Assembly: GCF_003324565.1 (NCBI RefSeq)
Contig: NZ_QOLA01000005.1
Coordinates: 248,001 to 312,000, forward strand
DNA: 64,000 nucleotides
Reading direction: 5' to 3'
Origin: Streptomyces sp. SDr-06
GTDB lineage: Bacteria > Actinomycetota > Actinomycetes > Streptomycetales > Streptomycetaceae
Numbering within the stretch: the first letter of the stretch is position 1; each line of letters opens with the position of its first letter. Shown piece after piece: positions 1 through 64,000 of the stretch. The position numbers were made by a program, and so were the translations under genes. The notes beneath the pieces are model-generated. The model was not told the origin of the DNA. It did not search any database and saw only the letters and a list, made by a program, of their open reading frames with translations.

Positions 1-581
1 CGGTCGCCGCGCCCGAGCAGTACGTTGTCCGGCTTCACGTCCCGGTGCAGGACGCCCGCCTCGTGGGCCGCCGAGAGCGCGCCGAGCACGGCGAGGCCGA
101 TCCGCGCGGCCTCGCGGACGTCGAGGGTGCCCTCCTGGAGCCGGTCGGCGAGCGACTGCCCGCGCACCAGCTCCATCACGATCCACGGCTTGCCGTCCTC
201 CATGACGACGTCGTGCACGGTGACGACGTTGGGATGGTCGATGCGGGCCGCGGCGCGGGCCTCGCGCTGCATGCGCAGATGGACGGTGTCCCGCTCGCGC
301 GCCCCCAGGTGGTCCGGCACGCGCGGCTCCTTGACCGCCACGTCCCGGTCGACGACCTCGTCGCGGGCCCGCCAGACCGTGCCCATGCCGCCGTGCCCCA
401 GCCGTCCCACGAGCCGGTAGCGGCCCCCGAGCAAACGCCCGGTGACGTCGGTGGGTTGCTGCTGTGTCGGCTCGTACGGCTTCGGCTCGGGCGCCGTCCG
501 CCGCGCTGCCGGAGCGGGCGGCTCCGGCGGCCGCAGGCCGTAGCTGGTGGGCTCGCCGGCCCGTCCCCCATCGTCTCTCAT
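1..581 (-). CDS. Serine/threonine protein kinase, N-terminal part (cut by window edge)
   Basis: Only the first ~193 codons are present; the rest lies left of the window. A proline/alanine-rich lead of about 45 residues is followed by a Hanks-type kinase fold. The glycine loop reads GHGGMG, the ATP-anchoring lysine is in VAVKEP, and the catalytic loop HRDVKPDNVLL is intact, so this copy should be active up to the point of truncation. Another ATG lies two codons upstream (587), but the AGGA sequence sits about 7 nt before the ATG at 581, which I therefore prefer. It is the last gene of a same-strand series of kinase-like genes, with a gap of about 78 bp from the previous one. By analogy with its neighbours it is expected to have a membrane helix and outside domain, but that part cannot be seen. 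Confidence 0.93.
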   Translation of the reverse strand, partial: MRDDGGRAGEPTSYGLRPPEPPAPAARRTAPEPKPYEPTQQQPTDVTGRLLGGRYRLVGRLGHGGMGTVWRARDEVVDRDVAVKEPRVPDHLGARERDTVHLRMQREARAAARIDHPNVVTVHDVVMEDGKPWIVMELVRGQSLADRLQEGTLDVREAARIGLAVLGALSAAHEAGVLHRDVKPDNVLLGRGD

Positions 582-659
582 GCCCATATCCTGACGAACG
601 GCGGCGCGGGGGGCCACAGGGGGTCGCGTGCGGATGCACACCCGTGACAGAAGCGGGGT

Positions 660-2273
660 TCAGGGGCCCGGGACGAAGGAGTCGAGGGCGGTGTCGAAGT
701 TCCGCTTCGCCTCGTCGACGCGGGCCAGCGGCGCCGAGACCCACACGTCGTACATCCGCCCCAGGACGTCCCAGCACTCGTCGAAGGTGTGCCGGGCGCC
801 CTCGGCCCTGGTGAAGCCGTTCCAGGTGAACTCCCACAGCGCCGCGTCGCGGCCGTGGTGGGTGGTGGCGGTGACCTTGCCGTCGCGGTAGCCGGGGTTG
901 CTGACCGGCCCGGCCGCGGCCGCGCGCCGCATGGCGCCGAGGGGGCCGCCCGCCACCGCGTTCTGGGTCCGGACGCCGATCCTGAGCGCGCCGTCCGGGG
1001 ACGTGTAGAACACGCGCTGCTCGTCGGTGCTGCGGACGTAGCCGTCGGGCAGGACCAGACCGAAGCCGTCCGGGTCGCGGACGAAGCGGAACCCGTCGGG
1101 CATGGGCGGGGGCCCACCCCCGGGCGGGGGTGGCGGGGGCGGCGGCGGGGGCGGGCGCCAAGGTCCGTCCGGCGGGGGCGCGGACCTGCTCGGCGCCGAC
1201 TGCTCCACCGACGTGCGGTCCGCTCCCGCGCCACCGAGCGCGAACACCGCGACGGCCGCGCCCGCCCCGGCCAGCACGATCACCAGCGCCGCGCCCACCA
1301 GCACGCTCCGGGCCCGCCACGGCCGGGCGGCGGGGCTCGGCGAGTCGACCGGGGTGGCGGGCGGTCCCGGCTGCGGCAGCACGCGCTCGGTCGGCACGTA
1401 GCGCGGTCTCGGGGTACTCCCGGTCGCCGCGAACGTACGCAGCAGCGACTCCGCTTCCACCGCGCCGAGCCGGTGCGCGGGATCGCGCTCCAGGAGGCCG
1501 TGGACGACCGGGAGCAGCGGGCCCGCGGCGCGGGGCGGGCGGATCTCGTCGAGCACGACCGCGTGCAGGACCCCGCCCAACGAGTCGCGATGGAAGGGGG
1601 ATTCGCCGCTCAGGGCCGCGCACAGCAGGGCGCCGAGCGACCACAGGTCCGACTCGGGTCCGGCGCTCGCGCCCTGCATCCGCTCCGGAGCGGTGTACTC
1701 GGGCGATCCGACGAATGCTCCCTCCTCGCTGATCGTCGAGGCGCCCGGCACCTGCGCGATGCCGAAGTCGGTCAGCACGACGCGTCCGCTGTCCTGCTCG
1801 ATGAGGACATTGGCCGGCTTGAGGTCGCGGTGCAGCACGCCCCGGGCGTGCGCGGTGGCGAGCGCGCCGAGGAGCGCGACACCGATGCGGGCGGCCTCCT
1901 GGACGCCGACGGGTCCGGCGGAGGTGAGCCGGTCGGCGAGCGAGCCGCCGTCGACGAGTTCCATCACGATGTACGACCGTCCGCCCGCGTCCCCGGGTCC
2001 CGACTCCTCGACGACGTCGTGGACGACGATGACGTGCGGGTGTTTGATCTGGGCGACCGCGCGGGCCTCGCGCAGCGCGGCGGTGGCGGGCGCGCCACCC
2101 TCGGGGTGCAGTTCCTTCACGGCGACCTGGCGGCCGAGCAGTTCGTCCTGCGCGCGCCAGACCGTGCCCATCCCGCCCCGGCCCAGCCGGCCCGCCAGCC
2201 GGTAACGCCCCGCCACCAGACGGGCGTTGGGGCGGCCCCGGGGTTCTTTCGGTTCCTGCTCCGCTGTGGACAT
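660..2273 (-). CDS. Membrane serine/threonine protein kinase with external domain
   Basis: Receptor-type kinase of 537 residues that should phosphorylate Ser/Thr on cytoplasmic proteins. Visible are the glycine loop GRGGMG (31-36), lysine 53 in AVKEL, HRDLKP (148-153) and DFG (169-171), all intact. A membrane helix lies near 324-347. A run of 11 prolines (374-384) and a Gly/Pro stretch then lead to an outside domain (about 394-537) that begins GFRFVRDPDGF and resembles the C-terminal domains of the other kinases in this array. The start is ATG 2273, preceded by AGGGGGA at 4-5 nt; an in-frame ATG nine codons upstream lacks this. The ligand and substrates are unknown. The outside domain lacks the PASTA repeats of PknB, so a role in muropeptide sensing cannot be assumed. 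Confidence 0.95.
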   Translation of the reverse strand: MSTAEQEPKEPRGRPNARLVAGRYRLAGRLGRGGMGTVWRAQDELLGRQVAVKELHPEGGAPATAALREARAVAQIKHPHVIVVHDVVEESGPGDAGGRSYIVMELVDGGSLADRLTSAGPVGVQEAARIGVALLGALATAHARGVLHRDLKPANVLIEQDSGRVVLTDFGIAQVPGASTISEEGAFVGSPEYTAPERMQGASAGPESDLWSLGALLCAALSGESPFHRDSLGGVLHAVVLDEIRPPRAAGPLLPVVHGLLERDPAHRLGAVEAESLLRTFAATGSTPRPRYVPTERVLPQPGPPATPVDSPSPAARPWRARSVLVGAALVIVLAGAGAAVAVFALGGAGADRTSVEQSAPSRSAPPPDGPWRPPPPPPPPPPPGGGPPPMPDGFRFVRDPDGFGLVLPDGYVRSTDEQRVFYTSPDGALRIGVRTQNAVAGGPLGAMRRAAAAGPVSNPGYRDGKVTATTHHGRDAALWEFTWNGFTRAEGARHTFDECWDVLGRMYDVWVSAPLARVDEAKRNFDTALDSFVPGP

Positions 2274-2369
2274 CGGGTCCCCCTCGATCTCCCCGCACAC
2301 GTGCAGCGCCCATCATGCCGCACCCCGGGCGGGCTCCGGCGGCATTCGCCGCAGGTGGGAGGAGTCCGG

Positions 2370-4028
2370 TCAGTCGCCGGCGGAGGAGCCGGGCTGCCAG
2401 CCCTGGAGGACCGTGTCGAACTGCTGGCGGATGGTCGCCCAGTCCTCGTCGGGGCCCGACATGTAGAGGGCGTACTCGGGCTTGCCGCCGTCGCCGTAAT
2501 ACATCTGGTCGATGGCGTGCCGCTTGCCGGGGAAGTCCTGCTTCTCCACGTAGGTGAACTCCCAGAGCGAGGACTTCACCTGGTCCCGGAAGTTGTTGCC
2601 GTGCAGGGTGACCCGCTTGTACTGGGGCAGCCGGTCCTTGAGCGACTTCTCCATGTTGAGCATGTGCATGTACGGGTTCTCGAAGTCCGGCGACTTCGTG
2701 ACGCTGATCCGGATGCGGTGCTTGCCGTTGTCCGGGGTGTAGTCGATCTCGGAGCCGTCCAGCTGGCGCTTCCAGCCCTTGGGTACGAGCAGGCTGAAGC
2801 CGGCCTGGTCCTTGACGCGCTGCCAGCCGTCCGGCACCGACGGGTCGCCGCCCGGCTTCTTGCCGGCCTCCGGGGTGGTGGACACGGCGGGGCTCTGCGG
2901 GGCGCCGCCGCCGGACGAACCTCCGCGGCCCTCCTGGTACTTCATCGCCGCGAACCCGGCGCCCACGCCCACGACCGCGGCCAGCGCCACCACGAGGGCG
3001 ACGGTCCGCCAGCGCCGCCTGCCCGGGGCCGGGCGGGCGGCGGGCAGCGGCGGGGGCGGCGCCACCGGGGCCGGGCGCTGGACCTGCCGCACCTCGGTGG
3101 GTCCGGTCTGCGCGGCGGCGGCCGAGCGCAGCTCCTGCTCGGACAGCTGGGTGGTCGGCACATAGGCCTGGGCGGCCTTGGACGAGCGCCCCTCCATCGC
3201 GTCGAGGAACATCCGCTCGGCCTCCTCGACCGAGGGCCGCTCCCCCGGGTCCTTGCGGAGCAGCGCCACGATCACGGGGGCCAGCGCTCCGGCCCGGTCG
3301 GGCGCCGGGGGCTCCTCCGCCACGACGGCCTGCATGGTGGAGATCGGCGAGTCCCGGCGGAACGGCGACTCGCCCTGCACGGCGGCGTACAGGGTCGCGC
3401 CCAGGGACCACAGGTCGGAGGCGGGGCCGGGGTGGGCGCCCTGGACCCGCTCGGGCGCCAGGTAGTCGATGGAGCCGACGAGTTCGCCGGTCTTGGTGAT
3501 GGTGACGTCGCCCTCGATGGCGGCGATCCCGAAGTCGGTCAGCAGCACCCGCCCGTCGCTGGCGAGCAGCACGTTGCCGGGCTTCACGTCCCGGTGCAGC
3601 ACCCCGGCCGCGTGCGCGGCCCGCAGCGCGCCCAGCACGTGCAGCCCGATGCGGGCGGCCTCGCGGGCCTCGATGCGGCGCCCGTCGGCGTCCTTGACGG
3701 CGTCGGCGAGCGAGGGCCCGTCGACGTACTGCATGACGATCCAGGGCCGGTTGTCGTGGTCGAGCACGTCGTGGACGGTGACCACGCCGGGGTGGGTGAT
3801 GCGGGCGGCGGCGCGCGCCTCCTTCTGGGTGCGCGCGTGCAGCACCGCCCGGTCGGCCTCGGCCACGTAGAGGGCGGCGGTGAGTTCCTTGACGGCGACG
3901 GTGCGGTGCAGGACCTCGTCATGGGCGCGCCAGACCTTGCCCATGCCGCCGCGGCCTATCGCGTCGCCGAGCCGATAGCGCCCGGCGAGCAACAGCCCCG
4001 CGCCGCTCGTGCTGTGAGTGTTTTCCAC
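2370..4028 (-). CDS. Membrane serine/threonine protein kinase with external domain
   Basis: Receptor kinase of 552 residues starting at GTG 4028. The kinase domain covers about 15-275 with GRGGMG (25-30), lysine 47 in VAVKEL, HRDVKP (145-150) and DFG (165-167). A Pro/Ala-rich juxtamembrane stretch precedes the membrane helix (about 342-362). After a Gly/Ser/Pro linker comes an outside domain (about 400-552) beginning GWQRVKDQAGF. The pattern of an aromatic-rich strand followed by WEFTY is shared with the kinases at 660-2273 and 7153-9834 (WEFTW, WEFTF). All motifs needed for catalysis are present. It lies about 96 bp upstream of the next kinase on the same strand, so co-transcription is possible but not shown. 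Confidence 0.95.
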   Translation of the reverse strand: MENTHSTSGAGLLLAGRYRLGDAIGRGGMGKVWRAHDEVLHRTVAVKELTAALYVAEADRAVLHARTQKEARAAARITHPGVVTVHDVLDHDNRPWIVMQYVDGPSLADAVKDADGRRIEAREAARIGLHVLGALRAAHAAGVLHRDVKPGNVLLASDGRVLLTDFGIAAIEGDVTITKTGELVGSIDYLAPERVQGAHPGPASDLWSLGATLYAAVQGESPFRRDSPISTMQAVVAEEPPAPDRAGALAPVIVALLRKDPGERPSVEEAERMFLDAMEGRSSKAAQAYVPTTQLSEQELRSAAAAQTGPTEVRQVQRPAPVAPPPPLPAARPAPGRRRWRTVALVVALAAVVGVGAGFAAMKYQEGRGGSSGGGAPQSPAVSTTPEAGKKPGGDPSVPDGWQRVKDQAGFSLLVPKGWKRQLDGSEIDYTPDNGKHRIRISVTKSPDFENPYMHMLNMEKSLKDRLPQYKRVTLHGNNFRDQVKSSLWEFTYVEKQDFPGKRHAIDQMYYGDGGKPEYALYMSGPDEDWATIRQQFDTVLQGWQPGSSAGD

Positions 4029-4230
4029 GTCCCCCGCCCGACCAGACCTTTCCTACGGGGCCAGATTACGGAGCGGAATCCGGCCAGGGAACCTCGGGGC
4101 ACCCAACCGTGACCATACGGACCGTTGGTCCCGCGATGGTCAGGTCTTTCGGCCGTTCCTGCCGGCGCACATACCCGTCCAAGCCCGTGCGGGCAGGGCG
4201 ATTTCGGTGACTGCGCAGCGTGACCGGCCG

Positions 4231-6804
4231 TCAGCGGGTCACGCGGTAGGCGCCGGTGGCCTGCCCGTAGATCTCCGTCACCTTGTCACGCTGCGACTCG
4301 GGACCGATGACCTGGACCACGTGATATCGGCCATTGACGATCATGGCGAGATTGCGTACGTAGACCTGCCGCCCGCTGCTGTCCCGCCAGGTGAACTGCC
4401 CCTCGGCCATGGACTGCTGCCCCACCTCGATCCGCCGCAGACCGGTGGAGGTGGCCCAGCTGGAGTCCCGGAAGGGCTGGAGCTCGCGCTCCTTGTCGGC
4501 CTGGTAGGCCAGCGGGTCCGAGCCGTCGTCCTTCACGGAGTCCCGCCCGGGGACGACGATGAGCAGGAAGTCACCCCCGACATACCGGACTTGCCCGGCG
4601 TCGTTCATGGGCTGCCGCTGCCAGCTCTGGTCGACCCCGATCTGGAACCCCGCGGCGTCCTTGCGCACGGCGTACCCGGCGGCCGGACCGGGGCTCGCCC
4701 CGCCGGGGCCGGTGGTCTGCGTCTGCTGGGAGGGCGGCGTGCCGCCGGGCGCGGGTACTTGGGAGCGGGTGGGCGGCGCGCCGGGGCTCTGCTGCCCGTT
4801 CGTACCGGACGGGGTGGCGCTGCCGGTGTTCCGCGCGGAGTCCGAGCGGGGCATGAACAGGACCGCGTACGCGATCGCCGCGGCCAGCAGCACCAGGATG
4901 AGCACGAGCAGCAGCCGGCCGAGCGATCTCGGTCTCCTGCCGCGCGGCGCGGGCTGGCGGTGCCGGTGGCGGCCGTGCTCGGCGGGCGGCGTGACGGCCA
5001 CGGCGGCGGACCGCCTTCTGCGCCGCACCAGTTCGCCCCGGCGGCGCAGGATGGGCAGCCGGCGGGCGTCGGGGACGATCGGCGGGGCGGTGCGGGTGCC
5101 CGCGTCCGGCTCGGGCGCGGAGCGCACGAGCGAGCGCAGCCAGCCGCGCAGCTCCTCGAACTCCGGCCGCTCGCTGGGGTCCTGGCGCAGCAAGGATTCG
5201 ACGACCGGCCGCAGCGGCCCGCACTCCTCGGCGAACGCGGGCGGCTCCCCGCACACCATCTGCACGAGTTCGGCCGCGCTCTCCTCCGGGTAGGGGGCGT
5301 GGCCCTGCACGGCGCGGAACAGCAGGGCGCCGAGCGCCCAGAGGTCGGTGGCCGGGCCGATCGGCGGGGCGAGCCGCCAGTTCTCGTGCACGGACCCGGC
5401 CTGTTCGGGCGCCCACCGCTCGGTGACCGCCCCGACGACGGCCATCCGGGTGTGCCGGGCTCGCTCGGCGGCCAGCCGGTTGGCGGGACCGCGATAAGGG
5501 GCGGTGACCGGCGCCGGTACGGGTGCGGCCGTCCGCTCCCTGACCGGGACGGGCAGCGGGGCGGCGGCGTGCGGCCGGCGCTGGGAGTCGGCCCGAAAGG
5601 CGTCGGCCCGGAACCCAGGGGGCAGCGCGGGGGTCCGCGGCGGCGAACCCCCTTGATCCTGCCGGGGGTTGTGCCCCTGACTGTCCCGTTCCCGAGCTGC
5701 CTCGGCCTGACGCGGCGCGGGGCGCGGCACCCAGCGGCCGGTCACCGGGTCGTACTGGCGGCGGGTGCGGCCGGAGTCGGCGCCCTGGTCGTCGCCGTAC
5801 GGGCTCGCGGCGCCCGCGCCGGGCACCCGCACCCCGCGGACCGGGTCGTACACGCCCTGTTCGGCCCCGCCCTCTTCAGGTCCGTCCGGCGCGGTGGGCG
5901 TGCCCCCGGGGTCCGGCCGCTGGGCCGGGAGGGAGGCGTCGGCTCCGGTGCGCGCCGCGGCCCTGGCGCCCGCGCGATAGGCGGCGACCACCCCGGCCCG
6001 CGCGGTCCGCGCTCCGGACTCCCCGGCCGACGCGCCGTTCGGCCCGGCCTCCGCCGAAGTGTCCGCCGAAGGGGCCTCGTACAGCTCCTGCGGGTCTGGT
6101 GGCCGGGTCGCTTCCCCTGACCCGTTCGACGTCGTGGGCGGCGGGCCCTCGCCGAACCCGTCGCCGTCCGGAGCGAGCGGCACGGGCGCGTACCCGCACA
6201 GCGCCTCCTCGGCGGCGCCCGCCGCGAGGCCGGTCAGCACGACCCGCCCGTCATCGCATATCAACACCGTGCGGGCGGTGATGTTGCGATGCGTCCAGCC
6301 GTGCGCGTGCAGGACCCGCAGCGCGGTCAGCACGTCGGAGGCGACCTCCGCCGCGCGAAAAGGGTTCAGGGGACGCTCGGCGAGCAGCGCCGACAGCGGG
6401 CGCGCGGCGACCAGCTCGCTGACGATCCACAGCGAACCGTCCTGCGCGAACACGTCGAAGACCTGGTCGAGACGCGGGTGGTCGGGGATCCGCGCGGCCG
6501 CCTGCGCCGCCTCAAGAGCCCGGCGCACGGCGGGATCGGCGGGCCGCCGGGTGGTCCGCCCGTAGCCGGGCGCGGTCCCGTATCCACCGCCGCCCTCGCG
6601 CATGTACGCGTCCGGCGTCCCGTACGCGTCGTCACCGTCGAGCACCTCGGCGTCGACGACCTCGGGCAACGGCACCTGGCGCACCAGGACTTCCTGCCCG
6701 CTGTACGTGTCGAAGGCTCGCGTCTCGACGAGCTCGTAGGCGTCGTCGGGGGGCAGCGGCAGCCGGTAGCGGTCGGCGAGCACCCGACCCGCATAGTCGT
6801 CCAC
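4231..6804 (-). CDS. Receptor-type pseudokinase with external domain
   Basis: 857-residue protein with kinase fold, one membrane helix and an outside domain, but with the catalytic residues missing. There is no glycine loop near the start, and the usual VAVK lysine is arginine 42 (EVLVRQV). The catalytic loop reads HRN (172-174) instead of HRD, and DFG is replaced by TGL (191-193). Later kinase landmarks survive, for example DLWALG and a C-lobe end like that of the active neighbours. A disordered insertion of about 270 residues, rich in Ala, Pro and charged residues, splits the fold. The membrane helix lies near 627-651 and the outside domain near 711-857 (YAVRKDAAGF...). Start GTG 6804 has GGGGAGG four bases before it. 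I infer a scaffold, allosteric partner or ligand-binding role beside the active kinases. Confidence 0.9.
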   Translation of the reverse strand: MDDYAGRVLADRYRLPLPPDDAYELVETRAFDTYSGQEVLVRQVPLPEVVDAEVLDGDDAYGTPDAYMREGGGGYGTAPGYGRTTRRPADPAVRRALEAAQAAARIPDHPRLDQVFDVFAQDGSLWIVSELVAARPLSALLAERPLNPFRAAEVASDVLTALRVLHAHGWTHRNITARTVLICDDGRVVLTGLAAGAAEEALCGYAPVPLAPDGDGFGEGPPPTTSNGSGEATRPPDPQELYEAPSADTSAEAGPNGASAGESGARTARAGVVAAYRAGARAAARTGADASLPAQRPDPGGTPTAPDGPEEGGAEQGVYDPVRGVRVPGAGAASPYGDDQGADSGRTRRQYDPVTGRWVPRPAPRQAEAARERDSQGHNPRQDQGGSPPRTPALPPGFRADAFRADSQRRPHAAAPLPVPVRERTAAPVPAPVTAPYRGPANRLAAERARHTRMAVVGAVTERWAPEQAGSVHENWRLAPPIGPATDLWALGALLFRAVQGHAPYPEESAAELVQMVCGEPPAFAEECGPLRPVVESLLRQDPSERPEFEELRGWLRSLVRSAPEPDAGTRTAPPIVPDARRLPILRRRGELVRRRRRSAAVAVTPPAEHGRHRHRQPAPRGRRPRSLGRLLLVLILVLLAAAIAYAVLFMPRSDSARNTGSATPSGTNGQQSPGAPPTRSQVPAPGGTPPSQQTQTTGPGGASPGPAAGYAVRKDAAGFQIGVDQSWQRQPMNDAGQVRYVGGDFLLIVVPGRDSVKDDGSDPLAYQADKERELQPFRDSSWATSTGLRRIEVGQQSMAEGQFTWRDSSGRQVYVRNLAMIVNGRYHVVQVIGPESQRDKVTEIYGQATGAYRVTR

Positions 6805-7152
6805 GACGCCTCCCCACAGCGCGCTGTTACCCCCGGACCACGGTCCCGGTCTCGACGCAACCCGTCAATTCCGGTCGATTACCGGCCCATTGCGGCTGCG
6901 TACGGTCCGCGAGTTCTCACGATACGTGGCCCCGCCGCATCACGTCCGGGGGATACCCGTTTCCCCGCCCGGAGCAGCCACACCTCACGGCCGTCGCACG
7001 GCGGACCGAGCACGGCTCGGGCACGGTGTCACGCGGGGTGGCGGTGACGGACGCCTGGGGGGTGACGCGGTCCGAGCGCGGGTCGTCGAGCGTGCCCCCG
7101 CTGCCTGCCGCACGAGGTCGGGCGGGCCCGGGTGTGGCCCGGAGCTCAGAGG
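6805..7152. other. Intergenic region upstream of the pseudokinase gene
   Basis: 348 bases between the stop of the kinase at 7153-9834 and the GTG of the pseudokinase. I find no convincing gene in it. It holds the ribosome binding site of the pseudokinase and, on the minus strand, a TTGACG that could be a -35 element; I cannot place a matching -10. It presumably carries the pseudokinase promoter. Confidence 0.5.
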
Positions 7153-9834
7153 TCAGGCGGGCTTGAAGGTGGCGAAGAGGGCGGCCAGGGTCTGCTGCGT
7201 CTCCGGCTTCGACCAGTCCGCGTCCTTGGCCGAGAACATGATTCCGTAGCCCTGGGTGGGGCCCACGACGAAGCCCCGGTCCACGGAGTGGTACCTGGCC
7301 CCGCTGTCGTCGTCGAAGGTGAACTCCCAGTCGGCCGCGAGCCAGCCCCGGTAGTCCACCGCGGCTATCTTCACCCGCTTGTAGCCCGACCGCGTCATGG
7401 ACGACTCCTGGTTCGTCCAGTCCTGCACCGGGTTCGACTTGGGGGTGTCGGTCCAACCGATCAGCAGGCGCTGCCCGTTGGGCCCGGTGAAACGGGCGCC
7501 CCCGTCGTCGGTCGTCTTGTACGCCCAACCCGGGGGCAGGCCTATGGAGAAGCCCTGGCTCGACTTGTAGGGCGTGGTGGCGGGACCGCCCGTGGCCCCG
7601 CCCTTGTTCCCGCCGGTACCGGCACCCGTGTCATCGCCGGTGTTGTCGTCGCCCTTGCCGTCGCCCTGTCCGGCCGTGGCCGGGGAGCCGTTGCCCGACG
7701 GGGTGGCCCCGTCCGACGACTGCTGCCCACCGCTTCCCTTCTTGCTGCTCACCGGGGAACCACCGGCGGCGGGACCGCTGGACGCCGCCTTGTCGCTCTT
7801 CGGCTTGCCTGCGGAATCGTCTCCTCCGCTGAGCGTGATGGCGAGCACCGTGCCGAGTATCGCGAGCGCGGCGACCACGGCGATGATCACCAGGGTGCGG
7901 CGAGGCACGACATCGGTGAGCGGCGCGCGCGGCGGCGGAACCGGGCCGGACGGCGACCCGGACGACCGCGCGGGCACCGCCTTGGAGCGGACGTCCCGGG
8001 CCTCCCTGGCGACCTGCGCCTTCTCCTTGGCCGACGCCTTGGCCTCGGCGGCCGCGTTGCGTACGGACTTGAGCGCGCCGCGCACCCGCTCGGCGGCCAC
8101 GTCGGTCTTCGGCTCACCGGGCAGCGGCGGCAGCGGAACCACCCGGGTCGCCTCGGGCGACACCGGTTCGGGCGCGGGCGCCGGGCGCTCGGGCGCGTTC
8201 AGCACCTCGGTGAGCAGCTTGCGGGCGGCGGCGTTGTCGAGCCGCTGCGCCGGGTCCTTGGCGAGCAGCCCGTAGATGACCTGCTCCAGCAACGGCCCCG
8301 CGTTCTTGGGCGGGTCGACCGGCTCGGTCATCACCGCGGTCAGCGTCGCGATCGCCGAGCCCTTGTCGTACGGAGGAACGCCCTCCACGCTCGCGTACAG
8401 CAGCCCGCCGAGCGACCAGAGGTCGGCGGCCGGACCGGGCTTGTGGCCGCGGGCCCGCTCGGGCGAGATGTACGAGGGCGCGCCGACCAGCATGCCGGTG
8501 GAGGTGATGGAGGGGTCGCCCTCCACCTGGGCGATGCCGAAGTCGGTCAGCACGACCCGGCCGTCCTCGGCGATCAGCACGTTGGACGGCTTCACGTCGC
8601 GGTGCAGGATGCCCTCGCGGTGCGCGGAACGCAGTACGTCGAGGATCGCGAGCCCCACCTCGGCGGCCCGGCGGGGCGTCAGCGTCCCGTCCTCACGCAC
8701 CGCTTCGGCGAGCGACTTGCCCTCGACGAGCTCCATGACGATCCAGGGCCGGTCGTCCTCGTCCACGACGTCGTAGACCGTGACGGCCGCGGTGTTGCGG
8801 ATCCGGGCGATCGCCTTGGCCTCGCGGAGGGTACGCGTGATGAGGCGGCGCTTCTCCTCCTCCTCGATGCTGGCGGGGAACCGCAGTTCCTTCACGGCGA
8901 CGGTGCGCCCGAGCGTCTCGTCGACGGCCCGCCAGACCGTGCCCATCCCGCCCCGGCCGAGCACGCCACCGAGCCGGTACCGCCCCGCGAGCAGCCGCCC
9001 TTCCCCGCCCCCCTTCCTGCCACCCGCGTCCGCACGCCCTGACGTGTCATCAGCGGCCGAGGACTGCGAGCCCGACTTCGCCGGGGCGGAGGAAGCGGCG
9101 ACCTTGGCGTCCACCCTGGGATCGGCAGAGGAGCGACCGGAGGGGGAGCCCGACTTGGCGTCACCGGCCTTCGGGGTCGGCTCAGCCTTCGGCGTCGGCT
9201 TGGGGTCCGCTGCCGCCTGAGCCGCCGCCTTGGCGTCACCGGCCTTCGGGGTCGGCTTGGCGTCGGAACCCTGGGAGCCCTCGGGGCCCTGGGAGGCAGG
9301 CCCCGACTTTGCCGACGGGTCGGCACCGGCATCGGCAGATCGGGAGCCCGGCTTGGCCGCGGTCGAAGCGTCCGCGGCGCCCGGCTTGGCCTTCGGCGCG
9401 GCGGCGTTCCGCTTCACGCCCTCGCCGTTGGCAACGGTGTCACCGGACTTGGCGACCGGCGTCCTCGGGTCCGGCTTGGCGTCGCGAGCGGCGGCACCCC
9501 GCTTCTCACCCGACGCCCCGGCACCGGCACCCGAACCGGCCTTCGCATCCTTCACTCCGGCACCCTGCGTGTCCTTCGGGGACGCCGCATCCCGCCCGGC
9601 CTCCGGCGACTCGTCCGCGCCCGGCTTCGCCACCGCGTCACCCGCACGCGAAGCCGAGCCCGCACCGGGCTCGGGCGCGGGGGCGGGCCGGTCGGCCGGG
9701 GCCGCCGCATCCGCCGGGCGCCGCCCGGACTTCGTGCCCGCCTCGCCCGAGGTGGACTCTGCGGGCGTCGACGACGCCCCCGGTTCCTGCCGCTCGTCCC
9801 GCTGGGGTTCCCGCGACTGCTCCGCCTCCGACAT
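7153..9834 (-). CDS. Membrane serine/threonine kinase with long low-complexity N-terminus
   Basis: 893-residue receptor kinase. The first ~275 residues are low complexity, dominated by Ala, Lys, Pro, Ser, Gly and Asp, with imperfect repeats of the type PTPKAGDAK and AKSGS. The kinase domain follows (about 280-545) with GRGGMG, VAVKEL, HRDVKPSN near residue 411 and DFG, all intact. A membrane helix lies at about 645-668. A Gly/Ser/Thr linker then leads to an outside domain (about 755-893) containing WEFTFDDD, which matches the WEFT strand of the sister kinases. The start chosen is ATG 9834, because AGGGG stands 4 nt before it; the frame stays open for 64 more codons upstream without a ribosome site. 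The disordered head may bind partners or be phosphorylated, which is inference. Confidence 0.94.
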   Translation of the reverse strand: MSEAEQSREPQRDERQEPGASSTPAESTSGEAGTKSGRRPADAAAPADRPAPAPEPGAGSASRAGDAVAKPGADESPEAGRDAASPKDTQGAGVKDAKAGSGAGAGASGEKRGAAARDAKPDPRTPVAKSGDTVANGEGVKRNAAAPKAKPGAADASTAAKPGSRSADAGADPSAKSGPASQGPEGSQGSDAKPTPKAGDAKAAAQAAADPKPTPKAEPTPKAGDAKSGSPSGRSSADPRVDAKVAASSAPAKSGSQSSAADDTSGRADAGGRKGGGEGRLLAGRYRLGGVLGRGGMGTVWRAVDETLGRTVAVKELRFPASIEEEEKRRLITRTLREAKAIARIRNTAAVTVYDVVDEDDRPWIVMELVEGKSLAEAVREDGTLTPRRAAEVGLAILDVLRSAHREGILHRDVKPSNVLIAEDGRVVLTDFGIAQVEGDPSITSTGMLVGAPSYISPERARGHKPGPAADLWSLGGLLYASVEGVPPYDKGSAIATLTAVMTEPVDPPKNAGPLLEQVIYGLLAKDPAQRLDNAAARKLLTEVLNAPERPAPAPEPVSPEATRVVPLPPLPGEPKTDVAAERVRGALKSVRNAAAEAKASAKEKAQVAREARDVRSKAVPARSSGSPSGPVPPPRAPLTDVVPRRTLVIIAVVAALAILGTVLAITLSGGDDSAGKPKSDKAASSGPAAGGSPVSSKKGSGGQQSSDGATPSGNGSPATAGQGDGKGDDNTGDDTGAGTGGNKGGATGGPATTPYKSSQGFSIGLPPGWAYKTTDDGGARFTGPNGQRLLIGWTDTPKSNPVQDWTNQESSMTRSGYKRVKIAAVDYRGWLAADWEFTFDDDSGARYHSVDRGFVVGPTQGYGIMFSAKDADWSKPETQQTLAALFATFKPA

Positions 9835-10691
9835 GCGTCCCCTCTGCGATTCCTGATCTTCGCCCGCGCCGGCCTCGGCCCGCGGCCTGCCGCGACCTGC
9901 CTCGTGGAGGCGGCCCGGCTCACCGCTCCGACCTGCTTGTCCTGCCGGGTGACCGACCCGCACCGGAGCCGCGCTCGAACTCGGCGTCCGCGCGAGGCCC
10001 GTAACCCGCCCTGGCAGAGCCCCCATTGTCCCTCACGCCAGGACCGGTGATGGTCCCGGGTCCGGCGTCCGCCAACTTGGCTCCGGAGGAAGGGAAGCCC
10101 GCCGCGCCGGCGCTCCGGGCACCACGCATCGCGGCGCCGGCCAGGACGCCGACCAGGACGCCGTGCGTCATCGGCACAGCGGCACCGCCCGCCGGACCCG
10201 CCCCTTCCGCCGCACGGACCGCTCCGGCCCCACGGCTCACCCAAGGCAACACCCGGCCGCCGCGCGGTGCGCCGAAAACGCGTCCGGCCCCCGGTGTCGC
10301 AACGCCCGTACACCCTCGGCCGTGCCGACCCTGTCCGCGCGGACGCGCGGACAGCGTCAGCCCGCCCCTCGGGGCGACCGTCGTGCTCCAGCTCCCCGCG
10401 GACGGCGGGCCGGGGCTCGACGACACCGCGGGCGAGCATCTGCCCGGCCTGATACGCGGGCATGGCGACCACGGCCGCCACCTCACCCTGCGCTCCCTGC
10501 CCTTCCACACCGGCGGCCTCTTGAACTACACGGCGGAGACCACCGTTCCGGTTCCACTCACCCCCGAAGAGGCCGCTCGCATCGCGCTCACCCACTCCCC
10601 CAGCCCCTCGAACTCGCTCGTTTCGACACCGAGTTCCGCCCGACGTCGCCTCGCCTCCCCGCGGCGGCGCCGTCCTCCCCGTGTGCCCGTC
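9835..10691. other. Gene-poor interval with possible degenerate coding segment
   Basis: 857 bases between the kinase start and the glpD stop. No frame has both a good start with ribosome site and a proper end. On the plus strand, about 10373-10615, one frame has protein-like composition and mostly G/C third positions (for example TVVLQLPADGG, LRSLPFHTGGLLNYTAE, PLTPEEAARIAL). It has no clear start and no stop before running antisense into glpD. It may be a remnant or frameshifted gene; I do not recognise the product. The rest probably holds the promoter of the kinase gene. Confidence 0.35.
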
Positions 10692-12398
10692 CTAGACCGG
10701 CGCGATGTCCGGCGCGCCGAGCCGGGCCGCGTCCGCCGTCAGGTCGTCCGGCTGACGCTGCGACTCGCGCTCCGCCTCCACCCGCTTCTCGTAGTGCTCC
10801 ACCTCCTTCTCGATCTGCTTGGTGTCCCAGCCGAGCACCGGCGCCATCAGCTCCGCGCACTCACGGGCCGAGCGGGTGCCCCGGTCGAAGGTCTCGATCG
10901 AGATCCGGGTCCGCCGGGTCAGTACGTCATCGAGGTGCCGGGCCCCCTCGTGCGAGGCGGCGTAGACGATCTCGGCGCGCAGATAGTCGTCCGCGGCGGC
11001 GAGCGGCTCACCGAGCGAGGGATCGGCGGTGATCAGCTCCAGGAGGTCCTCGGCCATCGAGCCGTACCGGTTCAACAGGTGCTCCACGCGCACCACATGG
11101 AGGCCGGTCCTCGCCGCGATCCTGGCCCGCGCGTTCCACAGCGCCTTGTACCCCTCGGCGCCGAGCAGCGGGGTGTCCTCCGTGACGCAGGCCGCGACGC
11201 GCTGATCCAGGGCGTGCACCGCCTCGTCGACGGCGTCCTTCGCCATCACCCGGTACGTCGTGTACTTGCCGCCCGCCACGACCACAAGACCCGGCACCGG
11301 ATGCGCGACGGTGTGTTCGCGCGAGAGCTTGCTGGTGGCGTCGGACTCCCCGGCGAGCAGCGGTCGCAGACCCGCGTAGACACCCTGCACGTCGTCCCGG
11401 GTCAGCGGCACCGCGAGCACCGAGTTGACGTGTTCGAGCAGGTAGTCGATGTCGGCGCTCGACGCGGCGGGGTGCGCCTTGTCGAGGTCCCAGTCGGTGT
11501 CGGTGGTGCCGACGATCCAGTGCCTGCCCCAGGGAATGACGAAGAGGACGGACTTCTCGGTCCGCAGGATCAGCCCGGTATTCGAGTGGATCCGGTCCTT
11601 GGGCACCACCAGGTGGATGCCCTTCGAGGCCCGTACATGGAACTGCCCCCGCTCCCCGATCAGCGCCTGGGTGTCGTCGGTCCACACCCCCGTCGCGTTC
11701 ACCACCTGCTTGGCACGGACCTCGTACTCCCCGCCCGCTTCTCCATCCTGCACCCTGGCACCGACAACGCGTTCGCCCTCGCGCAGGAAGCCCACCACCC
11801 TGGCCCGGTTGGCGACCTGTGCGCCGTACGAGGCCGCGGTGCGCACCAGCGTGGTCACATAGCGGGCGTCGTCCATCTGCGCGTCGTAGTACTGCAAGGC
11901 CCCGACCAGGGCGTCCTTCTTCAACGCGGGCGCGACGCGCAGCGCGTGGCGCCGGCTCAGGTGACGGTGCGTCGGCAGTCCTCTGCCGTGCCCGGACGAC
12001 ACGGACATCGCGTCGTAGAGCGCCACGCCCGATCCGGCGTAGAGCCGCTCCCAGCCCTTGTGCTGCAAGGGGTATAGGAACGGAACCGGTTTGACCAGGT
12101 GCGGGGCGAGCCGTTCGAGAAGCAGTCCGCGCTCCTTGAGGGCTTCGCGCACGAGGGCGAAGTCGAGCATCTCCAGATAGCGCAGCCCGCCGTGGATCAG
12201 CTTGCTGGAGCGGCTGGACGTGCCGGACGCCCAGTCCCGCGCCTCGACCAGGCCGGTGGTCAGGCCCCGGGTCGCCGCGTCGAGGGCCGTGCCCGCTCCG
12301 ACCACCCCCGCGCCCACGACCAGCACGTCCAGCTCGCGTTCGGCCATGGCGGCGAGCGCCTGTGCGCGCTGCTCGGGTCCCAGTGTCGCTGTCCTCAC
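10692..12398 (-). CDS. glpD: Aerobic glycerol-3-phosphate dehydrogenase
   Basis: FAD enzyme of 568 residues that oxidises sn-glycerol 3-phosphate to dihydroxyacetone phosphate and passes electrons to the quinone pool at the membrane. The dinucleotide-binding motif GAGVVGAG is at about 29-36. Further family signatures are SSRSSKLIHGGLRYLE and GGKYTTYR, and the C-terminal DAO_C-type helical region is present. The start is GTG 12398, with GGGAGG six bases before it; an upstream in-frame ATG (12488) has no such site. The gene is isolated, with no glpK or glpF beside it, so it probably serves general glycerol and lipid turnover. A divergent gene starts 234 bp away, so the space between may hold two promoters. 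Confidence 0.95.
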   Translation of the reverse strand: MRTATLGPEQRAQALAAMAERELDVLVVGAGVVGAGTALDAATRGLTTGLVEARDWASGTSSRSSKLIHGGLRYLEMLDFALVREALKERGLLLERLAPHLVKPVPFLYPLQHKGWERLYAGSGVALYDAMSVSSGHGRGLPTHRHLSRRHALRVAPALKKDALVGALQYYDAQMDDARYVTTLVRTAASYGAQVANRARVVGFLREGERVVGARVQDGEAGGEYEVRAKQVVNATGVWTDDTQALIGERGQFHVRASKGIHLVVPKDRIHSNTGLILRTEKSVLFVIPWGRHWIVGTTDTDWDLDKAHPAASSADIDYLLEHVNSVLAVPLTRDDVQGVYAGLRPLLAGESDATSKLSREHTVAHPVPGLVVVAGGKYTTYRVMAKDAVDEAVHALDQRVAACVTEDTPLLGAEGYKALWNARARIAARTGLHVVRVEHLLNRYGSMAEDLLELITADPSLGEPLAAADDYLRAEIVYAASHEGARHLDDVLTRRTRISIETFDRGTRSARECAELMAPVLGWDTKQIEKEVEHYEKRVEAERESQRQPDDLTADAARLGAPDIAPV

Positions 12399-12632
12399 GG
12401 CTTGCCTCCCGTTGATCGGGGTGATCCCGCAGACCGGGTGGTCTGGCTCACAACCTCGATTCTGGACGGGACCACCGACATCGGCCACCGCCTGTGGACA
12501 ACACTCGGGTTGCCTCGGCCTCCCAATGCCGCAAAACAGTCATATTTCCTCCTAGTCTGACATTCCGCACGCCCATTCTGTCCACAGGGCTTGCGCTCCA
12601 TGTCCCCTCCGGCTAAGGGAAAGGACGGCCAC

Positions 12633-13877
12633 ATGCCCGCAGACCTCGCCGTCATCGGACTCGGCCACCTGGGCCTGCCCCTCGCCCAAGCCGCCGTCGC
12701 CGCCGGCATCCAGACGGTCGGCCACGACACGGATCCGCGTGCCGTCGCGGAACTCAACGCCGGGCGCACCCCCCTCGACGGCTCCCTCACCCCCGCCGAC
12801 CTGCGCCGGATGCTCGCGGGAGGCTTCCACACCACGACCGACCCGGCCGAGCTCGGCCGGGTGCGTACCGCCGTCATCTGCGCCCCCACCACGCTCGGCC
12901 CCGACCGCACCCTCGACCTCGGCGCGGTCGCCGCGGCCGCCCGCGCGCTGGCCGGGCGGCTGCGTCCGCACACCACCGTCATCCTGGAGTCGGCCGGACA
13001 CCCCGGCACCACCGAGGAGTTCCTGCGCCCCCTGCTCGAAGAGGGCTCGGGACTGCGGGCCGGGCGCGACTTCCACCTCGCCTACTCGCCCAGCCGCACC
13101 GACCCCGGCAACCGCACCCACACCTTCGCCGCGACCCCGAAGGTCATCGGCGGGCTCACCCCGGCCTGCACGGAGTCGGCCGCCGCGTTCTACGGCCGCC
13201 TCACCGACAAGGTGGTCCGCGCCCGGGGGCTGCGCGAGGCCGAGATGTCCCAGCTCCTCGAAACCAACTTCCGGCACGTCAACATCGCCCTGGTCAACGA
13301 AATGGCCGTGCTCTGCCACGACATGGGCATCGACTTCTGGGACGTCATCCGCTGCTCGGAGACCAAGCCGTTCGGCTTCCAGGCCTTCCGGCCCGGGCCG
13401 GGCGTCGGCGGCCACGGCATCCCGCTCGACCCGGCCCCGCTGCCCTACGCGGGCCTGCGCATGGTCGGTCTCGCTCGCGAGATCAACGCGCACATGCCGA
13501 GCTACGTCATCCAGCGCTCCACCACGCTCCTGAACGAGCACGGCAAATCGGCCCGCGGCGCCCGCGTCCTGCTGCTCGGCGTGACCTACAAACCCGACTC
13601 GGCCGACCAGGCGGGCTCCCCCGCCCACGAGATCGCCGGTCGCCTGATGGATCTGGGCGCGCAGATCACGTACCACGACCCCCATGTCCCCACCTGGCGC
13701 GTGCGCGACCAGCCGGTGCCGCGCGCGGACTCGCTCTACGAGGCGGCCGCCCACGCCGATCTGACGGTGCTGCTCCAGCACCACCGCACGTACGACCTCC
13801 AGGGCCTGGCGGTCAAGGCCCAGCTCCTCCTGGACACGCGCGGCGCGACCCCGGCGGGAGCCGCGCACCGGCTGTGA
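12633..13877 (+). CDS. Nucleotide-sugar dehydrogenase homologue lacking catalytic residues
   Basis: 414-residue member of the UDP-glucose/UDP-ManNAc dehydrogenase family (WecC-like by its GPGVGGH and IALVNEMA signatures). It has an N-terminal NAD-binding fold (AVIGLGHLGLPLA, about 5-17) and a C-terminal UDP-binding domain. Family members oxidise a sugar C6 hydroxyl to a carboxylate through a catalytic cysteine. Here the cysteine position in GVGGHC is glycine 262 (GVGGHGIP), the catalytic lysine position in AEMxK is glutamine 207 (AEMSQLLETN), and the usual ST-PPGT loop reads SAGHPGT. It is therefore probably not a normal dehydrogenase; a binding, regulatory or altered catalytic role is possible. 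The start is ATG 12633 with AAAGGA 7-8 nt before it. The gene lies divergent to glpD. Confidence 0.88.
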   Translation: MPADLAVIGLGHLGLPLAQAAVAAGIQTVGHDTDPRAVAELNAGRTPLDGSLTPADLRRMLAGGFHTTTDPAELGRVRTAVICAPTTLGPDRTLDLGAVAAAARALAGRLRPHTTVILESAGHPGTTEEFLRPLLEEGSGLRAGRDFHLAYSPSRTDPGNRTHTFAATPKVIGGLTPACTESAAAFYGRLTDKVVRARGLREAEMSQLLETNFRHVNIALVNEMAVLCHDMGIDFWDVIRCSETKPFGFQAFRPGPGVGGHGIPLDPAPLPYAGLRMVGLAREINAHMPSYVIQRSTTLLNEHGKSARGARVLLLGVTYKPDSADQAGSPAHEIAGRLMDLGAQITYHDPHVPTWRVRDQPVPRADSLYEAAAHADLTVLLQHHRTYDLQGLAVKAQLLLDTRGATPAGAAHRL

Positions 13878-13966
13878 AAAGCCTGTGGGCGCGCGGCTCG
13901 CGGCTGCTAACCTGCGGCGTTCGCTTGTCGCACAGTCGTGCGTTTTCGTCCCAGGGGGGACCATCC

Positions 13967-14461
13967 ATGAGCCAGCCCGTCACGCCGCCACCTCAGCCCA
14001 CCGGCCCGCAGCCGGAGTTCGGATACCCGGCGGCCCCCGTGGCCCCGACCCCGCCGCGGCGCGGCAACCTGGTGGCGGGCGTGCTCGCGGGCTTCGCCGC
14101 CGCCGTCGTCACCGGCCTGGCCTACGGCCTGATCACCGGCTCCATCGAGCGGCAGTTCGGCTACGCGGCCTTCGGCATCGGCTTCGCGGTGGCCGTCGCG
14201 GCCTTCAAGGCCGGCGGGCGCAGCTTCTGGCTCTTCGTGATCTCGGCGCCCCTGGCCGTCGGCGCCACGTTCTTCGGGCAGCTGCTCGCGGTCGCGATGA
14301 TCGAGACCAAGGACACGGCCGAGTCGGTCACCGACGTGTTCCTCAGCCACTTCGGCCTGCTGCTCGACGCGTGGTCCTCCGACCAGAGCATCCTGCGGTA
14401 CGCCTTCCTCGTACTCGCCGTCGTCGGCGCCTGGGCGGGGGCCAGCCGCGCGACCGAGTAG
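13967..14461 (+). CDS. Small integral membrane protein
   Basis: 164 residues. A proline-rich cytoplasmic lead (about 1-40, many PPP and PTP groups) is followed by about four hydrophobic segments, the first being LVAGVLAGFAAAVVTGLAYGL. A charged stretch lies between the third and last segments. I do not recognise a functional family. The start ATG 13967 follows CAGGGGGGACC. The gene begins 89 bp after the sugar dehydrogenase homologue on the same strand, so they may share a transcript. The transcript should stop at the strong hairpin just downstream. Confidence 0.8.
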   Translation: MSQPVTPPPQPTGPQPEFGYPAAPVAPTPPRRGNLVAGVLAGFAAAVVTGLAYGLITGSIERQFGYAAFGIGFAVAVAAFKAGGRSFWLFVISAPLAVGATFFGQLLAVAMIETKDTAESVTDVFLSHFGLLLDAWSSDQSILRYAFLVLAVVGAWAGASRATE

Positions 14462-14471
14462 CGCCACGGAA

Positions 14472-14508
14472 GAAGGGCCCGTACCGCTCGTCGCGGTACG
14501 GGCCCTTC
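14472..14508. terminator. Bidirectional hairpin terminator
   Basis: Perfect 15-bp inverted repeat (14472-14486 with 14494-14508; arm GAAGGGCCCGTACCG) around a 7-base loop. It lies between the convergent ends of the membrane protein gene and guaB3. Like most Streptomyces terminators it has no long T run. Confidence 0.85.
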
Positions 14509-14548
14509 CTCATGTCCGTGCCCGTACGGGCGGGACGCGGTGCGAACC

Positions 14549-15673
14549 TCAGCGCTTGTGCTGGGCGTCCGCCACCGTGACCTCGACCCGCTGGAACTCC
14601 TTGAGCTCGCTGTAGCCGGTCGTCGCCATCGAGCGGCGCAGGGCGCCGAACAGGTTCATCGAACCGTCCGGGGTGTGCGAGGGACCGGTGAGGATCTCCT
14701 CGGTGGTCCCGACGATGCCCAGGTCGACGAGCTTGCCGCGCGGCACGTCCTCGTGGACGGCCTCCATGCCCCAGTGGTGGCCCTTGCCGGGCGCGTCCGT
14801 GGCACGGGCCAGCGGGGAGCCCATCATCACCGCGTCGGCGCCGCAGGCGACGGCCTTCGGGATGTCGCCGGACCAGCCGACGCCACCGTCCGCGATGACG
14901 TGCACATAGCGACCGCCGGACTCGTCCATGTAGTCGCGGCGCGCCGCGGCGACATCGGCCACGGCGGTGGCCATCGGCACCTGGATGCCGAGCACGTTGC
15001 GCGTGGTGTGCGCGGCGCCGCCGCCGAAGCCCACCAGGACGCCGGCCGCGCCGGTGCGCATCAGGTGCAGGGCCGCGGTGTACGTGGCGCAGCCGCCGAC
15101 GATGACCGGGACGTCCAGCTCGTAGATGAACTGCTTCAGGTTGAGCGGCTCCGCGGCGCCCGAGACGTGCTCGGCCGAGACGGTGGTGCCGCGGATGACG
15201 AAGATGTCGACCCCCGCGTCCACGACCGCCTTGGAGAACTGGGCGGTGCGCTGCGGGGAGAGCGCGGCGGCGGTGACCACACCGGAGTCGCGCACCTCCT
15301 TGATGCGCTGCCCGATCAGCTCTTCCTTGATCGGCGCCGCGTAGATCTCCTGGAGGCGGCGGCTCGCGGTGGCCTCGTCCAGCTGGGCGATCTCGTCGAG
15401 CAGCGGCTGCGGGTCCTCGTAACGGGTCCACAGCCCCTCGAGGTTCAGCACGCCGAGGCCGCCGAGCTCGCCGATGCGGATCGCCGTCTGCGGCGAGACC
15501 ACGGAGTCCATGGGGGCGGCCAGGAAGGGCAGCTCGAAACGGTAGGCGTCGATCTGCCAGGCGATCGAGACCTCCTTCGGGTCCCGGGTGCGCCGGCTCG
15601 GGACGATGGCGATGTCGTCGAACGCGTACGCCCTGCGGCCGCGCTTGCCGCGCCCGATCTCGATCTCAGTCAC
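14549..15673 (-). CDS. guaB3: GuaB3 family IMP dehydrogenase-related protein
   Basis: 374-residue TIM-barrel protein of the IMP dehydrogenase/GMP reductase superfamily, without the CBS pair found in GuaB. The conserved start region (RGKRGRRAYAFDDIAIVPSR) and the loop VGGCATYT are typical of the actinobacterial GuaB3 group. That group has been annotated as IMP dehydrogenase, but its reaction in actinobacteria is less certain than that of GuaB. The start GTG 15673 has GGGAAAGG about 10 bases before it. It lies downstream of guaB on the same strand, 107 bp apart, but a hairpin between them suggests separate control. Confidence 0.92.
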   Translation of the reverse strand: MTEIEIGRGKRGRRAYAFDDIAIVPSRRTRDPKEVSIAWQIDAYRFELPFLAAPMDSVVSPQTAIRIGELGGLGVLNLEGLWTRYEDPQPLLDEIAQLDEATASRRLQEIYAAPIKEELIGQRIKEVRDSGVVTAAALSPQRTAQFSKAVVDAGVDIFVIRGTTVSAEHVSGAAEPLNLKQFIYELDVPVIVGGCATYTAALHLMRTGAAGVLVGFGGGAAHTTRNVLGIQVPMATAVADVAAARRDYMDESGGRYVHVIADGGVGWSGDIPKAVACGADAVMMGSPLARATDAPGKGHHWGMEAVHEDVPRGKLVDLGIVGTTEEILTGPSHTPDGSMNLFGALRRSMATTGYSELKEFQRVEVTVADAQHKR

Positions 15674-15728
15674 GTTGTGTGGGCCTTTCCCTCTACGTCT
15701 GCATGCTCCAGTATCCCCGACATACGAG

Positions 15729-15765
15729 CGAGGGGCGGCCCCGGGAACTCCCGGGCCGCCCCTCG
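15729..15765 (-). terminator. Hairpin terminator downstream of guaB
   Basis: GC-rich inverted repeat with arms CGAGGGGCGGCC (15729-15740) and GGCCGCCCCTCG (15754-15765). The inner stem is formed by CCGGG and CCCGG with one bulged base. It stands just beyond the TAA of guaB and before the guaB3 start. Confidence 0.75.
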
Positions 15766-15780
15766 TCGCGTGCTGCGGAC

Positions 15781-17439
<1,659 letters not shown>

Positions 17440-18114
17440 CTACTGCTCGGCGAGGGCCCGCAGCCTGCTCAGGGCGCGGTGCTGGGCGACCCGGACCGCG
17501 CCCGGCGACATGCCGAGCATCTGGCCGGTCTCCTCGGCGGTGAGGCCGACGGCGACCCGCAGCACCAGGAGTTCGCGCTGGTTCTCGGGAAGGTTGGCGA
17601 GCAGCTTCTTGGCCCATTCCGCGTCGCTGCTGAGCAGCGCGCGCTCCTCGGGGCCGAGCGAGTCGTCGGGCCGCTCCGGCATCTCGTCGGACGGCACCGC
17701 GGTCGAGCCGGGGTGGCGCATCGCGGCGCGCTGGAGGTCGGCCACCTTGTGCGAGGCGATGGCGAAGACGAAGGCCTCGAAGGGGCGCCCGGTGTCGCGG
17801 TAGCGCGGCAGCGCCATCAGGACGGCGACGCAGACCTCCTGCGCGAGGTCCTCGACGAAGTGGCGAGCATCACCCGGCAGCCGGTTGAGCCGGGTGCGGC
17901 AATAGCGCAGAGCGAGGGGGTGGACATGCGCGAGCAGATCGTGCGTCGCCTGCTCGTCGCCGTCGACAGCACGGTGGACGAGTGCACCGATGACCCCGTG
18001 GGCCGCAGCCTCGTCGTCGCGCATCGATCCATGGTGCCCCGGCGCCGCCCCGTCCGCGGCACCGCGTCCGTAGTTGTGCACCGAAGCGTTATGAGCGGGT
18101 GCGCCGGAACTCAT
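17440..18114 (-). CDS. shbA: ECF-type RNA polymerase sigma factor, ShbA-like
   Basis: 224-residue sigma-70 family protein. Region 2 spans roughly 90-135 ([20 protein letters not shown], then [13 protein letters not shown]). Region 4 lies near the C-terminus ([24 protein letters not shown] in two parts, then [17 protein letters not shown]). Its position between guaB and bldM is that of ShbA. Work in Streptomyces griseus showed ShbA transcribes hrdB, the principal sigma factor gene, so it would set vegetative transcription capacity. The assignment rests on synteny and family. The start is uncertain: ATG 18114 is preceded by a GGAGGGGGG run; a second in-frame ATG at 18024 (MRDDE) has a weak site but would remove an unconserved-looking head. 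Confidence 0.88.
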
Positions 18115-18278
18115 CCCCTGCACCCCCCTCCCGCTCGACCGACCTGTCCCCGAGGAACTCCACACCTACAAGGATGCGGCATCGCGGCGGAAGCAACACC
18201 TACTGCTGCCGTTCGCGGGGCGACCGGGCCCGTCCGCCCGCAGGCGGACGGGGCTCCGACCGGCTGTCGCACCTGCCG

Positions 18279-18890
18279 TCAGCGCACCAGGCCCCAGCGG
18301 AAACCGAGCGCGACGGCGTGCGCCCGGTCCGAGGCGCCGAGCTTCTTGAACAGCCGTCGGGCATGCGTCTTGACCGTGTCCTCGGAGAGGAACAGCTCGC
18401 GGCCGATCTCGGCGTTGGAGCGGCCGTGGCTCATGCCTTCGAGCACCTGGATCTCACGCGCCGTGAGCGTCGGCGCCGCACCCATCTCGGCCGAGCGCAG
18501 CCTGCGCGGCGCGAGGCGCCAGGTCGGGTCGGCGAGCGCCTGGGTGACGGTCGCCCGCAGCTCGGCGCGCGAGGCGTCCTTGTGCAGATAGCCGCGGGCC
18601 CCGGCGGCGACCGCGAGCGCGACCCCGTCGAGATCCTCGGCGACCGTGAGCATGATGATCCGGGCGCCCGGGTCCGCGGACAGCAGTCGGCGGACGGTCT
18701 CCACACCGCCCAGACCGGGCATGCGTACGTCCATCAGAATCAGGTCCGAGCGGTCGGCACCCCAGCGGCGGAGGACTTCCTCGCCGTTGGCCGCCGTCGT
18801 CACACGCTCGACGCCGGGCACGGTCGCAACCGCGCGGCGGAGCGCCTCGCGGGCAAGCGGGGAGTCGTCGCAGACGAGGACTGATGTCAT
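18279..18890 (-). CDS. bldM: Developmental response regulator BldM
   Basis: 203-residue response regulator with receiver domain (1-120) and LuxR/NarL-type helix-turn-helix (about 140-200, TAREIQVLEGMSHGRSNAEI). Aspartate 54 stands in LILMDVRMPG. BldM is required for aerial growth and sporulation in Streptomyces. It acts as a homodimer on early genes and as a heterodimer with WhiI on later ones, and is regarded as an atypical regulator that does not depend on phosphorylation. The start ATG 18890 follows GGAGGG at 5 nt. The divergent whiD and a perfect sigma-BldN promoter upstream confirm the identity. Confidence 0.96.
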   Translation of the reverse strand: MTSVLVCDDSPLAREALRRAVATVPGVERVTTAANGEEVLRRWGADRSDLILMDVRMPGLGGVETVRRLLSADPGARIIMLTVAEDLDGVALAVAAGARGYLHKDASRAELRATVTQALADPTWRLAPRRLRSAEMGAAPTLTAREIQVLEGMSHGRSNAEIGRELFLSEDTVKTHARRLFKKLGASDRAHAVALGFRWGLVR

Positions 18891-19316
18891 GGCCGCCCTC
18901 CGCAGCTGATGCGCGTCACCTTGAGCCTCCAGGCTGGGTACATGTGTCACCTGTGCGATTGACGCTCTCGGACACCTGCCCGAGCGCTTGTTCTTTCAAT
19001 CGCCTCCGCACTCTCAACGACGGTCACTCGAAAGAGTTACGGGTCCGGCGGGCACGTTCGGCACTCTACGTGAGGAAGCGCACACGCAGGAGAGTCTCAC
19101 CGGCCACCGTCCAACTTTCCGGACTATGCCCCATTTAGCGGCTTTTCTTCCCTTTTGCTGGTGTCTGCGGCTAGATTCCCAATGAGTCATATTTACATCT
19201 ACTTACACAGGAGATGTACCTTCGTCGGTACCTACGTTTCGGATGAGCCTCCGCGCGCACCCGTCCTGTACCGGCCCGCCCATCCGCCTCAGCACGGTTT
19301 CAAGGGGACAAGAGCA
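18891..19316. other. Divergent bldM-whiD promoter region
   Basis: 426 bases with no coding potential between two divergently transcribed developmental genes. It carries the sigma-BldN promoter of bldM (19014-19041) and the ribosome sites of both genes. The half nearer whiD is AT-richer than the average here (for example TTTCTTCCCTTTTGCTGG and a stretch ATTTACATCTACTTAC), as expected for promoter DNA. I could not assign exact whiD promoter elements. Confidence 0.8.
19014..19041 (-). promoter_or_regulatory. Sigma-BldN-dependent promoter of bldM (bldMp1 type)
   Basis: On the minus strand CGTAAC (19041-19036) is followed after exactly 16 bases by CGTTGA (19019-19014). This equals the -35 and -10 elements described for the sigma-BldN target bldMp1. 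The -10 lies about 124 bases before the bldM start codon, leaving a moderately long leader. Confidence 0.9.
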
Positions 19317-19637
19317 ATGGCAGATTTCTCCCGCCTTCCCGGACCGAACGCCGATCTGTGGGACTGGCAGCTCCTCGCGGCCTGCCGTGGGGTCGACAGC
19401 TCGCTCTTCTTCCACCCGGAGGGCGAGCGCGGCGCGGCACGGAGCGCGCGCGAGAGTTCGGCGAAAGAGGTGTGCATGCGCTGCCCGGTGCGGGCGCAGT
19501 GCGCGGCCCACGCCCTGGCGGTCCGGGAGCCCTACGGCGTATGGGGCGGACTCACCGAGGACGAGCGCGAGGAGCTCATGGGCAGGGCGCGCAACCGCCT
19601 GGTGACGGCCGCCGCCCCCGCCGGGGGACCCTCCTGA
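19317..19637 (+). CDS. whiD: WhiB-like iron-sulfur transcription factor WhiD
   Basis: 106-residue Wbl protein. The four cysteines that bind a [4Fe-4S] cluster are C23, C53, C56 and C62 (AACRG, CMRCPVRAQC). The conserved GVWGG turn (74-78) and a basic C-terminal tail follow. WhiD is needed for late sporulation in Streptomyces coelicolor; Wbl proteins usually act by binding region 4 of the principal sigma factor. The start ATG 19317 has AAGGGGAC 7 nt before it. The identification as WhiD rests on sequence and on the divergent position next to bldM. Confidence 0.95.
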   Translation: MADFSRLPGPNADLWDWQLLAACRGVDSSLFFHPEGERGAARSARESSAKEVCMRCPVRAQCAAHALAVREPYGVWGGLTEDEREELMGRARNRLVTAAAPAGGPS

Positions 19638-19731
19638 TCCACCCCGGATCGGACCGGACCAGAAGAAACGTTCCTGCTCCGTTTGGCCCAGCACCACCGG
19701 CAGAGCCGGGCGTCGGCGCCGCCGTGCCCTC

Positions 19732-20625
19732 TCAGTCGCGCGCCGCGGCCCTGGCGAGCTGATCCAGGGTGGCCGCGACCGCCGGGACCTGGGCCAGGTC
19801 GGGCAGGGTGAGCGCGACGATCTCGCGCTCGACGGCGGGCTCGACCGTGACCGTGCGCGCACCCTTGGGCCGTACGGACTCGATCGCGAGCTCCGGCAGC
19901 ACCGCGACCCCGAGCCCCGCGCCCACCAGGCCGATCACCGCCGGGTAGTCATCGGTCGCGAAGTCGATGCGCGGGGTGAACCCGGCCCCCTCGCAGACCT
20001 CCACCAGCTGGCGCCGACAGCGCGGGCAGCCCGCGATCCACGGCTCGTCCGCGAGGTCCCCGATGGCAACGGTGCCCGCCTCGGCCAGCGGGTGCCCCTC
20101 GGACACCAGGCCGACCAGGCGGTCGACGAGCAGCGGGCGCACCACCAGGTCGTCCCACTCGGTGGCGTTCGAGCCGTACCGGAAGGCCAGCGCGATGTCG
20201 CAGTCGCCCTCGCGCAGCATCTCCACCGAGCGCGGCGGCTCGGCCTCGACGAGCGAGACCCGGGTGCCCGGGTGGGCGGCGCGCAGGGCGGCGAGCGCGG
20301 TTGGCACGAGCGTGGAGGAGCCGCTCGGGAAGGAGACCAGGCGCACCCGGCCGGCCCGCAGTCCCGCGATGGCGGCGACCTCCTCCTCCGCTGCGGTCAG
20401 CCCGGCGAGGATGCCGGCGGCGTGCCGTACCAGCACCTCACCGGCCTGGGTGAGGCGCATCTCGCGCCCGGTGCGGATCAGCAGCGGGGTGCCCGCGGAC
20501 GATTCGAGGGCCTTCATCTGCTGGCTGACGGCGGGCTGGGTGCAGCCCAGCTCGCGGGCCGCCGCCGAGAAGGAGCCGGTGGCGGCGACGGCGCGCAGGA
20601 CGCGGAGATGACGGGCCTCGATCAT
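19732..20625 (-). CDS. LysR-family transcriptional regulator
   Basis: 297 residues. The N-terminal winged helix-turn-helix (about 1-60: SFSAAARELGCTQPAVSQQM) is followed by a periplasmic-binding-like effector domain (about 90-290). A CPRCRR motif near residue 200 could bind metal or respond to redox, which is only a suggestion. LysR proteins often control a divergent neighbour; here that is the MOSC gene, 80 bp away, but no functional link is proven. ATG 20625 is the first in-frame start. Confidence 0.93.
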   Translation of the reverse strand: MIEARHLRVLRAVAATGSFSAAARELGCTQPAVSQQMKALESSAGTPLLIRTGREMRLTQAGEVLVRHAAGILAGLTAAEEEVAAIAGLRAGRVRLVSFPSGSSTLVPTALAALRAAHPGTRVSLVEAEPPRSVEMLREGDCDIALAFRYGSNATEWDDLVVRPLLVDRLVGLVSEGHPLAEAGTVAIGDLADEPWIAGCPRCRRQLVEVCEGAGFTPRIDFATDDYPAVIGLVGAGLGVAVLPELAIESVRPKGARTVTVEPAVEREIVALTLPDLAQVPAVAATLDQLARAAARD

Positions 20626-20705
20626 TCCTCAATCATAAGCGAGTCTTGGAGGACGCGGCTAAAACTCAGTCGCTTCTTTGAGCCCGCCTCGGATAACTTG
20701 CGCCC

Positions 20706-21374
20706 ATGGAGCTTCTGTCTGTGAACCTGGGCCGCGCGAAGGCCGCCGACTACACCGACGCCGAGGGCGGCGTCACCGGCATCGACAAGCGGCCCGTGAC
20801 CGGCGCGGTCCGCGTCTTCGCCCCGGGCCCCAAGGGCGTGGGCGCCAGCGGTGTGGAGGGCGACGAGGTGTGCGACCTGCGCCATCACGGCGGCGACCAC
20901 CAGGCGGTCTACGCCTACGCCCGCGAGGACCTGGACGTCTGGGCGCGGGAGCTCGGCCGCGCGCTGCCCAACGGCGCGTTCGGCGAGAACCTCACGACGT
21001 ACGGCGTCGACGTGAACGGTGCCCGGATCGGCGAGCGCTGGCGGATAGGCCGGGACGTGGTGCTCGAAGTAGCCTCCGGACGCATCCCGTGCCGCACGTT
21101 CGGCGGCTGGCTCGACCAGAAGGGGTGGGTCCGGCGCTTCACCCAGGCGGCCGTCCCGGGAGCGTACCTGCGCGTGATCGAACCGGGCGAGATCCGTGCG
21201 GGCGACGCCGTCGAGGTGATCGCGCGGCCGGATCACGAAGTGTCGGTGGCCTTCTGGTTCCGGGCGTTCACCACCGAGCGGACGCTGCTGCCGCGCACCC
21301 TGGCAGCGGGGGACGCCCTGGAGCCGGAGGCGCGGGAAGCCGTACGGACGTACCTGGCCCGGCAGGGCGCCTAG
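20706..21374 (+). CDS. MOSC domain protein (YiiM-like)
   Basis: 222 residues. MOSC domains handle sulfur or molybdenum-cofactor chemistry; YiiM of Escherichia coli is linked to detoxification of N-hydroxylated compounds together with molybdenum cofactor. Family features are the HHGGDHQAVY segment (about 60-70), GENLTTYGVD (about 97) and the conserved cysteine in RIPCRTF (near 129). The C-terminal helical part is present. The gene is divergent to the LysR regulator. The start codon is only 10-16 bases after a GATAAC -10-like element, so a short leader is possible. Confidence 0.88.
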   Translation: MELLSVNLGRAKAADYTDAEGGVTGIDKRPVTGAVRVFAPGPKGVGASGVEGDEVCDLRHHGGDHQAVYAYAREDLDVWARELGRALPNGAFGENLTTYGVDVNGARIGERWRIGRDVVLEVASGRIPCRTFGGWLDQKGWVRRFTQAAVPGAYLRVIEPGEIRAGDAVEVIARPDHEVSVAFWFRAFTTERTLLPRTLAAGDALEPEAREAVRTYLARQGA

Positions 21375-21543
21375 GTGCCGGTTCCGGGCCGCTTCTCCCG
21401 AGGATCTGCACAAGACCGCGACGAGACCCCGACAAGTCCCCGAAGGACTGTCGTTCTTGCGGCAGTTCGTGGTGGTCGGGGCCGGTCGTCCGGCCGGGCG
21501 GGGGCGGTCACCGGGCGCCCACCGGGGGCATTAACGTGCGCCT

Positions 21544-22317
21544 ATGACGACTGCACTGATTACGGGAGCGACGGCGGGCATCGGCGCCGCGTTCGCGCGG
21601 CGCCTCGCTGCCGATGGGCACGATCTGGTGCTGGTGGCCCGGGACACCAAGCGGCTGAGCGAGCAGGCCACCGAGCTGCACGACCGGCACGGCATCGAGG
21701 CCGAGGTGCTGAGCGCCGACCTGTCCACGGAGGACGGGATCGCCGCGGTCGAGGCGCGGCTCTCGCAGCCGAGGCGGCCGGTCGACCTCCTGGTCAACAA
21801 CGCGGGGTTCGGCAACAAGGGCCGCTACCTCGAAGTGTCGATGGCGGACGAGCTGACCATGATCAAGGTGCATGTCGAGGCGGTGCTGCGCCTCACCTCG
21901 GCGGCGACCACGTCGATGCGCGAGCGCGGGCGCGGCGGGGTCGTCAACGTGGCCTCGGTCGCCGCGTTCGTACCGCGCGGCACCTATGGCGCGTCCAAGG
22001 CGTGGGTCGTGCAGTTCACCCAGGGCGCGGCCCGTGACCTCGCGGGGTCCGGGGTGCGCCTGATGGCGCTGTGCCCCGGGTTCGTGCGGACCGAGTTCCA
22101 CCAGCGGGCCGGCATGGGCACCGACAACATCCCGGGCTGGCTGTGGCTGGACGCCGACAAGCTGGTGGCGGCCGCGCTGACCGACCTCGCGCGCGGCAAG
22201 TCGCTCTCCATCCCCGACCCGCGCTACAAGGCGCTGATGGGCGCGGTGAAGCTGGCGCCGCGCGGTCTGCTCGGCGGGATCACCTCCAAGACGGGCCGCA
22301 AGTACGGCCCGAAGTGA
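21544..22317 (+). CDS. Short-chain dehydrogenase/reductase
   Basis: 257-residue NAD(P)-binding oxidoreductase of the classical SDR type. Visible are the cofactor motif TGATAGIGAAF (about 7-17), NNAG (LVNNAGFGNKG, near 85), the serine in NVASVAAF and the YGASK pair (Tyr 148, Lys 152). The substrate cannot be told from sequence. The gene stands alone, 169 bp after the MOSC gene and convergent with the DUF2264 gene, separated by 82 bp. Confidence 0.92.
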   Translation: MTTALITGATAGIGAAFARRLAADGHDLVLVARDTKRLSEQATELHDRHGIEAEVLSADLSTEDGIAAVEARLSQPRRPVDLLVNNAGFGNKGRYLEVSMADELTMIKVHVEAVLRLTSAATTSMRERGRGGVVNVASVAAFVPRGTYGASKAWVVQFTQGAARDLAGSGVRLMALCPGFVRTEFHQRAGMGTDNIPGWLWLDADKLVAAALTDLARGKSLSIPDPRYKALMGAVKLAPRGLLGGITSKTGRKYGPK

Positions 22318-22399
22318 GCCACTTGGGCCCGCGAAGCCCGGCATAGGAGCCGAGGTCGGGCGGCTGCGGTGGCGGCAGCTGCGGTGGCCCGGCGTGGTC

Positions 22400-24274
22400 T
22401 CAGCTGTCCGTGTCCTCCGTGTCCTCCGTACGGACGGCCGGGGAGGTGGAGTCGAGCACGAGCCGGCGGGCGGTTCCGTCCTGCCAGGTCACCCGGACGG
22501 TGTGGCCGGTGACCTCGACGTCGGCGAGGGTGTGGACCGGGTCCGGGTCCGGCAGCGCGGTGAGGGAGGCGAGTGCGACGAAGAGCGAAGGCCCGGTGCC
22601 GGTCGCTCCGTGCAGCGCCTGGATGGCCGGGGCCGCGCCGAACAGGGTCGATCCGCCGGGCAGTTGGCGGGCCCGCGCCGGATAGCCGTGCACCGGGTGC
22701 AGCTGGGCGGTGCGTCCGGGAGTGGCGGCCCAGCCGGTCTGGCGCACCAGGGTGCCGGGGGCGGCGCCGATGACGAGGTGCGCGCGGAGTTCGGCGCGGC
22801 CGTGCACCAGGGTGACCGAGACGATCCGCACGCCGGGCGGGCCCGGCCGGGGCTCGGACAGCGAGGCCGCCCAGCCGGGGCCGCAGCCGAGCGGGACGGC
22901 GGGCCCGCGGGTGGTGGACCCACCGTCGAGGAGCAGCCCGAAGTGGTTGTCCGGCACCCCGTCGAAGGTGGGTCCGGTGCCGGTCGAGTAGGCGAAGCGG
23001 GAGTAGCAGGGGTCCTCGTCCGCGCCGCCGTCGATGTGGTGGTTGCTGCCGTGGTTGTGGAGGCGGACCAGGCCGTCCGCGGCCGTCGACTGGACCAGCA
23101 GGTTGGGCGGCCCGAGGGCCACGGCGGCGTCCTCGGTCTCGGCGGGCAGCGGCTCCTCGACGTCCGTCCATACGGGATGCCCGGGCGGCAGGAGCAGGCC
23201 GAGGTAACCCTTGGCCGCCCAGTACGGAGAGGCGGGGCCCGAGTAGTGCTGGACCACCGGCGGGTACGGGCCGTGCCAGCCCAGGGTGAGCAGTCCGGCG
23301 GCGTCGGTCGCGCCCCGGCCCTCGGGGCGGTCCAGGAAGTACTTCAGGGTGCCCGAGGCGAGGCGGCGGGTGGCTCCCGGGCTGAGCGGGGTGTGTCCGG
23401 TGAGCGCGCCGAGCCAGGGCGCGGCCGCGGCGGCGAAGCGGTAGGTCAGCGAGCGGCCGTACGGCATCGGGGCGCCGTCGGCCCCGAACAGGCGGGCGTG
23501 GGCGTTGAGTTGGGCGTGCAGCCGGGGGCCGTAGCGGTCCAGGAGTTCCTGGTCGCCGCCGAGGTGGGCGTGCAGCACGGGATAGAAGTGGAGGGCCCAG
23601 GCGTTGTAGTGGTCGAAGGCGCGATGGGGACCGTCGCTGTACCAGCCGTCGCCGAGGTACCACTGGTCGACGCGTTCCAGGGCGCGCTCGATGGTGGCGG
23701 CGGCGCGGCCGGTCTCGATGCCCGCGTCCAGGAGGAACCCGGCGACGGTGAGGCCGAACAGCCACCAGTTGTTGTCGACCGGCGACGGACCGAGGGCGGG
23801 CAGCAGCCAGTCGACGGTCCGTCGGCGGGTGCGGTCGTCGAGCTTGTCCCACAGCCAGGGGCGGGTGAGGCGCAGGCCGAGGGCGACGGAGGCCGCCTCG
23901 ACGATCGCCTGCCGCACGTGGGTGGTCAGCGGCCAGGCGTCGGGGGACGCAGGGCTCAACTCGGCCGTGGCAACAGGCCGTCGGGTGCCTGACGCCAGAC
24001 CCTCGGCGTACCGGTCGAGGTGGCCGTGCGGGTCCTCGCCCCCGGCTCCGGCCACGCGCAGGGCCGCGAGCAGCCAGGTGCGGGCATAGCCTTCCAGCCC
24101 GTCCGAGCGCGGCCCCGACCAACTGGGCCGGGCGCCGGGGAGGTTGATCAGGCCCAGGCCGGGCGAGGCGTGGGGCCGCACGGCCAGCAGGAAGTCGTCC
24201 GCCGACCGCTCCCAGTGCTCGCGGGTCCAGCCGGTGTACGGGCTGAGCTCCCGGTTCTCGGACGCGATGGGCAT
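22400..24274 (-). CDS. DUF2264 family glycoside-hydrolase-like enzyme
   Basis: 624 residues, no signal peptide, so probably cytoplasmic. It matches the DUF2264 family, an (alpha/alpha)6-barrel-like group related to glycoside hydrolase family GH154, some members of which act on uronic-acid-containing sugars. The N-terminal half is rich in aromatic helices (WLWDKLDDRTRRR, NNWWLFGLTVAGFLLDAG, FDHYNAWALHFYPVLHAH). The C-terminal half is predicted beta-rich. The start ATG 24274 follows GGGGAGC. It is divergent from a sugar-type regulator and ABC transporter genes, so it probably cleaves the oligosaccharide they import. The exact substrate is unknown. Confidence 0.85.
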   Translation of the reverse strand: MPIASENRELSPYTGWTREHWERSADDFLLAVRPHASPGLGLINLPGARPSWSGPRSDGLEGYARTWLLAALRVAGAGGEDPHGHLDRYAEGLASGTRRPVATAELSPASPDAWPLTTHVRQAIVEAASVALGLRLTRPWLWDKLDDRTRRRTVDWLLPALGPSPVDNNWWLFGLTVAGFLLDAGIETGRAAATIERALERVDQWYLGDGWYSDGPHRAFDHYNAWALHFYPVLHAHLGGDQELLDRYGPRLHAQLNAHARLFGADGAPMPYGRSLTYRFAAAAAPWLGALTGHTPLSPGATRRLASGTLKYFLDRPEGRGATDAAGLLTLGWHGPYPPVVQHYSGPASPYWAAKGYLGLLLPPGHPVWTDVEEPLPAETEDAAVALGPPNLLVQSTAADGLVRLHNHGSNHHIDGGADEDPCYSRFAYSTGTGPTFDGVPDNHFGLLLDGGSTTRGPAVPLGCGPGWAASLSEPRPGPPGVRIVSVTLVHGRAELRAHLVIGAAPGTLVRQTGWAATPGRTAQLHPVHGYPARARQLPGGSTLFGAAPAIQALHGATGTGPSLFVALASLTALPDPDPVHTLADVEVTGHTVRVTWQDGTARRLVLDSTSPAVRTEDTEDTDS

Positions 24275-24586
24275 GATGCTCCCCTGAGGACGGCGACGGA
24301 GGACGGCGGGCGGCGACGGCGGGACCCGCCGGGTCCTCCGGGGCCCGCCGGGTCCTGAGCAGGGTCGGCCGGAACCCGACCGGGACCGGAACGGGGTCCC
24401 GTGGTCCCGCCGGAGCCCCGGCGTCCGGACCGGGCCCCGCTCGGTCCGGGGGATCCCTGGGAACTTAGAACTCTGTTTGATCGAACGTCAATGGATCGGA
24501 CCGAATGATCGAAACCCCCATCGTTCGATCACGGTGCATTAGGGTCATGGCCCACCGGGCCACCACATCGCGAAGGGGCTGCCGCC
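24275..24586. other. Divergent regulatory region of the sugar cassette
   Basis: 312 bases without a gene. The left part has GC-rich inverted repeats of ACCCGCCGGGT type (around 24320-24350). The right part carries three copies of the operator-like octamer described in the next entry, just upstream of the regulator gene. Promoters for the DUF2264 gene and the regulator should both lie here. Confidence 0.75.
24478..24531. promoter_or_regulatory. Operator-like repeats TGATCGAA upstream of the regulator
   Basis: The octamer TGATCGAA occurs at 24478-24485 and 24506-24513, and inverted (TTCGATCA) at 24524-24531. The last two form a spaced dyad. The same octamer reappears before the binding-protein gene at 25793. 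The arrangement suggests autoregulation by the DeoR/LacI-type regulator encoded immediately downstream. Confidence 0.65.
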
Positions 24587-25726
24587 GTGCGGGAAAGTGC
24601 TGCTGAACGTCATGACCGACTGCTGGAGCTGGTGCGCGGGCGCGGCTCGGCCCGGGTCTCGGAGCTCGCCGCCCAGTTGGGCGTCTCGCCGGTGACCGTG
24701 CGCCGGGACGTCGAGTTCCTGGCCAACGAGGGGCGCCTCGACCGGGTGCACGGTTCGGTGTCCTGGCCGGGTACCGGGGAGGGCGCCGCACAGCCCGGCC
24801 CGTCCCGGGGCGCCGACGCCCGCGAGCTCGTCATCGGCATGCTGGCGCCGAACGCCACGTACTACTTCGCCGAGGTCATCCGGGGTGCGCACGAGGCGGC
24901 CGCCGCCGCGGGGGCGCGCCTGATCCTGCGGATCTCGGACTACCGGCCGCAGGAGGACGCGGGCCGGGCGGCCGGGCTGCTCGCGGCCGGGGCCGAGGGA
25001 CTGCTGATCGCGCCGGGCTGGAAGGAGCCCGACGACCCGGTCGAGCACGGCGCCTGGATCGCCGGGCTCCCGGTGCCGACGGTCCTCCTGGAGCGGCGCG
25101 GGGTGCCCGGCCGGGAGCTGGACGACCTGGACCGGGTCTGCTCCGACCACAGCCACGGCGTGCTCCTCGCGGTGCGCCATCTGCTCGGGCTCGGGCATGC
25201 GACGCCGCTGCTCGTGGCCCGCGCCGACAGCCCGACGGCGATCGCCGTGCGCGCCGGATACCGGTACGCGCTCGACGCGCTCGGCCTGGAGCCGCCGCTC
25301 CCCGCGATCGGTTCGGTCTCGGCCGAGGCGGACCCGGCCGGGTTCGAGCGGGCCGTGCGGGCGCTGCGCGCCGCGGTGCTGGCCGGGCAGGTCTCGGCCG
25401 CGCTCGTGCACAACGACGTGGACGCGATCCGGATCGTGCAGCGCCTGGCCGAGCTGGGCGTGCGGGTGCCGCAGGACCTCGCGCTGGTGGCGTACGACGA
25501 CGAGGTGGCGGCGCTCGCGGACATCCCGCTCACCGCGGTCGCCCCGCCCAAGCACGAGGTCGGGCGGTACGCCGCCGAGCTGTTGATCGAGCGGCTGCGC
25601 GCCGGGGGCGCGGGCGGCGATGCGGCGCCGCGGCGCCATGTCGACCTGCTGCCGCGGCTGCGCGTACGGGCCTCGTGCGGGGCGCCGTCCGACACCGAGC
25701 GGGGTTCGGTGGGCGCACGGGCCTGA
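24587..25726 (+). CDS. DeoR-type HTH fused to LacI-type sugar sensor (transcriptional regulator)
   Basis: 379 residues. The first ~60 residues form a DeoR-like helix-turn-helix (RHDRLLELVRGRGSARVSEL; then VSPVTVRRDVEFLANEGRL). From about residue 80 a LacI/periplasmic-binding-like sensor domain begins (VIGMLAPNATYYFAEVIRGA) and ends with DLALVAYDDEVAALADIPLT. This mixture is common in actinobacterial sugar regulators. The start is GTG 24587 with AAGGGG 8 nt before it. The gene lies between the divergent DUF2264 gene and the co-directional transporter genes, so it should control both. Most such proteins are repressors released by the imported sugar. Confidence 0.93.
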   Translation: MRESAAERHDRLLELVRGRGSARVSELAAQLGVSPVTVRRDVEFLANEGRLDRVHGSVSWPGTGEGAAQPGPSRGADARELVIGMLAPNATYYFAEVIRGAHEAAAAAGARLILRISDYRPQEDAGRAAGLLAAGAEGLLIAPGWKEPDDPVEHGAWIAGLPVPTVLLERRGVPGRELDDLDRVCSDHSHGVLLAVRHLLGLGHATPLLVARADSPTAIAVRAGYRYALDALGLEPPLPAIGSVSAEADPAGFERAVRALRAAVLAGQVSAALVHNDVDAIRIVQRLAELGVRVPQDLALVAYDDEVAALADIPLTAVAPPKHEVGRYAAELLIERLRAGGAGGDAAPRRHVDLLPRLRVRASCGAPSDTERGSVGARA

Positions 25727-25792
25727 GCTGCGCCGGGCTCCCGGAGCACGCCGCTGCCACTGCGCGACCGTTCACGCTTTCCCTGATCTTTT

Positions 25793-25806
25793 TTCGATCA
25801 ATCGAA
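25793..25806. promoter_or_regulatory. Palindromic operator-like site before the transporter genes
   Basis: TTCGATCAATCGAA, a dyad of six bases on either side of CA, about 80 bases before the binding-protein start. It contains the octamer TTCGATCA seen three times (either orientation) before the regulator gene. It is likely the binding site of the same regulator. Confidence 0.65.
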
Positions 25807-25885
25807 CTTTCGCTCTTGACTTCGGTCGGCGCTGGGCCAAGGATCGCGGCCATCGCCTCGTCCCCTCACGTTCAGGAGCCGTTCC

Positions 25886-27214
25886 GTGAGCCGCAGTTGG
25901 ACCAGATCGACCTCCGCCCTCGTCGGCACCGCCACCGCTCTCGCCCTGCTCACGGCCTGCGGTGGCGGGGGCGGCACGTCGGGCGACGCGGGCAAGGGCA
26001 CCGCCGACAAGCCCGTCACCCTGACGTTCTGGGCCTGGCAGAAGGGCTCCAAGGAGGTGGTGGACGCCTTCAACGCCTCCCACAAGAACATCCAGGTGAA
26101 GTTCGAGCAGATACCCTCCGGCAACGCCGGCGGCTACGCCAAGATCTCCAACGCGGTGAAGGCCGGCAACGCCCCGGACCTCGTCACCGTCGAATACCCG
26201 ATGCTCCCGGAGTTCGTCAGCCAGGGCTCGTTCCAGGACATCGGCAAGTACGTCACCGACGACGTGAAGAAGCGGTTCCTGCCGCAGTCGATCCAGCAGA
26301 CCACGCTCGGCGGCAAGAACTGGGCGATCCCCTTCGACGCCGCGCCCCAGGCGTACTTCTACCGCAAGGACTTCTTCGAGAAGAACAAGATCGAAGTCCC
26401 CAGGACCTGGGACGAGTTCAAGGCGGCCGCCCAGAAGGCCAAGGCCGCCGATCCCAAGGCCCGCATTGGCACCTTCTTCCCCGACGACCCCACCACCTTC
26501 GAGGCGATGGCCTGGCAGGCCGGCGCCCAGTGGTTCAAGGCCGACGGCGACACCTGGAAGCTCAACACCGCCGACGCCGCCACCAACAAGGTCGCCGACT
26601 ACTGGCAGGGCCTGATCGACGACAAGCTCGTCCAGAACGCGGTCTCCTTCAGCCCCGAGTGGACGGCCTCCCTCAAGGACGGCTCCACCGTCGGCTACCT
26701 CGGCGCCTCGTGGGCGGCGGGCGTCCTCAAGGGCACCGTGCCCGACCAGAGCGGCAAGTGGGCGGTCGCCCCCGTGCCCAGCTGGGACGGCAAGCCGGCC
26801 AGCGGCATGCTCGGCGGCTCCACCTGGGCCGTGACCAAGGGCAGTTCGAAGGCCGAGGCGGCCGTCGAGTTCGCCCTGTGGATGTCGACCACCGAGGCGG
26901 GCGTGGACGCACGCATCAAGTCCGGTACGTCGAGCGCCTTCCCCGCCGACATCGCGCTGCGCCCGGCCGCCAAGAAGGCCTTCGACGCGAGCTTCTACAC
27001 CGGCCAGGACATCTACCGGCTCTTCGACGCCGCGGGCGCCTCGATCAACGCCAACTGGGGCTGGGGCCCGAGCATGGGCACCACCAACACCACGCTGAAG
27101 GACCAGCTCGGCAAGGTCGCCGGTGGCTCCGTGAAGATCACGGACGCCATCCGGGCCGCCCATGACGCCACCGTGACCGAGCTGAAGAAGCGCGGCCTGA
27201 AGGTCGAGGGCTGA
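25886..27214 (+). CDS. Sugar ABC transporter, substrate-binding lipoprotein
   Basis: 442-residue extracellular solute-binding protein of family 1. A lipoprotein signal ends at cysteine 25 (LLTAC), so the mature protein is lipid-anchored outside the membrane. The fold starts with VTLTFWAWQKGSKEVVDAF and contains the usual KAGNAPDLVTVEYPML and WAVAPVPSWDG segments. Family members bind oligosaccharides and deliver them to MalF/MalG-type permeases. The start is GTG 25886 with AGGAG 7 nt before it. It opens an operon of four genes. Confidence 0.95.
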   Translation: MSRSWTRSTSALVGTATALALLTACGGGGGTSGDAGKGTADKPVTLTFWAWQKGSKEVVDAFNASHKNIQVKFEQIPSGNAGGYAKISNAVKAGNAPDLVTVEYPMLPEFVSQGSFQDIGKYVTDDVKKRFLPQSIQQTTLGGKNWAIPFDAAPQAYFYRKDFFEKNKIEVPRTWDEFKAAAQKAKAADPKARIGTFFPDDPTTFEAMAWQAGAQWFKADGDTWKLNTADAATNKVADYWQGLIDDKLVQNAVSFSPEWTASLKDGSTVGYLGASWAAGVLKGTVPDQSGKWAVAPVPSWDGKPASGMLGGSTWAVTKGSSKAEAAVEFALWMSTTEAGVDARIKSGTSSAFPADIALRPAAKKAFDASFYTGQDIYRLFDAAGASINANWGWGPSMGTTNTTLKDQLGKVAGGSVKITDAIRAAHDATVTELKKRGLKVEG

Positions 27215-27219
27215 CCACC

Positions 27220-28284
27220 ATGAGGACGAAGCGGCGTCCCCCGGGACCCACCGGACCGGTGAGCGGGGCCCCCGGCGCACGGCCTCCCGGCGGCGCGGGC
27301 GGTGACCACCCGGCCATGACGCGGGACGGCGGCCCGACGGCCGGAGGCGCCGGGGCGCCCGGCCCCGCCCCGGCCCGCCGGGCACCCCGCGGTGCCCGCG
27401 CCCGTACCGGCGCCGCGGCGGGGGTGCTCCTCACGCCGTTCTTCGTCCTGTTCACGGCCGTGACGGTGGTGCCGATCGGGTACGCGGTCTGGCTGAGCCT
27501 GTTCACCGAGAAGCAGTCGGGGCTCGGCTTCGGCGGCGCCACGTCCGTGTTCAGCGGGCTCGACAACTACACGGCGGCGCTGGGCGACCGGGCCTTCCGC
27601 GAGGGCTTCTGGGTACTGGCCGGCTACTGCGTCGTCTACATCCCGCTGATGGTCGGCGGCGCCCTCGCGCTCGCGCTGCTGCTCGACTCGGCGCTGGCCC
27701 GCGCCCGCCGCTTCTTCCAGCTGGCGCTGTTCCTGCCGCACGCCGTGCCCGGCATCATCGCGGCCCTGATCTGGGTCTACCTCTACACCCCGGGCCTCAG
27801 CCCCGTCGTGAAGGCCCTGGACTCCGGCGGCATCGGCTTCGACTTCTTCTCCTCCAGCGGCACGCTCCCCTCCGTCGTCAACATCGCGCTGTGGGAATGG
27901 CTCGGCTACAACATGGTCATCTTCTACGCGGCGCTCCAGGCCATCGACCGCTCCGTCCTGGAAGCGGCCACCATGGACGGCGCCGGCGAGTGGCGCACCG
28001 CGCTCGGCATCAAACTCCCGCTGATCCGGGCCTCGTTGACGATGGTGGCGCTCTTCACCGTCATCGGCTCGCTCCAGCTCTTCACCGAACCGCTGATCCT
28101 TAACCAGGGCGGCAGCGCCACGGTCACCACCACCTGGACGCCCAACATGTACGCCTACACCGCCGCGTTCAACCGCAACGACTACGGCCTCGCCGCCGCC
28201 TCGGCCGTGCTCCTCGCGCTCGCCGCGGCCCTGCTCTCCTTCGTCGTCACCCGCCTCACCAACCGGAAGGGCGCCACGGCATGA
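27220..28284 (+). CDS. Sugar ABC transporter permease, MalF type
   Basis: 354 residues. A disordered Pro/Gly/Arg-rich cytoplasmic lead of about 65 residues is followed by six predicted membrane helices. The EAA loop that contacts the ATPase reads EAATMDGAGEWRTALGIKLP. It starts 5 bases after the binding-protein stop and its stop overlaps the next start (ATGA), so the genes are translationally coupled. No ATPase gene is present in the operon. In Streptomyces such permeases usually use the shared ATPase MsiK, which I infer here. Confidence 0.95.
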   Translation: MRTKRRPPGPTGPVSGAPGARPPGGAGGDHPAMTRDGGPTAGGAGAPGPAPARRAPRGARARTGAAAGVLLTPFFVLFTAVTVVPIGYAVWLSLFTEKQSGLGFGGATSVFSGLDNYTAALGDRAFREGFWVLAGYCVVYIPLMVGGALALALLLDSALARARRFFQLALFLPHAVPGIIAALIWVYLYTPGLSPVVKALDSGGIGFDFFSSSGTLPSVVNIALWEWLGYNMVIFYAALQAIDRSVLEAATMDGAGEWRTALGIKLPLIRASLTMVALFTVIGSLQLFTEPLILNQGGSATVTTTWTPNMYAYTAAFNRNDYGLAAASAVLLALAAALLSFVVTRLTNRKGATA

Positions 28285-29207
28285 CCTCCCCCACCGCCAC
28301 CGGAGCACCGGGGGCCACCGGGCGCACCCGCCCGGCCGGACCGCCGCGTACCGGAGCGGCCCGCCGGGCGCCCAGCCGCCTGCTGTCCAGGACCGCCGTC
28401 AACGGCGCGCTGCTGCTGTCCGTCCTCTACGCGCTGTTCCCCCTGGTCTGGCTGGTCACGGCCGCCACCAAGGACACCGGCGGCCTGCTGTCCGGCGAGG
28501 CCTTCTCCTTCAGGGGCTTCGACCTCGGCCACAACCTGTCGCAGCTCGCCTCGTACAACGACGGCGTCTACTTCCGCTGGTACCTCAACTCCCTTCTGTA
28601 CGCGGGCGGCGGCGCCGCCGTCTGCGCGCTGGTCAGCGTCGCCGCGGGGTACGCCTTCGACAAGTACGCCTTCCGGGGCAAGGAGAAGCTGTTCGGCGTC
28701 GTGCTGCTCGGCGTGCTGGTGCCGACCACGGCCCTTGCCCTGCCGATGTATCTCCTGGCCAGCAAGGTCGGCCTGGTCAACACGTACTGGTCGGTGCTCA
28801 TCCCCGTTCTGGTCAATCCGTTCGGGGTCTATCTGTCCCGGGTGTTCAGCGCGAGCTACATCCCCGACGAGGCCCTGGAGGCCGCCCGTATCGACGGGGC
28901 GGGCGAGCTGCGCACCTTCTGGTCGATCGGTCTGCGCATGGTGATGCCGGGCTTCGTGACCGTCTTCCTCTTCCAGTTCACCGCGATCTGGAACAACTTC
29001 TTCCTCCCCCTGGTCATGCTCAGCGACCAGAAGCTCTTCCCGCTGAGCCTCGGTCTGTACGCCTGGAACAGCAACACCCACGCCGAGCCGGGCTATTACC
29101 CTCTCGTCGTCACCGGCTCGCTCCTCGCCGTCGTCCCCCTGATCGTCGCCTTCGTCTCCCTCCAGCGGCACTGGAAGGCCGGGCTCGCCGCCGGCAGCGT
29201 CAAATGA
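28281..29207 (+). CDS. Sugar ABC transporter permease, MalG type
   Basis: 308 residues with a proline-rich lead of about 35 residues and six predicted membrane helices. The EAA loop reads EAARIDGAGELRTFWSIGLR. It forms a heterodimeric channel with the preceding permease. Its start overlaps the previous stop by 4 nt and its stop overlaps the following start in the same way. Confidence 0.95.
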   Translation: MTSPTATGAPGATGRTRPAGPPRTGAARRAPSRLLSRTAVNGALLLSVLYALFPLVWLVTAATKDTGGLLSGEAFSFRGFDLGHNLSQLASYNDGVYFRWYLNSLLYAGGGAAVCALVSVAAGYAFDKYAFRGKEKLFGVVLLGVLVPTTALALPMYLLASKVGLVNTYWSVLIPVLVNPFGVYLSRVFSASYIPDEALEAARIDGAGELRTFWSIGLRMVMPGFVTVFLFQFTAIWNNFFLPLVMLSDQKLFPLSLGLYAWNSNTHAEPGYYPLVVTGSLLAVVPLIVAFVSLQRHWKAGLAAGSVK

Positions 29208-30295
29208 CCGGCCCGGAAACCCCGTTACCCCCGGCCCAGCGCCTCGTGAGGAGCCCGCGTCCCACCATGCACCACACCACTGACAACCGGCCCGCCCTGC
29301 TGCTCGCGATGGGTCCCGGCATCGCGGACCGCCTCCTGGCCGAGCGCCACCGCACCCGGCTCACCGCCCTCGCCCGCACGGACCCGCACCTGGTCGCGCA
29401 CGACCTCGCCGCGCCCACCGCCCCGGTCGCGGCCGCCCTCGCCGAGGCCCGGATCCTGCTCACCTGCTGGGGCGCTCCCCCGCTCACCGCGGACGTCCTG
29501 GCCGCGGCCCCGCACCTGCGCGCGGTGGTCCACGCGGCGGGCTCCGTCAAGCACCACATCACCGACGCCTGCTGGGAACGCGGCATCGAGGTGACGTCGG
29601 CCGCCGCCGCCAACGCCCTGCCGGTCGCCGAGTACACGCTGGCCGCGATCCTGTTCGCGGGCAAGGACGTGCTGGGCTCCGCGCGGCGCTACGCCGAGCT
29701 GCGCACCGCCCCCGAGTGGCTGGGCGAGGGCGACCGCACCGGCAACTACCGGCGCACGGTCGGCCTGGTCGGCGCCTCCCGCGTCGGGCGCCGGGTGATC
29801 GAGCTGCTGCGCCCCTTCGACTTCGAGGTCCTGCTGTACGACCCGTATGTGAGCGCCGCCGAGGCGGCCACGTTCGGCGCCGCGTCCGTGCCCCTGGACG
29901 ACCTGTGCGCCCGCGCGGGAATCGTCTCCGTGCACGCGCCGCAGCTGCCCGAGACGTACCGCATGATCGGCGCGCGCCAGCTGGCCCTGATGCCGACGGG
30001 CGCCACCCTGATCAACACCGCGCGCGGCTCCCTGGTGGACGAGCCCGCCCTGCTCGCCGAGCTGCTCTCGGGCCGCCTGCACGCCGTCCTGGACGTGACC
30101 GACCCCGAACTCCCGCCCCGTGAGAGCCCGTTGTACGACCTGCCCAACGTGCTGATCACCCCGCACATCGCGGGCTCGCTCGGCAACGAGCTGCACCGCA
30201 TGGCGGATCAGGCGCTGGACGAGGTGGAGCGGTTCGCGGCCGGGGTGCCGTTCGCGCACCCCGTGCTTCCGGCGGCGCTGCACCACTCGGCGTGA
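29204..30295 (+). CDS. D-isomer-specific 2-hydroxyacid dehydrogenase
   Basis: 363-residue NAD-dependent oxidoreductase. The cofactor loop is GLVGASRVGRR (a variant of GxGxxG, near residue 186). The catalytic arginine is in NTARGSLVDE, the acidic residue in LDVTDPE, and the histidine in TPHIAGS. The ATGA overlap with the permease gene favours the start at 29204; an internal ATG at 29267 is an alternative. In this operon it probably acts on an acid released from the imported sugar, such as a uronate or keto-acid derivative. That fits the DUF2264 enzyme but is inference. Related proteins in similar operons are often mislabelled phosphoglycerate dehydrogenase. Confidence 0.9.
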   Translation: MTGPETPLPPAQRLVRSPRPTMHHTTDNRPALLLAMGPGIADRLLAERHRTRLTALARTDPHLVAHDLAAPTAPVAAALAEARILLTCWGAPPLTADVLAAAPHLRAVVHAAGSVKHHITDACWERGIEVTSAAAANALPVAEYTLAAILFAGKDVLGSARRYAELRTAPEWLGEGDRTGNYRRTVGLVGASRVGRRVIELLRPFDFEVLLYDPYVSAAEAATFGAASVPLDDLCARAGIVSVHAPQLPETYRMIGARQLALMPTGATLINTARGSLVDEPALLAELLSGRLHAVLDVTDPELPPRESPLYDLPNVLITPHIAGSLGNELHRMADQALDEVERFAAGVPFAHPVLPAALHHSA

Positions 30296-30369
30296 GCCGC
30301 CACCCCGTACAAACAGGGCAAAACTCACTAAGATGGAGGTGTCCCGCCCCGAGCCAGCCGGGAGGAGCC

Positions 30370-31065
30370 ATGACCTTCACACAGGTGATCGACTTCAGGA
30401 CCGAGCGGTTCAGAGACATGGACCGGCTCATGGACCAGTGGGTCGCGCAGACCCAGGGCAGGCGGACCGCCTCCCACAGCGTGGTGGGCAAGGACCGCTC
30501 CGACGGCTCCCACTACGTGGAGATCATCGAATTCCCCTCGTACGAGGAGGCGATGGCGAACTCCGGACTCCCCGAGACCAACCGGATCTTCGCGGAGATG
30601 GTGGCGCTCTGCGACGGCACGCCCACCTTCACGGACCTCGATGTGGTGCGCAACGACCAGTTGAACGCTTCAACCGCCCGCCGGTTCTTCCACGAGATCG
30701 CCTCGGGCGGGAACCTCGACGCCATCGACGAGGTGTTCGCGGACGACTACGCCGACCACGACATCCTCAAGGAGCAGGACACGGTCGTCGGCTCCGACAA
30801 GATCCGCGACGACGTCGCCGGATGGCGGTCGGCCTTCGACTTCGCCTTCGAACTCGACCGGCAGATCTGCGAGGGCGACGACGTGGTGACGCTGTGGACC
30901 CTGAACGGCACCCACACCGGTGACTTCCGGGGCGTCCCGGCCACCGGCCGGCAGGTCAGTCTGACCGGCACCACGATCTTCCGGTTCCGGAACGACAGGA
31001 TCCAGGAAGGCTGGTGGCACTACGACGTCCTGAAGCTGATGAGGCAGCTGGGCTTGGAGGGCTGA
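30370..31065 (+). CDS. Two-domain protein: ABM-like N-terminus plus SnoaL-like domain
   Basis: 231 residues. The first ~100 (MTFTQVIDFRTERFRDMDRL) look like a short ferredoxin-like alpha/beta barrel domain. From about 100 onward a SnoaL/NTF2-like cone fold is visible (ARRFFHEIASGGNLDAIDEV, then ADDYADHD, and a C-terminal IFRFRNDRIQEGWWHYD). SnoaL-like ester cyclase folds bind small hydrophobic molecules, and many members have no known reaction. The start ATG 30370 follows GGAGGAGCC. It is convergent with groEL1 and unrelated to the preceding sugar operon by function, 74 bp away. Confidence 0.82.
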   Translation: MTFTQVIDFRTERFRDMDRLMDQWVAQTQGRRTASHSVVGKDRSDGSHYVEIIEFPSYEEAMANSGLPETNRIFAEMVALCDGTPTFTDLDVVRNDQLNASTARRFFHEIASGGNLDAIDEVFADDYADHDILKEQDTVVGSDKIRDDVAGWRSAFDFAFELDRQICEGDDVVTLWTLNGTHTGDFRGVPATGRQVSLTGTTIFRFRNDRIQEGWWHYDVLKLMRQLGLEG

Positions 31066-31090
31066 GCGGCCGGGCCCCTCCCGCAACGGG

Positions 31091-31130
31091 GAAGGCCCCC
31101 GCCCCGCCGATGGCGGGAGCGGGGGCCTTC
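31091..31130. terminator. Hairpin terminator between convergent genes
   Basis: Inverted repeat GAAGGCCCCCGC (31091-31102) and GCGGGGGCCTTC (31119-31130) with an inner CCCGCC/GGCGGG stem. It ends both groEL1 and the SnoaL-like gene. Confidence 0.85.
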
Positions 31131-31161
31131 GCACGTGGTGCGGGCCTGACGGCGTACGACG

Positions 31162-32799
<1,638 letters not shown>

Positions 32800-32830
32800 T
32801 CAGCCCTCTCGAAAACTCGGGTTAATGACA

Positions 32831-32877
32831 CTGCGCCCCTCGCCGCCCGGCAATCAGCGGGGTGACCAGGGGCGCAG
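32831..32877 (-). other. Intercistronic hairpin between groES and groEL1
   Basis: Perfect 10-bp arms CTGCGCCCCT (32831-32840) and AGGGGCGCAG (32868-32877) enclosing 27 bases with further GC complementarity. It lies between two genes expected to be co-transcribed, so it may set relative levels by partial termination or RNA processing (inference). Confidence 0.6.
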
Positions 32878-32916
32878 CTCTCAAAGCGTTTCGCTTCGAA
32901 GAAGTACTTCGGTGAA

Positions 32917-33225
32917 TTACTTCTCGATGATCGCGAGCACGTCGCGAGCCGAGAGGACGAGGTACTCGTCGCCGTTGTACTTCACCTCGGTGCCGCCGTA
33001 CTTGCTGTACAGCACGACATCGCCGACCTTGACGTCGAGCGGCAGGCGCTCGCCGTTCTCGAAGCGGCCCGGGCCCACGGCGAGGACGGCGCCCTCCTGG
33101 GGCTTCTCCTTCGCGGTGTCCGGAATGACCAGGCCCGAGGCCGTGGTCTGCTCGGCGTCGAGCGGCTGGACCACAATGCGGTCCTCGAGCGGCTTGATGG
33201 CAACCTTGGAGCTGGCGGTCGTCAC
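32917..33225 (-). CDS. groES: 10-kDa co-chaperonin GroES
   Basis: 102-residue lid of the GroEL cage. Typical segments are [16 protein letters not shown], the mobile loop around [10 protein letters not shown] and [21 protein letters not shown]. The start is GTG 33225. Two CIRCE elements lie 100-173 bases upstream of the start, so HrcA repression is expected. Confidence 0.97.
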
Positions 33226-33324
33226 GATCCGGTCTCCCCCTTCGGAGATCTCACGGGGTTAACTGTCTGGGGTGGCGACCAGGTGGATCCGTCGTCGCGG
33301 GTGCCGGACCTGCCCGTCGCTGTG

Positions 33325-33351
33325 TTGGCACTCTCCGGTGGGGAGTGCCAG
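33325..33351. promoter_or_regulatory. CIRCE element (HrcA operator)
   Basis: TTGGCACTC, nine bases, GAGTGCCAG: close to the CIRCE consensus TTAGCACTC-N9-GAGTGCTAA. It lies upstream of groES. Confidence 0.9.
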
Positions 33352-33371
33352 AAGCGAGACTAGGACGGCGA

Positions 33372-33398
33372 TTAGCACTCGGTCAAGCGGAGTGCCAA
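33372..33398. promoter_or_regulatory. Second CIRCE element (HrcA operator)
   Basis: TTAGCACTC, nine bases, GAGTGCCAA. It is the better match of the two to CIRCE and lies 20 bases from the first. It is also only 62 bases before the divergent response-regulator gene. Confidence 0.92.
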
Positions 33399-33459
33399 TC
33401 TGCCACCGCCGCGGCGGACCCCGGCGGGGCGCGGGCCCGCCTGTGTGACCCTGGACGGC

Positions 33460-34149
33460 ATGCGCATTCTGGTCGTCGAGGACGAAACCGGGCTCGCCGA
33501 CTCGCTGCGTCGGGGCATTTCCGCCGAGGGGCACTGGGTCGACGTCGCCCACGACGGCCACCGCGGCCTCGACCTCGCGCTCACCGGCGGCTACGACGCG
33601 GTCGTGCTCGACCTGATGCTGCCGGGGCTCGGCGGCTACGAGATCTGCCGCCGCATGCGGCGGCTCGGCGACCCGACCCCGGTCCTGATACTGACCGCCA
33701 AGGACGGCGAGTACGACGAGGCCGACGGGCTCGACTCGGGGGCCGACGACTACCTGACCAAGCCGTTCTCGTTCGTGGTGCTGCTCGCCCGGCTCCGGGC
33801 GCTGGGCCGCCGGGCCGGAGCCGCCCGCCCGGGCCCGCTCCAGGCGGGCGACCTCACCCTCGACCCGGCCGCCCGGCGCTGCCGGCGCGGCGAGCGCGAG
33901 ATCGAGCTGACCGCGCGCGAAGTGGCCGTGCTCGCCTGCCTGATGGCCGACCCGGGCCGGGCCGTCGCCAAGCAGCACATCCTCGACGAGGTCTGGGACA
34001 GCGCGGCGGGCCCCGACGGCGCGATCGACCCGAACATCGTCGAGGTCTATGTCTCCTCGCTCAGGAAGAAGATCGATGCTCCGTTCGGCCGCCGCTCGAT
34101 CCTGACCGTGCACGGGGTGGGCTACCGGTTGGCTCCCGATGGCGGCTGA
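33460..34149 (+). CDS. OmpR/PhoB-family response regulator
   Basis: 229 residues: receiver domain (1-115) with phosphorylatable Asp 51 (VVLDLMLPG) and lysine in TKPFSF, then an OmpR-type winged helix (about 130-225, REIELTAREVAVLACLMADP). The ATG at 33460 begins the conserved MRILVVEDE; a GTG five codons upstream is an alternative. Its stop overlaps the kinase start by 11 nt, so the pair is coupled. It is divergent to groES with the CIRCE pair in between. Downstream targets are unknown; the LCP and deacetylase genes that follow make an envelope role plausible. Confidence 0.93.
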   Translation: MRILVVEDETGLADSLRRGISAEGHWVDVAHDGHRGLDLALTGGYDAVVLDLMLPGLGGYEICRRMRRLGDPTPVLILTAKDGEYDEADGLDSGADDYLTKPFSFVVLLARLRALGRRAGAARPGPLQAGDLTLDPAARRCRRGEREIELTAREVAVLACLMADPGRAVAKQHILDEVWDSAAGPDGAIDPNIVEVYVSSLRKKIDAPFGRRSILTVHGVGYRLAPDGG

Positions 34150-35494
34150 ACCGCCGCGCGGGGCCCGGCGGCCGCTGCCCCGGACCGTGCGCGGGAAGGT
34201 CGCCGCGGCCGCCGCCCTCGCGATGGCGCTGCTGCTCGCCGCGGGCGGGATCTGGCTCTACATCGTGCTGCGCTCCAACCTCCTGGACAACACCACCGGC
34301 CGCACCGAACTGGCCGCCCGCAAGGTCGCCGCCCAGGTCGACGCGGGCACCGCACGCGAGCTGCTGCTGCCGCCGGACGGCGGGGTCGACCTGGTCATGG
34401 TCCTGGACGAGCGGGGCCGGGTGACCGCGGCGAGCCAGGAGACGGCCGCCCCGGAGGAGCTGGCCGGATTCCGGCCGCCCGAGGGCCAGGACTCGGCGTC
34501 CCGGACCCTGAACGATCAGGGCCGCCACGAGGTCGCCGTCGTCGTCCGCGCCCAGCTGCCGGGCGGCCCCGCGAGCTATGTGTACGGGATGACCGTGCTC
34601 AGCGACGTGGACGACGCGACCGCGGCCATCGCCTGGGCCCTGCTCGCCAGCGCCCCGCCGCTGATCGCGCTCGCCGCGGCCATCGCCTGGGCCGGCACCG
34701 GGCTCGCGCTGCGCCCGGTGACCTCGATCCGCACCGAGCTCGCCGAGGTCAGCTCCAGCGAGCTGGACCGCCGGGTGCCCGACCCCGGCGGCGCCGACGA
34801 GATCGCGCTGCTCGCCCGGACCGTGAACGCCACCCTGGACCGCCTCGAACAGGCCCACGTCCGCCAGCGCGAGTTCGTCGCCGACGCCTCGCACGAACTG
34901 CGCAACCCCATCGCCGCGGTCCGCTCCCGGCTCGAAATCGCCCTCGCCGCACCGGACTCGGCCTCGGTGCGGGCCGCGCTCGACGACACCGAGCGGCTCC
35001 AGCGGATCGCCGCCGACCTCCTGCTCCTGGCCCGCCTCGACGCCCACCCCCAGCCCCTGGCCGAGCCGGTCGACCTGGCGCTGCTCGCGGCCGAGGACAC
35101 CGCCCGCCGCCGCGGCGCCCGGGTCCCGGTCGAGCTGCTGGCCGACGCTCCCGTGCCGGTGCGCGGCGACCCGGCGCAGCTGGAGCGGATGCTGGCCAAC
35201 CTCGTCGACAACGCGGTGCGCCACGCCCGTACGGCGGTACGGGTGCGGGCCGCCCGCGAAGGCCCGGACGCGGTCCTCGCCGTCAGCGACGACGGGCCCG
35301 GCGTCCCGGCCTCCGACCGGTCCCGGATCTTCGAGCGCTTCGTACGCCTGGACACCGCCCGCGCCCGGGAGAGCGGCGGCACCGGGCTCGGGCTCGCCAT
35401 CGCCCGGGAGATCGCGCGGGCGCACGGCGGCGAGCTGTCGGCCGGGGCGGGCCCGGGCGCGACGTTCACGGTGCGCCTGCCGGGGCGGTTCTGA
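34139..35494 (+). CDS. Sensor histidine kinase
   Basis: 451 residues. Membrane helices lie at about 19-42 and 160-185 with an outside sensor domain between them, then HAMP, a DHp helix with SHELRNPI (His near 252) and an HATPase domain with N-box NLVDNAVRHA, DDGPGVP and GGTGLGLAIA. It phosphorylates the upstream regulator. The sensed signal is not evident. The architecture resembles CutS/TcrY-like kinases of actinobacteria. Confidence 0.95.
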   Translation: MAAEPPRGARRPLPRTVRGKVAAAAALAMALLLAAGGIWLYIVLRSNLLDNTTGRTELAARKVAAQVDAGTARELLLPPDGGVDLVMVLDERGRVTAASQETAAPEELAGFRPPEGQDSASRTLNDQGRHEVAVVVRAQLPGGPASYVYGMTVLSDVDDATAAIAWALLASAPPLIALAAAIAWAGTGLALRPVTSIRTELAEVSSSELDRRVPDPGGADEIALLARTVNATLDRLEQAHVRQREFVADASHELRNPIAAVRSRLEIALAAPDSASVRAALDDTERLQRIAADLLLLARLDAHPQPLAEPVDLALLAAEDTARRRGARVPVELLADAPVPVRGDPAQLERMLANLVDNAVRHARTAVRVRAAREGPDAVLAVSDDGPGVPASDRSRIFERFVRLDTARARESGGTGLGLAIAREIARAHGGELSAGAGPGATFTVRLPGRF

Positions 35495-35588
35495 GCCGGC
35501 GCGTCCACGAGGGAGGGCGTACGGGTTCTGAAGGCGTCTTCAGGACTCTCAGGATTCCTTCAGCGCCGGGGGCCCAGCATCGGTCGGC

Positions 35589-36821
35589 GTGAGCCACCGT
35601 CGAACGAGCCGCAGCCGAACGACCAGCCGCCGCCGGAAGCGCTCCGGCCCGGTGCGCCTGGTGCGCGCGTTCGCCGTCGCCGCCGTCGTCCTGGTGCTGT
35701 GCGCGCTGGCCGGCGGCTGGTACCTCTACCGCGATCTGGCCGGAAGCATCGGCACCTCGCACGCGCTCGGCGACGACGCGCCGAGGTCGGTGGGCGGGGA
35801 CACCAACATCCTGCTGATGGGCCTGGACAGCCGCAAGGACCAGAACGGCGAGGACCTGCCGCCGGAGGTCCTCGACAAGCTGCACGCGGGCAGCGGCGAC
35901 ATCGGCGGCTACAACACCAACACCCTGATCCTGTTGCACGTGCCGGCCGGCGGCGGCCGGGCGAAGGCGTTCTCCGTGCCCCGCGACGACCTGGTCGACA
36001 TCTTCCCCAAGCCACCGGCGGGGGGATCTCCGGGCCACGGCCAGGACAAGATCAAGAAGGCGTACGGCCTTGAGAAGGCCCGGACCGAGGAGAAGCTGGC
36101 GGCCCAGGGCGTCACCGACCGGCGGAAGCTGGAGACGGCGGGCCGCGAGGCGGGACGCCGGGCCGAGATCGAGACCGTGCGCGCCTTCCTCGGCGTGCCG
36201 ATCGACCACTTCGCCGAGATCAACCTCGCCGGGTTCTACCACCTGGCCGACGCCCTGGACGGGGTGACGGTCTGTCTGAAGAAGCCGGTGAAGGACCGGT
36301 ACTCGGGGGCCGACTTCCCGGCCGGGAAGCAGACCCTCGACGGGCAGCAGTCGCTGGCGTTCGTACGGCAGCGGCACGGGCTCGACGGCGGCGACCTGGA
36401 CCGTACGCGCCGCCAGCAGGCCTTCCTCGCCTCGGCGACGCACAAGCTCGACTCGGCGGGCACCTTCACCGACCCGGTCCGGCTGCTGAACCTGATGAAC
36501 ACGGCCAAGCGGGACCTCGTCACCGACAAGGGCTGGGACCTGCTGTCCTTCGTCAAGCAGGCCAAGAACCTCTCGGGCGGGAACGTGGAGTTCACGACGC
36601 TGCCGATCGAGCGGTTCGCCAAGCACCGGGGCGAGGACGTCAACATCGTCGACCCCGCGACGATCAAGCGGCTGGTCGCCGAAGGCATCGCGCCGGTGCG
36701 CTCCACCCCGCCCGCCGCGCCCCAGGACCCGCCGAAGCCGGGACCGAGCAAGGCCCCCGGGCCGGGCCGGGCGCCGGGTGGTGCGGTCATCGACGGCGGC
36801 CGCATCCCGTGCGTGAACTGA
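35589..36821 (+). CDS. LytR-CpsA-Psr (LCP) family cell-wall ligase
   Basis: 410 residues. A basic, arginine-rich head is followed by a membrane helix (about 25-47) and an outside LCP domain (about 70-310). Family residues include NTLILLHV, the SVPRDDLV arginine/aspartate motif and FVRQRHGLDGGDLDRTRRQQ. LCP proteins transfer lipid-linked glycopolymers onto peptidoglycan. A disordered Pro-rich tail ends in a conserved-looking short motif (GGRIPCVN) with a single cysteine. The start is GTG 35589. It follows the two-component system by about 95 bp on the same strand. Confidence 0.93.
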   Translation: MSHRRTSRSRTTSRRRKRSGPVRLVRAFAVAAVVLVLCALAGGWYLYRDLAGSIGTSHALGDDAPRSVGGDTNILLMGLDSRKDQNGEDLPPEVLDKLHAGSGDIGGYNTNTLILLHVPAGGGRAKAFSVPRDDLVDIFPKPPAGGSPGHGQDKIKKAYGLEKARTEEKLAAQGVTDRRKLETAGREAGRRAEIETVRAFLGVPIDHFAEINLAGFYHLADALDGVTVCLKKPVKDRYSGADFPAGKQTLDGQQSLAFVRQRHGLDGGDLDRTRRQQAFLASATHKLDSAGTFTDPVRLLNLMNTAKRDLVTDKGWDLLSFVKQAKNLSGGNVEFTTLPIERFAKHRGEDVNIVDPATIKRLVAEGIAPVRSTPPAAPQDPPKPGPSKAPGPGRAPGGAVIDGGRIPCVN

Positions 36822-36846
36822 TCCGGGCCTGGCGCTCCGGGTGTGC

Positions 36847-37680
36847 TCAGAGGTAGTCCTCCAGGCGGCCCACCGTGAGTCCCTGCGCCTCGATCTCGTC
36901 GAGGATCCGCGCGGTCAGCCGGGTCGCGCCCGCGTCCCCGCCCGCGCCGGGGCCCGGCAGGTGGGCCCGCACGATGTCGCCGGGCCGCAGCCGGTGGGGG
37001 CCCTCGGCGTACCGCAGCCCGTCGGCCGTCATCGTGGCGCGGGCCAGCACCACCGCCGTTACCCCGCACTCGCGCGCGGCACGCAGGGTGGTCGCGTCGT
37101 AGGCACCGTACGGCGGCCGGAACAGGTGCGGGCGGGTGCCGAACCGGGCGGCGAGCCGGTCCTGCTGGCCGCAGATCTCCGCGCGCTGCGCCGGGTGGCC
37201 CAGGGTGCGCAGGTCGGGGTGGTGCAGGGTGTGGTTGTGCACCCCGGCGCCCAGCGCGCGCAGCGCGTCGACGCGGTCGTAGCCGGGCGCGGCCACGCTG
37301 CCGGTGAGGAACAGGGCGATCGGCAGCTTGAGGTCGCGGACCATCCGGGGAAGGGCCGGGTCGGTGCCGGGCCCGCCGTCGAAGGTCAGGAAGACCACGT
37401 CGGAGCGGACCGGGACGCGGTCGACGACGAAGGGCAGCGCGGGCCGGGCGCCGGTCGGGCGCGGGGCGGGCGTGAGCGGCGCGGCCAGGCCCCAGCGCCG
37501 GGCGGCGGCCCGGGTGTCGGGACCGGCCCGCGGCGCGACCTTCTGCGCGGCCTTGCGCCCGAGCCGCTCGAACGGGTCGACGGGGGCGGTCGGCTCGGTG
37601 CATCCGGCCAGCGGGCCAAGCAGCGCACCGGCGGCGAGCAGCCCGGCCAGGGCCGCCCGGAGCCGGTGCGCGCGCTTCAC
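36847..37680 (-). CDS. Lipoprotein polysaccharide deacetylase homologue with altered metal site
   Basis: 277 residues. A lipoprotein signal ends at cysteine 27 (LAGC). A short RRWGLA motif precedes a NodB-type domain (about 90-277). NodB enzymes need a Asp-His-His zinc site: motif 1 normally reads TFDDG. Here it is TFDGG (Asp 101, Gly 102), a GAC-to-GGC type change that removes the metal-binding Asp. Motif 2 HTLHH (150-154) and motif 3 RPPYG (about 188) are kept. Catalysis may be lost or weakened. The C-terminus GRLEDYL matches those of its two paralogues in this window. It lies just downstream of a sister deacetylase gene, 20 bp apart, and is convergent with the LCP gene. Confidence 0.9.
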   Translation of the reverse strand: MKRAHRLRAALAGLLAAGALLGPLAGCTEPTAPVDPFERLGRKAAQKVAPRAGPDTRAAARRWGLAAPLTPAPRPTGARPALPFVVDRVPVRSDVVFLTFDGGPGTDPALPRMVRDLKLPIALFLTGSVAAPGYDRVDALRALGAGVHNHTLHHPDLRTLGHPAQRAEICGQQDRLAARFGTRPHLFRPPYGAYDATTLRAARECGVTAVVLARATMTADGLRYAEGPHRLRPGDIVRAHLPGPGAGGDAGATRLTARILDEIEAQGLTVGRLEDYL

Positions 37681-37699
37681 CGCGGCTCCCCTGGCACGG

Positions 37700-38605
37700 T
37701 CACACGTAGTCCTCTAGGCGGGCCACGGCGTACCCCTTGTCGGTGATCACCTTCATCACCTGGCGGACCATGTCGGGCATGGTGCCGTTCCAGTCCTCGC
37801 GGCCGCGGAAGTGGGTGAGGATGATGTCGCCGGGGTGCAGGTCGCGGTCCCACTCGCGCCATTCCATGTGGTCAGTGAAGGCCTCCTCCGCCCACAGCGG
37901 GGCGGCCTTGATGCCGCAGGACTGGGCGGCCTTGAGGGTGTCCTCGTTGTAGTTGCCGTACGGCGGCCGGAACAGCCGGGGCCGGGCGCCCGCCCACTGC
38001 CCGATCTTGTCCTGCTGGTCGCAGATCTCGTGCCGCTGCTCGTCGTAGGAGAGCGCGGGCATGTAGCGGTGGTTGAGGGTGTGGTTGTTGAGCGTGACCC
38101 CGAGGCCCTGCATCTTCTTGAAGTACTCGTGGTCGTTCTTGACCAGGTAGTCGCTGAGGAACGCGCTGTAGGGGATGCGCAGTTCCTGCATCATCTTCAG
38201 GAAGGTGGGGTCCTTCTCGGCGCCGTCGTCGATCGTCAGGAAGACGATGCGGTCCTTGGTGGGGACGGTGGTGAAGACGGGCGGCAGCGAGTCTCCCCCC
38301 TCCGTCTCGAACCCGGGGCGGTTGGTGATCCGCGGCTTGACCGCGGGCGGGGCGGGCGCGAGCAGCGGGGGCTTGGCGAGTCCCCACTTCTTGACGGCCG
38401 CGAGCCGGGCGGCCTCGGCGCGCTTGAGCTGCTCGGAGTAGCCGGTGAGGGCTCCGGCGGGGCCCTGCTGGGCGGCCTGGGCGCCGGGTCTGCCGGACCC
38501 GCCGTCCTCGGAGGAGCAGCCGGAGACGAGCAGGGCGGCGCCGAGCCCGAGGGCGACACAGGCGACCTTCGTCCGGGATTTACCCTTTTGTCGTACTAGT
38601 TGCAT
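37700..38605 (-). CDS. Lipoprotein polysaccharide deacetylase
   Basis: 301 residues with lipobox VSGC (Cys 30), then a linker with KKWGLAKP and a NodB domain (about 118-301). All motifs are intact: TIDDG (Asp 126/127), NHTLNH, RPPYG and the late DIILTHF. It should remove N- or O-acetyl groups from an envelope polysaccharide or peptidoglycan on the outer face of the membrane. The C-terminus reads VARLEDYV. The start is ATG 38605; the frame remains open upstream but antisense to another gene. It is probably co-transcribed with the deacetylase at 36847-37680. Confidence 0.93.
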   Translation of the reverse strand: MQLVRQKGKSRTKVACVALGLGAALLVSGCSSEDGGSGRPGAQAAQQGPAGALTGYSEQLKRAEAARLAAVKKWGLAKPPLLAPAPPAVKPRITNRPGFETEGGDSLPPVFTTVPTKDRIVFLTIDDGAEKDPTFLKMMQELRIPYSAFLSDYLVKNDHEYFKKMQGLGVTLNNHTLNHRYMPALSYDEQRHEICDQQDKIGQWAGARPRLFRPPYGNYNEDTLKAAQSCGIKAAPLWAEEAFTDHMEWREWDRDLHPGDIILTHFRGREDWNGTMPDMVRQVMKVITDKGYAVARLEDYV

Positions 38606-38717
38606 GGCGCCGCATCCTGTCAGGCCCGCGCCCCGCCGCCCGGCCGACACCGCGGCCGCCGGCGCACCATCGCCCGGCTGGCCCACAGCGCGGCGGCGGC
38701 TGGACGACAATGACGGG

Positions 38718-39896
38718 GTGAACGACCTCGACACCTTCTCCCTGCTGCTCACCGACGAGGGCCGCGCCCTGCTCGCCTCCCTGCGGGAGTACGACCCCGC
38801 CCAGGAGCTGTCGGTCGCCACCCGGCTGCGCCGCGACCACGAGGCGGGCCTGGTGTCGGCGGCGCTCGGGCAGGCGCGGCTGCGGCAGCGGGCGGTGGCG
38901 AAGTTCGGCGCGGCCGACGCGCACCGGATGTTCTTCACGCCCAACGGCGTCGAGCAGTCCACCCGCACCTCGGTCGCCACCCACCGCGCGAAGACCTTCG
39001 CCGCACACGGCGTACGCGGCGTGGCCGACCTGTGCTGCGGCATCGGCGGCGACGCGCTGGCGCTCGCCCGGGCCGGGATCTCCGTCCTCGCCGTCGACCG
39101 CGACCCGCTGACGGCGGCGGTCGCCCGCGCCAACGCGGAGGCGCTCGGCCTCGCGGACCTGATCGAGGTGCGCTGCGCCGACGTCACCGACATCGACACG
39201 GCCGGGTACGACGCGGTCTTCGTGGACCCCGCCCGGCGCGGCGGCCGGGGCCGGATCTTCGACCCCGAGGCGTACTCGCCCCCGCTCTCCTGGGCGACCT
39301 CGGCGGCGCTCGCCGCGCCCTTCGCCGCGCTGAAGATCGCCCCCGGCATCCCGCACGAGGCGATCCCGCCGCAGGCCGAGGCGGAGTGGATCTCCGACGG
39401 GGGCGACGTCAAGGAGGCCGTGCTCTGGTTCGGCACCGGCGTGACCCCGGGCGCCTTCCGCGCCACCGTGCTGCCCGCGGCCGCCGCGCTGTGGGCCGCG
39501 GCCCCGCTCCCCGCGCCGCCGGTCGGGCCGGTCGGCCGCTACCTGCACGAGCCGGACGGCGCGGTCATCCGGGCCCACCTCGTCGCCGAGATCGCCGAGC
39601 GGTGCGGCGGTCGTCTGATCGACGAGACGATCGCGTACGTGACGAGCGACGAGCCGTATGTGTCCCCGTACACCTCGGCGTACGAGATCACCGACCAACT
39701 CCCGTTCAACATGAAGAAGTTGAAGGCGTTGCTGCGGGAGCGGGGGGTGGGGGTGCTGACGGTGAAGAAGCGCGGGTCCGCCGTGGAGCCGGAGGAGGTG
39801 CGCCGCAAGGTGAAGCCGCGGGGGCCGCACTCGGCGACGGTCTTCCTCACCAGAGTGGCCGGCGCCCCCACCATGCTCATCGGCCACCCCGCGTAA
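38718..39896 (+). CDS. SAM-dependent methyltransferase with THUMP-like C-terminal domain
   Basis: 392 residues. A helical lead (about 1-90, ATRLRRDHEAGLVSAALGQA) is followed by a class I methyltransferase fold with motif I ADLCCGIGGDALALA (near 104) and VFVDPARRGGRGR, which resembles the DPPR-type catalytic motif of nucleic-acid methyltransferases. The C-terminal part (KKLKALLRERGVGVLTVKKRG) fits a THUMP-like RNA-binding domain. The target is probably RNA, but which one is unknown. The start is GTG 38718. The promoter region is shared with the divergent deacetylase. Confidence 0.88.
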   Translation: MNDLDTFSLLLTDEGRALLASLREYDPAQELSVATRLRRDHEAGLVSAALGQARLRQRAVAKFGAADAHRMFFTPNGVEQSTRTSVATHRAKTFAAHGVRGVADLCCGIGGDALALARAGISVLAVDRDPLTAAVARANAEALGLADLIEVRCADVTDIDTAGYDAVFVDPARRGGRGRIFDPEAYSPPLSWATSAALAAPFAALKIAPGIPHEAIPPQAEAEWISDGGDVKEAVLWFGTGVTPGAFRATVLPAAAALWAAAPLPAPPVGPVGRYLHEPDGAVIRAHLVAEIAERCGGRLIDETIAYVTSDEPYVSPYTSAYEITDQLPFNMKKLKALLRERGVGVLTVKKRGSAVEPEEVRRKVKPRGPHSATVFLTRVAGAPTMLIGHPA

Positions 39897-39985
39897 CGTC
39901 CTCAATCGCCGGACGGGCTGAGGGTGCCAGCGCTGGGCCCCCTACAGGGGCGCGGGGAACTGCGCGAGGAGCGGGCACGGTCCGC
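39897..39985. repeat. Dispersed intergenic repeat, copy A
   Basis: Begins with the 27-base unit CGTCCTCAATCGCCGGACGG (39897-39916, plus GCTGAGG) and continues with CCCCTACAGGGGCGCGGGGA and ACTGCGCGA. The same pieces occur inverted at 55866-55980 with 26 of 27 identical bases in the first unit. Such GC-rich palindromic units are widespread between Streptomyces genes. Here it follows the methyltransferase stop and may act as a transcription end. Confidence 0.8.
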
Positions 39986-40062
39986 AGATCGAAGGGGGTT
40001 GAGGGGCGCGAGCGACCCCGCACGGGCCGCGGACGAAAGCGGGGGGCGGGCCCCCGCAAGGC

Positions 40063-40428
40063 CTACGTGAGGTCCGTCAGTTCGTCCGCGTAGACCTGGG
40101 AGAGGGGCTGAGGCCCCACATACTGCTGGCAGTTGCACTGCGCCGACTCGAACCGCAGCGGCTTCTTGTTCTCGTCCCAGGCGACCGGAACCTCAACCCG
40201 CTCATGACACTTCCCCGCCTTGTCATGCTTGGCCAAGTGGTGCGTGCACCCGCACACCGGCTCCGGGGGCTTGTGCGCGGCCTCCAGCGCGAGCCGTTCC
40301 TGCCGGGCCGCCTCCAGACGCTCCATCCTGCGCTCGTGCCGCGTACGCAGCGCGGTGCGGCCGTTGTCGATGGCCCAGCCGAAGCCGCCCATCCAGAAAA
40401 CGATCAGAATCCACCAATACCAGGCCAT
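40063..40428 (-). CDS. Small membrane-anchored protein with Cys/His cluster
   Basis: 121 residues, family not recognised. One strongly hydrophobic N-terminal helix (about 3-18, WYWWILIVFWMGG), then a basic amphipathic, probably coiled helix (24-50). A metal-site-like cluster follows: C59, C61, H63, H64, H68, C74, H75 and later C98, C100. The spacing CxCxHH...CH...CxC suggests zinc or another metal. No signal cleavage site is visible, so the cluster likely faces the cytoplasm, given the positive residues after the helix. ATG 40428 is the first in-frame start. Confidence 0.78.
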   Translation of the reverse strand: MAWYWWILIVFWMGGFGWAIDNGRTALRTRHERRMERLEAARQERLALEAAHKPPEPVCGCTHHLAKHDKAGKCHERVEVPVAWDENKKPLRFESAQCNCQQYVGPQPLSQVYADELTDLT

Positions 40429-40492
40429 GACGACCGTCCTTCCCCCGGGATGTCACCGCGCCCTGCGCGGCAGCTCCAGAATAGGCCCGAGG

Positions 40493-41113
40493 TCAGCGCG
40501 GTGCTCCCAGCGCCAGGGACCGCAGCACCCAGCGCCGGTGCGCGGCGGCCTTCACCACGCCGACCAGCCCGGTCAGCCAGCAGATGAGGCCGAGCCCCAT
40601 GCCGTACACGACCAGCGCGTACGTGTCGCGGCCCGGGTCGGCGGTCGCGGGCAGCACCAGGCAGACGCCGAGCCCCGCCGCGCACAGCAGCACCGAGGGC
40701 ACCAGCCAGGCCAGGCTCAGGCCGGGCCTGCGCAGGTTCCGGTCGAGCACCGGGTCGCGGTCCAACTCGCCCCATTGGTGCAGGAGTTGGCGGATGCGCC
40801 GGTCCTTGCGCAGCCCGAACCCGACGGCGAGCCCGGTCGGGATCATCACGCCGAGGCCGAGCAGCAGGAACACCCCGCCGACGATCGCGGTGAGGACGTC
40901 GGTCAGCGAGGTGAGCGCCGTGCCGACCAGCGACCAGCCGAGCGCGAACAGCGCCGCGCACAGCCAGTGCAGCCCTAGTCGCCCCACCCCCAAATACCCT
41001 CTGACCAGCGCCTCGAGGACCCGCGCGCGATCGGCGAGCAGCGCGTTGCGGTCGGGCCAGGCCCGTATCTCGGCCGGGGGCGGAGAAGGGGGCAGCGACG
41101 AACGGGGCGACAT
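40493..41113 (-). CDS. Integral membrane protein of unknown function
   Basis: 206 residues. A cytoplasmic lead of about 50 residues is followed by four predicted helices (for example LCAALFALGWSLVGTALTSL, VGGVFLLLGLGVMIPTGLAV, LAWLVPSVLLCAAGLGVCLV) and a basic end. A charged loop between helices 2 and 3 (RKDRRIRQLLHQWGELDRDP) may be cytoplasmic. No family is recognised. The gene is 64 bp upstream of the Cys/His protein gene on the same strand. Confidence 0.78.
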   Translation of the reverse strand: MSPRSSLPPSPPPAEIRAWPDRNALLADRARVLEALVRGYLGVGRLGLHWLCAALFALGWSLVGTALTSLTDVLTAIVGGVFLLLGLGVMIPTGLAVGFGLRKDRRIRQLLHQWGELDRDPVLDRNLRRPGLSLAWLVPSVLLCAAGLGVCLVLPATADPGRDTYALVVYGMGLGLICWLTGLVGVVKAAAHRRWVLRSLALGAPR

Positions 41114-41202
41114 GCGCCGAAGATTATCGGGGGCGCCGCACGGACAGGAGCCCGCCCTGCGTCATGTGCACAACAGTTGGCTGGTATCGGGCCCCCGGGG
41201 TG

Positions 41203-41817
41203 TCAGGCCCGTTCGAGGGGGTTGGCCGCGACGCGCCCCGACAAGCCGGCCGCCACCAGACCGGCGGCCGCACAGTCCGGCTTGCGCGCCGCCTGGTCCC
41301 GGAAGAGCCCGACGAGGGCCGCACCGAAGCCCAACCGCGGGTAGCGGCGCAGGAGTTCGTCCGGGAAGCCCGCGTCGAACGCGTCGAGCCCGCCGCCGGA
41401 GACATCGGCGGTGGTGCCGATCTGGAGGAGGTGACTCTCCACGTCCTGCTCCGCCGACACGTCGTCCCGCATGTGCAGCACGATGATCTCGGCCGCCCGG
41501 TCCCGCCGCGCCGTGTCCCAGCCGAGCCCGGCCGTGAACACCCGGGCGAGATGGCCCCCGGCCTCCTCGAAGGGCAGCGTGTGGCTGTCGAAGGGCGGGG
41601 TGAGCGCGAGGTCGTGCAGCAGCGCCGAGACGTACAACAGCTCGGCGTCGAAGGAGAGTCGGCGCTCCCGCGCGTACGCGGCGCCGAAGACGTAGGACCG
41701 TACCGAGTGGTGGTACAGCGCCTGGTCCGCGTACTCCGCGCACACCGTCCGCGCGGCCTCGCAGGCCCGGCCGCGCGGCATGTCCACTCCGGCGATCGAC
41801 GTGCTGGACCCGTTCAT
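41203..41817 (-). CDS. HD-domain protein, cyanamide-hydratase-like
   Basis: 204 residues. HD-superfamily metal site residues are visible: a His in YHHSVRSY, the HD pair in ALLHDLAL and an HMRDD segment further on. Such domains are metal-dependent hydrolases. Closest in layout is the cyanamide hydratase/Ddi2 group, many bacterial members of which are unassigned. It stands alone between a membrane protein gene and a VOC gene. Confidence 0.85.
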   Translation of the reverse strand: MNGSSTSIAGVDMPRGRACEAARTVCAEYADQALYHHSVRSYVFGAAYARERRLSFDAELLYVSALLHDLALTPPFDSHTLPFEEAGGHLARVFTAGLGWDTARRDRAAEIIVLHMRDDVSAEQDVESHLLQIGTTADVSGGGLDAFDAGFPDELLRRYPRLGFGAALVGLFRDQAARKPDCAAAGLVAAGLSGRVAANPLERA

Positions 41818-41935
41818 GACTCCCCTCCCCGCCCGGGCCCGTCACCCGCGGCTCCCTGAGCCTAAACCGCAGGTGACACGGGCTCGGACGGGGGCGGACG
41901 GTCAGCGGGGCCCGTTCCGCCGCGCGGGCGTCGCC

Positions 41936-42412
41936 TCACGCGTCCCGCAGGGCCTGGAGGTCGAGCTTCTTCATGCCCATGACGGCCGCCATGACCCGGT
42001 CGGACTTCTCCGCGTCCTGGCCGAGCAGCTCGGGCAGTTCGGCGGGGACGATCTGCCAGGAGAGGCCGTACTTGTCCTTCAGCCAGCCGCACGGTCCCTC
42101 CTCGCCGCCCTCGCTCAGCCGCGACCAGAACCGGTCGATCTCGTCCTGGTCCTCACAGGACACCGCGAGCGAGAGCGCCTCCGTGAAGGAGAACTGCGGG
42201 CCGCCGTTGAGGGCGGTGAAGCGCTGGCCCGCCAGCTCGAAGTCGACGGTCATGACCGAGCCGGTCTCGCCGGGGGCCGACGCGGCGTAGTGGGTGATCC
42301 CCACGATGCGCGCGTCGCCGCCGAAGACGGAGACGTAGTGCTGGGCGGCTTCCTCGGCCTGGGTGTCGAACCAGAGGAAGGGGGTGATCTTCTGGGTGAT
42401 CTTCGCGGACAT
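41936..42412 (-). CDS. VOC (glyoxalase/PhnB-like) family protein
   Basis: 158 residues with the two beta-alpha-beta-beta-beta repeats of the VOC fold: ITPFLWFDTQAEEAAQHYVSVF at the start and a second half ending in YGLSWQIVPAELPELL. The PhnB-like subgroup contains no well-defined enzyme for most members. The terminal AVMGMKKLDLQALRDA helix is typical. The gene is followed at 201 bp by a YCII protein, a frequent combination in Streptomyces stress loci. Confidence 0.88.
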   Translation of the reverse strand: MSAKITQKITPFLWFDTQAEEAAQHYVSVFGGDARIVGITHYAASAPGETGSVMTVDFELAGQRFTALNGGPQFSFTEALSLAVSCEDQDEIDRFWSRLSEGGEEGPCGWLKDKYGLSWQIVPAELPELLGQDAEKSDRVMAAVMGMKKLDLQALRDA

Positions 42413-42613
42413 CGGTCGGCCTCCTTGCCGTTGCCTGGCCCCCTGCGGGCGGCATCAACAGGTAGACCGGACCCGCGCACGGAACTCATCGCCGTGCGGG
42501 CCCTGGTGTCGCCTCCTCGCGGCCCGGCCGTTCCAGCAGAGCACCGCGCGGGGCGGGCGGCAACACGTGCCGGGCGGCCGGAGCCGGAGCCCCGGCCGCG
42601 TCCGGCGTGCGTC

Positions 42614-42970
42614 CTAGCCCTCGGCGATCTCCCGCACCTCCGAGGTGACGTCCCACTCGGCGCCGTGGATCTGCAGGAACCGCTTGGTCCACTCCAGGGC
42701 CTCCGCCTTGTCCTTGGCCTGGATCAGGGCGTAACCGCCGATGACCTCCTTGGACTCGGTGAACGGGCCGTCGGTGACGGTCAGCTCGCCGTGGTTCCAG
42801 CGGACCCGGGTGCCCTGGGCGGAGGGCGTGAGGCCCGCGGTGTCGAGCAGGACCCCGGCCTTGGTCATCTCGCCGATGAGCTCGCCCATCCGCTCCATGA
42901 GCTCGGGGCTCGGGCCGCCCGCGGGGGTGTTGTTCTCGTCGATGCGGACCATGGAAAGGTAGCGCGGCAT
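42614..42970 (-). CDS. YCII-related (DGPF) domain protein
   Basis: 118 residues. The hallmark motif VTDGPFTESKEVIGGYALIQ is split over the middle of the protein (from about residue 66), followed by a helix AEALEWTKRFL. DGPF proteins are ferredoxin-like dimers often linked to ECF sigma factors; no such sigma gene lies beside this one. The ATG at 42970 begins MPRYLSMVRI, the usual start. Confidence 0.9.
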   Translation of the reverse strand: MPRYLSMVRIDENNTPAGGPSPELMERMGELIGEMTKAGVLLDTAGLTPSAQGTRVRWNHGELTVTDGPFTESKEVIGGYALIQAKDKAEALEWTKRFLQIHGAEWDVTSEVREIAEG

Positions 42971-43072
42971 GACCGTCTCCGTTCGTGCGAAGCGTGCGGT
43001 GCGGGGCTCGTTCCCCGCCTCTCACTCATACGTCGAACGGGAGACGGCCCGATCGACACCACCCGCGAAATC

Positions 43073-43093
43073 CGCCGGAATTTTTTTCCGGCG
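43073..43093 (-). terminator. Hairpin just after helR
   Basis: Arms CGCCGGAA and TTCCGGCG around five T on the plus strand, four bases beyond the helR stop. It could end the helR transcript; there is no U run on the transcribed side. Confidence 0.5.
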
Positions 43094-43096
43094 CCC

Positions 43097-45307
43097 TCAG
43101 GGGCTCGTGAGGATCACGAGCCGCTGGGTCGCCCGGGTCATCGCGACATAGCGGTCGACCGCCCCCTCCACGCCGTCGCCGAAGCCGTCCGGGTCGACGA
43201 GGACGACCAGATCGAACTCCAGCCCCTTCGACAGCTCCGGGGTCAGCCACCGCACGCGGGCGGTGTCCCGGAACCGGCTCGCCCCCAGCTCGCCGGTGCC
43301 GATGACGCAGGCGATCCCGTCCGTGTGCCCGGCGAGCCAGTCCTCCAGGACCGCGTCGAGCTCCGCGACGGACCCGTGGCCCACCGGGACGCCGCTGCCG
43401 CGGATCGAGGTCGGCACGTTGGCGTCCGGCAGCACGGCCCGGATCACCGGCTCGGCGTGCGTCATCACCTCTTGCGGCGTGCGGTAGTTGATGCTCAGGG
43501 AGGCCACGTCGCAGCGGTCGAGGCCGATCCGCTCAAGGCGTTCGCGCCACGACTCGGTGAAGCCGTGCCGGGCCTGGGCGCGGTCCCCGACGATGGTGAA
43601 GCTCTTCGACGGGCAGCGCAGCAGCAGCATCTGCCACTCCGCGTCCGTCAGCTCCTGGGCCTCGTCCACGACGACGTGCGCGAACGGGCCGGCGAGCAGG
43701 TCCGGTTCGGCGGTGGGCAGGGCGCTCTCGTCGATCAGGGTGTCCTGGAGGTCCTTGCCGCGCAGCATCCGCACGGCGCCTTCGGAGTCGTCTCCGGCCG
43801 AGTCGAAGTTCGCGGCCGTGACGATCTCGTCGATGACGCCGGCCATGCGGGCCCGCTCGGCGGCGACCACCGCGTCGTGCCGCCGCCTGCGCCGCTCCGT
43901 CCCCGGGTCGCCGAGCCGCTGCCGGGCGGCGTCCAGGAGCGGCAGGTCGGACACGGTCCAGGCCTGCGCGTCCGCGCGTTGCAGTCGGCGTACGTCGTCG
44001 GGGCCGAGCCAGGGCGCGCACAGCCGGAGATAGGCGGGCACCGACCACAGGTCGCCGACGAGGTCGGTCGCTTCGAGCAGCGGCCACGCGCCGTTGACGG
44101 TGTCGACCAGTTCCCGGTCCTGGAGCAGCACCCCGCGGAACTCCTCGGGCGTCACCTCGTCGCCGTCGTGCCGGTCGAGCAGGATCGTGACCAGCGCATC
44201 CCAGACCTGCTCACGCCCCTCGTTGTGTGGGGTGCCGGGCCCGGGCGCCGCGAACGCCTCGGCCCAGTCGTCGGCGCCGAGCCGGAGGTCGGACCAGGGG
44301 GTGGTGACGGTCATGGGGTCGGTGGGCGGCTCCTCGTAGAACCGGACGGCCCTCTCGACGGCCTTCACCATCTCCGCGGACGCCTTCAGCCGGGCCACCT
44401 CGGGGTCGCTCTCGTCCCCGGCCGAGGCCCCCTCGGCGACGAGGTCCCGCAGCACGCAGGTCCGCACGCCCTCCTCGCCGAGGCTGGGCAGGACGTCGGC
44501 CACGTAGTCGAGGTAGGGCCGGTGCGGGCCGACGAAGAGGACGCCGCCGCGGCGGTGGCCGAGGCGCGGGTCGGAGTAGAGCAGGTAGGCGGAGCGGTGC
44601 AGGGCGACGACGGTCTTGCCGGTGCCGGGGCCGCCGTCCACGACGAGGGCGCCGCGCGAGCCCGCCCGGATGATGGCGTCCTGGTCGGCCTGGATGGTGG
44701 AGAGGACGTCGCGCATCCGGGCCGAGCGGTTGGTGCCCAGGCTCGCGATGAAGGCGGACTGGTCGTCGAGCGCGGCATGGCCTTCGAGCCCGTCGGCGCT
44801 GAACACCTCGTCCCAGTAGTCGCTGATCCGGCCGCCGGTCCAGCGGTACCTGCGGCGGCTCGCGAGGCCCATCGGCTCGGCGTGGGTCGCCGCGAAGAAC
44901 GGCTCGGCCGCGGGGGAACGCCAGTCGAGCAGCAGCCGCCGGCCCTCGCTGTCGGTGAGGCCGAGGCGTCCGACGTACAGCGGCTCGGCGTCGTCCGCGC
45001 CCACGATGCGGCCGAGGCACAGGTCGAGGCCGAAGCGGCGCAGGGTGCGCAGACGGCTGGTGGTGTGATGGACCTCGATGTCCCGGTCCATCGCCGCCCG
45101 GCCGATGCCGCCGGGTGACCGGCGCAGTTCGTCGAGCCGGGCGGACAGCTCGGTGATCGTCTGGTCGAGGCTCCGCGCGACGGCGGCGAAGTGCCGCTCG
45201 TCCTCCGCGATGAGCGCCGGGTCGGCCTTGGGGGAAAGACGGTCGGGCAGGTCGAAGGCGCTGGTGGTGGCACCGCGGAATTCAGAATCCGACAACTGAG
45301 CACGCAC
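43097..45307 (-). CDS. helR: HelR: HelD-like RNA polymerase-associated helicase (rifamycin protection)
   Basis: 736-residue UvrD/HelD-type superfamily I protein. Walker A is GGPGTGKT (near 226), Walker B VVVDEAQE (near 547), then SINYRTPQEVM and a C-terminal YVAMTRATQRLVIL. A long N-terminal coiled segment contains conserved HFAAVARSLDQ. HelD proteins insert arms into RNA polymerase and release it from stalled complexes. The HelR subgroup also displaces rifamycins. This identity is supported by a perfect rifamycin-associated element 61-80 bases upstream. I choose the GTG at 45307, with GGGAG 9 bases before it; the more distant ATG (45415) would put the element inside the gene. The expression trigger would be rifamycin exposure. 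Confidence 0.9.
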   Translation of the reverse strand: MRAQLSDSEFRGATTSAFDLPDRLSPKADPALIAEDERHFAAVARSLDQTITELSARLDELRRSPGGIGRAAMDRDIEVHHTTSRLRTLRRFGLDLCLGRIVGADDAEPLYVGRLGLTDSEGRRLLLDWRSPAAEPFFAATHAEPMGLASRRRYRWTGGRISDYWDEVFSADGLEGHAALDDQSAFIASLGTNRSARMRDVLSTIQADQDAIIRAGSRGALVVDGGPGTGKTVVALHRSAYLLYSDPRLGHRRGGVLFVGPHRPYLDYVADVLPSLGEEGVRTCVLRDLVAEGASAGDESDPEVARLKASAEMVKAVERAVRFYEEPPTDPMTVTTPWSDLRLGADDWAEAFAAPGPGTPHNEGREQVWDALVTILLDRHDGDEVTPEEFRGVLLQDRELVDTVNGAWPLLEATDLVGDLWSVPAYLRLCAPWLGPDDVRRLQRADAQAWTVSDLPLLDAARQRLGDPGTERRRRRHDAVVAAERARMAGVIDEIVTAANFDSAGDDSEGAVRMLRGKDLQDTLIDESALPTAEPDLLAGPFAHVVVDEAQELTDAEWQMLLLRCPSKSFTIVGDRAQARHGFTESWRERLERIGLDRCDVASLSINYRTPQEVMTHAEPVIRAVLPDANVPTSIRGSGVPVGHGSVAELDAVLEDWLAGHTDGIACVIGTGELGASRFRDTARVRWLTPELSKGLEFDLVVLVDPDGFGDGVEGAVDRYVAMTRATQRLVILTSP

Positions 45308-45367
45308 TTCGTGAATCTCCCATTTCCGCAGGTACTGGCCTGAGGCGAGCGATTCTGCGGCACTAGG

Positions 45368-45387
45368 GGGGCCTTGCCGCAAGCCCC
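45368..45387 (-). promoter_or_regulatory. Rifamycin-associated element (RAE)
   Basis: The minus strand reads GGGGCTTGCGGCAAGGCCCC, which as I recall it equals the RAE consensus found before rifamycin-inactivation and helR genes. Two extra bases on each side extend it to GGGGGG...CCCCCC. It is oriented towards helR. Confidence 0.9.
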
Positions 45388-45410
45388 CCGGTGCGCTATA
45401 TCTTGAGAGT

Positions 45411-45446
45411 GGCAAGGAGAGGATTTACTCCTTGCCCTCTTTTTTT
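45411..45446 (+). terminator. Intrinsic-terminator-like hairpin with T run, antisense side of helR promoter
   Basis: Perfect arms GGCAAGGAG (45411-45419) and CTCCTTGCC (45428-45436), followed by CTCTTTTTTT. The T run makes it a classical Rho-independent terminator for plus-strand transcription. No plus-strand gene ends here, while helR transcription must start close by on the other strand. Confidence 0.65.
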
Positions 45447-45554
45447 GTCCGGGCCTTCTGTCGACCCGCGGCCCTTTTGCTCGGGGCTTCGTCGGTTTTC
45501 CACCGGGTTCCGCCGGATTTCCGTCGGGGCTCGCGGGGGCCCGTCCTCGTCGTC

Positions 45555-46412
45555 CTAGACGTAGTCCTCCAGGCGGGCCACGGTGAAACCCTGCTCCTGG
45601 ATGTGGCGCAGCATGTTCGCGGTCATCTCCGTCATGGAGGCGCCCTTGAGCTCCTTGGGGCCGCGGAAGTGCGCCAGGATGATGTCGCCCGGGTGCAGCT
45701 TCTTGTCACCGCGCTGGTACTGCATGTTCGTGATCTGCATCGACTCGCGCCACAGCACGATCGCCTGGAGGTCGCAGGACTTGGCGGCCGTCCGCGTGTT
45801 CTCGTTCCAGTTGCCGTACGGCGGCCGGAAGAGCCGGGGCGTCTTTCCGTACTCCTTGCCCAGCTTCTGTTCCTGGGTGCATATCTCGTTCTTCTGCGCG
45901 GCCTCGCCCAGGGTGCGCATGTTGGGGTGCGAGAGCGTGTGGTTCTCGATCGAGTTGCCGAGTTCCTGCAGCGGTTTGAAGTAGCCGTAGTCGTTGCGGA
46001 TGATGTCGTCGGTCAGGAACATCGTGAAGGGGATCTTCAGGTCCTTCATCATCTCGACGAACTTGGGGTCCTTCTCGGCCCCGTCGTCGAACGTCACGAA
46101 GACGATCTTCTCCTTGGTGGGGATGTCGCTCACCACCGGCACCTCGCCCGGCTTCGCCTTCACCGGCTTCTCGGCCGGTGGGGCGGGCGGCGCCGCGAAG
46201 GGCTTGAGCCCCCACTTGCGGTACGCGGCCTCGGCCCCGGCGGTGTCGGTGCCCGGCGACGCCGACGAGGACGTGCCGCTGTCCTTGCCGGACGGGGTGG
46301 CCGCGGACGGTGTGCTGCCCGAGCCACCGCCCGACGAACAGCCCGCGACCATCAGAAGTCCGAAGACGGCCGCACCGACCGCCTTCTTGCGCACGAGCCA
46401 GCCCATGTTCAA
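45555..46412 (-). CDS. Lipoprotein polysaccharide deacetylase
   Basis: 285 residues with lipobox VAGC (Cys 25), a Ser/Thr/Gly linker, a YRKWGLKPF motif and a NodB domain (about 100-285). Motifs are intact: TFDDG (Asp 109/110), NHTLSHP, RPPYG and DIILAHF. The C-terminus VARLEDYV equals that of the paralogue at 37700-38605. It should deacetylate an envelope polymer outside the membrane. A third copy in one 10-kb stretch implies local duplication. ATG 46412 is used; a second ATG two codons on is equally possible. Confidence 0.93.
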   Translation of the reverse strand: MNMGWLVRKKAVGAAVFGLLMVAGCSSGGGSGSTPSAATPSGKDSGTSSSASPGTDTAGAEAAYRKWGLKPFAAPPAPPAEKPVKAKPGEVPVVSDIPTKEKIVFVTFDDGAEKDPKFVEMMKDLKIPFTMFLTDDIIRNDYGYFKPLQELGNSIENHTLSHPNMRTLGEAAQKNEICTQEQKLGKEYGKTPRLFRPPYGNWNENTRTAAKSCDLQAIVLWRESMQITNMQYQRGDKKLHPGDIILAHFRGPKELKGASMTEMTANMLRHIQEQGFTVARLEDYV

Positions 46413-46565
46413 TTACCCGTCCGTTTCGGCCATCACCTGCTCATAGTTTGATGCCAAAAACGGTCACAAGGTTGCCTTGAACGATCAGGCGGGGACACGC
46501 GTCGCCCCGGTGGCGGCCGGGGAACCCGACGGGGGTGACCCGGTCCACGGAGGGAGCCAGGGGCG

Positions 46566-46817
46566 TCAGCCGACCGACTCGAAGCGCCAGCGGTGCACCG
46601 GCCGGGCCAGCAACTCCCCCTCGGGCTCGGCAAGTTCGGGCAGCTCGGCGTCGTAGGGCGCGTCCCACCAGGTGATGACGAGGACCCGGTCGCCCGGCGC
46701 GCGCAGGACCTCGCGGCGCAGCGGCACACCGTCCAGCGGCCGCTCCCGCACCCAGGCGAGCAGCTCGGCGCCGCGGCCCTCGGCGGCCCGGGCCTCCCAC
46801 ATCAGCGCGACGGTCAT
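46566..46817 (-). CDS. Small protein coupled to tsaD
   Basis: 83 residues, with an apparent ferredoxin-like pattern ([20 protein letters not shown]; then [18 protein letters not shown]), possibly related to antibiotic-biosynthesis-monooxygenase folds. Its function is not recognised. Its ATG overlaps the tsaD stop by 4 nt, so it is translated from the tsaD transcript. It ends with a FESVG tail. Confidence 0.75.
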
Positions 46818-47923
46818 GAGTACAGGTTCTTCCTGCTGACCTCGTGCACGTGGTCGTGCGGGTGGGAGTGGGAGTGCGCCTCACCCGGTACGTGCGGCTC
46901 GGTGACCGGAAGCGAGGAGTCCGCCGAGAGTTCCAGGTCGGAGGAGGGCCGGTTCCTGGCCACCATCTCCGCGCCGAGAGCCGCGACCATCGCGCCGTTG
47001 TCGGTGCACAGGCCGGGCCGCGGCACCCGCAGCCGGATCCCGGCCCGCTCGCAGCGCTCCTGGGCGAGCGCCCGCAGCCGGGAGTTGGCGGCGACCCCGC
47101 CGCCGATCATCAGGTGGTCGACGCCCTCGTCCTTGCAGGCGCGTACGGCCTTGCGGGTCAGGACGTCCACCACGGCCTCCTGGAACGACGCGGCGACGTC
47201 GCGCACCGGCACCTCCTCGCCCGCCTTGCGCTTGGCCTCGATCCAGCGGGCCACGGCGGTCTTCAGGCCGGAGAAGGAGAAGTCGTACACCGGGTCGCGC
47301 GAGCCGGTCAGGCCGCGCGGGAACGCGATGGCGTTCGGGTCGCCCTCCCGGGCGAGCCGGTCGATGACCGGGCCGCCGGGGAAGCCGAGGTCGAGCACCC
47401 GGGCGATCTTGTCGAAGGCCTCGCCGGCCGCGTCGTCGATGGTGGCGCCCATGGGGCGGACGTCGGCGGTGATGTCGGGGGCGAGCAGCAGCGAGGAGTG
47501 GCCGCCGGAGACCAGCAGCGCCATGGTCGGCTCGGGCAGCGGCCCGTGCTCCAGCTGGTCGACGCAGATGTGCGAGGCGAGGTGGTTGACCCCGTACAGC
47601 GGCTTGTTCAGGGCGTACGCGTACGCCTTGGCCGCCGAGACGCCGACGAGCAGCGCTCCCGCGAGGCCGGGGCCCGCGGTGACGGCGATGCCGTCGAGGT
47701 CCTTCGCCGAGATGCCGGCGGTCTTCAGGGCGCGCTCGATGGTCGGCACCATCGCTTCGAGGTGGGCCCGCGAGGCGATCTCGGGGACCACGCCGCCGAA
47801 CCGGGCGTGCGTGTCCACGGAGGAGGCCACGGCATCGGCGAGCAGCGTCGTACCGCGCACGATGCCGACGCCGGTCTCGTCGCAGGAGGTCTCGATGCCC
47901 AGTACGAGCGGTTCGTCAGCCAT
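46814..47923 (-). CDS. tsaD: tRNA N6-adenosine threonylcarbamoyltransferase TsaD (with His tail)
   Basis: Transfers the threonylcarbamoyl group to A37 of ANN-decoding tRNAs (t6A), together with TsaB and TsaE. The ASKHA fold starts [16 protein letters not shown]. The metal histidines are in GVNHLASHI. At 369 residues it is longer than the usual ~340 because of a C-terminal tail with six alternating histidines (residues 350-360) before VSRKNLYS. The start ATG overlaps the rimI stop by 1 nt, so tsaB-rimI-tsaD form a tight operon. The tail may bind metal, which is unproven. Confidence 0.96.
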
Positions 47924-48474
47924 CAGTCAGTCTCTTCTGTTCCTTGGACGTGTTCCTGGACGGTCAGTCGCATGACGAGCGCGTCGACGTTGCCCGGCTG
48001 GTAGTAGCCGCGCCGGAAGCCGATGGGCTCGAAGCCGAAGCGCTCGTAGAGCTTCTGGGCCCGGGTGTTGTCCACGCGCACTTCGAGCAGGACCTCGTCG
48101 CACTCGAAGGCGGTGGCGTGCTTGAGCAGGTCGGTCAGTAGGCGGGCGCCGAGCCCGGTGCCCCACTGGTCGCGGGCGGCGGCGATGGTCTGGACATCGG
48201 CGAGGCCGCCCGCCGCGGCGAGCCCGGCGTAGCCCACGATCCGCCCCCGCGCGTCCTCGGCGACCACGTAGTGGCGGGTGGCGCCGGGTCCGCGGGCGTG
48301 GGCGAGCTCGGACCAGAACATCCCCGGCGACCAGGCGTCCTCGGGGAACAGCTCGTGTTCGAGGTCGAGCACCGGCGCGATGTCCCACCAGCGCATCTCG
48401 CGCAGCGACGGAGGGAGGTCGCCGCCGGACGGTGCCGCCGAGGGGCCGTGGCCGGGCGCGGGACTGGAGGTCAC
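47923..48474 (-). CDS. rimI: Ribosomal-protein-alanine N-acetyltransferase family protein RimI
   Basis: 183 residues. The GNAT fold starts after a Pro/Gly-rich lead: [20 protein letters not shown]. The acetyl-CoA loop is [13 protein letters not shown], and the end carries [17 protein letters not shown]. RimI acetylates the N-terminus of ribosomal protein bS18 in Escherichia coli; the actinobacterial homologue between tsaB and tsaD often has wider targets. The start is GTG 48474, overlapping the tsaB stop by 4 nt. Confidence 0.93.
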
Positions 48475-49124
48475 TGCGGGGTGACCACCTTGTAGTTCTT
48501 GGGCACCTGCGCGTCCGGGCGGCGCAGGTACAGCGGCGTCGGCGGCAGGAACTCCGAGCCCTCGGCGAGCTTGTACGCGGCCAGCGCCGCGAGCGCGCCC
48601 GCCGACTGGTACTCGGGACCCCGCGCCTCGGGGAACGCCTCCGGGTAGAGCAGGGCGCCCGCGCCGACGACCGGCAGTCCGGCCAGCTGGTCCGCGATGT
48701 CGGCGGGCCGGTCGACGGCGGGCTCGCCCGAGCGCGTCCGGAAGTCGTCGTAGCGGGCCCAGTAGACCTCCTTGCGGCGGGCGTCGGTGGCGACCGCGAA
48801 GGGGCCCTCGATGCCCGAGGCGTAGGCGAGCCCGTCCAGGGTGCACAGGCCGTGGACGGGGACGCCCAGCACCGAGCCGAAGGTCGCGGCGGTCACCAGG
48901 CCGACCCGCAGTCCGGTGTACGGGCCGGGGCCGACGCCGACGACCAGGTCCGTCACGGCTTCGAGGGTCAGGCCGGCCTCGGTGAGCACCCGGTCGACGG
49001 CGGGCAGCAGCAGCTCCCCGTGCCTGCGGGCGTCGACCTGACTCGACTCGGCGACGACGGCGGTGCCGTCGTGCAGGGCGACGGTGACGGCGGGGGTGGC
49101 GGTATCAACGGCGAGCAAGAGCAC
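48471..49124 (-). CDS. tsaB: tRNA threonylcarbamoyladenosine biosynthesis protein TsaB
   Basis: 217-residue ASKHA-fold partner of TsaD without its own active site. The start LLLAVDTATPAVTVAL and the motif GPGPYTGLRVG are typical. The start is GTG 49124. It is the first gene of the tsaB-rimI-tsaD operon, with a divergent secreted-protein gene (49246) 121 bp away. Confidence 0.95.
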   Translation of the reverse strand: MLLLAVDTATPAVTVALHDGTAVVAESSQVDARRHGELLLPAVDRVLTEAGLTLEAVTDLVVGVGPGPYTGLRVGLVTAATFGSVLGVPVHGLCTLDGLAYASGIEGPFAVATDARRKEVYWARYDDFRTRSGEPAVDRPADIADQLAGLPVVGAGALLYPEAFPEARGPEYQSAGALAALAAYKLAEGSEFLPPTPLYLRRPDAQVPKNYKVVTPQ

Positions 49125-49245
49125 GCGAACAGCCTACGACCAAGGCGGCGGGGGCACGGCGTCCCGCCCGAGCCGTCACCTGCTGCTACCGTCAGCCGCA
49201 GGTATGACCGTAGACATGCACGTACGTACGAAAGGGGAAGCCCAG

Positions 49246-49815
49246 GTGGCAAGGAGCAGCACGGGATTCGTGGCCGGGCTCACCGCGGCCGCTCTCGCGG
49301 TGGTCGGCTTCCTCGCCTACCAGGCATCGGCGAGCGCGCCCCCGGCCGGTGCGCTCGCTGCCCCCGGCACCAGCGCGTCCCCGTCCGCGAAGCCGTCGAA
49401 CGCGCCGCCCGCCGGCTCCCCCGCCTCCAAGCCCGACCTCACGGTGCCGGCCAACTCCGGCACCGGCGTCCGGGTCGTGTACTCGCTCGGCGCGAAGCGG
49501 GTGTGGCTGGCGGGCGTGACGAAGACGCCGCGGACCTTCGAGGTCGTGCCGTCCTCGATCAGCCCCAAGCCGGGCACGTACTTCGTGATGTCCCGCTCGG
49601 GCAACGTGACCGGCTCGGACGGCGTGGCCGTCGAGCACGTGGTGCGGTTCGCCAGCAGCGACAACGTGGCGATCGGCTTCAGCGCGGCGGTCAACGGCTC
49701 GATGGCGGGCCCCAAGGGGGACAAGAAGACCGGCGGCATCCGCATGACGCGGGCGGACGGCGACGCGATGTGGACGTTCGCCACCCGCAACTCGAAGGTC
49801 GTCGTCGTTCCGTAG
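49246..49815 (+). CDS. Membrane-anchored exported protein of unknown function
   Basis: 189 residues. One hydrophobic anchor (about 6-26, GFVAGLTAAALAVVGFLAYQ) is followed by an Ala/Pro/Ser-rich linker and an outside domain (about 65-189, VRVVYSLGAKRVWLAGV; RTFEVVPSSI; ending WTFATRNSKVVVVP). It belongs to no family I recognise; related proteins occur across Streptomyces. I use GTG 49246 because AAAGGGG stands about 8 bases before it; in-frame ATGs at 49204 and 49216 lack this. Divergent from tsaB. Confidence 0.8.
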   Translation: MARSSTGFVAGLTAAALAVVGFLAYQASASAPPAGALAAPGTSASPSAKPSNAPPAGSPASKPDLTVPANSGTGVRVVYSLGAKRVWLAGVTKTPRTFEVVPSSISPKPGTYFVMSRSGNVTGSDGVAVEHVVRFASSDNVAIGFSAAVNGSMAGPKGDKKTGGIRMTRADGDAMWTFATRNSKVVVVP

Positions 49816-49873
49816 GACCACGGCCGCACATCGTGCGGTACGGCGCCGCGGGCCCGGCCGACACCCGATAGGA

Positions 49874-50050
49874 CTACGCGGCGTCCTGGCGCGCGTCACC
49901 CTCGTCGGCGGCCGGGGCCTGCTCGCGCGGCGGGGTCGACACGGCGCTGGCCGCGGCGCACGAGGCGAGCAGATCGTGTATCGACACCCCGGACTGCACC
50001 GGGACGCCCCGCGGGGCCTGCGGCTTCGCTTCGCGTTCCGGCACGGTCAT
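49874..50050 (-). CDS. Small protein of 58 residues behind a palindrome
   Basis: A short gene with an excellent ribosome site (GGAGG five bases before ATG 50050) and high G/C third positions. The product begins MTVPEREAKPQAP, has a hydrophobic centre (SGVSIHDLLASCAAASAV) with one cysteine, and a charged Ala/Asp/Pro tail ending in DAA. It has no signal peptide or known domain. A perfect 18-bp palindrome lies 32 bases upstream of its start. I cannot assign a function; a small regulatory or precursor peptide is conceivable. Confidence 0.7.
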   Translation of the reverse strand: MTVPEREAKPQAPRGVPVQSGVSIHDLLASCAAASAVSTPPREQAPAADEGDARQDAA

Positions 50051-50081
50051 GGCGGCCTCCTGAGGCTGCGGGAGAAGGCGC

Positions 50082-50099
50082 GGTTAGGTAGACCTAACC
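50082..50099. promoter_or_regulatory. Perfect 18-bp palindrome in the promoter of the small gene
   Basis: GGTTAGGTAGACCTAACC: eight-base arms around AG. It lies 32 bases before the ATG of the 58-residue gene. The half site TTAGGT resembles that of DtxR/IdeR iron boxes, but the halves are five bases closer than in the consensus. Confidence 0.75.
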
Positions 50100-50202
50100 A
50101 GGTCTCTGACTCCATGTGACCACGCCTGGTGCGACCCGCGCAACATTTTGCCGACGTCTTGTCGGAACGTACGGCTCGCTCAAGCCCCGCCCGGGTTCCG
50201 CC

Positions 50203-50721
50203 TCAGAGGCCCTCGACCCCGGCACCGGCCCAGCGCGGCCCGATTCCGGTGATCGTGACGATCCGGCGGTCGTCGGAGTCGACGGCCGTTTCGCCCACGG
50301 CGCGGTCGATCAGCACCTGGAGCCGGTCCTCGGACAGCTCCTCGACCTTGCCCTCGCCCCACTCGACGACCACCACGGACTCGGGCAGCGACACGTCGAG
50401 GTCGAGGTCCTCCATCTCGTCGAGCCCGCCGCCGAGCCGGTACGCGTCCACGTGCACCAGCGCGGGACCGCCGACCAGCGAGGGGTGGACCCGGGCGATG
50501 ACGAAGGTGGGAGAGGTGACGGCGCCGCGCACGCCGAGGCCCTCGCCGAGCCCGCGGGTGAGGGTCGTCTTTCCGGCGCCGAGCTCCCCGGTGAGCATCA
50601 CCAGGTCGCCGGGGCGGAGCAGTTTGGCGATACGGCGCCCCAACTCCTGCATTTCGGAAGGGGAGTTGAGGGTCAGACGGGTGCCGGCGTCAGCCGCCGG
50701 GCTGCTGTGCGGTGCTTCCAT
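50203..50721 (-). CDS. tsaE: tRNA threonylcarbamoyladenosine ATPase TsaE
   Basis: 172-residue ATPase needed to cycle the TsaB-TsaD complex. Walker A is GELGAGKTT; the family switch regions SPTFVIAR and HVDAYRL are present. It starts at ATG 50721 inside the end of the preceding hydrolase gene (32-nt overlap), implying coupled translation. The C-terminal ~25 residues are a variable tail. Confidence 0.95.
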   Translation of the reverse strand: MEAPHSSPAADAGTRLTLNSPSEMQELGRRIAKLLRPGDLVMLTGELGAGKTTLTRGLGEGLGVRGAVTSPTFVIARVHPSLVGGPALVHVDAYRLGGGLDEMEDLDLDVSLPESVVVVEWGEGKVEELSEDRLQVLIDRAVGETAVDSDDRRIVTITGIGPRWAGAGVEGL

Positions 50722-51925
50722 ACGTCCCAACGTTAGCGGCCTGCGGCACCGCCCCGACCCGGGCCAGGAGATCCGCGAGGCGGTCGGTGACCGTCTCGGG
50801 GTGCTCCAGCATCACCAGGTGGCCGCCGTCCGGCACGATGACCAGCTCCGCGTCGGGCAGCAGATCGGCGATGGCCTCGCTGTGCGAGCTGGGCGTGACC
50901 AGGTCGCGGTCGCCGGCCAGGACCAGGACGGGGACCTCCGCGAAGATCGCCAGGGCCGCCGTCTTGTCGTGCTCGGAGAACGCCGGGTAGAACTCCGCGA
51001 CCACGTCGATCGGGGTGCCCTCGATCATCCGCTCGGCGAACCGGGCGACCGCCGGGTCGACGTCCTTGGAGGAGAACGAGTACCGCTTGATCATGCCCGC
51101 GAACAGGTCGGCCGTCGCCCGCCGCCCCCGCTCCACCAGCTCGGCCTGCGAGCCCAGCGCCTTGAGCACGCCGGGCAGCACCCGGCGCACCGCGTTGACC
51201 CCGGCCACCGGCAGCCCGTAGTTGACCTCGCCGAGCTTTCCCGAGGACGTGCCGACGAAGGCGACGCCCACCACGCGGTCCCGGATGAGCTCGGGGAACT
51301 GGTCGGCCAGGGCCATGATCGTCATGCCGCCCATGGAGTGGCCGACCAGGACGAGCGGGCCCTCGGGGGCGGCCGCGTCGATGACGGCCTTCAGGTCGCG
51401 GCCGAGCTGGTCGATGTCGACCGGCACGCCGTCGCGCTGGGCCTTGCCGCGGTCCGAGCGGCCGTGGCTGCGCTGGTCCCAGTGCACCGTGCGCAGCACC
51501 CCGCGCAGGGCCGCCCGCTGGAAGTGCCAGGAGTCCTGGCTGAGGCAGTAGCCGTGCGAGAACACCACGGTGACCGGGGCCGGGACCTTGCGGCCGAAGA
51601 GCCGGCGCTTGCGCGAGCCGTTGGCGCCCGCCTCCGGCTCGACCTCGTCGGTCTCGTAGTACAGGACGGTACCGTCGTCGGCGACCGCCTTGCCCGGCAT
51701 GCCGCGCAGCGACCCGTAGGGCCCGGACGCGTCGAGCGCGAGCCGCGCCTTCCTGCGCATCCCGCGCCCCACCGTCAGCCGCTCTATGGCGACCCCGGCC
51801 GCCGCGCCCGCCGCGACCACGCCTATCGCCGCCCCCGCGATCCCGGCGAGGCGCCAGTTCCCCACCGCCGACTGGGCATCCTGGACCGCGGATACGACGG
51901 CGTCCCCCGTACTGCTCTCGCTCAC
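50690..51925 (-). CDS. Alpha/beta-hydrolase fold protein, membrane-anchored
   Basis: 411 residues. An N-terminal lead and hydrophobic anchor (about 26-48, AGIAGAAIGVVAAGAAAGVA) precede an alpha/beta-hydrolase domain. The nucleophile elbow is GHSMGG, the oxyanion loop FSHGYCLSQD, the acid lies in LAGDRDLVTP and the histidine in PDGGHLVMLEHP. The substrate is unknown, a lipid or ester being likely. It sits between alr and tsaE in the same operon, a conserved Streptomyces order. Confidence 0.92.
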   Translation of the reverse strand: MSESSTGDAVVSAVQDAQSAVGNWRLAGIAGAAIGVVAAGAAAGVAIERLTVGRGMRRKARLALDASGPYGSLRGMPGKAVADDGTVLYYETDEVEPEAGANGSRKRRLFGRKVPAPVTVVFSHGYCLSQDSWHFQRAALRGVLRTVHWDQRSHGRSDRGKAQRDGVPVDIDQLGRDLKAVIDAAAPEGPLVLVGHSMGGMTIMALADQFPELIRDRVVGVAFVGTSSGKLGEVNYGLPVAGVNAVRRVLPGVLKALGSQAELVERGRRATADLFAGMIKRYSFSSKDVDPAVARFAERMIEGTPIDVVAEFYPAFSEHDKTAALAIFAEVPVLVLAGDRDLVTPSSHSEAIADLLPDAELVIVPDGGHLVMLEHPETVTDRLADLLARVGAVPQAANVGTYGSTAQQPGG

Positions 51926-51940
51926 CGTGCCGCTCCGCTC

Positions 51941-53098
51941 TTACTCGTCGTCGTCGGAACACTCATTCACGTAGACGCGGGGCACCCGTGAACCGATGCG
52001 CGTCACGATCTCGTAGCCGATGGTGTCGGCCGCCCGCGCCCAGTCCTCGGCCGTGGGCTCCCCGTGGTCACCCGGTCCGAACAGCACGGCCCGGTCACCC
52101 GGTTCGACCCTGTCCCCCTCAAGGTCGACCACGAACTGATCCATGGCAATGCGGCCCGCCGCGGTACGTACTTTCCCGCCCACCAGAACCGGACCGCGCC
52201 CCGAGGCGTGCCGCGGGATGCCGTCCGCGTACCCGAGCGGCACGAGACCGAGCGTGGTCTCGTGCTCGGTGACGTAGTGATGCCCGTAACTGACGCCGTG
52301 ACCCGCCGGGACCTGCTTGGTGAGCGCGACCGACGCGGACAGCGTCATGACCGGCCGCAGGCCGAGCTCGCGCGAGGTGCCGAGCTCCGGCGCCGGGGAG
52401 ATGCCGTACATCGCGATGCCGGTCCGGACGAGGTCGTAGTGGGCCTCGGGGAGGGTGAGCGTGGCCGGGGAGTTGGCGATGTGCCGCACCTCCGGCTCGG
52501 CGCCCGCCTTCCGGGCGAACGCGGTCATCTCCTGGAACACCGAGAGCTGGGCGGCGATCGAGGGGTGGCCCGGCTCGTCGGCGCAGGCCAGGTGCGACCA
52601 CAGACCGGTGACGTTCACCTCGGGGGTGGCGAGCGCCGCGTGCACCAGTTCCGGCCAGTCGGCGGGCTGGCAGCCGTTGCGGCCGAGCCCCGTGTCGGCC
52701 TTGAGCTGGATCCTGGCCGTGCGCCCGGCGGCGCGGGCGGCGTCGGTGACCTCCCGCAGCGCCCACATGCCGCTGACCGAGACGTCGATGTCCGCCTCGA
52801 TCGCCTCCCGCCAGGGCCCGCCCGGCGTCCACAGCCAGCACATCATGCGGCCCCGGTCGCCGGCCGCCCGCAGGGCCAGCGCCTCCTGCGGGGTGGCGGT
52901 GCCGAGCCAGGCGGCGCCCGCCTGGCGCGCCGCCCGGGCGCACGGCACCGCGCCGTGCCCGTAGGCGTCCGCCTTCACCACGGCCATCAGCAGCGCGCCG
53001 GACGAACGGGCGCGCAGCGTCCGTACGTTGGCGCGCAGCGCGCCCAGGTCGATCTCGGCGCGGGCGCGTTCGGCGGGGGCAAGAGTCTTCGCGGTCAT
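51941..53098 (-). CDS. alr: Alanine racemase
   Basis: 385-residue PLP enzyme that makes D-alanine for peptidoglycan. The PLP lysine is in VVKADAYGHGA (near 40), and the second catalytic residue is the tyrosine in GVSYGHHY. The C-terminal beta domain ends in RVPRVYVN. The start ATG 53098 was chosen over an ATG 33 codons upstream because the conserved head begins soon after (ERARAEIDLGALRANV). The gene follows the L,D-transpeptidase gene by 70 bp and precedes the hydrolase gene by 15 bp on the same strand. Confidence 0.97.
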   Translation of the reverse strand: MTAKTLAPAERARAEIDLGALRANVRTLRARSSGALLMAVVKADAYGHGAVPCARAARQAGAAWLGTATPQEALALRAAGDRGRMMCWLWTPGGPWREAIEADIDVSVSGMWALREVTDAARAAGRTARIQLKADTGLGRNGCQPADWPELVHAALATPEVNVTGLWSHLACADEPGHPSIAAQLSVFQEMTAFARKAGAEPEVRHIANSPATLTLPEAHYDLVRTGIAMYGISPAPELGTSRELGLRPVMTLSASVALTKQVPAGHGVSYGHHYVTEHETTLGLVPLGYADGIPRHASGRGPVLVGGKVRTAAGRIAMDQFVVDLEGDRVEPGDRAVLFGPGDHGEPTAEDWARAADTIGYEIVTRIGSRVPRVYVNECSDDDE

Positions 53099-53168
53099 CG
53101 CGCCCAGTCTCTCAGAGCGCACGAGGACTCGGATTGTGCCGCAGGACACACCGCCCCCGCGGCCGGGT

Positions 53169-54176
53169 TCAGGTGCCGTCGCGGTGTCCCCACACATAGA
53201 CGGCGTCGCCGGTGCGCAGGACGTCCCACAGCTTGCGCGCGTCGGTCAGGCTGAGGTTCACACAGCCCTCGCTGCCGACCGAGGTGTACACGCTGTGGTA
53301 GATGGCGTGGAAGGCCTGCCCGCCGTCGAAGAACTGGGCGTACGGCATGGACTGGTGGTAGATCGTCGACCAGTGGTTCTTGTGCCGCCAGTAGACCTTG
53401 TGCCAGCCGCCCCGGGTGGGCAGCGAGGCCCGTCCGCTGCGGATGGGCACCGGCCCGAAGGTCACCTTCCTGCCGCTCTGCACCCACATCAACTGCCGCG
53501 TCAGATCCACGCACGCGACCCGCTGCGCCTTCACCGGGCACTTGTGCGCGGCGTTGGGATTCTTGCGCGCGGACAGGAACTGCATCCTGGACCAGGTGAC
53601 CGGCCCGGCGAACCCGATGGCCGGGGAAATCCCCTGCGCCTGCTGGAACTTGCGGATGGCGGCGCAGTCCGAGGCGGACTGCCTGCCGTCCGCCTTGAGC
53701 CCCAGCCAGCGCTCGACCTGCTTCTGGTACGGCCCGGTCTTGGCGGTGCAACTTCCGGGCTTCGCGGCGACCTCGCTCTGCGGTACGTACTCCACGAGCC
53801 GGTACGCGCCCTCCGGCGCCGCGACGGGTTCGACCCGGTCCTCCGCGGCGCCGGGCTGGTAGACGAGCGGCGGCAGCACCTGGTCGGGGGTGTCCATCGG
53901 CGCCGCCTGCCCCTCGGTCACGACCCCCGGCACCAGCACCTCGGCGGTCTCGTGCAGGCCGCCGCCCGGCGCGGGGACGGCGGGCGCGATGCCGCCGGTG
54001 TCGGCCTCGCCCGGCGCGGGCGGGGCGGGAGGCGCCGGTGCGACGGGGCGGACGGGCGGCGGGGGCAGCGGGTCCCCGGTACCGGGCGCGGCGGCCCCGA
54101 CCGTGAGGACGGCCGCGAGCACCAGCCCGCAGGCTCCCCATTTCTGGCGTTTCTTACGTTTTTGTCCCTGGCTCAT
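53169..54176 (-). CDS. Secreted L,D-transpeptidase (YkuD) with peptidoglycan-binding-like domain
   Basis: 335 residues. A basic head (KRKKRQKW) and hydrophobic segment (about 13-30) form a signal or anchor. A Pro-rich linker follows, then a peptidoglycan-binding-like helical part (CTAKTGPYQKQVERWLGL; FQQAQG) and a YkuD domain with catalytic cysteine in SEGCVNLS. The usual motif is SHGCVR, so His is replaced by Glu before the Gly. YkuD enzymes form 3-3 crosslinks in peptidoglycan. The position between nnr and alr suggests co-expression with D-alanine supply. The ATG at 54176 begins MSQGQKRKK. Confidence 0.9.
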   Translation of the reverse strand: MSQGQKRKKRQKWGACGLVLAAVLTVGAAAPGTGDPLPPPPVRPVAPAPPAPPAPGEADTGGIAPAVPAPGGGLHETAEVLVPGVVTEGQAAPMDTPDQVLPPLVYQPGAAEDRVEPVAAPEGAYRLVEYVPQSEVAAKPGSCTAKTGPYQKQVERWLGLKADGRQSASDCAAIRKFQQAQGISPAIGFAGPVTWSRMQFLSARKNPNAAHKCPVKAQRVACVDLTRQLMWVQSGRKVTFGPVPIRSGRASLPTRGGWHKVYWRHKNHWSTIYHQSMPYAQFFDGGQAFHAIYHSVYTSVGSEGCVNLSLTDARKLWDVLRTGDAVYVWGHRDGT

Positions 54177-54331
54177 GTGCCCAGCGAACCCCGCGCCCCG
54201 GGCGTGTCGCGGAAGCCGCGCGGCACATGTCACCCGGCGGCGGGCGGCGGGGCGCCCCCGCGGGCGCGGCGGCGGTGTGCGGGGGCCCCGCGAAGGCGGC
54301 CCCCGTCAGCCGCGGCGCCCGCCCGGCGCCC

Positions 54332-55762
54332 TCACCCGGCCGAAGCGCGAGCCACGTCCCGCCACACGCCCGGCAGCGCCTCGGCCACCGCGTACGCCGT
54401 CGTGGGGGCGCCCTGGGCGGCGTGCCGCCCGGCCAGGCCGTGCAGGTAGGCGGCCGCCGACGCCGCGTCCCGGGCGGGCAGGCCGGTGGCGAGCAGGGAG
54501 CCCGCGAGGCCCGAGAGGACGTCGCCGCTGCCCGCGGTGGCGAGCCAGGGGGTGCCGGTCGGGTTGACCCGGACCGGCCCGTCGGCGTCCGCGACCAGAG
54601 TGGTCGAACCCTTCAGGAGGACGGTGGCGCCATAGCGCGCGGCCAGCTCCCGCACCGAGACGAGCCGCTCCGCCTCGACCCGCTCGCGCGGGACGCCGAG
54701 CAGCGCGGCCGCCTCGCCCGCGTGCGGGGTCAGCAGGGTGGCGGCGGGGCGGGCCCGTACGGCATCGGGGTCGAGCCCGCGCAGTCCGTCCGCGTCCACC
54801 AGGACCGGCACGTCCGACGCGAGCACCTCCTCGACGCCCGGGCCGTCGCCGAGCCCGGGGCCCACCACCCAGGCCTGCACCCGGCCGGCCTTGGCGGGCG
54901 GCCCGTCCGACACCAGGGTCTCGGGGAAGCGCGCGATCACCGCGTCGCCGCCGGGGCCGACATAACGCACGGCCCCGGCCCCGCCGCGCAGCGCCCCGGC
55001 GACCGCGAGGACGGCCGCGCCGGGGTAGCGGGCCGACCCGGCCACGACCCCGACGACACCCCTGCGGTACTTGTCGCTCTCGGCGGCCGGGGTGGGCAAC
55101 AGGTCGGCCACGGCGGCGTGCTGGAGGGCCTCGACGGCCGGGACGGAGGGGAGGTCGAGGCCGATCGGGACGAGCCGCACGGCCCCCGCGTACTCGCGCG
55201 CCGGGTCGATGAGCAGGCCTGGCTTGTACGCGCCGAACGTGACCGTGGCGTCCGCCCGCAGCGCCTCGCCGGACACCGCGCCGGTGCCCGCGTCCACGCC
55301 GCTGGGCAGGTCCACGGCGACGACCAGCGCGTTGGAGCCGCGGGCGGCGCGGGCCACGGGCACCGCGTCGGGGCGCAGACCGCCGCGGCCACCGATGCCG
55401 GTGATGCCGTCGAGTACGAGGTCGGCGACGGCCAGCACCTCGTACGGGTCGTCGGCGACCCGGCCGCCGGCCCGGGTGAGGGCGGCGAGCCCCTCGGGGT
55501 GGGCGCGGTCGGGGGCGAGCAGCACCGCGCTGACGCCCGCGCCGCGGCGGGCCAGGCGGGCGCCGGCGTACAGGGCGTCCCCGCCGTTGTCGCCGCTGCC
55601 GACGAGCAGGACGACTCTGGTGCCGTACACCCGGCCGAGCAGGTCCGCGCAGGCGGCGGCGAGGCCTGCGGCGGCGCGCTGCATGAGGGTGCCGGGTGGG
55701 AGCCGGGCCATGAGCTCGGCCTCCGCGGCCCGGACGGTGTCGACGTCATAGCCAGTACGCAT
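54332..55762 (-). CDS. nnr: Bifunctional NAD(P)H-hydrate epimerase / ADP-dependent dehydratase
   Basis: 476 residues. The N-terminal epimerase domain (YjeF_N, about 1-215) has GSGDNGGDALYAG and KPGLLIDP. The C-terminal ribokinase-like dehydratase domain (YjeF_C) has GVVAGSARYPGAAVLA, TPHAGEAAALLG and the ATP/ADP loop TAGSGDVLSGL. Together they repair hydrated NADH and NADPH. ATG 55762 starts MRTGYDVDTVRAAE. It lies downstream of acpS with 315 bp of repeat DNA between, which suggests a separate transcript. Confidence 0.96.
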   Translation of the reverse strand: MRTGYDVDTVRAAEAELMARLPPGTLMQRAAAGLAAACADLLGRVYGTRVVLLVGSGDNGGDALYAGARLARRGAGVSAVLLAPDRAHPEGLAALTRAGGRVADDPYEVLAVADLVLDGITGIGGRGGLRPDAVPVARAARGSNALVVAVDLPSGVDAGTGAVSGEALRADATVTFGAYKPGLLIDPAREYAGAVRLVPIGLDLPSVPAVEALQHAAVADLLPTPAAESDKYRRGVVGVVAGSARYPGAAVLAVAGALRGGAGAVRYVGPGGDAVIARFPETLVSDGPPAKAGRVQAWVVGPGLGDGPGVEEVLASDVPVLVDADGLRGLDPDAVRARPAATLLTPHAGEAAALLGVPRERVEAERLVSVRELAARYGATVLLKGSTTLVADADGPVRVNPTGTPWLATAGSGDVLSGLAGSLLATGLPARDAASAAAYLHGLAGRHAAQGAPTTAYAVAEALPGVWRDVARASAG

Positions 55763-55865
55763 GCCGCCCACTCTCCCCCACCCCGCCCCTCCCCGAAACC
55801 CGCCGGGCTCCCGGCCAGCCCCGCCCAGCCGCAGTCCCCCGCACCCGCCAACCCCGCCTCCGCCC

Positions 55866-55980
55866 GCGGACCGTGCTCGCTTCTCGCGCAGTTCCCCGCG
55901 CCCCTGGCAGCATGCGGTGACCGCGCCCCTGTAGGGGGGGCCAGCAGGGGCAACCTCAGCCCGTCCGGCGTTTGAGGACG
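55866..55980. repeat. Dispersed intergenic repeat, copy B (inverted)
   Basis: Contains TCGCGCAGTTCCCCGCGCCC near 55883 and ends in CCTCAGCCCGTCCGGCGTTT followed by GAGGACG. Both units match copy A at 39897-39985 in reverse orientation. Confidence 0.8.
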
Positions 55981-56008
55981 AGCGCCCTTTAGGCGCGAAC
56001 GGGGGTGT

Positions 56009-56073
56009 GGGGGCGGAGCCCCCGCCGGGGTCCGAGGGGCGGAGCCCCTCAGGGGGTCTGGGGCGGGGCCCCA
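56009..56073. terminator. Triple GC hairpin cluster after acpS
   Basis: Three short perfect hairpins in a row: GGGGGCGGAGCCCCC (56009-56023), GAGGGGCGGAGCCCCTC (56034-56050) and TGGGGCGGGGCCCCA (56059-56073). They lie directly beyond the acpS stop and probably end the glmS-acpS transcript. Confidence 0.7.
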
Positions 56074-56077
56074 GGGG

Positions 56078-56446
56078 TCAGCCCTCGGCGATGACCACCG
56101 CCGACGCCACCCCCGCATCGTGGCTGAGCGAAACATGCCAGTGCCGAACCCCCAGCTCGGCCGCCCGAGCGGCAACAGACCCCCGCACCCGAAGCCGCGG
56201 CTGCCCACTCTCCTCCACGTACACCTCCGCATCCGTCCACAGCAGCCCCGCCGGCGCCCCCAGCGCCTTCGCGAGCGCCTCCTTCGCGGCGAACCGCACC
56301 GCAAGCGAGGCGACCCCGCGCCGCTCCCCGCCGGGCAGTATCAGCTCGCTGTCCACGAACAGCCGCCGCAGCATCGCGGGAGTCCGCTCGATGGACTCCC
56401 CGAACCGCTCGACCTCGGCCACGTCGATCCCGACCCCGATGATCAC
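56078..56446 (-). CDS. acpS: Holo-[acyl-carrier-protein] synthase
   Basis: 122-residue phosphopantetheinyl transferase that activates the acyl carrier protein of fatty acid synthesis. The metal residues are Asp 8 ([14 protein letters not shown]) and the Glu in [11 protein letters not shown]; the end carries [18 protein letters not shown]. The start is GTG 56446, only 4 bases after the glmS stop, so the two are co-transcribed. Confidence 0.96.
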
Positions 56447-56450
56447 GCGC

Positions 56451-58298
56451 TTACTCCACCGTCACGGACTTGGCGAGGTTGCGCGGCTGGTCGACCTCGT
56501 TGCCCCGCGCCGTGGCCAGCTCGCACGCGAAGACCTGGAGCGGCACGGTCGCCACGAGCGGCTGGAGCAGCGTGGGCGTGACCGGGATGCGGATGAGGTG
56601 GTCGGCGTACGGCACCACCGCCTCGTCCCCCTGCTCCGCGATCACGATGGTCCGCGCCCCCCGGGCCCGGATCTCCTGGATGTTCGACACGATCTTGTCG
56701 TGCAGAACGGAACGCCCGCGCGGCGACGGGACGACCACGACCACCGGCAGGTCCTCCTCGATCAACGCGATCGGCCCGTGCTTGAGCTCGCCCGCCGCGA
56801 ACCCCTCGGCGTGCATGTACGCCAGCTCCTTGAGCTTGAGCGCGCCTTCGAGGGCGACCGGGTAGCCCACGTGCCGGCCGAGGAAGAGCACGGTGTTCTT
56901 GTCGGCGAGCGAGCGCGCCAACTCCCGTACGGGCTCCATGGTTTCGAGGACCTGGTCCACCTCGCAGGCGATCGCGGCGAGGTCGCGGACGACGGCCCGG
57001 ACCTCGTCGCCCCACTTGGTCCCGCGCACCTGGCCGAGGTACAGCGCGACGAGGTAGCAGGCCACCAGCTGGGTGAGGAAGGCCTTCGTCGAGGCGACGG
57101 CGACCTCGGGACCCGCGTGCGTGTACAGGACGGCGTCGGATTCGCGCGGGATCGTGGAGCCGTTGGTGTTGCAGATCGCCAGCACCTTCGCCCCCTGCTC
57201 GCGGGCGTGCCGCAGCGCCATCAGGGTGTCCATGGTCTCGCCGGACTGCGAGATGGCGATGACGAGCGTGCGCTGGTCGAGGATCGGGTCCCGGTAGCGG
57301 AACTCACTGGCCAGCTCCGTCTCGCAGGGAATCCTGGTCCAGTGCTCGATCGCGAGCTTGGCGATCATGCCCGCGTGGTACGCCGTACCGCACGCCACCA
57401 CGACGACCTTGTCGACCTCGCGGAGCACCGAGTCGGGGATGCGCAGCTCGTCCAGGGTCAGCGAGCCCGCCGCGTCGATCCGGCCGAGCAGCGTGTCGGC
57501 GACGGCCTTGGGCTGCTCGGCGATCTCCTTGAGCATGAAGTAGTCGTAGCCGCCCTTCTCGGCGGCGGAGGCGTCCCAGTCGACGTGGTAGGCCCGGGTC
57601 TCGGCGGGCGCCCCGTCGAAGTCGGTGACGGTGACGCCGTCGCGGCGCAGCTCGACGACCTGGTCCTGGCCGAGTTCGATCGCCGAGCGGGTGTGCGCGA
57701 TGAACGCGGCGACGTCGGAGGCGAGGAAGGCCTCGCCCTCGCCCACGCCCACCACGAGCGGCGAGTTGCGCCGCGCGCCCACCACGACGTCCGGCTCGTC
57801 GGCGTGCACCGCGACCAGCGTGAACGCGCCTTCGAGCCGACGGCACACCTGCCGCATGGCCTCGGCCAGGTCCTCGACCGAGGAGTAGCACTCGGCGACC
57901 AGGTGCGCGACGACCTCGGTGTCCGTCTCGGAGTCCAGCTGGTGGCCGCGCTCGGCGAGCTCGGCCCGCAGCGCGGCGAAGTTCTCGATGATCCCGTTGT
58001 GCACGACCGCGACCCGCCCGGCGTTGTCCAGGTGCGGGTGCGCGTTCGCGTCGGTGGGCCCGCCGTGCGTGGCCCACCGGGTGTGCCCGATGCCGGTCGC
58101 CCCTGCGGGCAGCGGCGCCTCCAGGAGCGCCTTCTCCAGATTGACCAGCTTCCCGGCCTTCTTCGCCGCGGCCAGCCCGCCGTCCGCGAGGACCGCGACG
58201 CCCGCCGAGTCGTAGCCGCGGTACTCCAGCCGCTTCAGCCCCGCCACCACGACGTCCAGCGCCGACTGCCCGCCCACATAACCCACGATTCCGCACAT
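56451..58298 (-). CDS. glmS: Glucosamine-6-phosphate synthase
   Basis: 615 residues. It converts fructose 6-phosphate and glutamine to glucosamine 6-phosphate, the first step towards UDP-GlcNAc and peptidoglycan. After Met removal Cys 2 (MCGIVGYVG) is the glutaminase nucleophile. Two SIS domains follow ([32 protein letters not shown]), and the C-terminus carries [12 protein letters not shown]. No glmS ribozyme is expected or seen upstream. Divergent from coaA; its product feeds glmM (59495), only a few genes away. Confidence 0.97.
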
Positions 58299-58435
58299 GG
58301 CGGCAGCCTACGACCGAGACCCCCCGTTCCCGGGACACCCGGCGCCCGGTCCGTCCCTTCGTCCGGATTTCGTGCTGTGCGCCACGTGACCCACCCCACC
58401 CCCCACGCACGTCATACAGCCGCAACAATGGAGTC

Positions 58436-59425
58436 GTGATCACTTCGCCGCCACGGAGCGCCCACCGCAAGCCGGAGGCGACTCCCTACGTGGACCTGAC
58501 GCGCGCAGAGTGGAGCGCCCTGCGCGACAAGACGCCGTTGCCGCTCACCGCCGAGGAGGTCGAGCGGCTGCGCGGGCTCGGGGACGTCATCGACCTCGAC
58601 GAAGTGCGCGACATCTACCTGCCGCTGTCCCGGCTCCTGAACCTGTACGTGGAGGCCACCGCCCAGCTGCGCGGCACCCTCAACACGTTCCTGGGCGACG
58701 CGGGCAACGGCCACGGCACCCAGCGCGGCACCCCGTTCGTCATAGGGGTCGCGGGCTCCGTGGCGGTCGGCAAGTCGACGGTGGCCCGACTGCTCCAGGC
58801 GCTGCTGGCCCGCTGGCCCGAGCACCCCCGGGTCGAACTGGTCACCACCGACGGCTTCCTGTACCCGATGGCCGAGCTCCAGCGCCGCGGCCTGATGTCG
58901 CGCAAGGGCTTCCCCGAGTCGTACGACCGGCGCGCCCTGACCCGGTTCGTCGCGGACATCAAGGCGGGCAAGGACGAGGTCAGCGCGCCCGTCTACTCCC
59001 ACCTGATCTACGACATCGTCCCGGACGAGCGGCTCGTGGTGCGCCGCCCGGACATCCTGATCGTGGAGGGCCTCAACGTCCTGCAACCCGCGCTGCCGGG
59101 CCAGGACGGCCGCACCCGGGTCGGCCTCGCGGACTACTTCGACTTCAGCGTGTACGTGGACGCGCGGACCGAGGACATCGAGACCTGGTACCTCAACCGC
59201 TTCCGCAAGCTGCGCGAGACGGCCTTCCAGAACCCGTTCTCGTACTTCCGCAAGTACACCCAGGTGTCCGAGGAGGAGGCGCTCGACTACGCCCGGACGA
59301 CCTGGCGGACCATCAACCGGCCCAACCTGGTGGAGAACGTGGCCCCCACGCGCGGCCGGGCCACCCTGGTCGTGCGCAAGGGGCCCGACCACAAGATCCA
59401 GAAGATCTCCCTGCGCAAGCTCTGA
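58436..59425 (+). CDS. coaA: Pantothenate kinase (type I)
   Basis: 329-residue P-loop kinase starting coenzyme A synthesis. The Walker A motif is [12 protein letters not shown] (about 105). Other family parts are [23 protein letters not shown] and [19 protein letters not shown]. The start is GTG 58436. Divergent from glmS with about 137 bp between; followed by a strong terminator facing glmM. Confidence 0.96.
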
Positions 59426-59443
59426 CAGGGCCCCGCACACACA

Positions 59444-59479
59444 CGCGGCCCGCCCGGAAGGTTCTCCGGGCGGGCCGCG
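59444..59479. terminator. Bidirectional hairpin terminator
   Basis: Perfect 15-bp arms CGCGGCCCGCCCGGA (59444-59458) and TCCGGGCGGGCCGCG (59465-59479) around six bases, between the convergent ends of coaA and glmM. Confidence 0.88.
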
Positions 59480-59494
59480 CGAGCGTCGACCGCC

Positions 59495-60853
59495 TTAACC
59501 GAGCGCCGACTTGACGACATCGGCGAGGCGGCCCGCCACCGAGCGGGCCTGCTCGATGTCGGCGGCCTCGACCATGACGCGGACCAGCGGCTCGGTCCCC
59601 GAGGGGCGCAGCAGCACCCGGCCGGTGGCGCCCAGCTCGCGCTCGGCCTCGGCGACCGCGGCGCCCAGCTCGGCGGAGGTGGAGACGCGGGACTTGTCGA
59701 CGTCGGGGACGTTGACCAGCACCTGCGGCAGGCGCTCCATGACCCCGGCGAGGTCGGCGAGCGTGCGGCGGGTGGCGGCCACCCGGGCGGCCAGCATCAG
59801 GCCGGTCAGCGTGCCGTCGCCGGTGGTCGCGTGATCCAGGATGATCACGTGGCCGGACTGCTCGCCGCCGAGCGCGTAGCCGTGCTCCTTCATCGACTCC
59901 AGGACGTAGCGGTCGCCGACCGCGGTCTGGACGAGCTGGATGCCCTCGCCCTCCATGGCGAGCTTGAAGCCCAGGTTGGACATCACGGTGCCGACGACGG
60001 TGTTGCCGCGCAGCGTGCCCGCCTCGCGCATGGCGAGGGCCAGGACCGCGAGGATCTGGTCGCCGTCGACCTCGTTGCCCGCGCCGTCCACGGCCAGGCA
60101 GCGGTCGGCGTCGCCGTCGTGCGCGATGCCGAGGTCGGCGCCGTGCTCGACGACGGCCGCCTTCAGCAGGTCGAGGTGGGTCGAGCCGCAGCCGTCGTTG
60201 ATGTTGAGCCCGTCCGGCTCGGCACCGATCGTGACGACCTCGGCGCCGGCCCGCGCGAACGCCTCCGGCGAGACCCGGGCGGCCGCGCCGTGCGCCTCGT
60301 CCAGGACGACCTTCAGCCCGTCGAGGCGGTTGGGCAGCACCCCGATGAGGTGGGCCACGTACCGGTCGAAGCCCTCGTCGTACGTCCGGACCCGGCCCAC
60401 GCCGGCCCCGGTCGGGCGCTCCCAGGGCTCACCCGTGCGGTGCTGCTCGTAGATCGACTCGATGCGGTCCTCCAGCTCGTCGGCGAGCTTGTGGCCGCCG
60501 CGCGCGAAGAACTTGACACCGTTGTCCGGCATGGCGTTGTGGCTGGCCGAGAGCATCACACCGAGGTCGGCGCCCAGCACACCGGTGAGGTACGCCACCG
60601 CGGGGGTGGGCAGCACACCGACCCGCAGGACGTCCACGCCCGCGCTCGCGAGGCCCGCGACGACCGCGGCCTCCAGGAACTCTCCCGACGCCCGGGGGTC
60701 CCGCCCGACCACCGCGGTCGGCCGATGGCCCTCGAAGGTCCCCGCCTCGGCGAGCACGTGTGCCGCCGCGACCGACAGGCCGAGCGCGAGCTCCGCCGTC
60801 AGATCCGAATTGGCGACGCCGCGCACGCCGTCCGTGCCGAAGAGTCGTCCCAC
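59495..60853 (-). CDS. glmM: Phosphoglucosamine mutase
   Basis: 452 residues. It converts glucosamine 6-phosphate to glucosamine 1-phosphate, following GlmS. The phosphoserine loop is [12 protein letters not shown] (near 100). The metal loop is DGDADRC, the sugar loop GEQSGHVI and the phosphate loop [14 protein letters not shown]. The start is GTG 60853 with GGAGGACAGAC before it. It is downstream of rplM-rpsI on the same strand but after a terminator, so it likely has its own promoter. Confidence 0.97.
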
Positions 60854-60897
60854 GTCTGTCCTCCGAAAACCTCAAAGTGCGGGGTAGATAGACGAAC

Positions 60898-60930
60898 GCC
60901 CCGGCAGCACCGAGAGTGCTGCCGGGGCGA
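60898..60930 (-). terminator. Terminator of the rplM-rpsI operon
   Basis: Perfect 14-bp arms CGCCCCGGCAGCAC (60898-60911) and GTGCTGCCGGGGCG (60917-60930) around five bases, 27 bases beyond the rpsI stop. Confidence 0.88.
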
Positions 60931-60957
60931 ACGAGAGCCGTAGTGGCAGGCGCGGAT

Positions 60958-61476
60958 TTAGCGCTTGCTGTACTGCGGGGCCTTGCGGGCCTTCTTGAGA
61001 CCGGCCTTCTTGCGCTCGACCGCACGGTCGTCGCGGGAGAGGAAGCCGGCCTTCTTGAGGGCGCCGCGGTTGTTGTCCACGTCAGCCTCGTTCAGCGCAC
61101 GGGCCACGCCGAGGCGCAGGGCGCCGGCCTGACCGGACACGCCGCCACCCGAGATGCGGGCGATGACGTCGTAGCGGTTGTCGAGCTCGAGCACCTTGAA
61201 GGGCTCGTTGACTTCCTGCTGGTGGACCTTGTTCGGGAAGTAGTCCTCGAGCGTACGCCCGTTGATCTTCCACTTGCCGGTGCCCGGGACGATCCGGACG
61301 CGGGCGATGGCGTTCTTGCGACGACCCAGGCCGGCGGCCGGCTGCGGGTCCCCGAAGCGGGAGGCCATCGACTCGGAGGTGTACTCGCCCTCGACGGGCA
61401 CCTCGGACTCGAAGGTGGTCACTTCGGCGTAGGTCTCGTCGCCCTCGAGCGGGGTCTCGACGGTGGTCTCGGCCAC
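60958..61476 (-). CDS. rpsI: Ribosomal protein uS9
   Basis: 172 residues. The core starts at [20 protein letters not shown] and ends in APQYSKR, whose basic tail reaches the ribosomal P site. A head of about 45 acidic residues (many Glu and Thr) precedes the core; such extensions are common in actinobacteria and of unknown role. The start is GTG 61476 with GAGGAG upstream. It follows rplM by 42 bp in the conserved rplM-rpsI operon. Confidence 0.97.
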
Positions 61477-61518
61477 GATTCTCCTCAGATTTCTTTACGT
61501 CTTAGGGGGTGGCCGGAA

Positions 61519-61962
61519 CTACTGCGCGACCTGGGTGATCTCGAACGGCACCGGCTGCTGGGCAGCGTGGGGGTGCTGGTCGCCCGAGTAGACCTTCAGC
61601 TTCGAGAGCATCTGACGGCCCAGGGTGTTCTTGGGGATCATGCCCTTGATGGCCTTCTCGACGGCCTTCTCCGGGTTGTTCGCCAGGAGGTCGTCGTAGC
61701 GCACCGAGCGGAGACCGCCCGGGTAGCCGGAGTGGCGGTAGGCCATCTTCTGGGTCTTCTTGTTGCCGGACAGGTGAACCTTGTCGGCGTTGATGATGAT
61801 GACGAAGTCACCCATGTCCATGTGGGGCGCATACACGGGCTTGTGCTTGCCCCGGAGGAGGTTCGCGGCGGTGGTCGCCAGACGACCCAGGACGACGTCC
61901 CGGGCATCAATGACGTGCCACTGGCGAGTGATGTCGCCGGGCTTGGGGCTGTACGTACGCAC
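61519..61962 (-). CDS. rplM: Ribosomal protein uL13
   Basis: 147 residues: [20 protein letters not shown] at the start, then [18 protein letters not shown] and [20 protein letters not shown]. The start is GTG 61962; longer in-frame starts upstream would lie inside the leader. It begins the rplM-rpsI operon. A clear promoter (62146-62175) leaves a leader of about 180 bases. Confidence 0.97.
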
Positions 61963-62145
61963 TTCGTAGCCTTCGCTTCTTAGTGGATGGGGTCCAAACA
62001 CACTGCACCCTGAAGCGATCATGCAGCTGGGGCTCACAATGCCGGGGACGCTGCCCGTATGCGAGCCACTGGTAACTGCTCCAGGAAACTTACGTAAGGG
62101 CCCATCGCGTGAGAACGACCAAGCCAATACGCATAACAAACCAGA

Positions 62146-62175
62146 AGAATACCCGGGCGCCCCCGAGCGGGTCAA
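62146..62175 (-). promoter_or_regulatory. Vegetative (HrdB-type) promoter of rplM-rpsI
   Basis: On the minus strand TTGACC (62175-62170), an 18-base spacer and TATTCT (62151-62146), close to the consensus for the principal sigma factor. Confidence 0.75.
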
Positions 62176-62235
62176 AACGGCCCGGGGGCATCCTGGCCGC
62201 TTCCGGCCCTATCGGGGTCTGAGCTGGGCAAACGC

Positions 62236-63858
62236 CTAGCGCGCACGCTCCACGCGGCGCTCGTCCCACACCGGCTCCGGCGTCTCACGCACCACCCCGT
62301 CCGAACCGAAGACCAGATAGCGGTCGAACGACTTCGAGAACCAGCGGTCGTGGGTGACCGCGAGCACCGTGCCGTCGTACGACTCCAGACCGTCCTGCAA
62401 TGCCTCCGCCGACTCCAGGTCGAGGTTGTCCGTCGGCTCGTCGAGCAGCAGCGCCGTGGTGCCGGCCAGCTCCAGGAGCAGGATCTGGAAGCGGGCCTGC
62501 TGGCCGCCCGACAGCTTCTCGAAGGGCTGGTCCCCCTGCCGCTCCAGCTCGTAGCGGCGCAGCACCCCCATCGCCGCCCCGCGGTCCTTGGCGTGCTCGC
62601 TCCACAGGATGTCGACGAGCGTGCGCCCGAGCAGCTCGGGGTGGGCGTGGGTCTGCGCGAAGTGCCCGGGAACGACACGCGCCCCCAGCTTCCAGTTCCC
62701 GGTGTACGCCACCGACGGGTCCCCCGCCAGCAGCCGCAGGAAGTGCGACTTCCCGGAGCCGTTGGAGCCGAGGACCGCGACCCGCTCGCCGTAGAAGACC
62801 TCCAGCGAGAACGGCTTCATCAGCCCGGTGAGCTCAAGGTTCTCGCAGGTCAGAGCGCGCACCCCGGTACGGCCGCCGCGCAGCCGCATGGTGATCTCCT
62901 GCTCGCGCGGCGGCTCCGGCGGCGGGCCCGCCTCCTCGAACCGCTTGAAGCGGGTCTGCATCGCGTGGTAGCGCGACGCCATGTCCGGGCTGCTCGCCGC
63001 CTGGTTGCGCAGCCGCAGCACCAGCGCCTTCAGCCGCGCGTGCTCCTCGTCCCAGCGCCGCTTGAGCTCCTCGAACCGCGCGAACCGCTCCCGGCGGGCG
63101 TCATGGTAGGTGGAGAACCCGCCGCCGTGCACCCACACGTCCGTCCCCGCCGGGCTCGGCTCCAGGCTCACGATCCGCTCGGCGGCCCGCGAGAGCAGCT
63201 CCCGGTCGTGCGAGACGAACAGGACGGTCTTGCGGGTCTCGCGCAGCCGCTCCTCCAGCCAGCGCTTGCCCGGCACGTCCAGATAGTTGTCCGGCTCGTC
63301 CAGGAGCAGCACCTCGTCGGGCCCGCGCAGCAGCGCCTCGAGGACCAGGCGCTTCTGCTCGCCCCCGCTGAGCGTGCGCACCTCGCGGAACTGGGCCTTG
63401 TCGTACGGCATGCCGAGCGCGGCCATCGTGCACATGTCCCAGACCGTCTCGGCCTCGTAGCCGTGCGCCTCGGCCCAGTCGCTGAGCGCCTGCGCGTACT
63501 TCATCTGCGCGGCCTCGTCGTCCACCGTCATGATCAGGTGCTCGGCCGCGTCCACCTCGGCCGCCGCCTTCCTGATCCGCGGCTGCGCGACGGAGACCAG
63601 CAGGTCGCGCACGGTCCGCTCGTCGCGCACCGAACCGACGAACTGCGGCATCACCCCGAGCCCGCCGCTCACCGACACCGAGCCGCCATGCGGCTGGAGC
63701 TCACCGGAGATCATGCGAAGGAGCGTCGTCTTTCCGGCCCCGTTGGCGCCGACCAGGGCCACCACCGAGCCCTCCGCCACCCGGAACGAAGCGTCGCCGA
63801 GCAGCACCCGCCCGTCCGGCAGGTAGTACTCCAGGTGTGCAGCCTCAAGATGTCCCAT
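62236..63858 (-). CDS. ABC-F family ATPase
   Basis: 540 residues with two ABC domains in one chain and no membrane helices. Domain 1 has GANGAGKTT (about 37), LSGGEQKR and LLDEPDNYLD; domain 2 has GSNGSGKSH, LSGGQQAR and LLDEPTDNLD. A charged linker joins them (RRERFARFEELKRRWDEEHA). ABC-F proteins act on the ribosome, either in general translation or in antibiotic protection; sequence alone does not tell which. The position next to ribosomal protein genes fits but does not prove a translation role. Confidence 0.93.
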   Translation of the reverse strand: MGHLEAAHLEYYLPDGRVLLGDASFRVAEGSVVALVGANGAGKTTLLRMISGELQPHGGSVSVSGGLGVMPQFVGSVRDERTVRDLLVSVAQPRIRKAAAEVDAAEHLIMTVDDEAAQMKYAQALSDWAEAHGYEAETVWDMCTMAALGMPYDKAQFREVRTLSGGEQKRLVLEALLRGPDEVLLLDEPDNYLDVPGKRWLEERLRETRKTVLFVSHDRELLSRAAERIVSLEPSPAGTDVWVHGGGFSTYHDARRERFARFEELKRRWDEEHARLKALVLRLRNQAASSPDMASRYHAMQTRFKRFEEAGPPPEPPREQEITMRLRGGRTGVRALTCENLELTGLMKPFSLEVFYGERVAVLGSNGSGKSHFLRLLAGDPSVAYTGNWKLGARVVPGHFAQTHAHPELLGRTLVDILWSEHAKDRGAAMGVLRRYELERQGDQPFEKLSGGQQARFQILLLELAGTTALLLDEPTDNLDLESAEALQDGLESYDGTVLAVTHDRWFSKSFDRYLVFGSDGVVRETPEPVWDERRVERAR

Positions 63859-63914
63859 GGGCGGATTGTCACCCAGGCCGTGCCCCCCTGAACAATCGAA
63901 TTAGGATGCGCGGC

Positions 63915-64000
63915 ATGAGCTTTGGGCATGGGGGACCCGGGTGGGGCCCGGGGGATCAGCAGACACCCGACTGGGCGGCGCTCGCCGACCAGTCGGCCGC
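63915..64000 (+). CDS. Start of an unidentified gene (cut by window edge)
   Basis: 28 codons only, beginning MSFGHGGPGWGPGDQQTPDW. AGGA stands 8 bases before ATG 63915; another in-frame ATG lies three codons upstream. Gly/Pro-rich lead; the product cannot be identified. Confidence 0.6.
   Translation, partial: MSFGHGGPGWGPGDQQTPDWAALADQSA

Follow-up and report, generated by a model that had tools for sequence, protein, structure and literature searches.

A probable rifamycin-inducible helR gene in Streptomyces sp. SDr-06, with candidate divergent promoters at its rifamycin-associated element and a leader that points to rgt

How a HelD-like gene of Streptomyces sp. SDr-06 comes to lie behind a rifamycin-associated element (RAE), and what that element does as promoter DNA, are the questions raised by a locus within 64,000 nucleotides of contig NZ_QOLA01000005.1 (positions 248,001 to 312,000, here called the window). 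The gene, helR, occupies positions 43,097-45,307 of the minus strand of the window. Its RAE (GGGGCTTGCGGCAAGGCCCC, 45,368-45,387, minus strand, dyad axis at 45,378) is a 20-nt match with 0 mismatches, 61-80 nt upstream of the helR GTG at 45,307; an exact 20-base element at this distance from the start of a HelD-like gene had been described in the initial annotation, and all of its coordinates are right. Shuffling gives an expectation of 0.07 RAE matches in the window, and the only other window site within three mismatches of the RAE is its own reverse complement. As is characteristic of the RAE regulon, a gene for rifamycin protection is here preceded by the 19-bp palindrome. It is probably a rifamycin-inducible RNA polymerase protection gene with divergent RAE promoters and a leader derived from rgt.

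The product of helR, 736 amino acids long, is a class II HelD-type RNA polymerase recycling and protection ATPase. It scores 1255 bits against the NCBIfam model NF041254 (motor_HelR), for which the cut-off is 750, and M. smegmatis HelD (entry 6yxu) is its relative in the PDB, with E 3.6e-100 and similarity over nearly the full length. Both the SF1-type NTPase motifs (the P-loop GGPGTGKT at residue 225 and DEAQ at residues 548-551) and an acidic tip of the PCh loop are present. The latter, AGDDSEG at residue 504, stands opposite DDED 482-485 of M. smegmatis HelD, whose PCh-loop tip reaches the RNA polymerase active site. That helR might instead be a constitutive housekeeping HelD without rifamycin protection is suggested by the number of HelD-family members, five or more, that the genome encodes, but the idea is scarcely credible for a paralogue that is far over the cut-off of the HelR model and carries an RAE. 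The four other family members (G000 C76:100514, C4:132292, C44:64103 and C11:267230) are just 29-43% identical to HelR, and none of the RAE sites from the genome scan coincides with any of them.

The initial annotation had also proposed a search of the genome for other RAE sites next to inactivation enzymes, and this was borne out by two further RAEs, one before rph, for a rifamycin phosphotransferase (NF041857, 1622 bits), and one before rox, for a rifampin monooxygenase (NF033145, 930 bits), both products scoring over cut-off. The rifampicin region of rpoB is wild-type. No arr and no close homologue of rgt, the rifamycin glycosyltransferase gene, were found in this genome; it does have two homologues of arylamine N-acetyltransferase, which are not diagnostic for rifamycin biosynthesis as a reason for carrying helR. 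Across the genus, the RAE pattern is present in 85 of 101 genomes (84%), with one to three sites each, while the reversed pattern, used as a chance control, gave 5 matches in the same 101 genomes. Since RAEs occur in 84% of the genus genomes sampled, no rifamycin cluster is needed to account for an RAE before helR. In every one of the 63 sites read in the strain's own genome and the genus survey, the gene that follows the RAE is helR, rgt, rph or rox. A survey of 198 genomes of the class found RAEs in 67 genomes and 33 genera, with the same four targets plus arr in one family.

According to two reviews (PMC10719064 and PMC8655204), rifampicin-induced, RAE-controlled helR and its protection of RNA polymerase have been demonstrated for S. 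venezuelae as well as M. abscessus. SVEN_6029 and MAB_3189c of these species are, like the window gene, HelR-type class II HelD genes under an RAE, with a sense -35 overlapping the element. The RAE-helR pairing described here is a known arrangement, shared with most relatives of the gene, and as such less surprising than the initial annotation implied. Because the published cases are joined by every testable sequence hallmark at this locus, the reading of helR as a gene for rifamycin-inducible RNA polymerase protection is supported. The manner in which rifamycins are sensed through the RAE in actinomycetes has been stated to be unsolved (PMC12802891), and it is here that the DNA around the element becomes informative.

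For that comparison 198 RAE loci were gathered, of which 157 were kept as non-redundant (more than 20% different across 130 nt). In most of them the 19-nt RAE core had been fixed by the search pattern of the genus and class surveys, so that conservation of the core itself is no evidence; among 80 helR relatives the element was sought with up to three mismatches allowed. Conservation over the 157 loci spans about -32 to +36 (RAE start = 0), a module of about 68 bp, with CA[GCA]AAT at +30 in 140 loci and TATA at -13 in 139. On the sense side, the hexamer 21-26 nt from the RAE dyad (+9) has the form NANNNT in 99.4% of loci; at the equal dyad distance on the antisense side, 98.7% have it, against a background of about 2% in both cases, and these symmetric -10-like hexamers hold in every gene class. 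For both -10s, TTGCNG inside the RAE serves as a -35-like hexamer at a 19-nt spacer, and the two -35s overlap at the dyad. In the window, the sense elements on the minus strand are TTGCGG (45,377-45,382) and CAGAAT (45,352-45,357), a geometry that is kept in 99% of loci and that agrees with the published P2 promoter, the -35 of which overlaps the RAE. The predicted antisense promoter on the plus strand has TTGCCG (45,374-45,379) and TATCTT (45,399-45,404; consensus of the family TAnGTT), again with a 19-nt spacer and with the -10 at the same dyad distance as its sense counterpart. These patterns make it likely that the RAE is the shared -35 of two divergent promoters, which would be mutually exclusive because their -35 regions overlap.

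Two other ways of reading the same bases were set aside. For an antisense -10 of the form TATAnG and a 17-nt spacer, the sixth position is T in 0% of loci, and this reading gave way to TAnGTT with the 19-nt spacer. Control of the MerR type, suggested by the 19-nt spacer, does not fit a dyad that sits in the -35 and not in the spacer.

The next feature outward would lend the predicted antisense promoter a product. Its predicted +1, which falls 7 bases beyond the -10, is a G at every locus (100%), and in the window this base (45,411) is also the first base of an intrinsic terminator on the plus strand (GGCAAGGAG-AGGATTTA-CTCCTTGCC-CTC-TTTTTTT, 45,411-45,446), with its stem at 45,411-45,436 and N8 between the arms. 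Of the loci, 70% have an inverted repeat at this place, compared with 6% among shuffled sequences; the hairpin is unclear in about 30%, and the arms pair with their own partner in 57%, compared with 21% for permuted arms from another locus. The inner arm ends most often exactly at the predicted +1 (69 of 110 loci with a clear repeat), and just before the repeat the sense strand has an A-run, which would place a U-run at the end of an antisense RNA. The hairpin is not the terminator of the upstream gene, since that gene (45,555-46,412) runs on the minus strand. The outward promoter appears to make a short, self-terminating RNA of about 36 nt.

A plainer reading would take the RAE as just an operator for a rifamycin-responsive transcription factor, with the upstream block as a second sense promoter, P1, the hairpin incidental and no antisense promoter at all. 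Reviews have proposed a factor bound to the palindrome, the GGGG/CCCC arms of which extend past what a -35 needs, and two sense promoters have been mapped in M. smegmatis, P1 lying upstream of the RAE. Because NANNNT is self-complementary, the outer hexamer could equally be taken for a sense element (CAACnT), and the A(-17)/T(-13) pair could also serve a sense -10. Against this, when the outer element is read antisense its first base is T in 100% of loci and its sixth in 99%, and its distance from the dyad is exactly that of the sense -10; no sense -35 fits it, and the invariant G at the predicted +1 begins a terminator that could work in the antisense direction alone. On balance an operator without an outward promoter is rather unlikely, and the divergent arrangement is preferred.

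If two promoters do share the RAE, it may be asked whether RNA polymerase alone could be the sensor, with rifamycin arresting it at the antisense promoter and thereby freeing the sense one, in the manner of the alarm that convergent promoters provide for B. subtilis helD. The antisense promoter of B. subtilis helD/pps, which likewise lies near a rifampicin-protection gene, has a 19-bp spacer, the same as here (PMC12802891). The B. subtilis promoters, however, are convergent and non-overlapping and have no RAE, whereas those predicted here are divergent with a shared -35 (PMC12802891); a convergent, non-overlapping pair of that type is not found at the window locus. With overlapping -35s, an arrested antisense complex would block helR too. 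Sense output never rose with drug in 200,000 random parameter sets (largest fold change 1.0), so that competition by RNA polymerase alone is ruled out within a simple mutual-exclusion model, one that ignores supercoiling and dislodging. Sensing by promoter competition is accordingly very improbable, and the overlapping -35s together with the model result favour a factor that acts on the RAE and covers both -35s of the divergent promoters.

Downstream of the promoters, the sequence that leads into helR has a history of its own. Many relatives have a short open reading frame, MRVLLSxYGxRGDVEP..., between the RAE and helR. It was considered as a conserved regulatory leader peptide and turned out to be the N-terminus of rgt. 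The leader, Shine-Dalgarno sequence and first codons of window helR (GTGCGTGCTCAGTTGTCG, 45,290-45,342, minus strand) score 34.9 bits against a profile of the rgt leader and start; 15 basal loci without rgt score 0, and none of 870 shuffles reaches 5 bits (maximum 2.8). In the same genome the rph leader gives 30.2 and the rox leader 13.9. The start of rgt lies mostly 77-80 nt from the RAE start, the helR GTG lying at 80. Two points weigh on the other side: the Rgt reference is to be understood as Rgt-like, its best model (NF000354) giving 525 bits, below the equivalog cut-off of 800, and only about 6 codons of rgt remain in the window (14 of 18 nt). The profile scores and comparisons nonetheless support a derivation of the window leader, Shine-Dalgarno sequence and start codon from an rgt gene that once stood between the RAE and helR and was then deleted. 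RAE-rgt and RAE-rgt-helR operons have the same RAE module and leader as the window; they keep rgt, which in the window is gone but for its start codons. The probable origin of the leader, Shine-Dalgarno sequence and start codon in a deleted rgt is also where the window differs from the helR loci of S. venezuelae and M. abscessus.

The distribution of rgt among 136 helR loci is in keeping with repeated loss. The gene is intact in 28 (about a fifth), reduced to a stub in 27 and missing from 81, and these states are interspersed on the HelR protein tree, where intact rgt requires 19 changes, at least 9 of them forced by well-supported branches. RAE-helR relatives without the intact gene have internally deleted rgt, stubs of 19-53 codons, C-terminal pieces or nothing. 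Basal lineages have RAE-helR with no trace of rgt, which implies one or more gains of rgt followed by numerous losses.

Retention of rgt-like leader and start codons as a working leader peptide or 5'UTR element, and not as the residue of an rgt deletion, is improbable but has one attractive case, a Streptomyces clade with an open stub of 47-53 codons that ends at the helR start and suggests translational coupling. Elsewhere the stubs carry frameshifts, are fused, or range freely in length between 6 and about 180 codons, and many helR loci have none; the basal lineages never had one, and C-terminal pieces of rgt persist before helR in L134, L221 and L229. L010, L016, L028, L030, L147 and their relatives have a 47-codon stub with what seems to be a single shared deletion junction (CAPxxFAGATSDRS); it is open, ends at the helR start and again suggests translational coupling.

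Deletion of rgt also bears on the start codon of helR, which the initial annotation had held to be settled by the RAE. Comparison supports the GTG at 45,307, preceded by a Shine-Dalgarno-like GGGAG at 45,317-45,321 (minus strand), but the RAE settles it only indirectly, because the GTG is inherited from rgt. In the sister sequence, S. violascens L072, a stub, VRVLFGTDG, precedes a retained MDHLTTSAFDL. This inner start has been lost in the window, which leaves HelR two places to begin, the GTG that once opened rgt and a TTG four codons on; this in-frame TTG, at 45,295, is a conceivable alternative start.

Extended to the Actinomycetes as a whole, the proposal has two parts. The RAE would be the symmetric core of a bidirectional promoter, in which two divergent promoters share palindromic -35s and the outward one makes a short self-terminating RNA; and rgt would be the source of the RAE promoters of helR, rph and rox in much of the class, these genes often still starting at the rgt start codon. 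From the sequence comparisons this broader claim is held to be somewhat better than even. No description of the symmetric -10s or of the rgt fossils was found in the reviews and literature searches to which this comparison was confined.

The events at the locus might then run as follows. Exposure to rifamycin would raise transcription of helR from the promoter with its -35 in the RAE, and the HelR produced would enter RNA polymerase, where its PCh loop would disturb the rifamycin pocket and lead to the release of drug and nucleic acid. The outward RAE promoter would yield an RNA of about 36 nt that ends at once at its own hairpin, and the switch would be set by a drug-responsive or RNA polymerase-responsive factor on the RAE, covering both -35s. 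RAE-controlled helR, rph and rox would together form a three-gene rifamycin regulon that protects a drug-sensitive RNA polymerase. The module of about 68 bp, with its two -10s, shared -35 and terminator, singles out individual bases as targets for mutation and predicts one particular short RNA. The rgt fossils, for their part, account for the resemblance among the helR, rph and rox leaders and indicate a shared promoter ancestry of these resistance genes.

The survey also yields RAE-linked genes outside the known five. At L197, from outside Streptomyces, an RAE module near 4,001-4,019 precedes a DrrA-like ABC transporter ATPase (2,882-3,805, minus strand; TIGR01188, 338 bits, over cut-off), a gene type outside the known RAE targets; the transporter is possibly a rifamycin exporter. 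At L190 the RAE (at about 4,000) stands before a HelD paralogue just 37% identical to the window HelR, and in L223, L226 and L230 it precedes a second Rgt-like glycosyltransferase, 54-56% identical, with a different and longer leader of about 150 nt. In the window itself, the helR region is flanked by two related polysaccharide-deacetylase-like genes on the minus strand (37,700-39,466 and the upstream gene at 45,555-46,412) that have the motif HPGDIILxHFRG in common.
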